Shown here: positions 1 through 64,000 of the stretch, piece after piece
Position numbering within the stretch: the first letter of the stretch is position 1
How the letters are laid out: every line of letters begins with the position of its first letter
Source of the DNA: Pantoea allii
GTDB taxonomy: Bacteria > Pseudomonadota > Gammaproteobacteria > Enterobacterales > Enterobacteriaceae
NCBI RefSeq assembly: GCF_002307475.1
Contig: NZ_NTMH01000022.1
Span: 124,001-188,000, forward strand
Length of the DNA: 64,000 nt
Reading direction: 5' to 3'
Made by a program: the position numbers and the translations under genes
Notes under the pieces: model-generated
What the model was told of the DNA's origin: nothing
Database searches by the model: none
The model's input: the letters and a program-made list of their open reading frames with translations, nothing else

Positions 1-1050
1 TTTGTGTCACATGACCTTGCCGAACAACTCAGCTTTATCTGCTCGTTCACCATCGTAACCAGCCTGTTTATTCTGTTTGCCGACTTAACGCCGAAACGGG
101 TAGGCATGATCGCGCCCGAAACCATTGCTCTGCGGATTATCAATCCCATGCGCTTCTGTTTGCTGGTGATGCGCCCGCTGGTGTGGTTGTTTAACGGTCT
201 GGCCAACGTGTTCTTTCGCGTCTTTAAACTGCCGATGGTGCGCAAAGACGATATCACCTCAGATGATATCTATGCGGTTGTGGAAGCAGGCGCGCTGGCC
301 GGTGTACTGCGCAAACAGGAACATGAGCTGATCGAAAACGTATTCGAACTGGAATCCCGTACCGTACCTTCATCCATGACCTCACGTGAAAACATCGTCT
401 GGTTCGATCTGCATGAAGATGAAGTCAGCCTGAAAACCAAAATCGCTCAACATCCTCACTCCAAATTCCTGGTCTGTAATGGCGATATTGACCACATTGT
501 CGGCTACGTTGATTCCAAAGAATTATTGCTGCGCGTTCTGGGTAATCAGAGCATGGCGCTGAACAGCGGCGTTCAAATCCGCTCTGCGCTTATCGTACCG
601 GATACCCTGACGTTGTCTGAAGCGCTGGAAAGCTTTAAAACGGCAGGCGATGACTTCGCGGTCATCATGAACGAGTATGCGCTGGTGGTCGGCATCATCA
701 CACTTAACGATGTCATGACGACGCTGATGGGCGACCTTGTAGGCCAGGGCATGGAAGAGCAAATTGTCGCGCGTGACGAGAATTCCTGGCTGGTGGAAGG
801 CGGTACGCCAATTGATGATGTTATGCGCGTGCTGGATATCGATGATTTTCCGCAGTCGGGTAACTACGAAACGATTGGCGGCTTTATGATGTATATGCTG
901 CGCAAGATCCCGAAACGGACGGACTTTGTGAAGTTTGCAGGCTACAAGTTTGAAGTGGTGGATATCGACAGCTACCGAATTGACCAGCTGCTGGTAACGC
1001 GGATTGATGAACGACCGCCGATGCTGAATGTGGCAAAAACCGAAGAATAG
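1..1050 (+). CDS. paeA: PaeA (YtfL) polyamine export protein, 5'-truncated
   Basis: C-terminal 349 codons of a CorC/HlyC-family inner-membrane protein; the reading frame is open at base 1, so the true start and most of the N-terminal transmembrane CNNM/DUF21 domain lie outside the window. What is visible is the end of the membrane domain (hydrophobic residues about 10-65), a pair of CBS domains (about 105-245) and a C-terminal CorC_HlyC domain (about 255-335). E. coli/Salmonella YtfL, renamed PaeA, exports cadaverine and putrescine and protects stationary cells from polyamine stress; that role is taken from the family. It converges on ytfK and shares a terminator with it. Confidence 0.9.
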   Translation, partial: FVSHDLAEQLSFICSFTIVTSLFILFADLTPKRVGMIAPETIALRIINPMRFCLLVMRPLVWLFNGLANVFFRVFKLPMVRKDDITSDDIYAVVEAGALAGVLRKQEHELIENVFELESRTVPSSMTSRENIVWFDLHEDEVSLKTKIAQHPHSKFLVCNGDIDHIVGYVDSKELLLRVLGNQSMALNSGVQIRSALIVPDTLTLSEALESFKTAGDDFAVIMNEYALVVGIITLNDVMTTLMGDLVGQGMEEQIVARDENSWLVEGGTPIDDVMRVLDIDDFPQSGNYETIGGFMMYMLRKIPKRTDFVKFAGYKFEVVDIDSYRIDQLLVTRIDERPPMLNVAKTEE

Positions 1051-1058
1051 AAAGACTA

Positions 1059-1084
1059 AGGGCGCCATCGGCGCCCTGTTTTTT
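1059..1084. terminator. Bidirectional terminator between paeA and ytfK
   Basis: Perfect 8-bp stem AGGGCGCC/GGCGCCCT (1059-1066 and 1070-1077) with a 3-nt loop, followed on the + strand by GTTTTTT. The T-run overlaps the ytfK stop codon, so the two convergent genes are packed against one hairpin. Confidence 0.8.
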
Positions 1085-1289
1085 AGTTGAACTCTAGCTT
1101 GAGACGAACGACCTGGCGGTTAATTTCTGACATCACGCTCAGGTGCTGTTTGTCTTTGACCCGTGGGATCAGGACTTTACCTTTATCAAACTCGAATGCG
1201 CCAACATCCTTGATGTATAACCTTCCTTTAAACAGCGTCTTAACATATTTTGCTATCTGTAGTGGATTATAGCGCTGGAAGATTTTCAT
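1083..1289 (-). CDS. ytfK: YtfK, stringent response modulator
   Basis: 68-residue protein beginning MKIFQRYNP and ending RLKLEFN, the full length of E. coli YtfK (DUF1107). In E. coli YtfK interacts with SpoT and tips it towards (p)ppGpp synthesis under phosphate or fatty-acid limitation. The open frame continues 49 codons upstream, but the start at 1289 is chosen because AAGGAG lies about 8 nt before it and the length then equals the family length. Monocistronic: convergent with paeA and divergent from ytfJ, with a 307-bp intergenic region. Confidence 0.88.
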
Positions 1290-1596
1290 ACTGATTAACT
1301 CCTTCATTTTTAAGCACGCTTCACCGTTGCCAAATTCGGTACGGGTCCATGAAGCGCGAATTCGAGATAAACTATAGAACACTCTGTTTACTTCGCACGA
1401 TAAGAAATAAGTTTTTTTACCGTTCTGACAGAACATTACAGAATACTCTGTTATTTACTTTTCACTATTCAGTATAAACCTTCATTCGTTACGGAATTGT
1501 GTAGTCGATAACAAAGCTGACAGCTTTTTGAGACAGGCGCATCATCCCTGCTTACTATTACAGTTGAATGACTAACTGGTCTGATCACTGGAGAGG
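1290..1596. promoter_or_regulatory. ytfK-ytfJ divergent intergenic region
   Basis: No gene seen. AT-rich stretch that must hold both promoters. It has a 5-bp dyad ACAGA-ATAC-TCTGT (1438-1451), and ACTCTGTT occurs at about 1380 and again at about 1445, each time followed shortly by TTTACTT. Function unknown. Confidence 0.4.
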
Positions 1597-1602
1597 ATGA
1601 TG

Positions 1603-2160
1603 ATGCGTGTAACTCTGGCAGCACTGGCTTTATCACTGTTGATTCCCGTCAGCGCACTGGCTCACGATATTGAGCTGGGAAAACGTGTACCGGCGGTAGG
1701 CGTTAATGATAAAGGCGAGCTGATTTTACAGCAGGAAAAATTCAGTTATAAAAACTGGAACAGCGCCCAGCTAAGTGGAAAAGTGCGGGTGGTACAACAT
1801 ATTGCCGGACGCTCATCAGCGAAAGAGATGAACGCTGCGTTGGTTGAAGCAATTAAGGCAGCCAGGTTGCCTCACGATCGCTATCAGACCACCACGATTG
1901 TTAACACCGATGATGCTATTCCCGGCACCAGCATGTTTGTCCGCAGCAGTATTCACAGTAATAAGCAGCAGTATCCGTGGTCGCAGTTTATTGTCGACAG
2001 CCAGGGTAACGTGCAGCACGCCTGGCAATTGCAGCAGGGCGGCTCGGCTATTGTGGTGTTGGATAAAACAGGCCAGGTTAAATACGTTAAAGATGGTGCC
2101 CTGTCTCAGCAGGAGGTTGAGCAGGTGATGACCTTATTAAGGTCGCTGTTGCAAGAGTAG
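1603..2160 (+). CDS. ytfJ: YtfJ family periplasmic protein
   Basis: 185-residue protein with an N-terminal signal peptide (hydrophobic core LAALALSLLIPVSALA, predicted cut after residue 20) and a thioredoxin-fold-like body. It matches E. coli YtfJ closely, e.g. NSAQLxGKVRV, QHIAGRxSAKE and TTTIVNTDDAIPG. No CXXC motif is present, so a redox role is not supported; the function is uncharacterised. Three in-frame ATGs occur in a row (1597, 1600, 1603); GGAGAGG at 1590-1596 is best spaced for the third. Confidence 0.85.
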   Translation: MRVTLAALALSLLIPVSALAHDIELGKRVPAVGVNDKGELILQQEKFSYKNWNSAQLSGKVRVVQHIAGRSSAKEMNAALVEAIKAARLPHDRYQTTTIVNTDDAIPGTSMFVRSSIHSNKQQYPWSQFIVDSQGNVQHAWQLQQGGSAIVVLDKTGQVKYVKDGALSQQEVEQVMTLLRSLLQE

Positions 2161-2172
2161 ATAAAGATGAAG

Positions 2173-2194
2173 GCGGGAGGCTGATGCCTCCCGC
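2173..2194. terminator. Hairpin between convergent ytfJ and cysQ
   Basis: Perfect 9-bp stem GCGGGAGGC/GCCTCCCGC with a TGAT loop. No long T-run on the + side; the - side continues CTTCATCTTTAT, so it is the better terminator for cysQ. Confidence 0.55.
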
Positions 2195-2200
2195 ACTGCA

Positions 2201-2944
2201 TCAAAACAGTGAAACGCGAAAGCCCGGGTTAAGGAAAGACTCACGCGGCGCGTAGTCCAGCGTTCTTCCCTGCCAGTCATGTACGTGCGCACCCGCAGCA
2301 GCGGCTACGGCATGGCCCGCACCCGTATCCCAGATGTTGGTTGGCCCAAAACGCGGATAGAGTTGGGCTTTCCCTTCAGCCACCAGGCAAAACTTCAAGG
2401 AAGAACCGGTCGCAACCGTCTGGTGTTCACCCAGTTGCTTCAGGTATTCCTGCATCTCTTCATCGTCATTATGTGAACGACTCACCACCACTAACGGCGG
2501 ACGCGCATCAAGCACATGAATTTGCTGTCGCTCTCCGTTCTCTTCTTTCCAGGCTTTGCCCTCTGCGGCGGAATACATCACGCCCAGTGCGGGCGCGTAA
2601 ACCACGCCCATGACCGGCTTACCCTGCTCAATCAATGCGATGTTCACGGTAAACTCACCGTTACGTTTGATAAATTCTTTGGTGCCATCCAGCGGGTCGA
2701 CCAGCCAGTAGCGCTGCCAGTGCTGGCGGACATCCCAGCCAGGCGGATCTTCTTCTGACAGGACCGGGATATCCGGCGTCAGCCGTTTTAGGCCCGATAC
2801 AATCACATCATGAGCGGCCAGGTCTGCCGCCGTGACAGGAGAATCATCCGCTTTGTGGGAAATCTCTGCCGGAACAGAACCGTTGTAGACCTGCATAATC
2901 GCGTCGCCTGCTTCACGCGCCAGTTGGCTTATTTGCTCTAACAT
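2201..2944 (-). CDS. cysQ: 3'(2'),5'-bisphosphate nucleotidase CysQ
   Basis: 247-residue member of the Mg-dependent, lithium-sensitive phosphatase family. It removes the 3' phosphate of PAP (and PAPS), by-products of sulfate assimilation and acyl-carrier-protein turnover. Visible metal-binding motifs: SEE at 63-65, DPLDGTKEF at 83-91 and WDTGAGHAV at 205-213, all in the normal order. The start at 2944 has GAGGTGA 5-6 nt upstream. It faces ytfJ tail to tail and is divergent from cpdB, another nucleotide phosphatase gene, as in E. coli. Confidence 0.95.
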
Positions 2945-3238
2945 TTTTCACCTCATGTATGCGAATGCTACGCGTTAACTGTCATACCCATTGGAGTACA
3001 GTCTAGCAGCTTCATGCTTACCGCTGATTTCAGGCAAACATTCTGAATCATTTTTCAGCTATATCAACACAATAGACAGAAATAGCAACGATCTTATTCG
3101 GCTTAAGCGATGAGATCGACGGCCCGAGCGCGACGGATGGCAGGCTCAAAACGTTACATCCATCACGATTTAATCTGCCCTTTCATCAGACTTTTACATT
3201 ATTTTTGTAGCCTTGATCTTTTAGCTTTGGGAGAGAGC

Positions 3239-5179
3239 ATGTTTAAGGCGGGAATGATGTTACTGGCGTTGAGCGTTTCAGTTGCAGTACAGGGAGCCAC
3301 CGTGGATTTGCGCGTGCTGGAAACAACCGATCTGCACAGTAATATGATGGACTTCGACTATTACAAAGATACGCCCACAGAAAAATACGGTCTGGTGCGC
3401 ACGGCGTCGCTGATCCATGCAGCACGTCAGGAAGTCACCAACAGCGTATTAGTGGACAATGGCGACCTTATTCAGGGCAGTCCCTTGGGCGACTATATGG
3501 CAGCCAAAGGACTTAAACAGGGCGATGTTCATCCGGTCTATAAAGCCATGAACACACTGGACTATAGCGTGGGTACGCTGGGCAACCATGAATTCAACTA
3601 CGGCCTGCCCTATCTGCACAAGGCACTGGCGGGCGCGCGTTTCCCCTATGTCAATGCAAACGTCATCGATCTTAAAAGCGGCAAGCCGCTTTTTACCCCT
3701 TATCTGATTAAACCCACTCGCGTGACCGATCGTGACGGGAAAACGCATACTTTGCAGGTAGGCTATATCGGCTTTGTTCCCCCGCAGATTATGGTGTGGG
3801 ATAAAACTAACCTGCAGAACAACGTTCGGGTAGATGACATCACTGAAACCGCACGCCGCTACGTGCCAGAAATGCGAGCAAAAGGCGCGGATGTGGTTAT
3901 CGCCCTTGCCCACTCGGGCCTGAGCAGCGAACCCTATCAGGCGATGGCCGAAAACTCTGTCTACTACCTCAGCGAGGTTGCAGGCATTGATGCCATTATG
4001 TTTGGTCATGCGCATGCCGTGTTCCCGGGCAAGGAGTTTGCCGGGATCAAAGGTGCGGATATCGAGAAAGGCACACTAAACGGTATTCCTGCGGTGATGC
4101 CAGGCATGTGGGGCGATCATTTGGGTGTGGTAGATCTGGTGCTAAACAACGGTGATGGTCGCTGGCAGGTCACTGGCGGTACAGCACAGGCGCGCCCCAT
4201 CTATGACACCGCCCATAAAAAATCGCTGGCCGCTGAAGATCCCGCACTGGTTAAGGTTCTGAAAGACGATCATCATGCTACCCGCGAATTTGTAGCTCAG
4301 CCCATCGGCAAATCGGCTGATGTGATGTACAGCTATCTGTCACTGGTTCAGGACGATCCGACCGTACAGATTGTGAATAATGCGCAGCGTGCCTATGTTG
4401 AACATTTTATTCAGGGCGATCCCGACCTGGCGAAGCTGCCGGTGCTGTCAGCGGCGGCCCCCTTTAAAGCCGGCGGGCGCAAGAACGATCCTGCCAGCTA
4501 TGTGGAGGTCGAGAAAGGCAACCTGACGTTCCGTAATGCGGCCGACCTCTATTTGTATCCCAACACCCTGGTGGTGATGAAAGTCAGCGGCGAACAGGTG
4601 AAAGAGTGGCTGGAATGCTCTGCGGGCCAGTTTAATCAGATCGATCCTGCCAGCAGCCGGACGCAGCCGTTGATCAACTGGGATTTTCGCACCTATAACT
4701 TCGACGTTATCGACGGTGTCAGCTATCAAATTGATGTGACACAACCGGCCCGTTACGACGAAGAGTGCAAACTGATCCATCCTGATGCTTCACGCATTAA
4801 AGATCTGCGCTGGCAGGGGAAACCTGTCGATCCTAAAGCGACCTTCCTGGTGGCGACCAATAACTACCGTGCCTACAGCGGAAAATTTGCCGGAACAGGC
4901 GATAAGTACATTGCTTTTGCCTCGCCGGATGAAAATCGCGCAATACTGGCGGCTTATATCAGTGCAGAAACCAAAAAGAATGGCGAGGTCCGTCCGCAGG
5001 CCGATCATAACTGGCGACTGGCCGCGATACATAGCGCACAGCCTCTTGATATTCGTTTTGAGACCGCACCTGGCGATAAAGCAACTCGCTTTATTCAGCA
5101 GTATGCGCAATATCCGATGAAGGCAACAGGGAATGACGAGACGGGATTTGCTATCTGGCAGGTAAATCTACAACAGTAA
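3239..5179 (+). CDS. cpdB: 2',3'-cyclic-nucleotide 2'-phosphodiesterase / 3'-nucleotidase CpdB
   Basis: 646-residue periplasmic bifunctional enzyme that opens 2',3'-cyclic nucleotides and then removes the 3' phosphate, scavenging RNA breakdown products. Signal peptide 1-19/20 ([20 protein letters not shown]). The metallophosphatase half shows ETTDLHSNM (D31, H33), VDNGDLIQG (72-80), GNHE (115-118) and FGHAH; the C-terminal 5'-nucleotidase domain has [11 protein letters not shown] and the [11 protein letters not shown] segment. The frame is open for 43 codons further upstream, but the start at 3239 has GGGAGAG before it and puts the signal peptide at the N-terminus. Confidence 0.95.
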
Positions 5180-5185
5180 AATACC

Positions 5186-5213
5186 TAAGGGCGGCACGGT
5201 GCCGCCCTTATCC
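5186..5213. terminator. Bidirectional terminator between cpdB and fklB
   Basis: 11-bp perfect stem TAAGGGCGGCA/TGCCGCCCTTA (5186-5196, 5200-5210) with a 3-nt loop, between two convergent stop codons 35 bp apart. Both flanks are T-rich in the outgoing direction, though neither is a long T-run. Confidence 0.7.
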
Positions 5214-5214
5214 T

Positions 5215-5835
5215 TTACAGGATTTCCAGCAGTTCAACTTCAAAAATCAGGGTGCTGAACGGCGGAATGGAAGCACCGGCACCGCGCTCACCGTAAGCGA
5301 GGTCGTGCGGGATCACCAGTTCCCACTTAGAGCCAACAGGCATCAGCGTCAGCGCTTCGATCCAGCCTGCAATCACGCCAGTCACCGGGAATTCAGCGGG
5401 TTCGCCACGGGCAACGGAGCTGTCGAATACGGTGCCGTCAATCAGTTTGCCGGTATAGTGCACACGTACGCGGTCCTGACGGGAAGGAATCGCGCCTTCG
5501 CCCTGGGTAATCACGCTGAACTGTAAACCTGACTCGGTGCTGCTGACGCCTTCACGCTGGGCATGCTGCTGCAGGAAAGCCTGGCCTTCTGCGGCCATCG
5601 CTTCCACGCGCTCACGACGCACGCTTTCAGCCCGCTCATGAACTTCACGCAGCGCGCGGTGAACCACATCAACAGGCACCGCGGGTGAGTTCCCTTCCAG
5701 CGCGTCGCGCAGGCCCGCGAGCAGTGCTTCTGGCTGCAGCCCCTGCAGACCAGACTCCAGCAGCTGCTGGCCAACCTGTAAACCAATACCGTAACTTGCT
5801 TGTGCTTCGACGCTGTCGAAAGAAGGGGTAGTCAT
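5215..5835 (-). CDS. fklB: FKBP-type peptidyl-prolyl cis-trans isomerase FklB
   Basis: 206-residue FKBP of the FklB (FKBP22) type, same length as E. coli. The N-terminal half (about 1-100) is the helical dimerisation domain ([20 protein letters not shown]); the C-terminal FKBP domain (about 110-206) shows [19 protein letters not shown] and [13 protein letters not shown]. It lacks a signal peptide, consistent with cytoplasmic protein folding assistance. The open frame runs far upstream, but the start at 5835 with AAGGA 6-8 nt before it gives the family length. Confidence 0.93.
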
Positions 5836-6172
5836 CTTCGTTCCTTTCACTCTCGGATATAGTAAGACGGGCAGCATAGCAGCGCAGGCCGCTGGCGTAA
5901 AATCCGCAGCGTCGTAGATGACTTTTGCTGGCGAAAGAGAAACAATACGCAGGTCAAATTTATCAATGCTGGCAGGCACTTCGCGTCCACATTGCCCATA
6001 CTGTATAAGTGACACGTTTCCCCTTATCAGTGGCACAATAAGAAAGAGAGAAAATATGGGCCAGATTGCCCCTCGTCGCCGCAGGATGCTCGCACGGCGT
6101 ATGTTAACCCGGTTACAAGCTCGACTGCCGCAACGAAAGCAGCCGCAAGGTGCCGGAGCGGAGGAACCCGAT

Positions 6173-6721
6173 ATGACTTCAGACGTCCCGTCTCGCCTGC
6201 CAAACTGGCTGTATCGCCTCTGGCATTTTACAGACGATATTCGCTGGATGGACCCGTTGCCGGCGTTGCACCGCCGTGGAATTGTGATTGCCGTATTCAT
6301 CCTGTTGCTGGCCTTCCTCTGGCCGTCCAGCACACCGCAGTATCCGGTAGAGCGTCCCGTTACCCCCTCGGCTGAAAAAGAGGTACCGATGCAGGCGGAC
6401 ATTTATGATAACAAACCCGCTAAATCCACCTCCCAGCCGGAGGCAAAAGCCGATTCGCAGGGCGACTGGCGTAGCTACCAAATCGCCTCCGGGCAGACGC
6501 TGGCGCAGCTGTTCCGCGACAATAACCTCCCGGTTAATGACGTGTTTGCGATGGCGCGCGTGGAGGGCAACGGTCAGCCGCTCAGTACGCTGAAAGAAGG
6601 TCAACAGGTGAAAGTACGTCGGGATGCGAAAGGTGTGGTAACAGGATTAACGCTGGATGGTACGAACGGCCCGGTGCTGTTTACCCGCCAGCCAGACGGC
6701 AGCTTTCTGCGCGTGGAATAA
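6173..6721 (+). CDS. ytfB: YtfB, OapA-domain cell-division-associated membrane protein
   Basis: 182-residue single-pass membrane protein: short cytoplasmic N-terminus with the conserved FMDPLP-like block ([14 protein letters not shown]), a transmembrane helix of about 15-20 residues just after it, a Pro/Glu-rich periplasmic linker, and a C-terminal OapA domain (about 97-182, [20 protein letters not shown] to FTRQPDGSF). E. coli YtfB binds glycan strands and localises to the division site. Start: GGAGG at 6160-6164 sits 8 nt before the ATG at 6173, and this start aligns with E. coli YtfB. An upstream in-frame ATG at 6056 would add a 39-residue Arg-rich extension with a poor ribosome site. Confidence 0.85.
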
Positions 6722-6724
6722 GCG

Positions 6725-6775
6725 ACAACCGGTGGCGAAACGCCACTGGATGGGCGCTAACACGGTTGTTTGATG
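6725..6775 (+). terminator. Candidate ytfB terminator
   Basis: Two-tier hairpin just after the ytfB stop: outer ACAACCG/CGGTTGT (6725-6731, 6763-6769) and inner GTGGCG-AAA-CGCCAC (6732-6746), followed by a modest TTGATGTTCTTT tail. Confidence 0.45.
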
Positions 6776-6880
6776 TTCTTTACCAGCACGCTTCCCACGC
6801 AGACCCGCAGCGCAAGTAAAGACAGGATGATTTCAGCCTCGGCAGGAAAGCGCGCCGGGCGCAGCGTTCCGGCTACAGGA

Positions 6881-6928
6881 ACAGAGACAGAGACAGAGAC
6901 AGAGACAGAGACAGAGACAGAGACAGAG
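6881..6928. repeat. (ACAGAG)8 hexanucleotide microsatellite
   Basis: Eight perfect head-to-tail ACAGAG units (48 bp) in the 368-bp gap between ytfB and rplI. The + strand can be read as Thr-Glu repeats and the - strand as Ser-Val repeats in short open frames, but neither frame has other support as a gene. The rest of the gap (6776-6880, 6929-7035) shows nothing recognisable. Units of 6 bp keep any frame, so slippage would change length without frameshift. Confidence 0.95.
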
Positions 6929-7035
6929 ATTTGGCACCCGGTTGGCCAACAATAAAATAGCGCTGCATTCTGTGTTGAACATGTCGATGCTTGTGCGGTG
7001 CGGCAAGCGGGCAAAAGGAAGGTTATTCAGGGCTT

Positions 7036-7067
7036 AAAACAAAAACGCCGACACAAGTGTCGGCGTT
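7036..7067 (-). terminator. Terminator of the rpsF-priB-rpsR-rplI operon
   Basis: 11-bp perfect stem AACGCCGACAC/GTGTCGGCGTT (7044-7054, 7057-7067), followed on the - strand by TTTTGTTTT. It lies 22 bp after the rplI stop codon. Confidence 0.88.
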
Positions 7068-7089
7068 CAGGTGCGGCAGATTAATAAAA

Positions 7090-7551
<462 letters not shown>

Positions 7552-7578
7552 TTAAAGTCGTTAATGGACAGTTGCCGA

Positions 7579-8128
<550 letters not shown>

Positions 8129-8134
8129 GATGGA

Positions 8135-8597
<463 letters not shown>

Positions 8598-8662
8598 CGT
8601 TATAGGTTGTGAATCATTGAAATGACACACACCTCTGAATGCAGCTGAAAAATTGACGCGTA

Positions 8663-8691
8663 ATCATACTGGCGACGCCGGACAAACTCAA
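8663..8691 (-). promoter_or_regulatory. Candidate sigma-70 promoter of the rpsF operon
   Basis: -35 TTGAGT (8686-8691) and -10 TATGAT (8663-8668), 17-bp spacer, reading leftwards about 130 nt before rpsF. Confidence 0.6.
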
Positions 8692-8721
8692 GCGGGGATT
8701 TCATGTAAATGGCCAGAAATC

Positions 8722-8763
8722 GCCCTGTTCCCCGCCCTTTTGTGCGGAAAGCGGGAACAGGGC
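8722..8763 (-). terminator. Hairpin after yjfP
   Basis: Long inverted repeat, 13 bp with a one-base bulge (GCCCTGTTCCCCGC against GCGGGAACAGGGC), 40 bp beyond the yjfP stop and upstream of the rpsF promoter. No strong T-run, so termination efficiency is unclear. Confidence 0.45.
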
Positions 8764-8803
8764 AATAAACCGTGGCAGACGCAGGAGGTGATGGCGTTGA
8801 CGG

Positions 8804-9553
8804 CTACAGCTGACGCTTAAAAAAGCTGACCAGCGCGGTCAGGCCCGACGGCGTGATTTTGTGGCCGATATGCTTTTCAGACAAGGTGATCAGATGAGCA
8901 TCAAGCCCCTGTTCGCGCAGAGCGCGATCCAGCCGCTGGGTTTCCGCGAAAGGCACCACTTCGTCAGCCTCGCCGTGCCATAACAGGAGCGGCCGGTTCG
9001 CAAGATTCGGCAGACGGCTTGAAGGATCATACTCCGCCAGCGGAGCCATGCGTTTCGTGAACAGGGCTTTCTGCTCTTCGCTCGTCACCGTGACGGGAGG
9101 GAAAAGCGTCTGGCTGAGCTGCATAAAATAGCCGGAACCCATCATACAGGCGACGCTGTGAATATGCGGATAGCGCGCCATAATGCCCAGCGCCGTCATG
9201 CCGCCCATGGACGCGCCCGCCACGGCAAGACGTTCACCGGCAATCAGATCGTCGGCGCGCAACGCCGTTTCTATCAACGGGAATTCATCGATGTTCTGTT
9301 TAAGAATGTCCCAAAAATGCGTAAACCGCGTGTCGGCATCGCCATTGTAGCGCGCGCCGTGCATATCGGCGTCGGGCATTAGCGCACGAAATCCCGCCTG
9401 TGCCAGTGCCACAGCAAAGTAGGCGTACACCTCTTTCGACGAGGTAAAGCCATGATAAAACACTACCGTTGGCAGTCGCTGCTGGCGCTGGCCCGCAGGT
9501 GCCGCATGCAGACATTCAATACCTGCAAACCTTTCCGTGGTGAGTTCTATCAT
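8804..9553 (-). CDS. yjfP: YjfP alpha/beta-hydrolase esterase
   Basis: 249 residues, same as E. coli YjfP, a carboxylesterase active on short acyl p-nitrophenyl esters. Alpha/beta hydrolase features: oxyanion block VVFYHGFTSSKE (about 30-41), nucleophile elbow GASMGG, LLLWHGEADEVVPF carrying the acid residue, and a C-terminal His in KHIGHKI. No signal peptide. The natural substrate is unknown. Ends 273 bp from rpsF and starts divergent from the chemoreceptor gene. Confidence 0.88.
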   Translation of the reverse strand: MIELTTERFAGIECLHAAPAGQRQQRLPTVVFYHGFTSSKEVYAYFAVALAQAGFRALMPDADMHGARYNGDADTRFTHFWDILKQNIDEFPLIETALRADDLIAGERLAVAGASMGGMTALGIMARYPHIHSVACMMGSGYFMQLSQTLFPPVTVTSEEQKALFTKRMAPLAEYDPSSRLPNLANRPLLLWHGEADEVVPFAETQRLDRALREQGLDAHLITLSEKHIGHKITPSGLTALVSFFKRQL

Positions 9554-9648
9554 TTTGTCTCCTGAAACAGGGGCTGATTAGGACGCCTCGCCAGCAAACA
9601 TAAGCCGGGTGAGGGTTTTCAACATTACAATAGTAATAATTTCTTAAC

Positions 9649-9675
9649 TAAACATTTCCGCTGCGCTGCCGTTGT
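9649..9675 (+). promoter_or_regulatory. FliA (sigma-28) type promoter of the chemoreceptor gene
   Basis: TAAACATT-N11-GCCGTTGT against the FliA consensus TAAAGTTT-N11-GCCGATAA: the invariant TAAA and GCCG cores and the 11-bp spacer are exact. It ends 34 bp before the ATG at 9710. Confidence 0.65.
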
Positions 9676-9709
9676 TAATGCATATTTGACAAGAAAACAA
9701 AGGTATTCT

Positions 9710-11641
9710 ATGAAACGTTTCTCTCTTAGCCGCACTAGCCTCGGAGTGAAGCTGTGCGTCATAACGTCCTTCAGTGTAGGCGTTTTGTTGTTGGCTTTGA
9801 CACTTATTCAAAGCCAGAATGCTTCACGCCAGCTGGAAAGTCTTGCCGTAGATGACATGGTCAATCAGGTGCAGGGCATCACTGAAATGACGTCCATGTT
9901 TAATGCGACGCTGACCCAGGAAGTGGGCAACTACACTCAGCTCTTCGTCAGCTTTTTACCTAAGCGCTTCAGCCGTGATGAAACCTCACGTATTCAGGTT
10001 GGTGAGTTTTCCACCCCGACGCTGCGCGCCGGACTTAAAACCCTTAACCTTGATCAGACTGCCGTTGATGATTTTACAGATCGCACCGCGGCAGTCGCCA
10101 CCATCTTTGTCCGTGATGGTGATAATTTCATCCGGATTTCAACCTCACTGAAAAAGCAGGATGGTAGCCGGGCGATCGGTACCCAACTGGACCGCGCCAG
10201 TGCCGCCTGGAAAAGCGTGACGAAGGGGGAAACCTACCGCGGACTGGCCACCTTATTTGACCACCGCTACATCACCCAGTACCAACCGATAAAAGACGAC
10301 AGCGGCACCGTCATCGCGATTTTATTTGTCGGCGTACAGATCGACAAACAGTATGGCCTGATTCGCGAAAAAGTGCTGGCTCGCCGTCTTGGCGATAGCG
10401 GACATTTTTATGTGCTAAACGGCTCGCCGGGCGCAGCGCAAGGTCAGTATCTGTTTGATAAACAGAACGAAGGCAAACGTCCAGACTGGCAGGATAGCGT
10501 CATGAAGCAGCTGCTGACCCAGCCCGAGGGCGTGCAGCAAGCCGAGATCGACGGTGAAGCCAGGATGCTGGCCTGGCAACAGTTGCCCGGCTGGAACTGG
10601 ATTGTGGTCGGTGAAGTTAACCGTGACAGCCTGCTGGCACCGGTTATTCACAGCCGAAATATGTTTCTTATCACCGGACTGATTCTGGTGTTGCTGTTTG
10701 CCCCCTGCTTTGTCTGGTACAGCCGCCGCGCCATCACGCGCCCATTGCAACAGGTTATTCACTTAGCCGAGCAGTATGCCGCCGGTAATTTGCTGGAGCA
10801 CCTGGACACCAGGCGCCATGACGAAGTTGGCCAGTTGATTAACGCGATCAACGGTATTGGCGAAGGTCTGGAGAAAATTGTCGCTCAGGTTCGCAGCGCC
10901 GCGCAGGAGATCAGCGACGGCACGGATACGATTGCGGCCAGCAGCCACAACATTAGTGCGCAGATTGGACGCCAGGCCAGCAGTGTCGAAGAGACATCGG
11001 CCAGCATGGAGCAGTTTGGTGCAACCGTTGAGCACACCGCCGATAGCCTGCGTCAGGCGATGTCTCTGGTCGCCGAAGCCAGCGGTATCGTGAATAACGG
11101 CAACCAGACGGTGACGCGCTCGGTCAGTACCATGTCGGCGATTAACGTATCGTCGCAGAGCATTGCTGACATTACTCATGTCATTGAGTCCATTGCGTTC
11201 CAGACCAATATTCTGGCCCTGAATGCCGCCGTTGAAGCCGCGCGTGCAGGTGAACACGGTCGCGGATTTGCCGTGGTGGCCGCCGAGGTGCGCGCGCTGG
11301 CACAGCGTTCGGCTCAGGCAGCAAAAGAAATCGATACGCTGATTGCGACCTCGATACGTCACGTCGCGGAAGGTCATACGTTATCCGAGCAAACCCGGGA
11401 TGCGATGAGTAATATCGTGACGCATATTGAGCAGGTACAGGCATTGATGGGTGAAATTAACGTGGCCGCGCAACAACAGTCGGCGGGCATTGGTCAGGTT
11501 AACCTGGCGATGAACCAGATTAGCCAGGCGACGCATCAAAATAGCGAGTTGGTGGCACAGGCAGAACAGACGGCGCAGAGCCTGAGTGACAAAGGTCATC
11601 ATTTGACACAGTTAGTCAGCGTGTTCTCAATCAAGTCGTGA
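9710..11641 (+). CDS. Methyl-accepting chemotaxis protein with periplasmic Cache domain
   Basis: 643-residue transmembrane chemoreceptor. TM1 at about 12-34, a periplasmic Cache_3/Cache_2-type sensor (signature [17 protein letters not shown]), TM2 at about 318-340, HAMP domain, then the cytoplasmic signalling bundle with the invariant tip [20 protein letters not shown] and [16 protein letters not shown]. Glu/Gln-rich methylation helix visible in [13 protein letters not shown]. It lacks a C-terminal NWETF-type pentapeptide, so it would rely on other receptors for efficient CheR/CheB recruitment. Start chosen at ATG 9710 with AAAGG 6-7 nt upstream; a TTG 8 codons earlier is less likely. Ligand unknown. 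It sits between yjfP and bsmA and is probably an accessory insertion. Confidence 0.93.
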
Positions 11642-11698
11642 TGATTGCGAGCCAGTGGCTTACACTTGTCCTGTTAACATGACTGCCAGGAATCTGCT

Positions 11699-12025
11699 AT
11701 GCGTTACGCTCTGTTACTGACGTTAAGTCTGTTTTTAAGTGGCTGCTCGCTGTTCCAGGATACGCCAAAAGCCCCGCCCGCGCCGACTGGCGAGGCGCAG
11801 TCCATTACCCGTGCCCAAAGTTACGGTTTACCGAAGCTGGGTACCATTAGCGCCAGCGTACGCGGCTCGCCCGATGACGCGGAGCGCGCCATTGCCGCGC
11901 GCGCCAACCAGGCCGGTGCCGTTTACTATCAGATTCTGATGGTTGATGAGACGATCACGCCAGGCATCTGGTACACGACCGCTATCCTGTATGGCGCCTC
12001 ACCTGCCGCTGGCGCGCGCCAGTAA
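11699..12025 (+). CDS. bsmA: BsmA (YjfO) biofilm peroxide-resistance lipoprotein
   Basis: 108-residue lipoprotein: lipobox LSGC with the acylated Cys at residue 16, a Pro-rich linker, then a YdgH/BhsA-type DUF1471 domain (SYGLPKLGTISASVRG to GIWYTTAILYG). In E. coli BsmA affects biofilm peroxide resistance and motility. It belongs to the same superfamily as the three yhcN-type genes at 40483-41451. The last 27 bp overlap the 3' end of the opposing aidB. Confidence 0.8.
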   Translation: MRYALLLTLSLFLSGCSLFQDTPKAPPAPTGEAQSITRAQSYGLPKLGTISASVRGSPDDAERAIAARANQAGAVYYQILMVDETITPGIWYTTAILYGASPAAGARQ

Positions 12026-13627
12026 CCGGTCAGTCAGTGGGCCCTCGAGTAAGCGCATACCGCGCCTGTCGAGCCACTGACTGCACCACGCATCCGCCAG
12101 CAAGGGCTCGGCATGCTTCAACAGCTGCGTTGCCGTTGCCAGATGCAGCAGATTTTCGCTGAGTTCGCGGGCCTGAACCTCATCAATTTTCCTCAGGCCC
12201 AGGGCTAACTGTCGCCAACTGCGATCGAAATGGCGATTACATCCTTTCACTGCGTCAAATTCCTGTTTGAGCATGTCCAGCATGCCGCCCTGTTTGGTCA
12301 AAACCCGCAGGACGTCCAGGCACATCACGTTGCCCGATCCTTCCCAGATGCTGTTTACCGGGATGTCACGATAGAGGCGAGGCAGTTCACTCTCTTCGCA
12401 GTAGCCTGCACCGCCCAGCATCTCCATCGACTCGGCGATAAAGGGCGAGCCCGCTTTGCAAATCACGTATTTTGCCGCTGGGGTAAATAACCGGGCAAAC
12501 GCCGCCTCATGTGCATCGCCCGGCGAGGACCACGCGCGTGCCAGCCGCATCAGCAGTGCCGTTTGCCCTTCTAACTGCAAAGCCTGACGTGCCAGCACTT
12601 GCCGCATCAGCGGCTGATCCACCAGATTTTTCCCCATAACCTGACGCTGATGCGTGTGATAAAGCGCGACGGAAAAGGCGCGGCGCATTTGGCCGTGGCT
12701 GCCCAACGCGCAGTCAAAACGCGTCATGCCCGCCATCTTGAGGATCAGGCGCACGCCGTCTCCCTCGTCGCCCAGCAGCCAGCCGGTCGCCTCTTTGAAC
12801 TCAACCTCGCTGCTGGCGTTGGATCGGTTACCGAGCTTGTCTTTTAGCCGCTCAATGAAAATGGCGTTACGAGATCCATCCGGCAGTAAGCGGGGTAAAA
12901 AGAAGGCGCTTAGCCCCTGTTGGGTTTGCGCAAGAATCACATGCGCATCACTTTGTGGCACAGAGAAAAACCATTTGTGGCCGACGATTCGATACGCTTC
13001 GCCACTTCCGCGCCCATTAAGAGGCTCCGCACGCGTCGTATTGGTCAGCACATCGCTGCCGCCCTGCTTTTCGGTCATGCCCATGCCAATCAGCAGTCCA
13101 CGCTTTTGATCGCCCGAAACCGCATGCGTATCATAATGATCGCTGAGTAAAGGATCGATCCAGGATTCAAAATGGGCAGGCAGATAGCGCTGTAGCAAGG
13201 GAATCGCAGCGTGGGTCATGGTCACCGGGCAGAGCGTCCCGGCCTCGACCTGGGCATGTAGAATAAACCGGGCCGCACGGGCCACACTGGCATTGGGTAG
13301 TACGTCGGGCTGCCAGCTAAGGTTATGCAGGCGGCTGGCGCAAAGGCCCTGCATCAGTAAATGCCAGGCCGGATGAAAGCGGACGTCATCCAGCCTGACA
13401 CCGCGAGCGTCGTAACGATGGAGTTCCGGCGGACAGGCATTGGCGAGCCTGCCCAGCTCCAGGGATTCGGCGCTGCCCAGTTGCCTGCCCACCGACGCCA
13501 GCCATTCACTGTCCCATCCGCCGCCTTCACGTAACAGTGCGTCACAGAGGGGAACATCGGACAGAAACAGGTTGCTGTTACTGAGGGGAAAAGGTTGATT
13601 GAAAACGGTGTGCGTTGTCCAGGTCAT
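11999..13627 (-). CDS. aidB: AidB, acyl-CoA dehydrogenase-family DNA-alkylation response protein
   Basis: 542 residues (E. coli 541). FAD-binding acyl-CoA dehydrogenase fold with LIGMGMTEKQGGSDV, GHKWFFSVPQSDAH and GGAGYCEESELPRLYRD; the Arg/Lys-rich C-terminal part is the DNA-binding region known from E. coli. AidB is induced by Ada after methylation damage and is proposed to shield promoter DNA or destroy alkylators. GAGGAGC precedes the start. It lies upstream of rlmB on the same strand and collides with bsmA, with a 27-bp stop-to-stop overlap. Confidence 0.95.
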   Translation of the reverse strand: MTWTTHTVFNQPFPLSNSNLFLSDVPLCDALLREGGGWDSEWLASVGRQLGSAESLELGRLANACPPELHRYDARGVRLDDVRFHPAWHLLMQGLCASRLHNLSWQPDVLPNASVARAARFILHAQVEAGTLCPVTMTHAAIPLLQRYLPAHFESWIDPLLSDHYDTHAVSGDQKRGLLIGMGMTEKQGGSDVLTNTTRAEPLNGRGSGEAYRIVGHKWFFSVPQSDAHVILAQTQQGLSAFFLPRLLPDGSRNAIFIERLKDKLGNRSNASSEVEFKEATGWLLGDEGDGVRLILKMAGMTRFDCALGSHGQMRRAFSVALYHTHQRQVMGKNLVDQPLMRQVLARQALQLEGQTALLMRLARAWSSPGDAHEAAFARLFTPAAKYVICKAGSPFIAESMEMLGGAGYCEESELPRLYRDIPVNSIWEGSGNVMCLDVLRVLTKQGGMLDMLKQEFDAVKGCNRHFDRSWRQLALGLRKIDEVQARELSENLLHLATATQLLKHAEPLLADAWCSQWLDRRGMRLLEGPLTDRLLARASGR

Positions 13628-13712
13628 AACGGCTCCTCGCGGATGTCACCCACTTAGTATGTAAGGTGCGTTACCATTATGACCTGACAGAGAAACGAAT
13701 TTGCGGCAGCGA

Positions 13713-14447
13713 TCACGCGTTGCGCTGACGTACCGCTTCAAACAGACACACGCCAGTGGCGACTGAGACATTGAGGGATGAAACGCTTCCGGCCATCGGA
13801 ATGCTGATCAACTCATCACAATGCTCACGTGTCAGGCGGCGCATACCTTCACCTTCTGCGCCCATCACCAGCGCCATCGGGCCGGTCATCTTGCTTTGGT
13901 AAACGGTATGGTCTGCTTCGCCGGCGGTGCCGACAACCCAGATGTTATATTCCTGCAACAGGCGTAAGGTGCGCGCCAGGTTCGTCACCCTGATCAGGGG
14001 AACGTTTTCGGCAGCACCACTGGCGACTTTTTTCGCGGTCGCGTTCAGCGGTGCGGAGCGATCTTTGGGAACAATCACGGCATGGACACCGGCAGCATCG
14101 GCGCTACGTAAGCAGGCACCGAGGTTGTGCGGATCGGTAACGCCGTCCAGCACCAGCAGGAATGGCTTCTCCAGGCTCTGTAACAGGTCGGGCAGATCCC
14201 CTTCCTGATACTGGCGGCCGGGCTTCACCCGCGCCACAATCCCCTGATGCACGCCGCCTTCTACCTGGCTGTCCAGCCATTTACGGTCGGCCAGCTGAAT
14301 CACGATCCCTTGAGCTTCTAACGCGGTCACCAGCGGTTGCAGGCGACGATCGTCGCGGCCTTTGAGAATAAAGACGTCCTGGAAACGCTGAGGATCGCGT
14401 TCCAGCAGTGCCTGCACGGCATGGATACCAAAAATAATTTCGCTCAT
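13713..14447 (-). CDS. rlmB: 23S rRNA (guanosine-2'-O-)-methyltransferase RlmB
   Basis: 244-residue SPOUT-class methyltransferase that modifies G2251 in the 23S rRNA P-loop. An N-terminal L30e-like substrate-binding domain is followed by the knotted catalytic domain with motif 1 [20 protein letters not shown], motif 2 VMGAEGEGM and motif 3 [17 protein letters not shown]. Start at 14447 ([16 protein letters not shown]) matches E. coli; the open frame extends 23 codons further without support. Follows rnr by 68 bp. Confidence 0.96.
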
Positions 14448-14480
14448 CAATCTGCTCAGTGGTTGGAAATGAATGGATAA

Positions 14481-14506
14481 CAGCCCCTGCGCGCTTGCAG
14501 GGGCTG
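14481..14506 (-). terminator. Intercistronic hairpin between rnr and rlmB
   Basis: 10-bp perfect stem CAGCCCCTGC/GCAGGGGCTG with a 6-nt loop, no long T-run. May protect the 3' end of rnr mRNA or partly terminate before rlmB. Confidence 0.4.
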
Positions 14507-14515
14507 ATGTGCGCA

Positions 14516-16951
14516 TCAGGCAGGCTTCGCCTTCTTCGCGGCACGCCTGGCCTTAGTGGCGGCGGCGATTTTACGGGTTTTCTCTGAAACTTTTTTACTT
14601 TTTTTCTCAGTCCGGGCCTCGGCAGGCTTACTGCTGCTGTTGCGGAAGGCTGAATCCGGCTCGAAATTGGTTTTACGGCTGGCCTGGCGACGATGTTTTG
14701 TCGGCGCTTTGCCATCACGCTTCGCCTTATCCCGTTCGGTTTTGCCTTCACCACGAACCTGGCGCTTACTGGACACCAGCGCAAAGTCGATTTTACGCTC
14801 GTCCATATGGACCGCTTCGACCCGCACTTCAACGGTATCACCGAGACGATAGGTACGACCGCCGGATTCACCAATCAGTCGCTGTCCTACGGGATCGAAA
14901 CGATAGTAATCGTTGTCCAGCGTCGAGACGTGAACCAGCCCGTCGATAAACAGATCGCTAAGGCGCACAAAGAAGCCGAACCCGGTTACGCTGGAGATCA
15001 CGCCATTGAAGACGTTGCCCACCTGATCCTGCATAAAGTCGCACTTCAGCCAGTCCGCAACGTCGCGGGTCGCTTCATCGGCACGGCGCTCGGTCAGGGA
15101 ACAGTGCTGGCCCAGCTGCAGCATTTGCTGCATGTCGTAGTGGTAACCGCCGGTTTCCGTGGTCAGCCCTTTCACTTCGCCCTGCTCTTTTGCCAGCAGA
15201 TACTTGATGGCGCGATGCAGCAATAAATCCGGATAGCGGCGGATTGGCGAGGTAAAGTGGGCATAAGAGGACAGCGCCAGACCAAAGTGGCCGCGGTTTT
15301 CTGGATCGTACACCGCCTGTTTCATGGAGCGCAGCAGCATAGTTTGCAGCATTTCCGCATCCGGACGATCGGCAACCTGCTTCAGCAGCGCGGCATAATC
15401 GATCGGTTGTGGTTTATTACCGCCCGGTAAGCTCAGGCCCAGCTCATTCAACACGGTGCGGAAGCTCTTGATGCTGTCATCGCTTGGACGATCGTGATCG
15501 CGGAACAGCGCCGGCTCCTGGTGCTTCTCAACGAAACGCGCGGAGGCGATGTTCGCCAGAATCATGCACTCTTCAATCAGCTTGTGAGCATCATTACGCG
15601 AGGTACGCTCGACGCGTTCGATGCGACGTTCCGCGTTAAAAATAAATTTCGCTTCTTCGGTTTCAAATGAGATTCCGCCGCGCTCTTCACGCGCGGTTTC
15701 CAACACCTGATACATGTTGTGCAGTTCCTGCAGATCTTTCACCAGCGGCGCGTATTGCTCGCGCAGTTCCGGATTGCCCTGCAGGATATTCCAGACTTTG
15801 TTGTAGGTCAGACGTGCGTGGGAATTCATCACCGCTTCGTAATGTTTAAAGCCGGTAAGCTTACCTTTTGACGACACGGTCATTTCGCACACCATACACA
15901 GGCGATCGACCTGTGGATTCAGTGAACACAAACCGTTCGACAGCACTTCTGGCAGCATCGGAACGACCTGCGAAGGGAAATACACCGAGGTACCGCGCTG
16001 CTGCGCTTCGTTATCCAGCGGTGTACCGGGGCGCACGTAGTAACTCACATCCGCAATGGCAACCCACAGCCGCCAGCCGCCACCGCGTTTTTTCTCGCAG
16101 TAGACCGCATCATCAAAGTCACGCGCATCTTCGCCATCAATGGTCACTAACGGCAGATCGCGCAGGTCAACGCGGCCTTTTTTCGCCGATTCTGGTACTT
16201 CTTCATTCAGTTTGCCAACCTGCGCCTCAACTTCTGGCGGCCAGTTGTGTGGAATCTCATGGGTGCGCAGTGCCATATCGACCGCGAGGCTGGTGCCCAT
16301 GTCATCGCCCAGAATCTCGGCGATTTTGCCAATCGCCTTCGAGCGACGCGTGGGACGCTGCAACAGTTCGACCACCACCACGGAGCCCATACGGGCATTC
16401 ATGGTTTCTTCAGGGCCAATCAGGATGTCGAAGCTGAGACGACTGTCGTCTGGCACCACAAAACCGACACCTGCGTCCGTAAAATAGCGGCCGACGATCT
16501 GATTGTTACGCGGTTCCTGCACCCGCACCACGCGGGCTTCACGACGACCTTTGCGATCGGCACCCAGTGGCTGAGCGAGAATCACATCGCCATGCATACA
16601 GAATTTCATCTGTTCAGCCGACAGGTAGAGGTCATCCTTTTGTCCTTCTGCACGGAGAAAGCCATAGCCATCACGGTGACCAATGACTTTTCCACGAAGC
16701 AGATCGAGACGTTCTGGCAGGGCATAACACTGGCGGCGGGTAAAAACTAACTGACCGTCACGTTCCATCGCACGTAGACGACGGCGCAAGGCTTCGAGGT
16801 GCTCTTCTTCCTGCAGGTTCATCTCTTGTGCCAGCTCTTCACGGCTGGCGGGTTTTTCTCGTTTTTCTAACAGAGCCAGAATAAATTCACGGCTCGGAAT
16901 AGGGTTTTCGTACTTTTCAGCTTCTCTGTCCAGAAAAGGATCTTTTGACAT
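14516..16951 (-). CDS. rnr: Exoribonuclease R
   Basis: 811 residues (E. coli 813). Processive 3'-to-5' exonuclease that degrades structured RNA and works in trans-translation quality control. Order: N-terminal helix-turn-helix, cold-shock domains, RNB catalytic domain with the metal-binding aspartates in [16 protein letters not shown]-terminal S1 domain ([20 protein letters not shown]), then a Lys/Arg-rich tail. A strong GGAGGAACCCTA precedes the ATG. It lies 16 bp downstream of nsrR, as in the E. coli nsrR-rnr-rlmB operon. Confidence 0.97.
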
Positions 16952-16967
16952 TAGGGTTCCTCCGATG

Positions 16968-17411
16968 TCATTTAATATTCATTGCCACCGGCGGTTCGGA
17001 CAATATAATTTCATATAAAGGTGTATTACCTTCCACTAAATCTGCCAGCGTATAGCCATCCAGCTCCTGTAAAAACAGCTGCACGGCATCATGTAAGGCC
17101 TTTTTGAGGCGGCAGGCAGGCGCGATGGAACAGGTCGTGCAATCGACTAACTGTAGTGGCTCCATTTTGCGTACCACTTCACCAATCACGATGTCGCTGG
17201 CGCGCATTCCCAGCCGAATACCACCGTTTTTGCCCCGGATGGCCGAGACAAACCCTGCACGACTAAGCTGATTGATAATTTTGACCATATGATTACGCGA
17301 TACGCCATACGTATCGGTGACTTCAGAAATATTGGTCAGCCTGCCTTCAGGCAAGGTGGCCATATAGATCAGCGCCCGCAGGCCGTAATCGGTAAAACTT
17401 GTTAGCTGCAC
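16968..17411 (-). CDS. nsrR: NsrR, nitric-oxide-sensing Rrf2 repressor
   Basis: 147-residue Rrf2-family winged-helix repressor that carries an Fe-S cluster destroyed by NO. It controls NO detoxification genes. The DNA-binding helix is [16 protein letters not shown]. Start is GTG at 17411 ([10 protein letters not shown]), with GAGG 6-7 nt upstream; this numbering gives Asp8 and Cys91, Cys94, Cys100. Asp8 is a cluster ligand in Streptomyces NsrR. The spacing C-x2-C-x5-C is two residues shorter than the E. coli form (91, 96, 102). Confidence 0.92.
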
Positions 17412-17589
17412 AGTGACCTCAGTCAATCATCCGGTGGCACGTCTATGCTCGCCCGTCCTGCTTTTTATTTCAATATTGAACTGGCTCTTACGTATCGAGC
17501 TACGATGATAAACCAGACTGATGACGGCTGTGTATTTTTTTCAGCCAGTGAAAGGTTTGACAAGCGAAGGGGCATTTAGTGGCATTAAA

Positions 17590-17624
17590 TAACATAAAAA
17601 ACAAAGGCCGGACAATGTCCGGCC
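17590..17624 (-). terminator. purA terminator
   Basis: 8-bp perfect stem GGCCGGAC/GTCCGGCC (17606-17613, 17617-17624), followed on the - strand by TTTGTTTTTTATGTT, immediately after the purA stop. Confidence 0.88.
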
Positions 17625-17633
17625 ACAGGATGA

Positions 17634-18935
<1,302 letters not shown>

Positions 18936-18997
18936 TCAAAATCACCGATTGCTTAAAAAAGGATTCTACCATCTGATTTTGCGGTTTTCAGCACTTT

Positions 18998-19013
18998 TAG
19001 CATACGATTGCGC
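18998..19013 (-). promoter_or_regulatory. Possible PurR operator upstream of purA
   Basis: GCGCAATCGTATGCTA on the - strand matches the PurR consensus ACGCAAACGTTTNCGT at 11 of 16 positions, including the central CG. E. coli purA is PurR-regulated. Weak match. Confidence 0.35.
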
Positions 19014-19097
19014 GCTTTTTTGCCTGGGTTTTGATCACTACAACATCCAGGGGTAAAAACAAGGCTGAGATACCATTCAGACGGCGATACTGACCCA

Positions 19098-19298
19098 TTA
19101 CAGCTCGCCATGCAGCCGCAACATACAATAGATCACCATACCTGCCACCACTAAGCCACCGCCAAACCGATGTAACAGGCGATCGGGTAGCTGCGTCATG
19201 CTCAAAATCACCCGTCGCCACAGCCGTGGCATAAACATCGGCCCCAAGCCCTCAAGCACCAGCACTAACGCCAGTGCCATCCAGATATTCACGTTCAT
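19098..19298 (-). CDS. yjeT: YjeT, DUF2065 small membrane protein
   Basis: 66-residue protein with two hydrophobic segments (WMALALVLVLEGLGPMF at 6-22 and GGGLVVAGMVIYCML at about 46-60), matching E. coli YjeT (65 aa). Function unknown; conserved position between hflC and purA. The start codon is only about 9 nt beyond the T-run of the hflKC terminator, with GGATG as a possible ribosome site, so expression may depend on read-through or a local promoter. Confidence 0.85.
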   Translation of the reverse strand: MNVNIWMALALVLVLEGLGPMFMPRLWRRVILSMTQLPDRLLHRFGGGLVVAGMVIYCMLRLHGEL

Positions 19299-19307
19299 AC
19301 TGCATCC

Positions 19308-19336
19308 AAAAAAAAGGCCGACAACATTGTCGGCCT
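19308..19336 (-). terminator. Terminator after hflC
   Basis: 9-bp perfect stem AGGCCGACA/TGTCGGCCT (19315-19323, 19328-19336) followed on the - strand by T8. Separates hflKC from yjeT. Confidence 0.88.
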
Positions 19337-19353
19337 GTTAGTTATATCAGTTC

Positions 19354-20358
19354 TTAACGCGTGGCGTTAGAAGGTGCCTTCATGTAGCGGAAGAAGTCGC
19401 TATCCGGGCTCAGTACCATCACATCCTGATTGTCATTGAAGCTGTTTTCATACGCGCGCAGGCTGCGGATAAACGCATAGAAATCCGGGTCCTGACTGAA
19501 TGCGTTGGCAAACAGCTTCGCAGCTTCTGCATCACCATCACCGCGGGTAATCAATGCCTCACGCTGTGCTTCTGCAAGCGTACGGGTAACCTGGTAATCG
19601 GCCTGAGCACGAAGTTTTTCGGCCTCTTCCTGACCCTGCGAACGCTGGCTTCGTGCAACGGCTTCACGTTCTGCACGCATACGGTTAAAGATCGCATCTG
19701 ACACTTCTGTTGGCAGATTGATCTGTTTAATCCGCACATCAACCACCTGAATGCCTAACGCCGCCATACTGTTTGGATTTGGCGCAGGCTCACTGCTGTT
19801 GGTTTCACGCTCGACACGCGCGGCCGCACTGGCGATAGCATTATCCGCTGCAGGCGTGGCCACTTCATCGTCGCCCCCCGCCGTGCCGGTATTCAACGCA
19901 TCACGGACATCGGTGGTTAAACGCCCACGGGAATCGGTCACGATGTCTTTGACATCAAGACGTCCCATCTCTGAACGTAAACGGTCACTGAATTTGCGTT
20001 TCAGCAGCACTTCGGCCTGAGAAACATCACCACCGCCGGTCGCCAGGTAGTAACGACTGAAATCGCTGATGCGCCACTTAATGTAAGAGTCCACGATCAG
20101 GTCTTTCTTCTCTTTGGTCACAAAGCGATCGGCCTGGTTGTCCATGGTCTGGATACGCGCATCAAGCGTTTTCACCGTTTCGATAAACGGAATCTTGAAA
20201 TGCAGACCCGGCGCAAACACCTGCGGTTTGTTTTCGCCGTCGCGCAACACTTTACCAAAGCGCAGAACAATGCCTCGCTCACCTTCCTGTACCACGAACA
20301 GCGACGCATAAAGTGCCACCAACGCGATAATGATTAGTACAATTACTGGCTTACGCAT
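19354..20358 (-). CDS. hflC: HflC, FtsH protease modulator
   Basis: 334 residues, E. coli length. N-terminal transmembrane anchor (VIVLIIIALVALYASLFVV, 5-23) and a periplasmic SPFH/prohibitin domain, then a long Ala/Glu-rich helix (ARSQRSQGQEEAEKLRAQAD). With HflK it forms the large cage that encloses FtsH and controls proteolysis of membrane proteins and lambda CII. Three bases separate it from hflK. Confidence 0.96.
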   Translation of the reverse strand: MRKPVIVLIIIALVALYASLFVVQEGERGIVLRFGKVLRDGENKPQVFAPGLHFKIPFIETVKTLDARIQTMDNQADRFVTKEKKDLIVDSYIKWRISDFSRYYLATGGGDVSQAEVLLKRKFSDRLRSEMGRLDVKDIVTDSRGRLTTDVRDALNTGTAGGDDEVATPAADNAIASAAARVERETNSSEPAPNPNSMAALGIQVVDVRIKQINLPTEVSDAIFNRMRAEREAVARSQRSQGQEEAEKLRAQADYQVTRTLAEAQREALITRGDGDAEAAKLFANAFSQDPDFYAFIRSLRAYENSFNDNQDVMVLSPDSDFFRYMKAPSNATR

Positions 20359-20361
20359 TGA

Positions 20362-21594
20362 TTACTCTCTCCCTTCGCGCTGGGTATCGTTGCGCTGAGC
20401 ATTAGCCCGACGCTGATCCATGATGCTGTCTGGACTGTATGACGAGGTGTCACTGCGGCTGGCACTGCGATCGCCAAGCGATGGCAATGTTGAGCTGCTT
20501 TTCTGTCCACTTTTCGCGGATGAAGACTGACCGCCACGCATCAGTTGATCAAGAGGCAGGACCATGAGGTTATTACCACGGTCGCTTACCAGCACTTTCC
20601 GTGTATGGCTCAGTACGCGCTCCATGGTCTCAATGTACAGGCGCTCTTTAGTGATTTCTGGCGCAGCTTTGTATTCAGGTAAAATCTTGGCAAAACGCGC
20701 CACTTCACCCTGAGCTTCCAGAACCGTACGCTCTTTATAAGCGCGCGCTTCTTCCAGAACACGTTGTGCCCGACCGTTCGCACGCGGCTGAACTTCGTTG
20801 GCATAGGCTTCGGCTTCACGTACGTATTGCTCACGGTTTTCACGTGCGGCAATCGCATCGTCAAAGGCAGACTTCACTTCTTCCGGTGGACGTGCCGCCT
20901 GGAAGTTGACGTCAAGCACCGTGATGCCCATATCGTACGGACGAATGGTTTCGTCGATTTCACGTTGCGTTTCGCTACGCACGACCGTACGACCTTCAGT
21001 CAAAATACGATCCATGGTAGAACGGCCAATCACGCCGCGCAGGGCGCTGTCGGTGGCCTGGCGCAGGCTGTCATCAGCACTGGTCACAGCAAACAGATAG
21101 CGTTCAGGATCGGTTACGCGATACTGCACGTTCATTTCAACGCGCACGACATTTTCATCCGAGGTCAGCATCACGCCAGACGCGGCCAGTTCGCGAACGG
21201 CCTCGACATTGACGGCACGAACCTGATCGATAAAGGTCGGTTTCCAGTTCAGGCCGGGCTCGACCAGGTGGCTGAACTTACCAAAGCGAGTAACGACGCC
21301 GCGCTCCGCTTCTTTAATGGTGTAAAATCCGCTCGCGGCCCAGATGACGATGGCCGCCACGGCGACGATGCCAAAAATTTTGCCGCTACCGCCGGCACTG
21401 CGCTGACCGTTATCACCTTTTTTGCCACCACCGAATCCGCCGAGCTTTTTGCTCAGTTTACGGAAGATATCATCCAGATCAGGAGGCCCAGATTCCTTAC
21501 CTCCCTTATTCCCCCCAGAGTTGCCGCCTTGATTATTGCTGCTTCCCCACGGGTCGCGGTCCTGTCCGTTATTTCCGGGCTGATTCCACGCCAT
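20362..21594 (-). CDS. hflK: HflK, FtsH protease modulator
   Basis: 410 residues (E. coli 419). Gly/Asn/Asp-rich cytoplasmic N-terminus (about 1-75), a transmembrane helix (IFGIVAVAAIVIWAASGFY, about 73-91), SPFH domain and a C-terminal Ser/Arg-rich tail. Partner of HflC around FtsH. GGAG lies about 7 nt before the ATG. It follows hflX by 165 bp, so a promoter or processing site may exist in between, but none was identified. Confidence 0.96.
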   Translation of the reverse strand: MAWNQPGNNGQDRDPWGSSNNQGGNSGGNKGGKESGPPDLDDIFRKLSKKLGGFGGGKKGDNGQRSAGGSGKIFGIVAVAAIVIWAASGFYTIKEAERGVVTRFGKFSHLVEPGLNWKPTFIDQVRAVNVEAVRELAASGVMLTSDENVVRVEMNVQYRVTDPERYLFAVTSADDSLRQATDSALRGVIGRSTMDRILTEGRTVVRSETQREIDETIRPYDMGITVLDVNFQAARPPEEVKSAFDDAIAARENREQYVREAEAYANEVQPRANGRAQRVLEEARAYKERTVLEAQGEVARFAKILPEYKAAPEITKERLYIETMERVLSHTRKVLVSDRGNNLMVLPLDQLMRGGQSSSAKSGQKSSSTLPSLGDRSASRSDTSSYSPDSIMDQRRANAQRNDTQREGRE

Positions 21595-21759
21595 GTCATT
21601 ACTCCATTTATAGTTTTAGCGGCTTACCCGTTGTATTTGATATTGTCACAGCGCGGGTTGTGCTCCTTGCCTGACCGTAAGCAAAATCGCAGTCAGAGAT
21701 GAATCAACCCACACCGCACGACAACATAAAATCCTCAGAGTAAGTTCGATTTGGCAATA

Positions 21760-23040
21760 TCAAACAATATAACTGGTCAGCGACGGCTCCTGCTTGCATA
21801 AGCGGCGCCAGTCAATAATCGGCATTCGCACATGCAAACCAACACTGCCGTCTTCTTCATTCCACTCTTTTTCAATCGCCTGCAACTGGTAGAAGCGGCT
21901 GCGTAAGCGACCCGCATCCGGTGGCAGACGTAAATCATACTGCGCAATCTCACCTGACAGTCGCTCGGAAAGCGCCTGCCATAATAAGGGAATACCGACA
22001 CCGGACTGCGCGGACAGCCACACGCGAACCGGCATATTGTCTTCATCACGGTCAATGCGTGGCTCGAAACCGTCCAGCACATCGATCTTATTCATGATCA
22101 ATAGCGTGGGGATTTCATCAGCTTCGATTTCTTCCAGCACCTCATTAACCGCATCGATATTTTCGTTAACCCGCACATCGGCAGCATCGATGACGTGCAT
22201 CAGCAGTGTGGCCTGACGCGTCTCTTGCAGAGTGGCTTTAAAGGCGGCAACCAGGTCGTGCGGAAGATGGCGAATAAAACCGACGGTATCGGCCAACACC
22301 ACTTCGCCCACATCGGCAACGTTCAGCCGACGTAGCGTCGGGTCCAGCGTTGCAAAGAGTTGATCCGCGGCATAGACATTGGCAGACGTGATGGCATTGA
22401 AGAGGGTAGATTTACCGGCGTTGGTGTAGCCCACCAGTGAAACGGTCGGCACATCGGCTTTGGCACGCGCCTGTCGTCCCTGCTCGCGCTGTTTCTCAAC
22501 ACGTTCAAGACGCGACAAAATTTGGCTAATGCGCCCACGCAGCAAACGGCGGTCAGTTTCTAACTGGGTTTCACCCGGGCCACGCAGGCCGATACCGCCC
22601 TTCTGGCGTTCAAGGTGAGTCCAGCCACGTACCAGACGTGTTGCAAGGTGACGCAACTGCGCCAGCTCAACCTGCAATTTACCTTCATGGGTACGCGCGC
22701 GTTGGGCAAAGATATCAAGAATAAGGCCAGTGCGGTCGATAACACGGCACTCGCACAGGCGCTCAAGATTACGTTCCTGAGCGGGCGTTAAGGCATGATC
22801 GAAAAGGACGACCGATGCTCCACTTGTTTTTACCGCATCGGCAATTTCAACGGCCTTTCCTTCACCGACAAAATACTTGGGATGTGGCGCTTTACGACTG
22901 CCGGTAATAACCTGCAGTGCTTCAACGCCAGCAGAAGACACCAGGGTTTCGAATTCCTGTAAATCTTCCAGCTCTTTGTCTTGGGAGAACCAGATGTGTA
23001 CCAGTACGGCCTGCTCACCGGCATCATAACGGTCAAACAA
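21760..23040 (-). CDS. hflX: HflX, ribosome-splitting GTPase
   Basis: 426 residues when started at the TTG at 23040, exactly the E. coli length, with GAGG about 8 nt upstream. HflX splits stalled 70S ribosomes, notably in heat stress. N-terminal HflX domain ([35 protein letters not shown] at about 148-165), then a TrmE-Era-type G domain: G1 GYTNAGKST (204-212), G3 DTVGF, G4 NKID. A further upstream ATG at 23082 lies in the loop of the hfq terminator hairpin and is rejected. Confidence 0.95.
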
Positions 23041-23057
23041 GCTATAACCTCGCTTAT

Positions 23058-23100
23058 ATAAAAAGACCAGGACGGAAAGCATGACGCTTTCCGATCCTGG
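23058..23100 (-). terminator. Terminator between hfq and hflX
   Basis: 14-bp stem with a single bulged base (CCAGGACGGAAAGC against GCTTTCCG-A-TCCTGG), loop ATGAC, then TCTTTTTATATA on the - strand. Leaves 18 bp before the hflX TTG start. Confidence 0.8.
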
Positions 23101-23115
23101 TGAAACGGTGCCGCT

Positions 23116-23442
<327 letters not shown>

Positions 23443-23534
23443 TTATATGCTTGTTGTTTGTTGCTTGTAGAACACAGTGGTTCTGAAAAAAACTGCGTAA
23501 AAATTTGCGCACGTAACTTGCCAATTGTACACAA

Positions 23535-24485
23535 TCACCCATGCTTCGCACTAACAACCTTCAGTACTGTATCACGCGCTAAGTGAGGTTCATCACTGTC
23601 TAGCCAGTGAATATTCTCCCAACCACGTAACCAGGTCATCTGGCGTTTAGCGAGTTGCCGGGTTGCGCAAACTCCCCGATAAACCATTTCGTCGTAATCG
23701 ATCTCGCCAACTAAATAAGACCACATCTGGCGATAGCCAACACAACGAATGGAAGGCATATCCGTATGCAAATCACCTCGTGCAAACAGGGCCCGAGACT
23801 CCGCTTCAAATCCTGACGCCAACATCTGCTCAAAACGCAATGCGATGCGCTGATGCAACAGCTCGCGACTCGCGGGGGCGATAGCAAACTGATGGACATC
23901 GTAGGGTAACGCTTCACCAGAAATTTTTGTCAGTTCCGTTAAAGTTTTACCCGAAATAAAAAAAACTTCCAGTGCTCGCGAAAGTCTCTGCGGATCATTC
24001 GGATGAATACGACTGCCTGCGACCGGATCAATTTCGCAAAGTTGACGATGTAAAGCTTCCCAGCCTCTTTCATTCGCCATTTGCTCTATTTTTTGACGAA
24101 CCTCCGGATCGGCCGAGGGCAGCGGCGACAATCCTTCAAGTAACGCCTTGAAGTAGAGCATAGTTCCACCAACAAGCAACGGAATTCGTCCATGCTGAAC
24201 GATATCCGCCATTTCTGCTAACGCATCACGTCGAAACTCTGCCGCCGAATAGGCTTCAGCCGGATCGCGAATGTCCAGCAAACGATGAGGCGCCTGTGCC
24301 AGCTCTTCAGCAGAAGGTTTTGCCGTACCGACATCCATCTGACGATAAATCAAAGCCGAATCAACGCTGATAAGCTCTACAGGCAAGAGTTTGCGCAGTT
24401 CAATCGCAAGTGCGGTTTTACCTGACGCTGTAGGCCCCATCAAAAATATTGCCTTAGGCCGGCCAGCCTGGTTCAGTTCACTCAT
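23535..24485 (-). CDS. miaA: tRNA dimethylallyltransferase MiaA
   Basis: 316 residues, E. coli length. Adds the isopentenyl group to A37 of tRNAs reading UNN codons. P-loop GPTASGKT (17-24), catalytic-site block [18 protein letters not shown], and the C-terminal [28 protein letters not shown] region that contacts tRNA. Its ATG overlaps the end of mutL by 8 bp, giving translational coupling. Confidence 0.97.
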
Positions 24486-26322
24486 GCTTCAACGCGTTTA
24501 CCGCGCTCTCAATCTCGATGGCTTGTACTAAGCCAGAAGGTGGCGATTTAAGTAACTGCGGACAAAGCCTTTCAAGCTCAGCCAACAGGGTAATCGCCTG
24601 GGAGTGATTCCAGTTTTGAGGCTCTGCATCTTCACGTCGCGCCAGCCACTGGGCCAGTTGCGTAGCAGAGTTCTCTTGCTGCCGGGCGAGATAGCCTAAC
24701 AGTTCAGGAATCAAGATTTGTAAATTTTGTGTTCGTAACGGTAAAGGCACCGCCCGCAAAATAATGTGGTCACCCTCAGGGTGTAAATCAATGCCCATCT
24801 GATTAAGCAGGCTCAGATTTTCCTGGGCTGCTTTGCGTTCGGCAGGGGCGATTTTTAAGCGCACCGGAATCAACAGCGGCTGTGATTTCAGCCCACTTTC
24901 GCGGGGTTCTAGCTGTGCCTGCTTTAACCAGCGGGTCGCCACAGGCAGCGCCATCAGCAGTAAACTCTGGTCCTGTTCAAGCAGGGCATATTGCCCGTCA
25001 AGCACGGTTAACACACGACCAAAGCTATGGGAATGGGCCGCCAAAGGCGGTGCGGCACTGACTGGCGCACGTGCCGCAGGCTCTGCACTTTTTGCTGCAG
25101 GTGCACTGGCAGGCGTTTTCAGCAGTTGCTGGTAAACCCGGCCTTCGCGCTGACTGTATCCCGGCTCTTTGCTTTGCCAGGCGGGAGCTGCCGATGCCGA
25201 TGGCCCGGCAGCCTTCGCCGTGACAGCCGGCTGGCTAAAATGGTTGCCGCCCGCCGCCTGACGGTTTTCTTGCTGCCAGCGCGGAGACGGTTCTTCCGCC
25301 TGCAACGTCGGCAGGACGGGCGAGGCACTTTCCTGCAACACACTCATCACGCCCTGATAGATGAAGTCGTGCACCAGACGCGACTGATGAAAGCGCACTT
25401 CGTGTTTTGCCGGATGCACATTCACATCCACCTGATGAGGATCTATCTCTAAATACAACACGTAGGCAGGTTGTTGGTCATCCTGCAGCTGGCTCTGAAA
25501 CGCCTGGCGAATGGCATGATTAATCAGCTTGTCACGCATCATGCGACCATTCACATAACAGTACTGTATATCGCTCACCTGACGCGACCCGGCCGGATCG
25601 GCAACCCAGCCGCGTAACGCCAGATCATCATGCTGCCACTCAATGCGAAGCGCATGCTGCATAAATGTCGTGCCGCAAATCGCCCCCAGCCGACGCTCAC
25701 GTTGCCCTTCATCGTTGACAGCCCGGTACTGACGCATCAGTTTGCCGTTATGGCTCAATGAGATAGCAACATCAAAGCGCGCCAGCGCGATGCGTCGGAT
25801 CACTTCATCAATATGACCAAATTCGGTTTTTTCGGTGCGCATAAATTTGCGACGAGCCGGCGTGTTGTAAAACAGGTCGAGCACTTCCAGCGTAGAGCCA
25901 CAAGGATGGGCGGCGGGTTTAACGGTAACCGCCATATCACGCCCTTCGGCGTAGGCCTGCCAGGCTTCGGTTTGTTCGGCCGTGCGCGATGTCAGGGTCA
26001 GGCGAGAAACCGAACTGATACTGGCTAAGGCTTCACCGCGAAAGCCCAGACTCATGATGGCTTCAAGATCGTCCAGCGAAGCAATTTTACTGGTGGCATG
26101 GCGAGCCAGCGCCATGGCCAGTTCGTTCTTTGCAATCCCACAGCCGTTATCGCGGATACGAATCAGTTTTGCGCCGCCCTTCTCAATATCCACATCAATG
26201 CGCGTTGCACCTGCATCAAGGCTGTTTTCCACCAGCTCTTTGACAACCGATGCGGGACGCTCAACCACTTCTCCGGCGGCAATCTGGTTAGCAAGTTGCG
26301 GCGGCAAAATTTGTATTGGCAT
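24478..26322 (-). CDS. mutL: DNA mismatch repair protein MutL
   Basis: 614 residues (E. coli 615). GHKL ATPase N-terminal domain (about 1-330) with [17 protein letters not shown] and [10 protein letters not shown]; a Pro/Ala/Ser-rich linker (about 345-430); C-terminal dimerisation domain. No DQHAxxE endonuclease motif, as expected in bacteria with MutH-directed repair. It couples MutS recognition to MutH and UvrD. Start at 26322 ([13 protein letters not shown]), with AAGGA about 9 nt upstream. Confidence 0.97.
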
Positions 26323-26371
26323 GCTGGATATCCTTGTGGCTGGCAACCCGGCGCAGAGGCCGGGCTAACAA

Positions 26372-28048
26372 TCAGGATGCAGGGATTTTCAGATTCTGAC
26401 CCAACATCACGTTGGTGGATTTCAGGTTATTCGCCTGGAGAATCGATTTTGGGCTGACGCCATAATGGGCGGCGATACTGCTCAGCGAGTCACCGCGCAC
26501 CACTTTATGTCGCACCGGACGGCGCGCCACTGGCGAAGCGGGCGCAGTGCGGCTTGCCACGGCACTGGCAGGCACTTTCAACCGCTGACCGACCCAGACC
26601 ACATCCCGCTTCAGGGTATTCATTTGCCGCAAGGTGGCCATGCTGACGCCATATTTCGCTGCAATCCCTGAGAGCGTTTCGCCGCGCGTCACGGTATGAC
26701 GCTGAATAGCCCCCGTATACTGCGTCTCGCCGGTCGCCGGATTACTGGCTACGCTGACCGCTGGCGGCGTATCCAGCGGCCGGTTTTCCTCCTTTGGGAC
26801 CGATTGTAGCGGGTGCGCCAGGAAATAAGCGCGCAGTCCTTTATATATCGACTGAGCAATCTTATCCTGGTGTGCGCTACTGCCGAGCAGTCGCTCCTCC
26901 GAGGCATTACTGATAAAACCGGTTTCCACCAGAAGCGAAGGAATATCCGGCGAACGTAACACGCCAAGGCTGGCATGCTCAGGTAAACGCTTGTGTAAGG
27001 ACGTCACGCCACGCAGTTGCTGTATGACCTTTGTGGCGATGTCGTAGCCGACGCGCTGCGAGTGACCAAACTGCAAATCCAGTACGGCCTGACTCAGGTA
27101 AGGATCGGCCTGGCTGTTCGCCAGCAAATCACCGGCTCCACCTAAGAGCTCAGACTGTTTCTCTTTCTGTTCCAGCCAGTTGGCCATTTCACTGTTGGCA
27201 CGACGGTTGGATAATACCCAGACCGAGGCTCCCGTTGCTGCATGACTCGGTGCCGCATCGGCGTGAATCGACACCAGTACGTTAGCATTTGCTTTACGCG
27301 CAACATCCGAGCGGCCCATCACGGAGATAAAGTAGTCGCCATCACGGGTTAAAACGCCTTTAAACATCGGGTCGTCGTTTAACAGCACTTTCAGTTTGCG
27401 CGCGATGGCGATGGTGACGTTTTTCTCTTTAAGCCCATGCTGGCCTATCGCCCCAGGGTCCTGACCGCCGTGACCGGCATCAATCGCCACGATCACCGTA
27501 TCATCCCGGTTGGCCACACCACCCGGACGGGCGGTGCTGTTAGTGTTGGTTACCGTGGTCACCGGATTAGCGTTAAACGGATTGCTGGCGGCGGTTTCCC
27601 GCGCACGCGATGGCTGTGCTTCCGTCGTGACAACAGGCGCACTGCGTGTGACGGCAGGACGTTTGCCCTGAATGGTGAAAACCACGCTGTAGTTATTACC
27701 ATTACGTTGCGTGACGGCACGGGTTTTTCCCGACTGAGTCAGCTCAAAGACCAACCGTATGCTTTGTTTATCTTTCGGGGTACTGGTACGAATGCGCTTA
27801 ACGATGTTATCGCCACTAAACGTCAGCGGTAAGCCTTTAATGACACCGCTTTGGCGAATATCCAGCACCACGCGATCGGGATTGTGCAATGGAAAATAGG
27901 CGTAAATCGGCTGACCGGAAAAACTCAGCGTCACCGTGGCCTGATTTCCACCGTTTGATACCTGAATATCAGACAGATTCGCCGCAAAAAGAGGCCTGGC
28001 GATAAGTAGCAATCCTGCCAGTACAAGCATTTTCATCCATGACATCAT
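26372..28048 (-). CDS. amiB: N-acetylmuramoyl-L-alanine amidase AmiB with two LysM domains
   Basis: 558 residues, about 110 longer than E. coli AmiB. Signal peptide (about 1-22), AMIN septal-ring targeting domain (about 25-130), linker, Amidase_3 zinc domain with His193 ([11 protein letters not shown]), Glu208 and His262 (SIHADA) plus a C-terminal ETGF, then two LysM glycan-binding repeats at about 449-495 and 513-558. It splits septal peptidoglycan during daughter-cell separation, activated by EnvC in E. coli. Start overlaps the tsaE stop (ATGA). Confidence 0.95.
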
Positions 28049-28521
28049 GCCTGCGCCCTGCCTTGTTCAATCTGTTCAACCCAGCGCTGCCCCAGCGCGG
28101 AATGCGCTACCAACTCGGCTTCACGTGCCTCATTGACGTAACGCAGCGTCAGCGCGACATCCGGCGGTGGCAAAATGCCTGCGCCCTGCTGAGGCCATTC
28201 GACCAGACAAATAGCGTCATTCGTGAAGTAGTCACGAATGCCCATGAATTCCAGCTCTTCTGGATCGGCAAGGCGATAGAGATCGAAATGATAGACGGAA
28301 CGCCCCTCCAGAGCATAAGGCTCAACCAGGGTATAGGTCGGGCTTTTCACATTGCCCGCGTGACCGGATGCCTGCAAGAAACCGCGGCTGAATGTGGTCT
28401 TCCCCGCGCCGAGGTCGCCATAAAGATAGATCACCGCCGCATTGCCGCAGGCATGCGCCAGTTGAGCACCCAGTTCGAGTGTTGCCGCCTCATTGGGCAA
28501 AGGTATAACACAGCTCTTCAT
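28045..28521 (-). CDS. tsaE: TsaE, tRNA t6A37 threonylcarbamoyladenosine biosynthesis ATPase
   Basis: 158 residues. P-loop GDLGAGKT at 35-42, [10 protein letters not shown] switch block and HFDLYRL; works with TsaB, TsaC and TsaD to make t6A at tRNA position 37. Small overlaps (4 bp) join it to nnr upstream and amiB downstream. Confidence 0.96.
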
Positions 28522-30038
28522 GCTTCTTGATTCATCTCTGGATTAACAAACTGCCACAGCAGATCAAATAAGTCTGATGCCAGCATGCCGCGCGTGCCCC
28601 GCTGCTCAGCCAACGTATCAGCGGCAGCACCGTGAACAACGCAACCTGCACAGGCAGCATCAAACAGCGCCAATTTTTGTCCCATTAACGAGGCAATAAT
28701 ACCGGTGAGCACATCACCCATACCACCCGATGCCATCCCGGCATTACCCACATCGGCAAAAGCCATTTGCCCGCTTTCACTGGCGATAATCGTGCCCGCA
28801 CCTTTTAAGACAGCCACACCACCATAGCGTTTCGCCAGATCCCGAGCAGCTTGTAAGCGGTCACTTTCAATTTCGCTGGTTTTGACGCCCAGTAAGCGAG
28901 CAGCCTCACCAGGATGCGGCGTTATAATGCGATTCTGACGTTTCTCCGCGCTTATTGCCAGCAAGTTAAGTGCATCTGCATCCCAAAGCATGGGCTTTTC
29001 AGTGCTTTTAACCTTTTCGAGTGCCTTTTTGCCCCATTCCCGCTGTCCCAGCCCCGGCCCAATTGCGATAACGTCAGCCCACGCGAGTGCTTCATCCAGT
29101 CGCGCCTCGGTTAACGCATCCACCATGATCTCAGGGCGCGCAGTCAGGATGGGGAGAATATTATCTTTGTGAGTAAGTACTCGCACCAATCCACTTCCCG
29201 TGCGCAGTGCGGCTTCTGCCGACATCCGAATAGCGCCTGCCGTCCCGCTGTCGCCGCCAATCACCAGCAAACGGCCCTGATCGCCTTTATGGGATGTCGC
29301 CTTACGCGGTGTCAGCCAGTGAGACAGGAAACGCGCATCGTAGCGGGCCATGGGCGGCTGCTGTACCGCCAGAAAACCCTGTAATCCCAGGTCGGCAAGG
29401 TAAAGCGATCCAATACAGTCACGGGCTTTGCCGGTAAGCTGCCCGGGTTTCAGCGCAATAACGCTTAACGTGTGCGTGGCATTCATGACGCTTCCCGGCG
29501 TATTTCCCGTTGCTGCAGACAGGCCGGAAGGAATGTCCACCGCCATCACCGGCGCGGCATGCACGTTTGCCTGGTCTATCAGGGTGGAAAAAGGGTCGCC
29601 GGGCGCACGGCTGATTCCCGTCCCCAGTAACGCATCGACGATAATATCGACCTTTTCGGGCCAGACCGCATGAGGCGCATGGATCTCACCGCCCGCTTCA
29701 AGCCAGCTGCTTCTGGCGGTTTCTGCTTCTTCGGGCAAGGATTTGCTGCCTTCGCAGGCCAGCAGCGTTACCTGTTTGCCTGCGGCCTGTGCCAGCCTCG
29801 CAACGACGTAACCGTCGCCCCCGTTATTGCCGGGTCCACACAAAACCAGCCAGTGCTCTGCATCCGGCCAGTGCGCACGAATATGCTCATAGACCGCCTG
29901 ACCCGCACGTAACATCAGTTCATACAGGGTGATGCCGAGTGCATCTGCCCCCTCACGCTCAAGTTGCGCCAGTGCCTGCGCAGGCCAGACAGAGTGTGGT
30001 AAGCTGTCGGCGTTTCTCTTCGAATTCTGGTTAGTCAT
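28518..30038 (-). CDS. nnr: Bifunctional NAD(P)H-hydrate repair enzyme Nnr
   Basis: 506 residues. The N-terminal YjeF_N epimerase half (about 1-220; [36 protein letters not shown]) interconverts R and S hydrates; the C-terminal ADP-dependent dehydratase half (about 225-506; [41 protein letters not shown]) restores NAD(P)H. First gene of the long superoperon to hflC. Its start codon (30036-30038) overlaps by 2 bp the divergent start codon of queG; GAGAGGG lies about 8 nt upstream. Confidence 0.95.
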
Positions 30039-31176
30039 GTCATACCCTCTCGATCTTGATCAACTCGCTCAACACATTAAACAGTGGGGACGCGATCTGG
30101 GCTTTCAGCAGGTCGGCATTGCCGACACCGATCTCAGCGCTGAAGAGCCGCGCCTGCAGGCCTGGCTGGACAAGCAGTACCATGGCGAGATGGAATGGAT
30201 GGCACGCCACGGAATGATGCGTGCCCGTCCGCATGAACTGCTACCCGGTACGCTTCGGGTTATCAGCGTTCGCATGAACTATCTGCCTGCCAAAGCCGCT
30301 TTCGCCAGCACACTGAAAAATCCCCAGTTAGGTTATGTCAGCCGCTATGCGCTGGGCCGTGATTACCACAAAGTATTGCGCAATCGACTGAAAAAGCTTG
30401 GAGAAATGATTCAGGCCCACTGCGGCGAAAGCCATTTTCGGCCGTTTGTTGATTCTGCCCCCCTGCTTGAGCGTCCTCTGGCGGTGAAGGCGGGATTAGG
30501 CTGGACTGGCAAGCACTCGCTCATTCTGAACCGGGAAGCGGGCTCATGGTTTTTCCTGGGTGAACTGCTGATTGACCTGCCCCTTCCCGTCGACACACCT
30601 CAGGAAGAACAATGTGGACGCTGCGTGGCCTGCATGACCATTTGCCCGACAGGGGCCATTGTCGCGCCCTATACGGTGGACGCCCGACGCTGCATCTCCT
30701 ATCTGACGATTGAACTTGAAGGTGCCATCCCCGAAGCGTTGCGACCACTAATGGGGCACCGGATTTATGGTTGTGATGACTGCCAGCTCATCTGTCCCTG
30801 GAACCGTTATGGACAGTTGACAGATGAAGAGGATTTTTCACCTCGTGCAGCACTGCATGCGCCAGAGCTAACGGCGCTGTTTCAGTGGGATGAAGCCAAA
30901 TTCCTGCGGATTACTGAAGGCTCTCCCATCCGCCGTATCGGCTATCAGCGCTGGTCACGCAATATTGCGGTGGCGCTGGGCAATGCGCCCTGGAGCACTG
31001 AGATCCTCACCGTACTTGAACAGCGACGAGGTGAAAGTGATTTGCTGGATGAGCATATTCAATGGGCTATTACTCAACAACAGGTTAAGCGGAAACGCGA
31101 TGAGATTGACGTTCAACCCGCGCAGCAGAAAAGGCTGGTCAGGGCTGTTGAGAAGGGATTACCCCGTGATGCTTGA
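30037..31176 (+). CDS. queG: Epoxyqueuosine reductase QueG
   Basis: 379 residues, E. coli length. Cobalamin-dependent iron-sulfur enzyme for the last step of queuosine synthesis in tRNA. Two [4Fe-4S] sites are visible: CGRCVACMTICPTGA and YGCDDCQLICPWNR; the N-terminal half carries the cobalamin and tRNA binding region (RYALGRDYHKVLRNRLKKLG, VDSAPLLERPLA). Start at 30037 (MSYPLDLDQ) agrees with the family; no good Shine-Dalgarno is visible because the upstream bases are nnr codons on the other strand. Confidence 0.96.
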   Translation: MSYPLDLDQLAQHIKQWGRDLGFQQVGIADTDLSAEEPRLQAWLDKQYHGEMEWMARHGMMRARPHELLPGTLRVISVRMNYLPAKAAFASTLKNPQLGYVSRYALGRDYHKVLRNRLKKLGEMIQAHCGESHFRPFVDSAPLLERPLAVKAGLGWTGKHSLILNREAGSWFFLGELLIDLPLPVDTPQEEQCGRCVACMTICPTGAIVAPYTVDARRCISYLTIELEGAIPEALRPLMGHRIYGCDDCQLICPWNRYGQLTDEEDFSPRAALHAPELTALFQWDEAKFLRITEGSPIRRIGYQRWSRNIAVALGNAPWSTEILTVLEQRRGESDLLDEHIQWAITQQQVKRKRDEIDVQPAQQKRLVRAVEKGLPRDA

Positions 31177-31212
31177 TTGCGCAACGTTCGCAAGCTATAG
31201 ATTTCCACATCC

Positions 31213-31221
31213 TGTGAATAA
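31213..31221 (-). promoter_or_regulatory. DnaA box (TTATTCACA)
   Basis: TGTGAATAA on +, i.e. TTATTCACA on -, full match to TTATNCACA. Confidence 0.65.
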
Positions 31222-31304
31222 AAATAAAAATACCTTGTCATTCAATCGTAATAACACAAGTGACAGAATCAAATAACATAATGAAATATTATTAATTCTT
31301 TATA

Positions 31305-31317
31305 TATCATTAAGTTA
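31305..31317 (+). promoter_or_regulatory. IHF-like site
   Basis: TATCAT-TAAG-TTA against WATCAA-N4-TTR, one mismatch, with AT-rich DNA on its 5' side; between the first and second DnaA boxes. Confidence 0.45.
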
Positions 31318-31373
31318 AATAAAATTTGTGTTATTTTGCAAATAAGGCTAGCGTCTGGCTTAATCCATAAAGC

Positions 31374-31382
31374 TGTGGATAA
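31374..31382 (-). promoter_or_regulatory. Strong DnaA box (TTATCCACA)
   Basis: Perfect R1/R4-type box. With flanks it reads ACAGAGTTATCCACAG on the - strand, 16 bases identical to the surroundings of box R4 in E. coli oriC (from memory). Confidence 0.85.
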
Positions 31383-31440
31383 CTCTGTTTAAAAAAGTTT
31401 TACGGAATGGCAAAAGTGGCGTGGACAGTAACCTGCCTGC

Positions 31441-31449
31441 TGTGGATAA
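31441..31449 (-). promoter_or_regulatory. Strong DnaA box (TTATCCACA)
   Basis: Second perfect box, same orientation and same flanks (CAGAGTTATCCACAG on -) as the one at 31374. Confidence 0.85.
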
Positions 31450-31516
31450 CTCTGATTGTCGTGCTGAAGATCTTCATTCAGCCTGTAACACTGAGACGAA
31501 GTAAGTGACAAAAAAC

Positions 31517-31592
<76 letters not shown>

Positions 31593-31618
31593 ATAGAAGG
31601 GCACTACTAAACACATTT

Positions 31619-31694
<76 letters not shown>

Positions 31695-31719
31695 ATAGAG
31701 GGTACTGCTAAACATAATT

Positions 31720-31795
<76 letters not shown>

Positions 31796-31836
31796 GCCTT
31801 GTACCGTAATAAATTCTTCACCGGTACGGGGTGCGC

Positions 31837-31864
31837 ATTATACGAGAAATCGCTGCTGCTGCAA
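31837..31864 (-). promoter_or_regulatory. Promoter of the tRNA-Gly cluster
   Basis: -10 TATAAT (31837-31842), 16-bp spacer, -35 TTGCAG (31859-31864), followed by a GC-rich discriminator GCGCACCCC typical of stringently controlled stable-RNA promoters. Confidence 0.8.
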
Positions 31865-31948
31865 GATGCTTACAGCAAAATTTTGCGCTTTTGATGCGTT
31901 TGCTGATAATTGCAGCAACCTGGCGATTTCCTGCGCACCCTTTGCGGT

Positions 31949-32497
31949 TTAAAGCTGCAAAAAGTGTTGGCGGTAGTACGCCAGCTCGGCAACAGACTCG
32001 CGAATATCATCTAAAGCCTGGTGCGATCCGCTCTTTTTGAAACCCGGAAGAATGTCTGGCTTCCAGCGACGAGCCAGTTCTTTCAGCGTGCTGACATCCA
32101 GATAACGGTAATGGAAATAGGCTTCCAGCTCCGGCATGTACTTAAACAGGAAACGGCGATCCTGCCCAATGCTGTTGCCGCAAATCGGGGACGTATTGGC
32201 TGGCACCCACTGCTGCAGGAATTCGATGGTCGCCTTTTCTGCTGCGCGATCGTCAATCTTGCTGGCCTTCACTCGTTCCACTAAACCGCTATGAGTATGT
32301 GTACGGACGTTCCATTCGTCCATCAAGCCCAGCTGCGCATCTGACTGATGAACCGCCATGACCGGACCTTCTGCCAGAATGTTAAGGTCGGCGTCGGTAA
32401 CGATAGTGGCAATCTCAATAATGCGATCGCGTTCCGGATCGAGTCCGGTCATTTCAAGGTCAATCCAAATTAGATTATTTTCGTTTCCAGTTGCCAT
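31949..32497 (-). CDS. orn: Oligoribonuclease
   Basis: 182-residue DEDDh exonuclease that clears 2-5 nt RNA fragments and pGpG. Motifs: [20 protein letters not shown] (Asp, Glu), [19 protein letters not shown], and [16 protein letters not shown] with the catalytic His and Asp. Start at 32497 ([11 protein letters not shown]) fits E. coli and has AGGT upstream; the frame extends 11 codons more to an ATG at 32530. Divergent from rsgA. Confidence 0.96.
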
Positions 32498-32597
32498 GCT
32501 GTTACCTGTGGTTGCTGAGTCGTCATTCATCGTGAATAAGGTGTATCATAGACGTTTTGCCCCCCAGGGCGAAATCCAGCTAAACCAGTGAGGGTGA

Positions 32598-33647
32598 GTG
32601 AGTAAAAATAAACTGTCGAAAGGTCAACAACGTCGCGTCAGCGCTAACCACGATCGCCGTTTAAACCAGCGCAAAATGCGCCCGGAAGCGGACGATAATA
32701 TGTTCGGGCAGGACGCAGAAGGCGTGGTGGTCAGCCGATTTGGCATGCATGCCGATGTCGAGGACAGTGCAGGCCTGACGCACCGTTGTAATATTCGCCG
32801 CACGATCCGCTCACTGGTCACAGGCGATCGCGTGGTGTGGCGTCCCGCGTTAAACGGCGGCAAAGGTATTGTTGAGGCTGTGCATGAGCGTACCAGCGTT
32901 CTGACGCGTCCCGACTTCTATGACGGCGTGAAACCCATTGCCGCGAACATCGATCAAATTATTATCGTGTCAGCCATTCTGCCAGAGCTGTCATTGAACA
33001 TTATCGATCGCTACCTGGTGGCCAGCGAAACGCTGGATATTGAGCCCCTGCTGGTGCTGAACAAAATCGATCTGCTGGATGACAACGCGCGTGCATTGGT
33101 TGATGAGCAGATGGAGATTTACCGCAAGATTGGTTATCGCGTCTTGATGGTTTCCAGCCATGCGAAAGATGGCCTGAATGCGCTGCAGAATGCGTTGACT
33201 GACCGGATAAGCATCTTTGCGGGTCAGTCTGGCGTAGGCAAATCCAGTCTGCTGAATGCCCTGCTCGGCTTCGACCAACAGAAAGACACGGCCATTCTGA
33301 CTAACGACGTTTCTGACGTATCCGGGCTGGGTCAACACACGACCACCGCATCCCGGCTTTATCATTTTCCAGAAGGCGGGGACGTTATTGATTCTCCCGG
33401 CGTACGTGAGTTTGGTTTGTGGCATCTTGAGCCGGAACAAATCACGCGTGGATTTGTCGAATTCCGTGCATTCTTAGGTGATTGTAAGTTTCGTGACTGC
33501 AAACATGACACCGATCCGGGCTGTGCGATTCGTGAAGCCGTTGAAAACGGAAAAATCGATCAATCTCGCTTCTATAACTACCACCGTATTCTGGAAAGCA
33601 TGGCACAAATGAAAAGCCGGAAAAACTTCGCTGAGAGTGAAGATTAA
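32598..33647 (+). CDS. rsgA: Ribosome biogenesis GTPase RsgA
   Basis: 349 residues (E. coli 350). Circularly permuted GTPase that checks late 30S maturation. Order: N-terminal OB fold, then G4 LNKIDLLD, G1 GQSGVGKSS (about 210), G3 DSPGVREF, and a C-terminal zinc motif [16 protein letters not shown]. Start is GTG ([18 protein letters not shown]) with GAGGG unusually close (3 nt), so alternative short-range starts cannot be excluded, but the protein N-terminus matches the family. Confidence 0.97.
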
Positions 33648-33739
33648 GGCCCGTAACGACGTATTCGCCATCTGACTGGGGCGCTGTTACAATCCGCTCC
33701 CTTTTTGTCAATGTTATGAAAGATAGCCAGGAGGCTAGG

Positions 33740-34636
33740 GTGTTTGATCGTTTTAAACTCGGCTTGAATCACATTCTCCCAAAAAAATGGCTGACTGAAC
33801 TTGCAGGTTGGGGAGCAAGCCGTCGCGGCGGCTGGCTGACAAAACTGGTCATTGATGGTTTTGTCTGGTACTACAACGTCGATATGGCGGAAGCGCGTAA
33901 ACCTGATACAGCCAGTTACCGCACCTTTAACGATTTTTTTGTGCGCCCGTTGAAAGACGATGCACGCCCGATCGATACCGATGCCAGCCTGATCGTCCTG
34001 CCTGCTGATGGCGCAATAAGCCAGCTCGGATGTATTGAAGGCGACCAGATTTTCCAGGCGAAAGGCCACTATTACACGATTGATGCCCTGCTGGCCGGTA
34101 ATGAGCAAATGGCCGCCCAGTTTCGTGATGGCGCATTCGCCACCACCTATCTGGCCCCGCGCGATTATCACCGCGTACACATGCCATGTAACGGTATCCT
34201 GCGGGAAATGATCTACGTGCCCGGCGATCTTTACTCCGTTAATCCGCTGACCGCGCGCAATATCCCTAATCTCTTTGCCCGTAACGAGCGCGTAATTTGT
34301 TACTTTGAGACCGATATGGGACCTATGGTGCAAATTCTGGTGGGTGCCACCATTGTCGGCAGCATTGAAACGGTTTGGGCGGGCACAGTGACGCCGCCAC
34401 GCGAAGGGATTATCAAACGCTGGCATTACCCGGCAGCCGATCATGACGGTGCCGTCGTATTACTTAAAGGTCAGGAAATGGGCCGCTTCAAACTGGGTTC
34501 AACCGTTATCAATCTGTTTGCGCCTGGCAGGATCAAACTGGCAGAAAGCCTTGAGGCCGAAACTAAAGTTCGGTTGGGCCAGCCTATGGCGATCGCCCTT
34601 CCACTGACGACTACCGCGCCTGACGCTGTCGAGTAG
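33740..34636 (+). CDS. psd: Phosphatidylserine decarboxylase proenzyme
   Basis: 298 residues. Makes phosphatidylethanolamine at the inner membrane after self-cleavage in LGST, which leaves a pyruvoyl group from Ser254. With the GTG start at 33740 the triad falls at Asp90, His147 and Ser254, the E. coli numbers, and CCAGGAGG lies 5 nt upstream; the ATG at 33716 is therefore not used. The C-terminal tail is about 24 residues shorter than in E. coli. Five bases separate it from mscM, so the two form an operon. Confidence 0.97.
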
Positions 34637-34641
34637 AACCT

Positions 34642-37600
34642 ATGTTCGTGCGTTCGATCTTTTGTCTGCTGCTGAGCCTCTGGCTCAGCACCGCCACGCT
34701 AGCCGCCACTCTGCCTGATGCCAGCCAACTCAAACAGCAGTTGGAAGAGGTCAAAGCAGCGAAAAATTCCGCCGCGCAAACCGAGCAAATCCAGTCGCTG
34801 GAGGCCGCCCTGGCCTCGCTTTCTGAACGCGATGATGCTATCGAACGCGCGCAACAGTACCAGCAGGTTATTGATGACTTCCCGCGCCTTGCCCGTGAGC
34901 TGAGGCAGCAGATCGCCACGCTTAACGACAACGCTAAGAGCGTGCGCAGCACCATGAGCAGCGCGGAGCTGGAACAAGAGATCCTGCAAATCAGCAGTCA
35001 GTTGATCGAAGAAGGACGCCAGGCGCAGCAGGAGCAGGACCGCGCCAGGGAGATCAGTGACTCCTTGTCGCAGCTGCCGCAGCAGCAAACAGAAGCGCGC
35101 CGTGCGTTAACCGAGAGTGAGCGGCGCTTACAAAGCGCGGGCAGCGCTGCCACACCGGCCGGTCAGGCCCAGCTAATGGCACGCCAGGCAGAAAATGCCG
35201 CGAACAAAGCCAAAGTGGATGAGTATGAGCTGGCGCAGCTGTCAGCAAATAATCGTCAGGAGCTGGCTCGCATGCGCGCCGAAGTGCATCAGCGCAAAGT
35301 GACCCAGCTCGATAATTATCTGCAGGCTTTGCGTAATCAGTTGAACGAGCAACGTCAGCGCGAGGCGGAAACCGCGCTGGCACGGACGGAACAGCTGGCG
35401 GAAAACAGCGGCGATTTACCGCCCGCGATTAGCGAGCAGTTTCGTGTTAACCGCGATTTATCTGGTGCGCTGAACCAGCAGGCGCAGCGCATGGATCTGG
35501 TCGCGTCGCAACAGCGCCTCGCGACGAATCAAATTATCCAGGTACGTCAGGCGCTGTCGACGTTACGGGAGCAGTCTCAATGGCTGGGCGCCTCTAACTT
35601 ACTCGGTGATGCGCTTCGCGCGCAGGTTGCGCGTTTACCTGATATGCCGAAGTCGCAGCAGATCGACAATGAAATGGCACAGCTGCGCGTCCAGCGCCTG
35701 CATTATGAAGATCTGCTTGAACGTCAGAACGCACTGCGTAAAGCGCATCAGGCAGACGGGCAACCTTTTACCAGTGACCAAAAGCGTATTCTGGATGCAC
35801 AGCTAAAAACGCAACGAGAACTGCTGAATTCCCTGATTTCTGGCTGCGATACGCTGATTCTGGAAATCACCAAACTCAAGGTTGCCAATACTCAGCTTCA
35901 GGATGCGTTAACCGAAGTTAAAGATGCCACGCATCGCTATCTATTCTGGACGGCTGATGTTAGCCCTATTTCATTAAGCTATCCTCTGGACGTGGCGAAA
36001 GGCCTGTCCCATTTGCTGACCCTGGATACGCTGGGGCAGCTTGGCAAAGCCCTGGCGATGATGTTTACCAGTCGCAGCACCGTCTTACCCATTCTGGGTG
36101 CAGTGCTGCTGGTCGGTTTTAGCCTTAGCACACGTCGTCACTTCAATGCTTTTCTTGAGCGCTCAGCCAGCAAGGTCGGCAAGGTCACTCAGGATCGCTT
36201 CCGCCTGACCATCCGAACCGTGTTCTGGTCGATTCTGGTGGCGCTTCCGCTTCCCGTGCTTTGGGCAACCCTGGGATACGGCCTGCAAAATGCCTGGCCC
36301 TATCCTGTCGCTGTGGCCATTGGCGATGGCATCACAGCTACCCTGCCTCTGCTGTGGATATTCATGGTCAGCGCCCAGTTTGCCCGTTCTAACGGCCTGT
36401 TTATCGTGCACTTCCGCTGGCCGCAGGTGCGCGTGGCACGCGCGATGCGCTACTACTCATTGAGTATTGGCCTGATCGTGCCCTTGATCATGCTGCTGAT
36501 AACTTTTGACAACCTTGACGATCGCCTGTTTTCAGCAACGCTTGGCCGGCTGTGTTTTATTTTAATCTGCGGTGCCCTGAGTATTGTCACGGTGAGCCTG
36601 AAGCGAGCGGGTATTCCGCTTTACCTTGATAAAGAAGGTAACGGCGAAAATATGATTAACCGCCTGCTGTGGAATATCATGATCGCCATTCCGTTGCTGG
36701 CGGCGCTGGCCTCAATGATTGGCTACCTTGAAACGGCTCAGGCGCTGCTGGCGCGTCTGGAAACCTCCGTGGCAATCTGGTTTTTCCTGCTGGTTATTTA
36801 CCATATCATCCGCCGCTGGATGCTGATTCAACGGCGCAGGTTGGGTTTCGATCGCGCACGTCAGCGTCGGGCCGACATGCTGGCCAACCGCGCACGTAAT
36901 GAAGAAGAAAAAGATCAGGCGCAAAACACTGACGTCATTGAAATTGAAGAGCCCGTGATCGATTTAGATGCAATCAGCGCCCAGTCACTGCGTCTGGTGC
37001 GTTCGATTCTGACGCTAATTGCACTGGTCTCATTTATTGTCCTGTGGTCAGAAATCCATTCTGCGTTTGGTTTCCTTGAGAATATCCGCTTATGGGATGT
37101 GAACACCTCCGTACAGGGCGTGGAAAGCATTCAACCTATTACGTTGGGTGCCGTCCTGATCGCCATTCTGGTGTTCGTGATTACTACGCAGTTGGTGCGT
37201 AATATGCCCGCCCTGCTTGAGCTGGCGCTGTTGCAGCATCTTGATTTGTCGCCAGGCACAGGTTATGCCATCACCACACTGACTAAATATCTGTTGTTGC
37301 TGATTGGTGGCTTGCTGGGCTTCTCATTGATTGGGATTGAATGGTCGAAGCTACAATGGCTGGTGACCGGCCTGGGTGTTGGCCTGGGATTTGGCCTGCA
37401 GGAGATTTTTGCAAATTTTATCTCCGGTCTGATTATCCTGTTTGAAAAACCCATTCGTATCGGCGATACCGTCACTATTCGCGATCTGACTGGCAGTATT
37501 ACGCGCATTAACACCCGTGCCACCACAATTACCGACTGGGATCGCAAAGAGATTATTGTGCCCAATAAGGCCTTTATCACAGAACAGTTCGTTAACTGGT

Positions 37601-37977
37601 CGCTGTCAGACTCCGTCACCCGCGTGGTGCTGACCATCCCTGCGCCTGCGCAGGTAAGCAGCGAGGAGGTGACTACCTTGCTGAAACTGGCGGCTGAACG
37701 TTGCAGCTATGTCCTGGATACACCACCGCCGGAAGTCTTCCTGGTGGATTTGCAACAGGGCATACAGTTGTTTGAACTGCGTGTGCATGCGGCCGAGATG
37801 GGCCATCGCATGCCGCTTCGCCATGAATTACATCAGCTTATCCTGCATGGCTTTGCCGAACATGGCATTGAAATGCCGTTCCCACCGTTCCAGATGCGTG
37901 TCGAAACCTTAAGCAGAAAAAGCGCTGCCGGGACGGGGGCACCAACAACACGGACCTTCAGATCAGGCGGGCTGTAA
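34642..37977 (+). CDS. mscM: MscM (YjeP) miniconductance mechanosensitive channel
   Basis: 1111 residues (E. coli 1107). Signal peptide about 1-20, a Gln/Ala/Glu-rich periplasmic coiled-coil region to about 470, several transmembrane helices, then the MscS channel core: GLGVGLGFGLQEIFANFISG pore helix and FEKPIRIGDTVTI beta domain, VPNKAFITEQFVNWS. Member of the large MscS/MscK class that relieves osmotic downshock. Follows psd; ends at a bidirectional terminator. Confidence 0.96.
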   Translation: MFVRSIFCLLLSLWLSTATLAATLPDASQLKQQLEEVKAAKNSAAQTEQIQSLEAALASLSERDDAIERAQQYQQVIDDFPRLARELRQQIATLNDNAKSVRSTMSSAELEQEILQISSQLIEEGRQAQQEQDRAREISDSLSQLPQQQTEARRALTESERRLQSAGSAATPAGQAQLMARQAENAANKAKVDEYELAQLSANNRQELARMRAEVHQRKVTQLDNYLQALRNQLNEQRQREAETALARTEQLAENSGDLPPAISEQFRVNRDLSGALNQQAQRMDLVASQQRLATNQIIQVRQALSTLREQSQWLGASNLLGDALRAQVARLPDMPKSQQIDNEMAQLRVQRLHYEDLLERQNALRKAHQADGQPFTSDQKRILDAQLKTQRELLNSLISGCDTLILEITKLKVANTQLQDALTEVKDATHRYLFWTADVSPISLSYPLDVAKGLSHLLTLDTLGQLGKALAMMFTSRSTVLPILGAVLLVGFSLSTRRHFNAFLERSASKVGKVTQDRFRLTIRTVFWSILVALPLPVLWATLGYGLQNAWPYPVAVAIGDGITATLPLLWIFMVSAQFARSNGLFIVHFRWPQVRVARAMRYYSLSIGLIVPLIMLLITFDNLDDRLFSATLGRLCFILICGALSIVTVSLKRAGIPLYLDKEGNGENMINRLLWNIMIAIPLLAALASMIGYLETAQALLARLETSVAIWFFLLVIYHIIRRWMLIQRRRLGFDRARQRRADMLANRARNEEEKDQAQNTDVIEIEEPVIDLDAISAQSLRLVRSILTLIALVSFIVLWSEIHSAFGFLENIRLWDVNTSVQGVESIQPITLGAVLIAILVFVITTQLVRNMPALLELALLQHLDLSPGTGYAITTLTKYLLLLIGGLLGFSLIGIEWSKLQWLVTGLGVGLGFGLQEIFANFISGLIILFEKPIRIGDTVTIRDLTGSITRINTRATTITDWDRKEIIVPNKAFITEQFVNWSLSDSVTRVVLTIPAPAQVSSEEVTTLLKLAAERCSYVLDTPPPEVFLVDLQQGIQLFELRVHAAEMGHRMPLRHELHQLILHGFAEHGIEMPFPPFQMRVETLSRKSAAGTGAPTTRTFRSGGL

Positions 37978-37978
37978 A

Positions 37979-38013
37979 ATAAAAAACGCCCGGTCAGACC
38001 GGGCGTTTTCCTG
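37979..38013. terminator. Bidirectional terminator between mscM and mdh
   Basis: Long stem AAAACGCCCGGT-CAG-ACCGGGCGTTTT (37983-38009) with T-runs on both sides (TTTT on +; GTTTTTTATTTT on -). The join of the two large gene blocks falls here. Confidence 0.9.
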
Positions 38014-38027
38014 TTCGGGCGGTAATA

Positions 38028-38966
38028 TTATTGCTTCACAAACGCTTCGCCCTGGGCGATATCTTTTTTCAGGGTTTCCAACATGCCTTCCAGCGCCTGC
38101 TGCTCAAACGGACTCAGCGCACCGATAGCTTTATGCTCCGCGATACCGTTCTTACCCAACAGCAGCGGTTGCGAGAAGAAACGGGCATGCTCACCCTCGC
38201 CTTCAACGTAGGCACACTCCACAACATTCGCTTCGCCGTTTAAAGCACGGACCAGTGACAGACCAAAACGTGCGGCGGCCTGCCCCATAGATAACGTTGC
38301 TGAACCCCCGCCGGCCTTCGCTTCCACCACTTCTGTACCGGCATTCTGGATACGTTTGGTGAGATCTGCGACTTCCTGCTCGCTGAAGGTGACGCCAGGA
38401 ACCTGAGACAGTAACGGCAGAATAGTGACACCAGAGTGCCCACCGATCACCGGGACTTCTACTTCGCCAGGTTTTTTACCTTTGAGTTCAGCCACAAAGG
38501 TGTTGGCGCGAATAATGTCCAGCGTCGTTACGCCAAACAGACGATTCTTGTCATAAACACCGTGTTTCTTCAGCACCTCAGCCGCAATCGCCACTGTGGT
38601 GTTAACAGGGTTGGTGATCACCCCAATCAACGCTTTAGGTGCCGTAGTGGCAACCTGCTCAATGAGATTACGCACAATGCCGGCATTGACGTTAAACAGA
38701 TCGGCGCGATCCATACCGGGTTTGCGTGCAACCCCGGCGGAGATAAGCACGACATCAGCACCTTTTAAAGCGGGGGTGGCATCTTCTCCACTGAAACCCT
38801 TGACCTTAACCGCGGTAGGAATGTGGCTAAGATCGACCGCAACGCCCGGTGTAACGGGAGCAATGTCGTAGAGAGAAAGTTCTGAACCTGCGGGAAGCTG
38901 GGTTTTGAGTAGAAGTGCTAGCGCCTGGCCTATGCCACCAGCGGCACCGAGTACGGCAACTTTCAT
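38028..38966 (-). CDS. mdh: Malate dehydrogenase
   Basis: 312 residues, E. coli length. NAD-dependent TCA-cycle enzyme. [20 protein letters not shown] is the Rossmann motif; substrate arginines in [14 protein letters not shown]; catalytic His in [19 protein letters not shown] precedes the start. Divergent from argR across 552 bp, as in E. coli, but its 3' neighbour is mscM rather than degS. Confidence 0.98.
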
Positions 38967-39435
38967 TCATAACTCCTTATTAAGATGGGGCAGAGAAAAG
39001 CAGAAATTCCATCTGTGTCAGACCTAAATCAACTGCTCAGGCGATGACGCGCATCCGCGACTATTTTACGTGCTTACGCACTTAATCTCCGGATTAAAAA
39101 CGCACGTAATCATCTCACTATCTTCCTCACGCCGGATTGCAGTCAGATGGCAGACCTGTTCGTCCCGTCAGCATTACCTTGGGTAAGTGACATTCACAAA
39201 TGCAGCCTTTCCACCCGGTAACCCTCCAGAGTGTGATCGATATAACCTGAGACCGACAATCTTGACGTCGGCAGACAGAGAACGGCAGTGTACATTTTTA
39301 TTTTCTTACCTCATCAATAATATAACACCTTTGCAACCTTTGCCTTTTCAGGCTGTGAGCTGGGTTTTGGTCTGAGTAAATTCTTTGCTATTATCGCCGC
39401 CCGCGATGGATACCGCTTCGTACAATTAACAACCG
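38967..39435. promoter_or_regulatory. mdh-argR intergenic region
   Basis: No gene recognised; short open frames here lack ribosome sites and homology. Must hold the mdh promoter; no operator could be named with confidence apart from the ARG boxes at its right end. Confidence 0.35.
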
Positions 39436-39473
39436 ATTGCATAAAAATTCATTTATATGCATAATAATGACTT
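39436..39473 (+). promoter_or_regulatory. ARG-box pair, argR autoregulatory operator
   Basis: Box 1 core TGCATAAAAATTCA (39438-39451, one mismatch to TGAATWWWWATTCA) and box 2 core TGCATAATAATGAC (39458-39471, weaker), 18-bp boxes separated by 2 bp. A 2-bp gap is the spacing I recall for E. coli argR, against 3 bp in other arg operators. Lies 45 bp before the argR ATG. Confidence 0.78.
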
Positions 39474-39515
39474 TACTGCGACCCGAACCGCGGTTTTTCT
39501 TACGTTTACTGGTAA

Positions 39516-39989
<474 letters not shown>

Positions 39990-40001
39990 TCGTTACGCCT
40001 G

Positions 40002-40024
40002 ACCGGCAGCACACTGCCGGTTTA
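40002..40024 (+). terminator. argR terminator
   Basis: 8-bp perfect stem ACCGGCAG/CTGCCGGT, loop CACA, followed by a short TTTA; 12 bp after the argR stop. Confidence 0.55.
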
Positions 40025-40426
40025 CCCTGCCCTTTCTCTTTCATCCCTTCTCCAGACCATCGCTCGCCAAATACATTACTTTTCAATGAATTAACATTAA
40101 GCCGTGATGCTTTCAGAACAAGAAATATTGGTCATACCTTTTATGCCACTTACCATTACGCGCTATTTTACACTGCTTTACATTCAAATAGTGGCGCTAT
40201 CACCCAGACCAAAATAGTTAAGCAGCCAGATCGACCATGATTTTTCGCACTAAAAGTTAAAGTCACGCATCTTACTGTTTTTATGCGTAATTACCTGCCT
40301 GAGATAGGTTTTTCACCAATTTTAATAACTTTTGGTTATAAAAAAATCCCATAAGGTTAAATTGAGTCAACAAAACATTATTAGGCAGGTATTAATTTCT
40401 TCCGTTATTAGTCCTATACTTACTTT
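40025..40426. promoter_or_regulatory. Upstream region of the yhcN-type genes
   Basis: About 400 bp without a recognisable gene, AT-rich. A -10-like TATACT lies at 40415-40420, just before the CRP/FNR-like palindrome; no convincing -35. Confidence 0.35.
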
Positions 40427-40442
40427 CGTGATGTGAATCACA
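40427..40442. promoter_or_regulatory. CRP- or FNR-like palindrome before yhcN
   Basis: CGTGA-N6-TCACA (one mismatch to the CRP core) that also contains TGAT-N4-ATCA, the FNR core. It starts about 7 bp after the -10-like TATACT, a position that would favour repression or belong to a different promoter. Confidence 0.45.
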
Positions 40443-40482
40443 CTAATAAAAAAGAAGAACAACCACGACGAGGACATCTTTT

Positions 40483-40746
40483 ATGAAAATTAAAACTACC
40501 ATCGCTGCCTTAAGCATTTTATCTGCCCTGTCATTCGGCGCTTCAGCAGCAGATTATATCTCTGCTTCGCAAGCACAGAATCTGCAATCTGTCGGCACAG
40601 TCAGTGTCAGTGGTGTGGCCGGTGCGCCATCCGATATCAGACAGCAACTGAGCGATAAAGCCGATCAGCAAGGTGCAAAAGCCTTCCGTGTTATTGAGGC
40701 CTACAACGATGGCAACTATCACGCGACCGCTGAGCTGTACAAATAA
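40483..40746 (+). CDS. yhcN: YhcN-type DUF1471 periplasmic protein, copy 1
   Basis: 87 residues: signal peptide to FGASA (about 1-22) and one YdgH/BhsA/McbA (DUF1471) domain ending in YHATAELYK. Closest of the three to E. coli YhcN (87 aa), whose family responds to acid, peroxide and metal stress. GAGGA precedes the ATG. By eye it shares 55 of 87 residues with copy 3. No Cys and no enzyme motifs. Confidence 0.9.
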   Translation: MKIKTTIAALSILSALSFGASAADYISASQAQNLQSVGTVSVSGVAGAPSDIRQQLSDKADQQGAKAFRVIEAYNDGNYHATAELYK

Positions 40747-40821
40747 AATCGTTGGTACTGACAGGTAACCAGCTGCTATCCACGCGTTCGCTGGTTAAAC
40801 ATTATTACCGGAGAATGAATC

Positions 40822-41094
40822 ATGAAAACCCAATTAACGATTGCCGCGCTGAGCCTGGCTTCACTGCTCTCTTTTGGTGCTAACGCCGCCAGCATGGTAA
40901 CGAATCAACAGGCGCAGGATATGAACCTGCAGCCGCTGAATCAAACAATTAGCGTGAGTGGTATCAACGGCGACCAGACCAATATTCGCCAGGTACTGTC
41001 GCAGAAAGCCGATGCACAAGGTGCAGGCCACTACCGCGTCATTGAGAACAACCGTGACGATACCTTCCACGTCACCGCTGAACTGTACAAATAA
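40822..41094 (+). CDS. YhcN-type DUF1471 periplasmic protein, copy 2
   Basis: 90 residues, same layout: signal peptide to FGANA, then the domain ending FHVTAELYK. Carries a three-residue insertion near QDMNLQPLNQTISVSG and is the most diverged copy. GGAG lies about 8 nt before the ATG. The 75-bp gap after copy 1 has no terminator, so co-transcription is likely. Confidence 0.88.
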   Translation: MKTQLTIAALSLASLLSFGANAASMVTNQQAQDMNLQPLNQTISVSGINGDQTNIRQVLSQKADAQGAGHYRVIENNRDDTFHVTAELYK

Positions 41095-41187
41095 GCTATC
41101 CGCGGCCAGGCGGCCGCCCCTGACAAGATCGACGACCCGCTCTATGTTATTCATTCCGCAGGTTGTTGATATAAATGAGGAAAAATC

Positions 41188-41451
41188 ATGAAAATCAAAG
41201 CAACCATCACAACTGTTAGTCTGCTCTCCGTAATGACTTTTGGCGCTTCCGCAGCGCAACTCGTGACAGCAGACCAAACGCAGAACTTGCAACCTGTGGG
41301 AACCGTAAGCATCAGTGGCGTTGCAGGTGCCCCTGTCGACTACCGTTCACAGCTGTCTCAGAAGGCAGATGAACAAGGTGCCAGCGCTTATAAAATTATC
41401 GAAGCGAACACCGGTGACAGCTATCACATCACCGCGCAGCTGTATAAATAG
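41188..41451 (+). CDS. YhcN-type DUF1471 periplasmic protein, copy 3
   Basis: 87 residues, signal peptide to FGASA, domain ending YHITAQLYK. About 63 percent identical to copy 1 by eye over 87 ungapped positions. GAGG precedes the ATG; a strong terminator follows 29 bp after the stop, closing the three-gene unit. Confidence 0.88.
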   Translation: MKIKATITTVSLLSVMTFGASAAQLVTADQTQNLQPVGTVSISGVAGAPVDYRSQLSQKADEQGASAYKIIEANTGDSYHITAQLYK

Positions 41452-41480
41452 TTCCTCGTCTTAAGTATGACGAACCCTTT

Positions 41481-41505
41481 AGCCCCGCTCGCCGGGGCTT
41501 TTTTT
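41481..41505 (+). terminator. Terminator of the yhcN triplet
   Basis: AGCCCCG-CTCGC-CGGGGCT stem followed by T7. Confidence 0.9.
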
Positions 41506-41694
41506 ATGTCCGTCAAACAGAGAAAGTCCGGCATTTGTCACGATCATGCCGGGAACACGAAGCCGTTCTGGCAGCATAAAAGGGGTTATCGCGGTGTTCA
41601 GGGATGTCAGTAGGCAGATATCGCGAGGCGGTGGCGGAAAGCCGTTCATGACCGCCGATAGGCTCAGTACGCCAGCGGCTAACAGAGAGAAACG

Positions 41695-42651
41695 TTAGTG
41701 AGAAAGCTGTGTCAGATCCTCATCGGACAGCCCTGTCATTGTGATAACGGTGCTGCGATCGAGTCCACTTTTCAGCATGGTGTGAGCGATTTTAAGTGCG
41801 GCGGCACGTTCACCCTCACTGCGTCCTTTCTCAAGACCACGTTGTTCACCGAGCTGAATACCTTGCTCGAGGCCTTTCTCAATGCCTTTCTGCTCAAGTT
41901 GCTGGGCAATGGTCATTAGTGCGTCCCCGTGTTGCGGCACTCGCTGTGCCAAATTACGTAAAAAAGCGTCGGCATCAGACGCTTCGCCCGCCTGCACGAT
42001 ATAGTGTACCAACGATATAACCTGTGATGAAGAAAGATATCCGGTGAGTAAAACAGGGGCCAGTTTATCAATCAGCTCAGCCAGATCGCGTTGATGGATA
42101 TGCTTCTGCAGTAATGTCAGCGCGGCCATGCTGCGATGACCGACAATATCATCATCCGGTATGACGGTAACATCCACCAGCGGGAAGGCGCTACCGTACA
42201 GCTTAGCGGCGAGCGCAGGCGTTGTGAATTCGTCCAGCCATCGGGTACTGAAAGGGTAAGGACTACGTTTACCACTGTAGAATAAAACCGGTATCACGAG
42301 TGGGATCGTTTTATATCCCGCATCAAGATGGCGCTGCATGGCCGCTATTGCATAGCGCATCATCCTGAATGCCATATGCCTGTCCGGAGAAGACTGATGT
42401 TCAATCAGCACATGGATATATCCCTCATCGCGGCGCGTGGTTTTTAAGCTGTAAAGCACATCACTAAAATACTGACGTAGATCCTCTTCAACAAAAGATC
42501 CTGACTCCAGCTTCAGCGTGCTCAGATCGCAAATAGCGAGAAACTCCGCTGGAAGATGCAGTTCCATAAAATCACGCGCGATGGCGGGCTGAGACAGAAA
42601 CTGCCGGAATGTCGCATCGTGGGGCGTGAGTGGGCTTTTTTTTCTTTTCAT
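41695..42651 (-). CDS. Rpn-family recombination-promoting nuclease / putative transposase
   Basis: 318 residues. The N-terminal PD-(D/E)XK-type domain (about 1-200) shows the family layout: HDATFRQFLS opening, FSDVLYSLKT carrying the metal-binding Asp, and VLIEHQSSPDRHMAFRMMRY with the E-x-Q active-site block, then LVIPVLFYSG. The C-terminal part has Gly-rich short repeats (EKGLEQGIQLGEQRGLEKG) and a final helix. Characterised Rpn proteins are DNA endonucleases that promote RecA-independent recombination; this copy appears intact. Sits alone, on the opposite strand, between the yhcN genes and yhcO, which are neighbours in E. coli. Confidence 0.85.
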   Translation of the reverse strand: MKRKKSPLTPHDATFRQFLSQPAIARDFMELHLPAEFLAICDLSTLKLESGSFVEEDLRQYFSDVLYSLKTTRRDEGYIHVLIEHQSSPDRHMAFRMMRYAIAAMQRHLDAGYKTIPLVIPVLFYSGKRSPYPFSTRWLDEFTTPALAAKLYGSAFPLVDVTVIPDDDIVGHRSMAALTLLQKHIHQRDLAELIDKLAPVLLTGYLSSSQVISLVHYIVQAGEASDADAFLRNLAQRVPQHGDALMTIAQQLEQKGIEKGLEQGIQLGEQRGLEKGRSEGERAAALKIAHTMLKSGLDRSTVITMTGLSDEDLTQLSH

Positions 42652-42839
42652 TTAACCTGACCAGACCATAACGGGCGCAGGTTATCACGCTCTAAAAATT
42701 TGAAGAGAAACCAAACAAGAGGTTGCGAGGGCTGTCGAGAAATGTCGATTTTCTGCCGTAGCTGCACGCTTCCGGCGACCGGTTAACCCACCGAACGCTG
42801 AGGATGTCTTAACGTGGTGACATGCTATCGAGCGATAGG

Positions 42840-43109
42840 TTATACGACGTTAAACTGGAGCTGTCCTTCCAGCTCTTCTTCAGCCTCGTCGAACAACAGA
42901 ATTAAAGCGCCATAGCGGCGTTTTTGCCCCTGGCCAAGATTCACAAATTCAATTTTTAACGGCATGGGTAGCCCCTGGCTGACAATGACGTCCCAGAGCC
43001 CATCGAGATCGCAGATAAACCGCGCTTTCAGGGCGAAGCGATCGCAGAACTGGCGTAAGAAATGGGCCTGATCGACAATCTCATTAAAATCAAAACGCTC
43101 GACTCTCAT
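42840..43109 (-). CDS. yhcO: YhcO, barstar-family protein
   Basis: 89 residues, barstar (RNase-inhibitor) fold: FDFNEIVDQAHFLRQF, then DLDGLWDVIVSQGLPMPLKI and a C-terminal GALILLFDEAEEELEGQL, matching E. coli YhcO. No barnase-like gene is in the window, so any partner is encoded elsewhere or lost. GGGAG precedes the start. Its job is unknown. Confidence 0.88.
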   Translation of the reverse strand: MRVERFDFNEIVDQAHFLRQFCDRFALKARFICDLDGLWDVIVSQGLPMPLKIEFVNLGQGQKRRYGALILLFDEAEEELEGQLQFNVV

Positions 43110-43123
43110 ACTGACGACTCCCG

Positions 43124-43160
43124 TTATCCGGCTCTGGGCGACCTGAGGCCGCCCGGATAT
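43124..43160. other. Hairpin between the aldehyde dehydrogenase gene and yhcO
   Basis: Inverted repeat GGGCG...CGCCC (43136-43154) within an outer TATCC/GGATA pairing; no T-run. Possible transcript-end or processing structure. Confidence 0.35.
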
Positions 43161-43164
43161 TCAT

Positions 43165-44619
43165 CTAGCTTAAACCGCCGAGGTGCAGCGCTTTGACCTC
43201 CAGGTACTCATCCATCCCCAGCACCGATCCTTCACGTCCCAGGCCCGATTCTTTCACGCCGCCAAAGGGTGCCAGCTCTGTCGAGACAGCACATTCATTA
43301 ATGCCAATCATTCCGCTCTCCAGCGCCGAAGATACCCGGAATACACGCTGCAGGTTTTGCGTGTAAAAATAGGCCGCCAGGCCATATTCAGTCTGGTTGG
43401 CGCGACGGATCACCTCTTCTTCATCATCAAAGCGGAAGCAGGCTGCCACTGGGCCAAACGTTTCTTCCTGGGCCAGCTTCATCCCTTCATGTGCATCGCC
43501 GATGACGGTGGGTTGCCAGAAGTTTCCTCCCAGCGCATGTCCCTTGCCGCCAGCCAGCACCTTGCCGCCCTGAGCCACCGCATCCTTGACATGCTCTTCA
43601 ACTTTTTCCAGTGCTGAGGTTTCAATCAACGGACCGACAATCACACCGTCCTCCATCCCGTTTCCGACCTTGAGCTTGTCCACTTCTGCTGCAAGCTGAG
43701 TGGTAAAACGTTCGTAGACCGCACTGTGGATGAAAAAACGGTTAACGCTGACGCAAACCTGACCGGCATTACGGAATTTGTTAGCAATGGCGCCCTGCAC
43801 GGCCGCATCAATATCCGCATCCTCAAACACGATATAGGGTGCGTTGCCGCCCAGCTCCATCGAGACTTTTTTCATCGTCTCTGCAGCGTTACGCATGAGC
43901 GTTTTCCCTACCGCCGTTGAACCGGTAAAGGAAATTTTACGGACGGCCTTGCTGGCCATAATGGCATCGCTAATGGCATGTGTGTCGCCAGCCACCCCAT
44001 TAAGCACGCCATCAGGGATACCGGCTTTTTTTGCCAGCGCCAGTAAGGCAAATGCGGAAAGCGGCGTGTTATTCGCAGGTTTAATAATGCCTGTGCATCC
44101 TGCTGCCAGCGCGGGACCTAACTTACGTGTCAGCATCGCCATCGGGAAATTCCATGGCGTGATAGCGGCGACTACGCCGACCGGCTCACGGGTTGCCAGA
44201 ATACGCGACCCCGCTTTGGCGGGCGGAATAATTTCACCATTGGCGCGTTTAGCCTGCTCGGCAAACCACTGAATAAAGCTCGCCGCGTATTCCACTTCGC
44301 CCTCTGCTTCCTTGAGCGGCTTACCTTGCTCCGTTGTCATCAGCTCAGCCAGCCAGCGTTTATTTTCAATGATCAACCTGTACCAGCGGTAAAGCAGTTC
44401 TGAACGCGCCTTCGCGGTCTGTGCACGCCATGCTGGAAAGGCCTCTTGTGCCGCCTTAATCGCTGCTTCCGTTTCGGTTTTACCCGCTTTGGCTACCTGA
44501 GCCACGCGCTCACCGGTGGCAGGGTTGGTCACGTCAAAGGTGGACGCCGTTTGCAGCCACTGACCGTTTACCAGATAGCCCGTCTGGAACAGTTCGCTGT
44601 CTTGCAGTGGAGAATGCAT
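43165..44619 (-). CDS. NAD(P)-dependent succinate-semialdehyde dehydrogenase-like enzyme
   Basis: 484-residue aldehyde dehydrogenase of the GabD subfamily. Catalytic set: Asn157 in TPWNF, Glu255 in MELGGN, Cys289 in FRNAGQVCVS; coenzyme loop FTGSTAVGK at about 231-239; C-terminal APFGGVKESGLGREG. Likely oxidises succinate semialdehyde or a similar semialdehyde. AGGAGC precedes the ATG. It follows aaeXAB on the same strand after 112 bp and no gabT lies nearby, so the physiological substrate is open. Confidence 0.85.
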   Translation of the reverse strand: MHSPLQDSELFQTGYLVNGQWLQTASTFDVTNPATGERVAQVAKAGKTETEAAIKAAQEAFPAWRAQTAKARSELLYRWYRLIIENKRWLAELMTTEQGKPLKEAEGEVEYAASFIQWFAEQAKRANGEIIPPAKAGSRILATREPVGVVAAITPWNFPMAMLTRKLGPALAAGCTGIIKPANNTPLSAFALLALAKKAGIPDGVLNGVAGDTHAISDAIMASKAVRKISFTGSTAVGKTLMRNAAETMKKVSMELGGNAPYIVFEDADIDAAVQGAIANKFRNAGQVCVSVNRFFIHSAVYERFTTQLAAEVDKLKVGNGMEDGVIVGPLIETSALEKVEEHVKDAVAQGGKVLAGGKGHALGGNFWQPTVIGDAHEGMKLAQEETFGPVAACFRFDDEEEVIRRANQTEYGLAAYFYTQNLQRVFRVSSALESGMIGINECAVSTELAPFGGVKESGLGREGSVLGMDEYLEVKALHLGGLS

Positions 44620-44731
44620 TGGGTTGCTCCTGTCAGTTTTGTCTTCTGTCAGGAAAGTATAGATGGCAAAAATGACAGGTCAGGTAACAGGGGGCAGCAT
44701 CATGGCCGCCAGCACCTGTGGCAGCCATAAT

Positions 44732-46684
44732 TCAGATTTGGACGAGCGTGTTTTGATATTTTGTCAGCATCTCAGCCAGCCGCTTCACCGGCTCGGTCAC
44801 GCTGTCCGGCGCGTCATAGTGCGCCAGCTTATGCTGATAGACATCCAACTCTTTGAGTAACCGTTCAAAATAATAACGTCGCTTTTCATCACTGCGCACC
44901 GAGATAACCCGATCGGCAGTGTGCCGTAACTGGCGGTGATAGGCGGATAAATCGGCGTTAACCGGCACATCTGCAGCGCGCAGGCGTTGATGACCAATAA
45001 TTAAGGTCAGCGCAATGCGATATTTATCAATATCCCCAGGGAACAGGTTAAGCAGCAAAAAGAGCTGCTGATAGAGCGCCGGAAGATGATTTTCACGGCG
45101 GCGAGCCTGGTTTGTCGTCATCGCCGAAACCGCCGCATACATGAAGCGGTTAAGCAGTTTACGTCCCGTGCGCGCTTTGGATTTATCCCGAATTAACAGG
45201 ATGACCATCAACGCAACAAAACTGCCTATCCACTGTCCCAGTGCACTGTCGATGAACACGGTGAAGTTGAACTGCATCGGATTATCCAGCACCAGGACGT
45301 TAATTGTGCCGACCATGGCACCGAGTGTTCCGATCTGTCGGCGCTGAATTAACATGCCTGAAATAAACCCTAACAGGCCAATGGCAATGCACAGCAGCGT
45401 GGCGCTTTGTTGGGTATTGGGCAAAATATACATAAAATAGAGCGCCCCCAGCGGCACAGCCACCGTCATACCGTAAACAAAGTCTTTGGCCATCATCAGC
45501 GGATTGGGCATCCGCATCGCCAGTGCCGTAATCACACCCAGCATAACCATGCAGCCGCTTCCTGAGGTCCAGCCAGTATACAGCCAGAACAACGAACCGA
45601 GGGCGGTGGCCACGAAGGTGCGAATACCGTTAATCATCGCATGATGGGTTTCCGCAGAACGCGCCTGGATCACCACCTCGCGCTGAAGAATACGCTCTTC
45701 CAGGTCGGTAATACGGCCATTGCTTTTGATGCCGTTAATCAGCAGCTGATATTCCGTTGCGGCCTCAACCCAGCTTTCCAGCGTCTCTGGTGCCGTTTTA
45801 CTGCCGGCGGCGATTAACCGTCGCAGCGTTTTCATACGCTTGTGTACAGCTTCTGCCGTGGCGGCTTCTTTTCCGGTCAGCACGCGATACTGAGTAGGAA
45901 TGTAGTCAGGCCTTGAGTTTTGGATTAAGAACGTTTCGGCGGCCTGAGTAATCAGCGTCAATGACAGAGTATTCAGCATTTGCAGCCGGCGGCTGGTATT
46001 CTGCCAGCGCGAAGACTCCATCATTAACTGACTGCGCATGCTGCTGAGCGCCGTGGTACGCCGCACCAACGCACCCCAGGCTTTATCGACTTCTTCTTTG
46101 TCCTCATGCGCGACACACAGTTGTAGCAACCTGTAATGCGCCACCAGCAGCGACTCGACTTCGGCATCAATCACTTTCTTAATCGAACGTGGCGAGAAAA
46201 TCATATCGGCCAGAATGGCGCACAGAATCCCCAATATGATTTCGCTACAGCGTTCCACGGCATATTGCGGGACCAGCGTCAGTCCACTATTGGCATTTGC
46301 CGTGACGACAATGATTAATGCGGTGTAGCCTGCCAGCCCGAGCGCATAGGAATTCTCTACCTTAATCAGTGAAGACAGCCATACGCACAAACCCGCCCAG
46401 ATACAACATAGCAGCAGCATAACGACCGGCGCGCGTACGGTCGCAATCATGATGACCAGCGCGGCGATACAACCGATAAACGTCCCGATGATACGAAGAA
46501 TACCGCGATAGCGTAATGCACCGGAATAGGGATCGCCGCCTGCCGCAAACGCCGTTCCGCCCGCCACAATCCCCGCAGTCATGACCGCCCAGCGGGGGGT
46601 TTCAAGGTTAAGATGAAAGCCGATCATCAGCGCGGCAACCAGCGCAAAGGTCAGCTTTATCGGGAAACGCAGGAACTCAATCAT
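44732..46684 (-). CDS. aaeB: AaeB, p-hydroxybenzoic acid efflux pump subunit
   Basis: 650 residues, FUSC/aromatic acid exporter family. Two sets of transmembrane helices (about 10-160 and about 355-490) separated and followed by cytoplasmic regions (e.g. [37 protein letters not shown]). Inner-membrane component that works with AaeA to expel aromatic carboxylic acids. Nine bases separate it from aaeA. Confidence 0.95.
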
Positions 46685-46693
46685 ATCGCCCTC

Positions 46694-47626
46694 TTAACCA
46701 AACTCACGCAGACGGTTAAGGAAGGACATGATGGGCGAGGTCTCAGTATGCTGACGATCGTGTGCTCCGGTGATGACCACGGTGGCCGTCGTCCCGGCGG
46801 GATAAAGATTGCCCGGCTCCTGATCGAGACGGATGCGTACCGGCACGCGCTGCGCCAGGCGCACCCACTCCAGATTCGACTGCACCGTTGCCATTCCTTT
46901 ACTGTCAACGCTGCTACTGCTGTTGGTCACGCCTGCCGCGATGCTGTCAACCGTACCGCGCAACGTCACGTTGCTGCCCAGCGGGGTAATTTCAGCCCGG
47001 AAGCCGGGTTGTACGCCGTGCAGTTTGGTCTCTTCCAGATAGGCCAGCACGTAAAATGAGCGCTGCTGTACCAGCGCGACGGCAACTGAGCCACGCGTAA
47101 TAAATTCGCCCTGGTAGACATTCAGGTTAGTTACCCATCCATCTGCCGGGGCCTTGATGGTGGTGCGCTCCAGGTCGATCTTCGCCAGATCGCGGGTAGC
47201 GATAGATTTTGCCAGTTGGTGTTCGCTGGTTTGCAAATCGTTGTTGGATTGTTCAATTGCTTCACGTGACATCGCAGACGTGCCGAGTCGGTTTCGACGT
47301 CCGGCCTCTCGGCGTTTTTCATTAACCAGCGCCTGGTAATATTCCACGTCGGCCTGTGCTTCATCTAAGGCTTTTTGATAGCGTGGGCGATCGACCACAA
47401 ACAGCGTGTCGCCTTTTTTTACCAGTTGGTTATCGCGAACGGGGACTTCGGTAATCAACCCGGTGACATCAGGTGAAATCGCAACGACATCGGCCGCAAA
47501 TCGTGCATCGCGCGTCCAGGGCGATTCGGTGTAGAACACCCAGGCACGGAATATGATAATGACAGCGATGATGACCAGCAAAAGGGTGATGGCGTAACGC
47601 GCGATTTTTCTTATAAGCGTGTTCAC
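46694..47626 (-). CDS. aaeA: AaeA, p-hydroxybenzoic acid efflux pump membrane fusion subunit
   Basis: 310 residues from the GTG at 47626, the E. coli length, with GAGG 5-6 nt upstream. Single N-terminal transmembrane helix (about 8-30), biotinyl-lipoyl-like halves ([40 protein letters not shown]), central coiled hairpin and beta barrel. Bridges AaeB to the periplasm. The frame continues 28 codons upstream through aaeX, unsupported. Confidence 0.95.
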
Positions 47627-47633
47627 GTAAACC

Positions 47634-47837
47634 TCAAACAAATAAACGGGATACCAAATAAAATACACAGCAGTAAAGGGCTGTATTGAAGAGTGCCGGG
47701 TGCCAGACAAGATCGTAGATACCGCTGGGCGTCAGCACGCGTTTCACCAACCAGAACAGCATGAGTGAAACAATGAGTTCGATGAAAATGGGCGGAAAAG
47801 AGAGCCCAAACATGACAAATACCGGAAGTACACTCAT
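47634..47837 (-). CDS. aaeX: AaeX, small membrane protein of the aae operon
   Basis: 67 residues with two hydrophobic helices (about 3-30 and 48-65) and the conserved [19 protein letters not shown] core, same length as E. coli. DUF1656; role in the pump unknown. First gene of aaeXAB; aaeA begins 7 bp after its stop. Confidence 0.94.
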
Positions 47838-48067
47838 TAAAAATCCTTAGTTCGATACGGCCGGGATAATTCACCGCCTGAAGGACGCAAACGCCAGTGC
47901 GCCATAAGCCACATCTGAACTACGGCTGGCTTAATAATAGCGTATCATCGGGTGTTTTCAGGTAATGAAGCGTCGCCAGGTCATACCCCGGTAGGCTTAT
48001 AGTAACGCGCTTAACTATACGTTTTCTACTGAATGTGATCTAAATCACTTTTTAGCCAGAGTAAACA

Positions 48068-48985
48068 ATGGAACGACTTAAAGGTATGTCGATATTCGCG
48101 AAGGTGGTAGAACTGGGTTCTTTCACCGCGGCCGCACGGCAGCTTCATCTTAGCGTGTCATCGATCAGCCAGATCGTCGCCAAACTCGAGGATGCGCTCC
48201 AGGTTAAGTTACTTAACCGCAGTACACGCAGCATAGGACTTACTGAGGCCGGTAAAATCTATTATCAGGGCTGCCGCCGCATGCTGGCAGAGGCTAACCA
48301 GGTTCATGAACAGCTGTATGCCTTTAATAACACGCCGATCGGTATATTACGTATTGGCAGCTCTTCCACCATGGCGCAGAACGTGCTGGCCGGTATGACC
48401 AGCGATATGCTGCGTGATTATCCCGGATTGAGTGTCAACCTGGTGACCGGCATTCCCGCGCCAGATTTGATTGCGGACGGGCTGGACGTGGTGATCCGGG
48501 TGGGAGCATTAAAGGATTCCAGCCTGTTCTCGCGCCGACTTGGGGCGATGCCGATGGTGGTCTGTGCCGCTAAACACTATCTGACGCAGCACGGGACGCC
48601 GGAAAAACCTGGCGATATCGCGAAATTTGCCTGGCTGGAATACAGCGTCAGACCTGATAACAATTTTGAGCTGATTGCCCCCGAAGGCATCGTCACCCGT
48701 CTGTCGCCACAGGGACGTTTCGTTACCAATGATTCTCAGACGCTGATCCGCTGGCTTAAGGCCGGCAATGGCATCGCCTATGTACCGATGATGTGGGTGG
48801 CGGATGAAATCAAGAAAGGCGAGATTGATATTTTGTTCCCGCAGTACCAATCCGATCCACGGCCGGTTTATGCGCTCTATACCGAAAAAGACAAACTGCC
48901 GCTGAAAGTACAGGTCTGTATCGACTATTTGACCCACTATTTTGAGCAGGTTGCCGAGCAGTACAAACAGCACCGTAAAAGCTAA
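48068..48985 (+). CDS. aaeR: AaeR, LysR-type activator of aaeXAB
   Basis: 305 residues. N-terminal helix-turn-helix (about 1-60; GSFTAAARQLHLSVSSISQI) and a periplasmic-binding-protein-like effector domain (about 90-295). Divergent from aaeXAB across 230 bp, the usual place for LysR-type binding; E. coli AaeR activates the pump in response to aromatic carboxylic acids. Ends at a perfect bidirectional terminator shared with tldD. Confidence 0.94.
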   Translation: MERLKGMSIFAKVVELGSFTAAARQLHLSVSSISQIVAKLEDALQVKLLNRSTRSIGLTEAGKIYYQGCRRMLAEANQVHEQLYAFNNTPIGILRIGSSSTMAQNVLAGMTSDMLRDYPGLSVNLVTGIPAPDLIADGLDVVIRVGALKDSSLFSRRLGAMPMVVCAAKHYLTQHGTPEKPGDIAKFAWLEYSVRPDNNFELIAPEGIVTRLSPQGRFVTNDSQTLIRWLKAGNGIAYVPMMWVADEIKKGEIDILFPQYQSDPRPVYALYTEKDKLPLKVQVCIDYLTHYFEQVAEQYKQHRKS

Positions 48986-49009
48986 AAACCCGCCAGCTGG
49001 CGGGTTTTC
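48985..49009. terminator. Bidirectional terminator between aaeR and tldD
   Basis: Perfect 24-bp palindrome AAAACCCGCCAG/CTGGCGGGTTTT, T-runs on both ends; overlaps the aaeR stop region. Confidence 0.85.
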
Positions 49010-49017
49010 TGTCTCTG

Positions 49018-50463
49018 TCAGGCGGTGCCACCGATAGTGAGCTTATCCAGCTTCAGGGTAGGCTGGCCCACGCCAACCGGCAGGCTCTGTCCCTCTTTAC
49101 CACACACGCCAACGCCTTTATCCAGCGCCAGATCGTTACCGACCATAGAGATTTGCTGCATCGCTTCGATACCAGAGCCGATCAAGGTCGCCCCTTTCAC
49201 TGGTTTAGTCACTTTGCCTTTCTCAATCAGATAGGCTTCTGACGTTGAGAACACAAACTTACCAGAGGTGATATCGACCTGACCGCCGCCAAAGTTAGGC
49301 GCATACAAACCGTACTCTACGCTTTCGATAATATCCTGTGGCGTGGATTTACCGGCCAGCATATAGGTGTTCGTCATGCGCGGCATCGGCAGGTGCGCAT
49401 AGGATTCGCGACGACCGTTACCGGTAGGATTTACCCCCATCAGTCGTGCATTCAGCTTATCCTGCATATAGCCTTTCAATACGCCATTTTCGATCAGCAC
49501 ATTGTACTGTCCAGGAACGCCTTCATCGTCGATAGCCAGCGACCCACGTAATCCCTCAATGGTCCCGTCATCAACCACGGTACACAGATCAGAGGCAACC
49601 AGTTGGCCCATCTTGCCGCTAAACACTGACGTGCCACGGCGATTAAAGTCACCTTCCAGACCGTGACCTACGGCTTCGTGCAACAGCACGCCCGGCCAGC
49701 CTGCGCCCAGCACAACCGGCAAGGCGCCTGCCGGCGCAGCCACAGCAGACAGATTGACCAGCGCCATGCGTACGGCCTCACGTGCCCAGGCATCGGCCCG
49801 CACGTCGCCATTCTCATCGGCCAGGAAAAATGCATAGCCGGTACGCGCGCCGCCGCCGCTTGAACCGCGCTCACGCTTGCCCTGGTCTTCAACCTGGACA
49901 CTGATGGACAGACGAACCAGCGGACGCACATCGGCAGCTAAAGTACCGTCGGTTGCGGCTACCAGCACCTGCTCATATACGCCGGTCAGGCTGGCATTCA
50001 CTTCCTGAACGCGGGGATCGGCAGCACGTGCAACCTGGTCAACACGATGTAGCAACGCAATTTTGTCCTCACGACTCAGGCTGCCGAGCGGATCGACTGG
50101 CGCATACAGAGAACGGTTAACCACGGCAGACAGCGTCTGAGCCTTGCCGTTGCCCTGTTCACGCACGATGCTTCGTGCCGCTTCGGAGGATAAGCGTAAG
50201 GCATTCAGCGTGATTTGGTCGGCATAGGCAAAACCCGTTTTCTCACCGCTGACGGCACGCACGCCCACGCCCTGATCGATATGATAGGACCCGTCTTTAA
50301 TGATTTTATCTTCCAGAACCCAGGATTCATGGAAGCTGGACTGGAAGTAAAGATCGGCATAGTCCAGACGACGTTCTGAAAGCTGCCCTAACAGGGAAAA
50401 AAGGTCCTGCTGATTAATGTTGTTAGCAGTTAGCAACTGCTCACTTACCAGATTCAGAGTCAT
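49018..50463 (-). CDS. tldD: Metalloprotease TldD
   Basis: 481 residues, E. coli length. Zinc motif HEAVGH in [17 protein letters not shown] (HExxxH), followed by [10 protein letters not shown] and the C-terminal GNAPxxG-like barrel region. With TldE (PmbA) it degrades unfolded peptides, matures microcin B17 and helps degrade CcdA. tldE is not in the window, as in E. coli. Confidence 0.97.
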
Positions 50464-50528
50464 CGTGTCTCACTTAATATGTGCTCGGATAATCATAGCC
50501 TGCGGCAATTATGTTACGCCGTCAAATA

Positions 50529-53500
50529 TCACTTGTTATAGGTTTCGCGTGGCTTACGCATTACTTCATCTATTTCAGGCTTATCCAGCGGTCCGCTGAT
50601 GTGATAACGCAGGACTGAAATTTTACTCCAGAGCGGTCCCAGCACCTTGCTGGCGGCAAATACCGCCGCCCCCACCACCGGATTAATGGCAAAAGCAGCC
50701 GCCACGCCCACTGACGCAGAAATTTCTGGCGTGACTATCGCTTCCATATCAATGCGGCGTTTCACCAGGTCCATATTGCCCTGCATGGCGATATCCGCTT
50801 CCAGGCCGTCAACCAACAGGTTGTCAGTTCTCACAACCCCATTTTCAATCCAGGCGGTGCCGTTGATGGAGTCGAAATAGAACCCCTTGTTAAAGGTATC
50901 GCTGAAATCAAAACGCAGTTTGCGTAACAGGGCATCGAAGCTCAACAGGCGCAGAATCTGTCCGGCGGCGCCGGTATCCACATCGCTTATTTGTCCTTTA
51001 CCAAAGTGCGTTTTCAGCGTGCCGCTCAGCGTTTCTGCCGCGGGCTGCCACGGTGCCGAGCGCCAGTGCAGGTCATAATCAATCTTGAAGGGCGCATCTC
51101 GCAGCGGCGTATTCACGCCAAACCAGTTGGTCGCGTTATTGATGTTGCTGCCCTGCAGCGTGCCTTTTAAAGAGGTGCGCTGGTCGCCTGGACGGTTAAC
51201 CCATTCGCCCTGAATGTTCAGCCGCGAGCTGCCGGTATCCACTAAACCGTTAGTAAGTGCTAACGTACTTCCTTTAGGCTGAAGCCGGGCCGTGACCCGT
51301 CCATACTTCTGCCCCATCAGCCAGCATTCAGCGCATTGCAGTTGTAAAGCAGGCCACTGGCTAAAGTCGATCTGATCGCTTTTTTGCCCCAGAGGTGAGG
51401 CGGACGCACTTTTCTTATCGCCAGTGCTCTCCCAGTCTGGATTGTAATAAAGGTAATCCAGGGCTATTTGCCACGGCGCTGAAGGTGAGGTGATTAACTG
51501 CCCTCTTAGCTCGTCAGCATTGACGTTAATCCGGTTTTTTCCACCCATGTCCTGGGTTAATGAGGTATCAACGTTATGCCAGCGCTGGCCTGCCAGACTC
51601 ACAGAAGGGCTACGCAGGATAATATTGCCCGGAAGCGTTGCACCGCCCACCTGATGCTCACCGGTTGAACGGGTCGCACCACCTTCGCCAGCCGTCATCA
51701 GTGCCGCCCACGCCTCACCATCCAGCGCAGGTAAGTTGAGTACCATGCCTGAATGATCTGGCAGCGTCGGTATTGTCTTCGTATCGTTGAGCCAGATACC
51801 ACGGTCAACGCGCAGGGCCGGCTCCAGCAGCCAGCGGCTGTTAAATTTGTGCCGTTCATCTACGCTACCGCTGAGATCAAAGTGCGTTAAATCGCCTTTA
51901 GCGTTGATGGCCACAGGCAGGCTTTCGCCCGCTTTTTTATCCAGTGGCGAAGGTAAGCGACTACTTACTTCCTTCCCGTCACCTTTCAGCGCGATGTCGT
52001 AATGCGCACCGCCCTTATGCGGTAAGGCGACGTTAACCTCGCCCTGCCAGGGAAGATGCCCAGCCAGTTGGCTGCCCACCTGGGGCGGAATACCGGTGAT
52101 TTTTGCCAGTTGCCAGTCAGCCAGTAACTTAACGTTAATGCCAAAATCATCGGGATTTTCTTTTGTGCTAAAGCTGACATTAAGGGGCTGACCAAACCAG
52201 TCCGCCTGCATCTGATCGCTTTCAAGATTGCCGTTGTTATAACGGAACTGCCCAGTCAGATGGGTCATGGTGGTATTCAGCGGCTTGATATGCAGGCTAT
52301 TGTTATTCATCACCACATCACCACTGGCGTGAACGTCCTTGCCATTCAGAGGAATATCAAGCTTAAGGTGGCCTTTGGTCAGACCTTTAATCTGTAACTG
52401 TTCAAGGGCCGCCCCCAGAGAGGACTTGAGTGGCGTGTGCTGGAAGTAATCGCCAATTTGCTGACCATCTCCGCTGATATCACCGTTGATAATCAGCTTT
52501 TCCTTCATGTAATCAGGAATGGTGGCGCTGACATTACGCGCCTCCACTTCACCCAGTTTAGCCAGGGGCGCATGCATCCACAGGCCATCATTCAGGAAGT
52601 TAAGATCGATATCGAGGTTGCTGATATCCGGCCAGCCGGGCTGGAAACCATAGGTTGCGTGGCGTAAAGGCACCCAGACCTGAAACATGCCGTCGTTATG
52701 CTGAAAAGGAAAAAGCGCCGGATTGCCGTTGAACAGCAGCGTGGCATTCTCCACCTTGCCGCCTTTAACCGCGCCGCTCAGGTAGCGCGTGAGCGAATGC
52801 CCCATCAGCGGTGTGGGGAAATAGCGCCAGGCATCGCCCGCATCGCTGACGTTAATACCGGCCAGGATATCAAGTTGAGGCTGCGTATCGGTGTTCTGCT
52901 GATAACGGAAGTCGCCATGTGCCCAAAGTGAACGCGCCTGGATATCAAGATTATGACCTGCCAGGGTCAGGCCGTGCGGGTCACGCAACCAGCTCATACT
53001 GCCGGTCACCTGCTTGATCTCCAGCGGTGCCTGGAACATATCACCATAGGGCACCGTGGCCTGGCCCATCGCAATCGTGGCCTGCCCATTATTCAGGCTG
53101 CCTGTCGCTTCGCCATTTAAATGGCTGATGCCGGGAACCAGTTTCCAGAACTGCCAGCTGAAGTCGCGCCACTTAACCTGAAAGCGCGTCTGCTCAGGCT
53201 GATCGACAGGAATATCCAGCGCCAGCCCGTCAATGGTGCCGCGCGGTCGTAATGCGCGCCAGTTATCAAACAATGCCGGTGATAAGGGCGCAAACAGCGG
53301 CACCAACGGTGCGATGTGGTCCAGCGCCAGCTGTGTCGCACGTACACGAATCTCAGGCTCGCTGTTGCTGCCCAGCATCTGCGTGTCCTGAGGTTGCCAG
53401 AGGAGTGAGAAATGACCGGCAGGCCAGGCATTACCGTCTGTACTGAGCCTGGTTTGCGGCACATTGACCACCCAGCCATTTTTGTAACGCGACAGGTGGG

Positions 53501-54359
53501 CAGTGAGGTTATCAACGTTCAGCGTGTGGGGACCGCTCTCGCCCTGCCAGCTTGCGCCGCCCTTACTTAACAGCAGATCGCCGGCATAGACGTCGCCATC
53601 ACGCAGATTAACCCAGGCCGCCAGGCTGAACCGGGCACTGTCAAGCCGGGTGTTATCCCGCACCCAGCGACCCAGCCACGGACGCATATCAACATCATCG
53701 GCCTGCATCCAGATACGACCATCGTTGAGTAAGCCATTACTGTCTTTCAGATCAAGACGAACCTGCACTACGCCGTGTTGTCCAGTAAAGCTCGACAGGC
53801 TGACTTCACCTTCTGCTCGATGTCGGGTGTTTTCGTTCAACCAGGTGAGGTTAGGAATCGCCAGTTCAGCATGCTGACCGGATGGCGTGATAAAGCGAAT
53901 GGTGCTGTCACGCAGAGTAAAGTGATCGAACTGACGCAAAAACAGTTCGTTGACCTGAGTGAGCTTAAAGCTGTGCTTGTCGCTGTCACTGGTCAGCAGA
54001 GGCTGAGTGCTGTCGAGATGTAATTGCCAGAAGGTCAGGTCGCGGAACTGCCAGCGCCAGTGGAGCAGTGACTGCCAGACATCCAGCGCAACGGTGATAC
54101 GTGCGATGGAGAGCGAGCCGGTCTCCTTCATATCGACATTTAAGTCGCGGATTTGTAGCGTGGGGCCAAAATTCTCCCACTTTCCACGGAGTTGGCTGGC
54201 GTTAACCTTGACACCGCTGGTGTCGGAGACGAACTGAAGAACCTGACTACGATAGGCGTCAAGATGCGGCATCGCCAGACGCAGCGCGCTGACAAGCAGC
54301 GCCACAATCACAATGACTGTCGCGAGCAGCAGTAACATAATTCTTGGCAACTGCCTCAC
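50529..54359 (-). CDS. yhdP: YhdP, AsmA-like envelope lipid-transport protein
   Basis: 1276 residues (E. coli 1266). One N-terminal transmembrane helix (about 8-27, MLLLLATVIVIVALLVSAL) and a very long periplasmic region of repeating beta-groove (AsmA/DUF3971) units ending in an AsmA_2 domain (FGKGQISDVDTGAAGQILRL; NGTAWIENGVVRTDNLLVDG). With TamB and YdbH it moves phospholipids to the outer membrane. Start is GTG at 54359 with AAGGAGAGG about 6 nt upstream. Confidence 0.95.
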   Translation of the reverse strand: MRQLPRIMLLLLATVIVIVALLVSALRLAMPHLDAYRSQVLQFVSDTSGVKVNASQLRGKWENFGPTLQIRDLNVDMKETGSLSIARITVALDVWQSLLHWRWQFRDLTFWQLHLDSTQPLLTSDSDKHSFKLTQVNELFLRQFDHFTLRDSTIRFITPSGQHAELAIPNLTWLNENTRHRAEGEVSLSSFTGQHGVVQVRLDLKDSNGLLNDGRIWMQADDVDMRPWLGRWVRDNTRLDSARFSLAAWVNLRDGDVYAGDLLLSKGGASWQGESGPHTLNVDNLTAHLSRYKNGWVVNVPQTRLSTDGNAWPAGHFSLLWQPQDTQMLGSNSEPEIRVRATQLALDHIAPLVPLFAPLSPALFDNWRALRPRGTIDGLALDIPVDQPEQTRFQVKWRDFSWQFWKLVPGISHLNGEATGSLNNGQATIAMGQATVPYGDMFQAPLEIKQVTGSMSWLRDPHGLTLAGHNLDIQARSLWAHGDFRYQQNTDTQPQLDILAGINVSDAGDAWRYFPTPLMGHSLTRYLSGAVKGGKVENATLLFNGNPALFPFQHNDGMFQVWVPLRHATYGFQPGWPDISNLDIDLNFLNDGLWMHAPLAKLGEVEARNVSATIPDYMKEKLIINGDISGDGQQIGDYFQHTPLKSSLGAALEQLQIKGLTKGHLKLDIPLNGKDVHASGDVVMNNNSLHIKPLNTTMTHLTGQFRYNNGNLESDQMQADWFGQPLNVSFSTKENPDDFGINVKLLADWQLAKITGIPPQVGSQLAGHLPWQGEVNVALPHKGGAHYDIALKGDGKEVSSRLPSPLDKKAGESLPVAINAKGDLTHFDLSGSVDERHKFNSRWLLEPALRVDRGIWLNDTKTIPTLPDHSGMVLNLPALDGEAWAALMTAGEGGATRSTGEHQVGGATLPGNIILRSPSVSLAGQRWHNVDTSLTQDMGGKNRINVNADELRGQLITSPSAPWQIALDYLYYNPDWESTGDKKSASASPLGQKSDQIDFSQWPALQLQCAECWLMGQKYGRVTARLQPKGSTLALTNGLVDTGSSRLNIQGEWVNRPGDQRTSLKGTLQGSNINNATNWFGVNTPLRDAPFKIDYDLHWRSAPWQPAAETLSGTLKTHFGKGQISDVDTGAAGQILRLLSFDALLRKLRFDFSDTFNKGFYFDSINGTAWIENGVVRTDNLLVDGLEADIAMQGNMDLVKRRIDMEAIVTPEISASVGVAAAFAINPVVGAAVFAASKVLGPLWSKISVLRYHISGPLDKPEIDEVMRKPRETYNK

Positions 54360-54491
54360 TCACACCTCTCCTTGTCTACCGTTAACGACGGATGGTTGCT
54401 GCTCATACCCGGCGTCTTATGACATAGCGGTATGGGTTCACATTTTACCCCAAAATGTGCAGTCAGGCATGGTGAGCCTGACCAGCCAGTA

Positions 54492-55961
54492 TTACATCAT
54501 CACCACGTCAAACTGTTCCTGAGTGTAGAGCGCTTCTACGTGCACCTTCACCTGTTTACCCACGAAAAGTTCGACTTCGGCCAGCGCATGGGACTCATCT
54601 GTTTTCAAGGCCTCACCGACGGTTGGCGAAACGTACACCAGGAATCGATCCGAGTCATAAGCATGATGCACGCGGACAATTTCGCGCATGATTTCGTAGC
54701 ACACCGTTTCAACTGTTTTCAGCGTGCCGCGCCCTTTACAAACCGGACAGTCCTCACACAGCACGTGCTCAATACTTTCGCGCGTGCGCTTGCGGGTCAT
54801 TTCCACCAGCCCTAACGCTGAAAAGCCGCTGATACCGGTCTTAACCCGATCTTTATTCAGTGCCGTTTCCAGCGAATGCAGCACGCGACGGCGGTGGTCC
54901 TCATTACTCATATCGATAAAGTCGATGATAATGATGCCCCCCAGATTACGGAGTCTTAGCTGACGTGCAATCGCCTGAGTGGCTTCCACATTGGTATTAA
55001 AGATAGTCTCATCAAGGTTTCGGTGCCCGACAAATGCCCCCGTATTGATGTCTATCGTCGTCATCGCTTCAGTTTGATCGATGATTAAGTATCCGCCAGA
55101 TTTGAGTTCAACTTTTCGTTCCAGCGAGCGCTGAATCTCATTTTCAACATCAAACAGATCGAAGATAGGCTGCTTACCGTTGTAAAGCTCAAGCTTGCTG
55201 GACATCTCGGGAATGTATTCACTGGTGAACTCGTTGAGCAAATCGCAGGTCAGCCGCGAATCGACACGAATGCGGTCCAGCGCTGCGCCAGCAAAATCAC
55301 GCAGAATACGTTGTGCCAGCGCCAGTTCACCATAAAGCAGACAACGCGTTTGATTACGTTTTTTTCGTTCGCTGACTTTGGTCCACAGGCGCTTCAGAAA
55401 GGCCGCATCCTGTGCCAGTTCTTCTTCACCAATGCCTTCGGCTGCGGTGCGGATAATAAAGCCGCCCAAATCGTCACAGTAGTCGGCTACCACGGCTTTC
55501 AGCCGCTCTCGCTCTTTTTCACTGGCGATACGTTGAGAAACGCCAACATGCGCTGCCCCGGGCATGAACACCAGGTAGCGGGAAGGCAATGTGATATCCG
55601 TCGTCAGTCGCGCGCCTTTGGTGCCCAGCGGATCTTTCACCACCTGAACCACCAGATCCTGTCCCTGGCGAACCAGTTCTGCGATATCCCGTACGACAAA
55701 ATTTTTCTTTTCATCGCCCGCAACACATTCGGTGTGCGGCATGATGTCAGAAGCGTGCAGAAACGCGGCTTTATCCAGTCCGATATCCACAAATGCCGCC
55801 TGCATGCCAGGCAGCACCCGGCTGACGCGTCCTTTGTAAATATTGCCGACAATGCCACGTCGGGCTTCACGCTCGATATGGATTTCCTGCAGGATTCCGC
55901 CATCAATATAGGCGACTCGCGTTTCAGCAGGCGTAACGTTAACCAGTAGCTCAGCCGTCAT
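54492..55961 (-). CDS. rng: Ribonuclease G
   Basis: 489 residues, E. coli length. RNase E/G family endonuclease maturing the 16S rRNA 5' end. S1 domain (about 35-125; GNIYKGRVSRVLPGMQAAFV), catalytic DNase-like region with IIIDFIDM and IDINTGAFVG, and the zinc-link CPVCKGRGT near residue 400. AAGGGG precedes the ATG; one base separates it from maf. Confidence 0.97.
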   Translation of the reverse strand: MTAELLVNVTPAETRVAYIDGGILQEIHIEREARRGIVGNIYKGRVSRVLPGMQAAFVDIGLDKAAFLHASDIMPHTECVAGDEKKNFVVRDIAELVRQGQDLVVQVVKDPLGTKGARLTTDITLPSRYLVFMPGAAHVGVSQRIASEKERERLKAVVADYCDDLGGFIIRTAAEGIGEEELAQDAAFLKRLWTKVSERKKRNQTRCLLYGELALAQRILRDFAGAALDRIRVDSRLTCDLLNEFTSEYIPEMSSKLELYNGKQPIFDLFDVENEIQRSLERKVELKSGGYLIIDQTEAMTTIDINTGAFVGHRNLDETIFNTNVEATQAIARQLRLRNLGGIIIIDFIDMSNEDHRRRVLHSLETALNKDRVKTGISGFSALGLVEMTRKRTRESIEHVLCEDCPVCKGRGTLKTVETVCYEIMREIVRVHHAYDSDRFLVYVSPTVGEALKTDESHALAEVELFVGKQVKVHVEALYTQEQFDVVMM

Positions 55962-55962
55962 G

Positions 55963-56544
55963 TTAACCCCTTACGGCACGCAGTGACTGAAAATGGTCGA
56001 TCAGCTCTGCTGTCTCAACCAAGGGCAATCCGACCACCGCGTGATAACTTCCATTGATTTTACGCACAAAGTTTCCGCCCTTCCCCTGAATACCGTAAGC
56101 GCCGGCTTTATCCATAGGTTCACCTGTCGCGATGTAATCGGTAATGTCGCTCAGGGTTAAGTTACGAAAAGTCACCTCGGTGACCACCAGACAATCCAGT
56201 ACCTGCTGACGGTCAGCCAGAGCAATCGCCGTCATGACCTGATGGGTTTTTCCTGAGAGTTTACTGAGCATCGCGCTGGCATGGTCGGCATCGTGCGGTT
56301 TTTCCAGCACCTCACCGTTGAGCACGACGATGGTATCCGCGCCCAATACAGGCAGGTCATGCGGGGCAATCAGCGTACCGGCTTTTGCTTTGTCATGCGC
56401 CAGGCGACGGACATACACCTCGGCCGATTCATGCGGCTGACGTTGTTCTTCAACGTCAGTGATGATGCGCTCAAAGTTCAGACCAAGTTGAGTCAGCAGT
56501 TCGCGTCGACGGGGAGACGCGGATGCCAGATAAAGGGTTACCAT
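55963..56544 (-). CDS. yhdE: Maf nucleoside triphosphate pyrophosphatase (YhdE)
   Basis: 193 residues from the ATG at 56544 ([17 protein letters not shown]), with AAGGA just upstream. dTTP/UTP pyrophosphatase group of the Maf family: SASPRR phosphate loop, [12 protein letters not shown] metal site, [20 protein letters not shown] substrate part. Cleans non-canonical nucleotides and affects septation when overproduced. The frame extends 20 codons upstream into mreD without support. Confidence 0.95.
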
Positions 56545-56552
56545 AAATTTCC

Positions 56553-57041
56553 TTATTGAACAGCGAACTGACGGCGGATCTTTCTCATTAATAAGAATAG
56601 CCACGGCCAGAGAATCCCGTCGACAACACTGCTCCAGAAAATTTCAGGGCGGAATGAGACGTTGATCACCAGAAACTCCGCCCAGAAGACGATCACATCC
56701 ATTGCTAATGACAGCACCATAACCATTAACGCCTGCTGCCACAACGCTAAGTTACGGAATAACTGGAATTTAAACGCCACCAGATAGGCGATGATGCTAA
56801 GCGCCAACGCGCGAACGCCAAGCGTGGAACCCGCGATTAAATCCATAATCGCGCCCAGCAGAAACCCACTTCCCACATTAACACGGTGCGGAAGCGCCAG
56901 TACCCAGTAGACCAGGATCAGCAATAACCATGAAGGCCGGAACATATAGATTTGTTCCGGCCATGGCATGATTTGCAGAATAAAGGCCATAAGAAAGGAC
57001 AGCCAGATAACCCATCGTCCCTGGCTGCGATATCGACTCAA
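56553..57041 (-). CDS. mreD: Rod-shape-determining protein MreD
   Basis: 162-residue inner-membrane protein with about five transmembrane helices (e.g. [35 protein letters not shown]). Part of the elongasome with MreB, MreC, RodA and PBP2. Start is TTG at 57041, inside the mreC stop (TTGA, 4-bp overlap), with GGAGG of the mreC tail 7 nt upstream: a translationally coupled start. Confidence 0.94.
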
Positions 57042-58060
57042 TTCTGGCCTCCGCGTGAGCGGGAAGCGGACCCTTGTGGGTTGCTTTCGCTACTGCCAGA
57101 AGCAGGCGTGGTGGTCTGGGTAGCAGGTGCAGGCGGGCCCATTTCACCCGCGGGAGGCAGAACCTGCGGCATCATCTGCATCAGGCGTTCATTAGCGACC
57201 CGGTGGACTTCGTCAGGTGCCATCGGCATATCACCGTTGTGATCCGCGCCCCACAGTAGCAACAGGTAACGCAGACGTTGCAGACCCGCGGTTGGATGTG
57301 CCTGGATGACCGTGTACGCGCGTTGGGTATCGACCTTAACCGATGAAACCACCCCTACCGGATAGCCTTCAGGGAAACGCCCACCTAAGCCCGACGTCAC
57401 CAGTACGTCACCGACACGAATATCGGTATTGCCTGGCAAGTGTTCCAGTTGCAGATCTTCCGTACACCCGTTGCCTGCCACAATCACACGAATATCATTG
57501 CGCAGTACCTGGATAGGCAGCGCATGTGATGCGTCACAAATCAGCAGTACACGACTGGTAAACTGGCCGACGGCGATGACCTGGCCCACGACACCTTTAT
57601 CACTGATAACCGGCTGGCCTTCGTAAACACCGTTAGCACTGCCTTTATCGATAACCACTTGATCGGTGTAGGGATCGGTACCGGTGGAGATAACCTGAGT
57701 CACCATCTTATGCTCGTCCTGACGCAGCGGGGAACCCAGTAGCTCGCGCAGGCGCGCGTTCTCCTGCTTGTATTGCCCCAGCATAAGCAGGTCGCTGTTC
57801 TTCAGAAAAAGCTCTCGACGTAACGCTTTATTTTCCAGTTCGAGCTGCTGGCGAGAAGCCAGCGTGTCTGACACGCCATCAAGAAGCTGGCGCGGCCCAT
57901 TGGCCAGGAAGTAAAACGGACTGACCGACGTGTCCAGATAGTTGCGTATTTGAGTAAATGAACTCACGCGACTATCAGCGATGATAATGGCAATCGCCAC
58001 AATCACCGCCAAAAATAGACGCAATTGCAGAGAAGGCCCTCTGCTAAAAATCGGCTTCAT
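57038..58060 (-). CDS. mreC: Cell shape protein MreC
   Basis: 340 residues. Short cytoplasmic N-terminus, one transmembrane helix (about 15-32), coiled coil (about 65-105; [20 protein letters not shown]), two periplasmic beta domains ([40 protein letters not shown]) and a Pro/Gly/Ser-rich tail. Scaffolds the elongasome between MreB and PBP2. Start at 58060 ([15 protein letters not shown]) as in E. coli. Confidence 0.96.
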
Positions 58061-58207
58061 ATAATCTGCGTGTTCCTCGACTACAAGGTAAGAAAGTACG
58101 GGCGAGCCGCACTTTCCTGGGCTGGTCACATCATACCGATGCGTGCAGCGCCGGTTTACACGCTACTCCCTGCGCACTGTTACAACGATTCCAGCCGGTT
58201 GAGGCAA

Positions 58208-59560
<1,353 letters not shown>

Positions 59561-61510
59561 TTAAAAACGGTAACGCTGGGAGTACTTTTTTACGTTACTG
59601 TTAACCGGCTGTGAAGGTGAAAAAAAGTCACCCTGTCCACCTTCTACTCCTAATCCTACCAGGGTTTGCCACTCTGCATTGGTGCGCACGCCCGCGGCAT
59701 ACAGCTGCGTCCCGGTGGGCTTACAGACGTCCAGCAAGCTTCGCACAAACAGCTGGTTTTCCGTACGCCGCTCAATGTTGCGCACCAGTCCTGCATCCAG
59801 CTTGATTAATTCAACCGGTAACTGCCGGATGTAAGCACTGCTGACCACCGTCAGACCGGCCTGATTAACCGCGATACGACAGCCGAATGCCTGCAATGAG
59901 TGGAAGATCGGAATCAAATCGCTGATGTGTTGACAGACATCCCCTTCCGCAAGTTCAAATAAAAATCGCTTTCTTTGAGATTTTGGGCACTGCAGCAACA
60001 TATTGTACAACCAGACAATAAACGGACGTTTCAGCAGCGAGTCGATATTAATGGGGATGACCAGTGTCTCTTCTGGCCACAGTTCAGATAAGGCGGCAAC
60101 GCGTAATACCATCTGGCGGTCCCAGCTTTCGGCCATGCCGAGCTGCTGCACCAATGGCATATATTCAGCCGACAGCACCTCTTTGTCCCCATCATAAATG
60201 CGCGTGAGCAGTACGCGATGTCGCACCTTACCCTCTTTGTCCACCGCAGGCTTCTGATATAAACGTGGTCCGCCGCGACTTAAGGTATTTTCCAGCAAGG
60301 TCCGCCAACGAACGCTGCCGCGTCCTGCATCCAGAGGGTTTCCTGCGCCATTAGACCAGTTATTGCCGCCTGACAATGTCGCGCGGCGCGTGGCCATTTC
60401 GACATTTTCCATGACCTGCGGCACCGTCTGTCCGCTGTGCCAGGCACTGATGCCGATGTGAATAAAATCGTCGCGGTTAACCTTGCGCATAGGCGGCAAC
60501 GCGTCAACCGCATTGATGAGGTGATCAGCGATACTGTTTGCCTCTTTCAGGCTACGATGCGGCAGTAATACCGCGAAATCACTGCGAAAATAGCGCGCCA
60601 GAAGTGCGCCAGGATAACGCATGACAAACGTGGACAGCATGTTGACGACGTTAAACAGGTACTCTTCGACCAGCACTGGCCCCAGTGAATCATCGTGGGT
60701 GTCGAGCTCAGGAAAACGTATCATCATGACTACGCCATGCGTCCCGACATCTTCCTGATCCTCAAGCAGCGTTGCCAGCTGACTATCGAAGAAAAGGCGG
60801 TTATTCAGCCCCGTCCGGCCATCCTGAGCCGCAAAGGTTCGAATCAGCGTATCGATGCGGACGCGCTGCTCGCCCGCTTCCTGTAAATCGGACAGTAACA
60901 GGTCGATCGCACGGCTGGCTCTGGGCGGCCACTCATCAGCATGCTTTTGCCGACAATGCCGACGTTCTCCACCAAGTATTAATGCTGAGCGGCTTTCCAG
61001 TTGCTCCATCCCGCGCCATTGACGTACCAGCCAACGATGAGTAATGGACAGCATAACGGCCACGATCAGTACGACCAACAGCAGCGCGGCAAGCGTATAT
61101 GTCGCGGGAATAGAGTGCAGCCAGGTTTGTGCGGGATCGAGTATCGTCAGTTGCAATCGCATACCCGGCTGGTGCATCAGCGCAATATCAAAATGGATAT
61201 AGCAATTTTTTTGATGCTGCAGCATTTGGTTTTCATGGCGGGAAAGCGTGAAAACAGTCTGCCGACCATTATATAAGGACAGCTGTTCGGCGTTAATCAC
61301 GGGTAATACCGGCGTAAGCCAGGCTTCCAGCGCTTCGGGAGGCTGTTTCAGCAGGACTTTATCCACTTCGGTTGCCAAAACCTGTACCCGATTTTCTACA
61401 CGCTGATGGGTGAGCCAGAAAACACTAAAAGCACAGCCCACCAGCATTAAAACCATTGCCAGTACGCTAATAAATGTAATAAATGCAGAAAGTTTGGTAG
61501 TTAATCGCAT
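59561..61510 (-). CDS. csrD: CsrD, RNase E-dependent decay factor for CsrB/CsrC RNAs
   Basis: 649 residues (E. coli 646). Two transmembrane helices (about 8-33 and 136-156), a HAMP-like linker, a degenerate GGDEF domain (DGRTGLNNRLFFDSQLATLL; HRSLK where GGDEF would be) and a degenerate EAL domain (VELIKLDAGLVRNIERR). The lost catalytic motifs agree with its known non-enzymatic role in targeting CsrB and CsrC for RNase E. Located beside mreB as in E. coli. Confidence 0.95.
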   Translation of the reverse strand: MRLTTKLSAFITFISVLAMVLMLVGCAFSVFWLTHQRVENRVQVLATEVDKVLLKQPPEALEAWLTPVLPVINAEQLSLYNGRQTVFTLSRHENQMLQHQKNCYIHFDIALMHQPGMRLQLTILDPAQTWLHSIPATYTLAALLLVVLIVAVMLSITHRWLVRQWRGMEQLESRSALILGGERRHCRQKHADEWPPRASRAIDLLLSDLQEAGEQRVRIDTLIRTFAAQDGRTGLNNRLFFDSQLATLLEDQEDVGTHGVVMMIRFPELDTHDDSLGPVLVEEYLFNVVNMLSTFVMRYPGALLARYFRSDFAVLLPHRSLKEANSIADHLINAVDALPPMRKVNRDDFIHIGISAWHSGQTVPQVMENVEMATRRATLSGGNNWSNGAGNPLDAGRGSVRWRTLLENTLSRGGPRLYQKPAVDKEGKVRHRVLLTRIYDGDKEVLSAEYMPLVQQLGMAESWDRQMVLRVAALSELWPEETLVIPINIDSLLKRPFIVWLYNMLLQCPKSQRKRFLFELAEGDVCQHISDLIPIFHSLQAFGCRIAVNQAGLTVVSSAYIRQLPVELIKLDAGLVRNIERRTENQLFVRSLLDVCKPTGTQLYAAGVRTNAEWQTLVGLGVEGGQGDFFSPSQPVNSNVKKYSQRYRF

Positions 61511-61794
61511 CCCTGTGCCTGTTTCACTACGGTTGCCGCCGGATCACGCCGCCTCTCTGCACGTTAGCCGGAAGAATTTTGAGCAAAATAACACAAATTG
61601 TTTCCGGCAACAGCGAGGTCATACGCGAAGCCGCAGTATAACGTTGAGAAAGGCCCAGAACGCTTAATTATCCTTTTTTCAGCGCATTCTCATTGGAAGC
61701 TTCAGCCAGGAAATTTCACATTTTTGCAGCAAAATTCGCCAGCTTAAGCAATAGTCATCATGCTGATTGTGAAAATCGAGCTGGAGAAGAGACG

Positions 61795-62799
61795 ATGAAG
61801 CCGACAAAACGCCTGACCGAAGCAGATGTAACGCCAGAAAGCATCTTTAATATGAATCGTCGTCGGGTGCTTCAGACCCTGGGACTGGGGGCTGCTGCAA
61901 TCAGCGTCCCGGGCATGGCCAACGCCGATATTCTGAGTTGGTTCAAAGGTAATGACCGCCCGCCCGCGCCGGCGGGTCGGGCGCTGGACTTTACCAAGCC
62001 CGCACAATATCAGGCCAACCTGCCGTTAACGCCTGCGGATAAGGTTTCCGGCTATAACAATTTCTACGAATTTGGCCTGGATAAAGCCGATCCGGCAGCG
62101 AACGCGGGAACGTTAAAAACCGATCCCTGGAAGCTGACGATAGAAGGCGAAGTGGCAAAGCCCGTGACGTTAGACATGGATGATATTTTTAAACGCTTTG
62201 CCATGGAGCAACGTATCTACCGGATGCGTTGCGTTGAAGCCTGGTCGATGGTGGTGCCGTGGATAGGTTTTGAACTCAATAAACTCCTGAAGCTGGCGGA
62301 ACCCACCAGCAAAGCGCGCTTTGTTGCTTTTCAGACACTTTATGCCCCCGATCAGATGCCGGGTCAAAAGGACCGCTTTATCGGGGGTGGGCTAAATTAT
62401 CCTTATGTAGAAGGCTTACGGCTGGATGAAGCCATGCATCCCCTGACCATTCTGACGACGGGCGTTTACGGTAAAGCCCTGCCGCCACAGAACGGTGCGC
62501 CAATTCGGCTTACCGTACCCTGGAAATATGGCTTTAAGGGCATTAAGTCTATTGTGAAAATTACGCTGACGCACGACCAGCCGCCTACCACATGGAACCA
62601 GATTGCGGATAATGAGTACGGCTTCTATGCCAACGTGAACCCGCATGTGAATCATCCTCGCTGGTCGCAGGCCACCGAACGTTTTATTGGTCCGGGTAGT
62701 GCTTTTAATGTTGATCGTCAGCCCACATTACTGTTCAACGGTTATGCCGATCAGGTTGCATCACTCTATCGCGGTATGGATTTGCGGGAGAATTATTGA
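61795..62799 (+). CDS. msrP: Protein-methionine-sulfoxide reductase catalytic subunit MsrP
   Basis: 334 residues, E. coli (YedY) length. Tat signal with [14 protein letters not shown] (Arg22-24), predicted cleavage after Ala44. Molybdopterin ligand Cys146 in [14 protein letters not shown], which is Cys102 of the mature protein as in E. coli. Repairs oxidised methionines in periplasmic proteins. GGAG lies 8 nt before the ATG; msrQ starts at the base right after its stop. Confidence 0.96.
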
Positions 62800-63402
62800 G
62801 TGCGCCTGTCAATAAAGCAGATCGGCTGGCTTAAAGTGCTACTGCATCTGGCGGCTTTCTTACCGCTGGTTTACTTGATTATGGCCGCGATGCAGGGAGG
62901 GCTCAGCGCCGATCCTGCCAAAGATATCCAGCATTTTACCGGCCGTATGGCGCTGAAACTGCTGTTAGCAACCTTGCTTGTCTCGCCGTTAACACGCGTG
63001 GCCAGGCAACCGCTGCTCATTCGGACCCGTCGCCTGTTGGGTATCTGGACTTTTTTCTGGGCAAGCCTGCATCTAACCAGTTACTACCTGTTGGAGCTGG
63101 GCGTGAATAACCTCGGCCTGCTCGGAAGCGAATTGATTTCACGTCCTTATCTGACACTGGGCATTATTTGCTGGTTTATTCTGCTGGCGTTGGCGATCAC
63201 CTCTTTTCAACGCATGCAGCGCAAACTGGGCAGGCGCTGGCAAACCTTGCATAACTTTATCTATCTGGTCGCTATTTTGGCGCCGATTCACTATATGTGG
63301 TCGGTAAAAATCCTGTCTCCCCAACCGATCATTTATGCGCTTTTAGCCCTGATATTGTTAGCCTGGCGCTATAAAAAGTTCATTAAATGGTGGCCGCGCT
63401 AG
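62800..63402 (+). CDS. msrQ: MsrQ, heme-binding membrane subunit of MsrPQ
   Basis: 200 residues with about six transmembrane helices (from [21 protein letters not shown] onward) and histidines in ASLHLTSYY and [18 protein letters not shown] that fit heme coordination. Passes electrons from the cytoplasm to MsrP. Start is GTG, immediately after the msrP stop codon, so translation is coupled. Confidence 0.95.
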
Positions 63403-63422
63403 TCTCTTCTTATTGCCGATCG

Positions 63423-63469
63423 TCTGCGAAAAATGCGGCCTGCGAGCCGCATCCGATCAACTTCGCAGA
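63423..63469. other. Two-tier hairpin between msrQ and aroQ
   Basis: Outer stem TCTGCGAA/TTCGCAGA (63423-63430, 63462-63469) enclosing ATGCGGC/GCCGCAT (63433-63439, 63446-63452). No T-run. Could end msrPQ transcripts or act in the aroQ upstream region. Confidence 0.5.
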
Positions 63470-63482
63470 TAAGACCAGTATT

Positions 63483-63513
63483 TTGCTGCGAAATGCCACG
63501 AAACGGATATAAT
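63483..63513 (+). promoter_or_regulatory. Candidate aroQ promoter
   Basis: Perfect -10 TATAAT (63508-63513); the best -35 (TTGCTG, 63483-63488) is at a long 19-bp spacing, so only the -10 is convincing. Confidence 0.4.
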
Positions 63514-63623
63514 GCCCGGCTTTATTGCGATGTGACGCTTCTTTTTCACTGTGACGGGTGACAAATGGAAAGCGGCAAGGTATTTTACGCGATGCCTCAA
63601 TGATTGCGGGAGATGGCAGCAAG

Positions 63624-64000
63624 ATGGCCGATAAATTACATATTCTGCTTTTGAACGGTCCCAACCTTAACCTGTTAGGGACGCGTGAGCCTGATAAATA
63701 CGGGGATGTTACCCTGGATCAGATTGTTTCCAGTCTGAGCCATCAGGCAGACCAGTTGAATGTAAGGTTAAGCCATTTGCAATCCAATGCTGAGTATCAG
63801 CTCATTGATCGCATTCATGAGGCAAAAGGCAATGTGGATTATATCATTATCAATCCTGCCGCGTTTACGCATACCAGCGTAGCAATGCGTGATGCTCTGT
63901 TAGCGGTGAACATTCCATTTATTGAAGTTCACCTGTCAAATGTGCACAGCCGCGAGCCTTTTCGCCATCACTCCTATTTTTCTGATGTCTCTGCTGGCGT
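63624..64000 (+). CDS. aroQ: Type II 3-dehydroquinate dehydratase, 3'-truncated
   Basis: First 125 codons; the window ends inside the gene. [27 protein letters not shown] carries the active-site Tyr/Arg loop (split here: [13 protein letters not shown], then KYG), followed by [33 protein letters not shown] and [18 protein letters not shown]. It dehydrates 3-dehydroquinate in the shikimate pathway. In E. coli it precedes accBC, which would be expected just beyond the window. Confidence 0.96.

Follow-up and report, generated by a model that had tools for sequence, protein, structure and literature searches.

In Escherichia coli, the main activity of the datA locus (at 94.7 min) is the hydrolysis of DnaA-ATP (datA-dependent DnaA-ATP hydrolysis, DDAH), and the titration of DnaA is secondary (PMC5835720). 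According to a review, DnaA boxes 2, 3 and 7, which share one direction, and the IHF site are essential, DNA bending by IHF is thought to unite the DnaA molecules on boxes 2 and 3 for ATP hydrolysis, and this hydrolysis needs residues R281, R285, L290 and R334 of DnaA; the same review puts minimal datA at 183 bp and also mentions a 262-bp region (PMC5742627), and the size stated in a 2026 paper is 187 bp (PMC13036160). Regulation of IHF at E. coli datA has been attributed to glyVXY read-through plus an unidentified factor, IHF and box 2 attenuate this read-through, and box 1 is called dispensable for DDAH (PMC10950094). Conservation of datA was reported among 59 E. coli genomes, with one base missing between the IHF site and box 3 in strain 536 (PMC4585315); by arithmetic, the spacing between boxes 2 and 3 of that strain would be 161 bp. 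As a kind of element datA is already known, and in the literature searched it is dissected in E. coli only, with no survey outside this species found; because that literature included few subscription papers, novelty is only weakly evidenced.

Here we describe a 340-bp interval in a 64-kb window (the whole stretch of DNA that was analyzed), which was identified as a datA counterpart, as the initial annotation had proposed, because alignment, gene order and spacing agree with those of E. coli datA. Judged from its sequence, this counterpart is likely to be a switch that turns off DnaA after each replication round.

Position and sites of the element

The interval and its surroundings contain the following features (positions in the window).

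30034..31176, (+) strand: queG, with its stop at 31176; the constant neighbor
31177-31516: datA-counterpart interval, 340 bp, flanked by queG and three tRNA-Gly(GCC) genes
31201..31209, (+) strand: decayed counterpart of DnaA box 4, ATTTCCACA, with two mismatches; inverted and 12 bp past the box 3 start, as E. coli TCATCCACA
31213..31394, (-) strand: equivalent of minimal datA, from box 7 start to box 3 end, 182 bp (183 bp in MG1655)
31213..31221, (-) strand: counterpart of DnaA box 3, TTATTCACA, 161 bp after box 2 (162 in E. coli)
31222..31270, (-) strand: conserved 49-bp block adjoining box 3, from relative entropy over 66 sequences
31305..31317, (+) strand: predicted IHF site (IBS), TATCATTAAGTTA, with one mismatch to WATCAANNNNTTR; 65 bp from box 2
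31374..31382, (-) strand: counterpart of DnaA box 2, TTATCCACA, by alignment with E. coli box 2
31386..31394, (-) strand: weak counterpart of DnaA box 7, TTTTAAACA, 12 bp before box 2 with a GAG spacer, as E. coli TTGTAAACA
31441..31449, (-) strand: counterpart of DnaA box 1, TTATCCACA, 67 bp before box 2, as E. coli ATATCCACA
31517..31795, (-) strand: three tRNA-Gly(GCC) genes, the glyVXY counterpart, transcription directed at the element
31949..32530, (-) strand: orn, placed as in the E. coli gene order

Beyond the tRNA-Gly genes lie orn, rsgA and psd (rsgA and psd identified by position and reading only), which is the order found around datA in MG1655, and the Orn protein is 99% identical to that of Pantoea ananatis LMG 2665, the nearest named one, which suggests a Pantoea-like organism. 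The element thus occupies the place of E. coli datA, between the glyVXY (tRNA-Gly) counterpart and queG; the tRNA genes, which are indeed transcribed towards it as had been noticed initially, lie 135 bp from box 2. Further marks of datA are over-initiation on its deletion and proximity to oriC; in the draft assembly, the element is on contig C20 and the oriC match is on a different contig, C39.

Read from the tRNA side, the sites come in the order box 1, box 7, box 2, IHF site (which then reads TAACTTAATGATA), box 3 and inverted box 4, names that were given by order, direction and the length of the minimal element, without a printed reference sequence. The start-to-start spacings in the window and in E. 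coli are 67 and 67 bp between boxes 1 and 2, 12 and 12 between boxes 7 and 2, 65 and 65 between box 2 and the IHF site, 161 and 162 between boxes 2 and 3, and 12 and 12 between boxes 3 and 4. The arrangement that distinguishes datA, namely high-affinity boxes 2 and 3 in one direction about 162 bp apart, a low-affinity box 7 beside box 2 in the same direction, and one IHF site lying between the two high-affinity boxes, is found here with a box 2-box 3 distance of 161 bp, with box 7 at -12 and, on sequence, with an IHF site carrying one mismatch. The initial annotation had recognized this IHF-like site and three full-consensus DnaA boxes of one orientation, all on the minus strand, and these correspond to boxes 1, 2 and 3; in setting three boxes against the five of E. 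coli, it had overlooked the weak box 7 and the decayed box 4. The direct repeat that it described is 19 nt long with one mismatch and contains the 16-nt exact core, at a start-to-start distance of 67.

The interval carries the DnaA-box and IHF-site sequences and the neighborhood of datA and probably acts as datA does, by DnaA-ATP hydrolysis, since the flanking genes match, the DnaA of this genome retains R281, R285, L290 and R334, and both IHF subunits are encoded (alpha and beta each score above the family cut-offs). A predicted IHF-induced bend in the DNA that separates box 2 from box 3 would bring ATP-DnaA on boxes 7, 2 and 3 together; the assembled ATP-DnaA would hydrolyze its ATP, lowering the level of initiation-competent ATP-DnaA after replication starts. 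Two features were counted against this reading: the IHF site of the window has one mismatch, whereas the sites of E. coli and of the closest named relative (L010) match fully, and box 4, which is stimulatory in E. coli, has two mismatches here (a box with no more than one mismatch occurs at +12 in 18 of 66 genera). The basis of the present comparison is site sequences, spacing, gene order, conservation and the genes for trans-acting proteins; the binding of DnaA and IHF, looping, hydrolysis, timing in the cell cycle and any role of tRNA read-through would be as in E. coli, by analogy with the work on that species.

Conservation across the family and alternative explanations

A search of 295 family genomes with the pattern TTATCCACA-N138..168-TTATNCACA gave matches in 187 of them, and the reversed pattern gave three matches. 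By a hand tally, the pattern was present in 179 of the 192 genomes with 3.0 Mb or more and in 8 of the 103 smaller ones. Among the 150 places listed, the spacing was 161 bp in 91, 162 in 17 and 163 in 15; a few of these places are not datA (tandem repeats, some with spacings near 148, 156 or 167). Of 71 matches that were fetched, 68 adjoin queG and three have no queG in the stretch examined. A strict match was lacking in 13 large genomes. In ten of them, datA is present but its box 3 carries one mismatch; in G154, queG was not matched, and in G069, queG lies elsewhere and no datA accompanies it. In G032 (L114 1270-1510), queG has apparently lost its 3' end and is joined to the region before orn, with datA and the tRNA-Gly genes lost as well, for which a misassembly is possible. 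A strict DnaA-IHF-DnaA pattern was too stringent, being found in only 10 of the 295 genomes and missing the window because its IHF site has a mismatch. In a plasmid search, only the tRNA part matched among the 5 listed of 33 records.

In a pattern-free survey, 80 named loci were retrieved by Orn alone. The pair of boxes 2 and 3 was present in 61 of the 80 loci, at exactly 161 bp in 52 and at 159-164 bp in the other nine. The remaining 19 comprised ten loci of less than 4.3 kb at a contig end, one with an assembly gap (L057, rejected for this reason as a datA-less locus), and eight full-length ones in which queG was not found within the 3 kb examined.

The anatomy of the element was compared in 153 loci (the window, MG1655, the 80 Orn loci and 71 pattern-selected ones), of which 134 have the box pair, adjacent to queG in 131. 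Box 2 is of full consensus in the 131 queG-linked loci by selection, and box 7 was chosen by position only. At this position, the sequence ends in ACA in 131/131 loci and is never of full consensus, with one mismatch in 3, two in 112 and three in 16 loci; position 6 is A instead of the consensus C in 120/131, and box 7 is separated from box 2 by GAG or GAC in 124/131. Box 7 is therefore a site conserved as weak. An IHF site with 0-1 mismatch was found at offsets 58-71 in 103/131 loci; for five control stretches of equal size between the boxes, the corresponding counts out of 131 were 0, 1, 6, 13 and 13. When one locus per genus was counted (66 genera), 40 had box 1 at -64 to -68 with no more than one mismatch, and in 33 it stood exactly at -67.

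These features bear on the possibility that the element is a passive DnaA sink, whose boxes titrate DnaA without catalyzing ATP hydrolysis. Three consensus boxes within 237 bp would suit such a role, and titration of DnaA is also known for E. coli datA (PMC5835720); the initial label of a DnaA-titration locus names the secondary activity of datA. Titration alone, however, leaves the fixed spacing, the conserved IHF site and a box 7 kept weak unaccounted for, which makes a mere sink improbable.

The tRNA-Gly genes might suggest another function, that of an attenuator mainly for the tRNA operon, in which DnaA and IHF block glyVXY read-through and the effects on DnaA are secondary. They are aimed at the element from 135 bp, and in E. 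coli such attenuation by IHF and box 2 is on record (PMC10950094). Across the 66 genera, the distance of tRNA-Gly from box 2 is less than 250 bp in 46 and 250-600 bp in four, and no tRNA-Gly was found upstream in 16 (two of these with less than 160 bp of upstream sequence), where various other reading frames occupy its place. As the element remains at queG in these 16 genera, and in the four with the longer distance, and as no terminator beyond the shuffled expectation was detected near the tRNA end, an operon attenuator is very unlikely. Not every datA locus has a tRNA-Gly close by, and across genera queG, rather than the tRNA cluster, is the constant neighbor. Box 1 is kept in 32 of the 46 genera with a near tRNA versus 8 of the 20 without. 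With datA function as the preferred reading, the direction and proximity of the tRNA genes would allow read-through regulation in the window. In three loci (L034, L036 and L055), copies of tRNA-Gly are separated by 1.5 to 2.4 kb, which looks like an insertion of DNA into the cluster.

The genome contains 176 copies of TTATNCACA in 5.24 Mb (77 + 99), from which a Poisson estimate predicts about 0.001 same-strand triples spanning no more than 237 bp, and the 15-mer CAGAGTTATCCACAG has two copies genome-wide, both in this element. The total of TTWTNCACA in the 64-kb window is ordinary (6 seen, 4.24 expected, reached by 23 of 100 shuffles); only the clustering of DnaA boxes is unusual, not their number in the window. 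Chance clustering, with which the lack of TTWTNCACA enrichment across the whole window agrees, has a negligible probability given the rarity of such triples and, decisively, the identical place and conserved spacing in relatives.

The block beside box 3 and loci in other families

When 66 sequences (65 genera plus MG1655) were aligned on box 3, columns -49 to -1 had a mean relative entropy of 0.39-0.90 bit by sub-block, compared with 0.10 in the gap between box 2 and the IHF site and 0.21 in that from box 1 to box 7; directly behind the IHF site the mean was 0.41, and beyond box 3 it was 0.38. The consensus of this block is GATC.CTTG...ttTtT.T..c..TTGAat..cAA.g..TTTTTatTT, in which GATC is exact in 36/66 sequences but not in that of the window. 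The annotated 17-residue yjeV frame of E. coli (L009 3393-3446) overlaps box 3 and the block; this ORF was rejected as the origin of the block, and yjeV may be no gene, because a start codon is at its place in 15/66 sequences, two of these with an internal stop. A Fis site, a CRP site and a second consensus IHF site were also considered, and none accounts for the block, for which, as far as found, there is no published explanation. It could serve as a concrete DNA target for seeking the missing IHF-timing factor (PMC10950094).

We tentatively propose, as a possibility rather than the likeliest outcome, that the roughly 240 bp of datA form a rigid nucleoprotein scaffold, more than a set of boxes with an IHF site, in which box 1 would be a fixed point 67 bp out, the block would dock the IHF-timing factor, and the bend would be a selected ruler, with the arm from box 2 to the IHF site held at 65 bp and the arm from the IHF site to box 3 varying by about a whole helical turn.

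The variation in the second arm was seen in family f8, which we take, as a guess, to be Kangiellaceae. In a search range that ended at 177 bp, the pattern was present in 14 of the 23 f8 genomes searched, and each of the 14 places was inspected. At every one, the best IHF match lies 65-68 bp away from the first box (with at most one mismatch in ten and two in four), and the arm from IHF to the second box is 106-109 bp in 13/14 and 100 in one. In the queG-linked loci with at most one IHF mismatch, the arm from IHF to box 3 is 96-97 bp in 94/104, and the f8 and enterobacterial arms differ by about one helical turn. The f8 loci share descent and therefore represent few independent events. Four places whose genes were read (names by reading) lie beside TRAP-transporter-like genes, one with a polA-like gene on its opposite flank, and not beside queG; box 7-like TTATGAACA occurs in 2/14, and the 49-bp block was not apparent in the 14 places. 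The f8 loci are non-syntenic and datA-like only.

Pattern matches outside the window's own family were mixed; they occurred in f3, f4, f5, f6, f7, f8, f9, f10, f11, f12, f13, f14, f21 and f23, and those read are from f5, f6, f8, f10, f11 and f13. The one f5 match has a spacing of 161 bp and lies beside queG, without tRNA. Both f11 matches have boxes 7, 2 and 3 at 165 bp, and the IHF consensus was not matched at the expected place (four mismatches in both loci); in the longer of them, L195 (G304), the order queG, tRNA-Gly, orn was recognized by reading, and it is possibly a datA without an IHF site. Several candidates were rejected: of the two f13 matches read (out of four), one is flanked by mutH- and rppH-like genes, a setting like that of DARS2, and the other has the same box layout; the one f6 match read has many GATC and resembles oriC; and the f10 locus read, with two matches, has nothing datA-like.

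Taken as natural variants, the datA counterparts differ in spacing (157 to 165 bp), in whether box 1 is kept or lost, in whether tRNA is adjacent or absent, and in alteration of the 49-bp block. They could be used to probe three claims made for E. coli: an optimised spacing, a dispensable box 1, and control of IHF release by read-through from the tRNA genes.

Comparison with oriC, DARS and datA

The resemblance to oriC box R4 pointed out in the initial annotation holds for R4 of E. coli, which has 15-16 bases in common with boxes 1 and 2 of the window, the box itself and the above 15-mer included, but the genome's own oriC match is without this 15-mer. A 9-mer ending in ACA, which we presume to be site C1, lies 12 bp before E. 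coli R4 with a GAG spacer and may be likened to the layout of box 7. The window element is without the mnmG/mioC context of oriC.

DARS1 and DARS2 resemble the element in being non-coding clusters of DnaA boxes, and DARS2 likewise uses IHF (PMC5742627). In the DARS cores, box I is opposed to boxes II and III (PMC5742627), whereas boxes 1, 7, 2 and 3 of the window face one way and only the decayed box 4 is opposed. Two further clusters of three consensus DnaA boxes (two +, one -) were observed elsewhere in this genome, with gene names by reading: one at G000:C32:114663-114983 (L187), flanked by rppH- and mutH-like genes, in a DARS2-like place, and the other within 40 bp at G000:C9:306442-306481 (L184), flanked by ubiG- and nrdA-like genes, which is probably the nrdAB control region.

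Compared with E. coli datA, the element has a full-consensus box 1, a distance from the last tRNA to box 1 that is 44 bp longer (judged from alignment positions) and no yjeV start codon, besides the mismatch in the IHF site and the decay of box 4. In common with E. coli datA, it has the gene order, boxes 1, 7, 2 and 3, the IHF site, the orientation, and spacings that agree within 1 bp.
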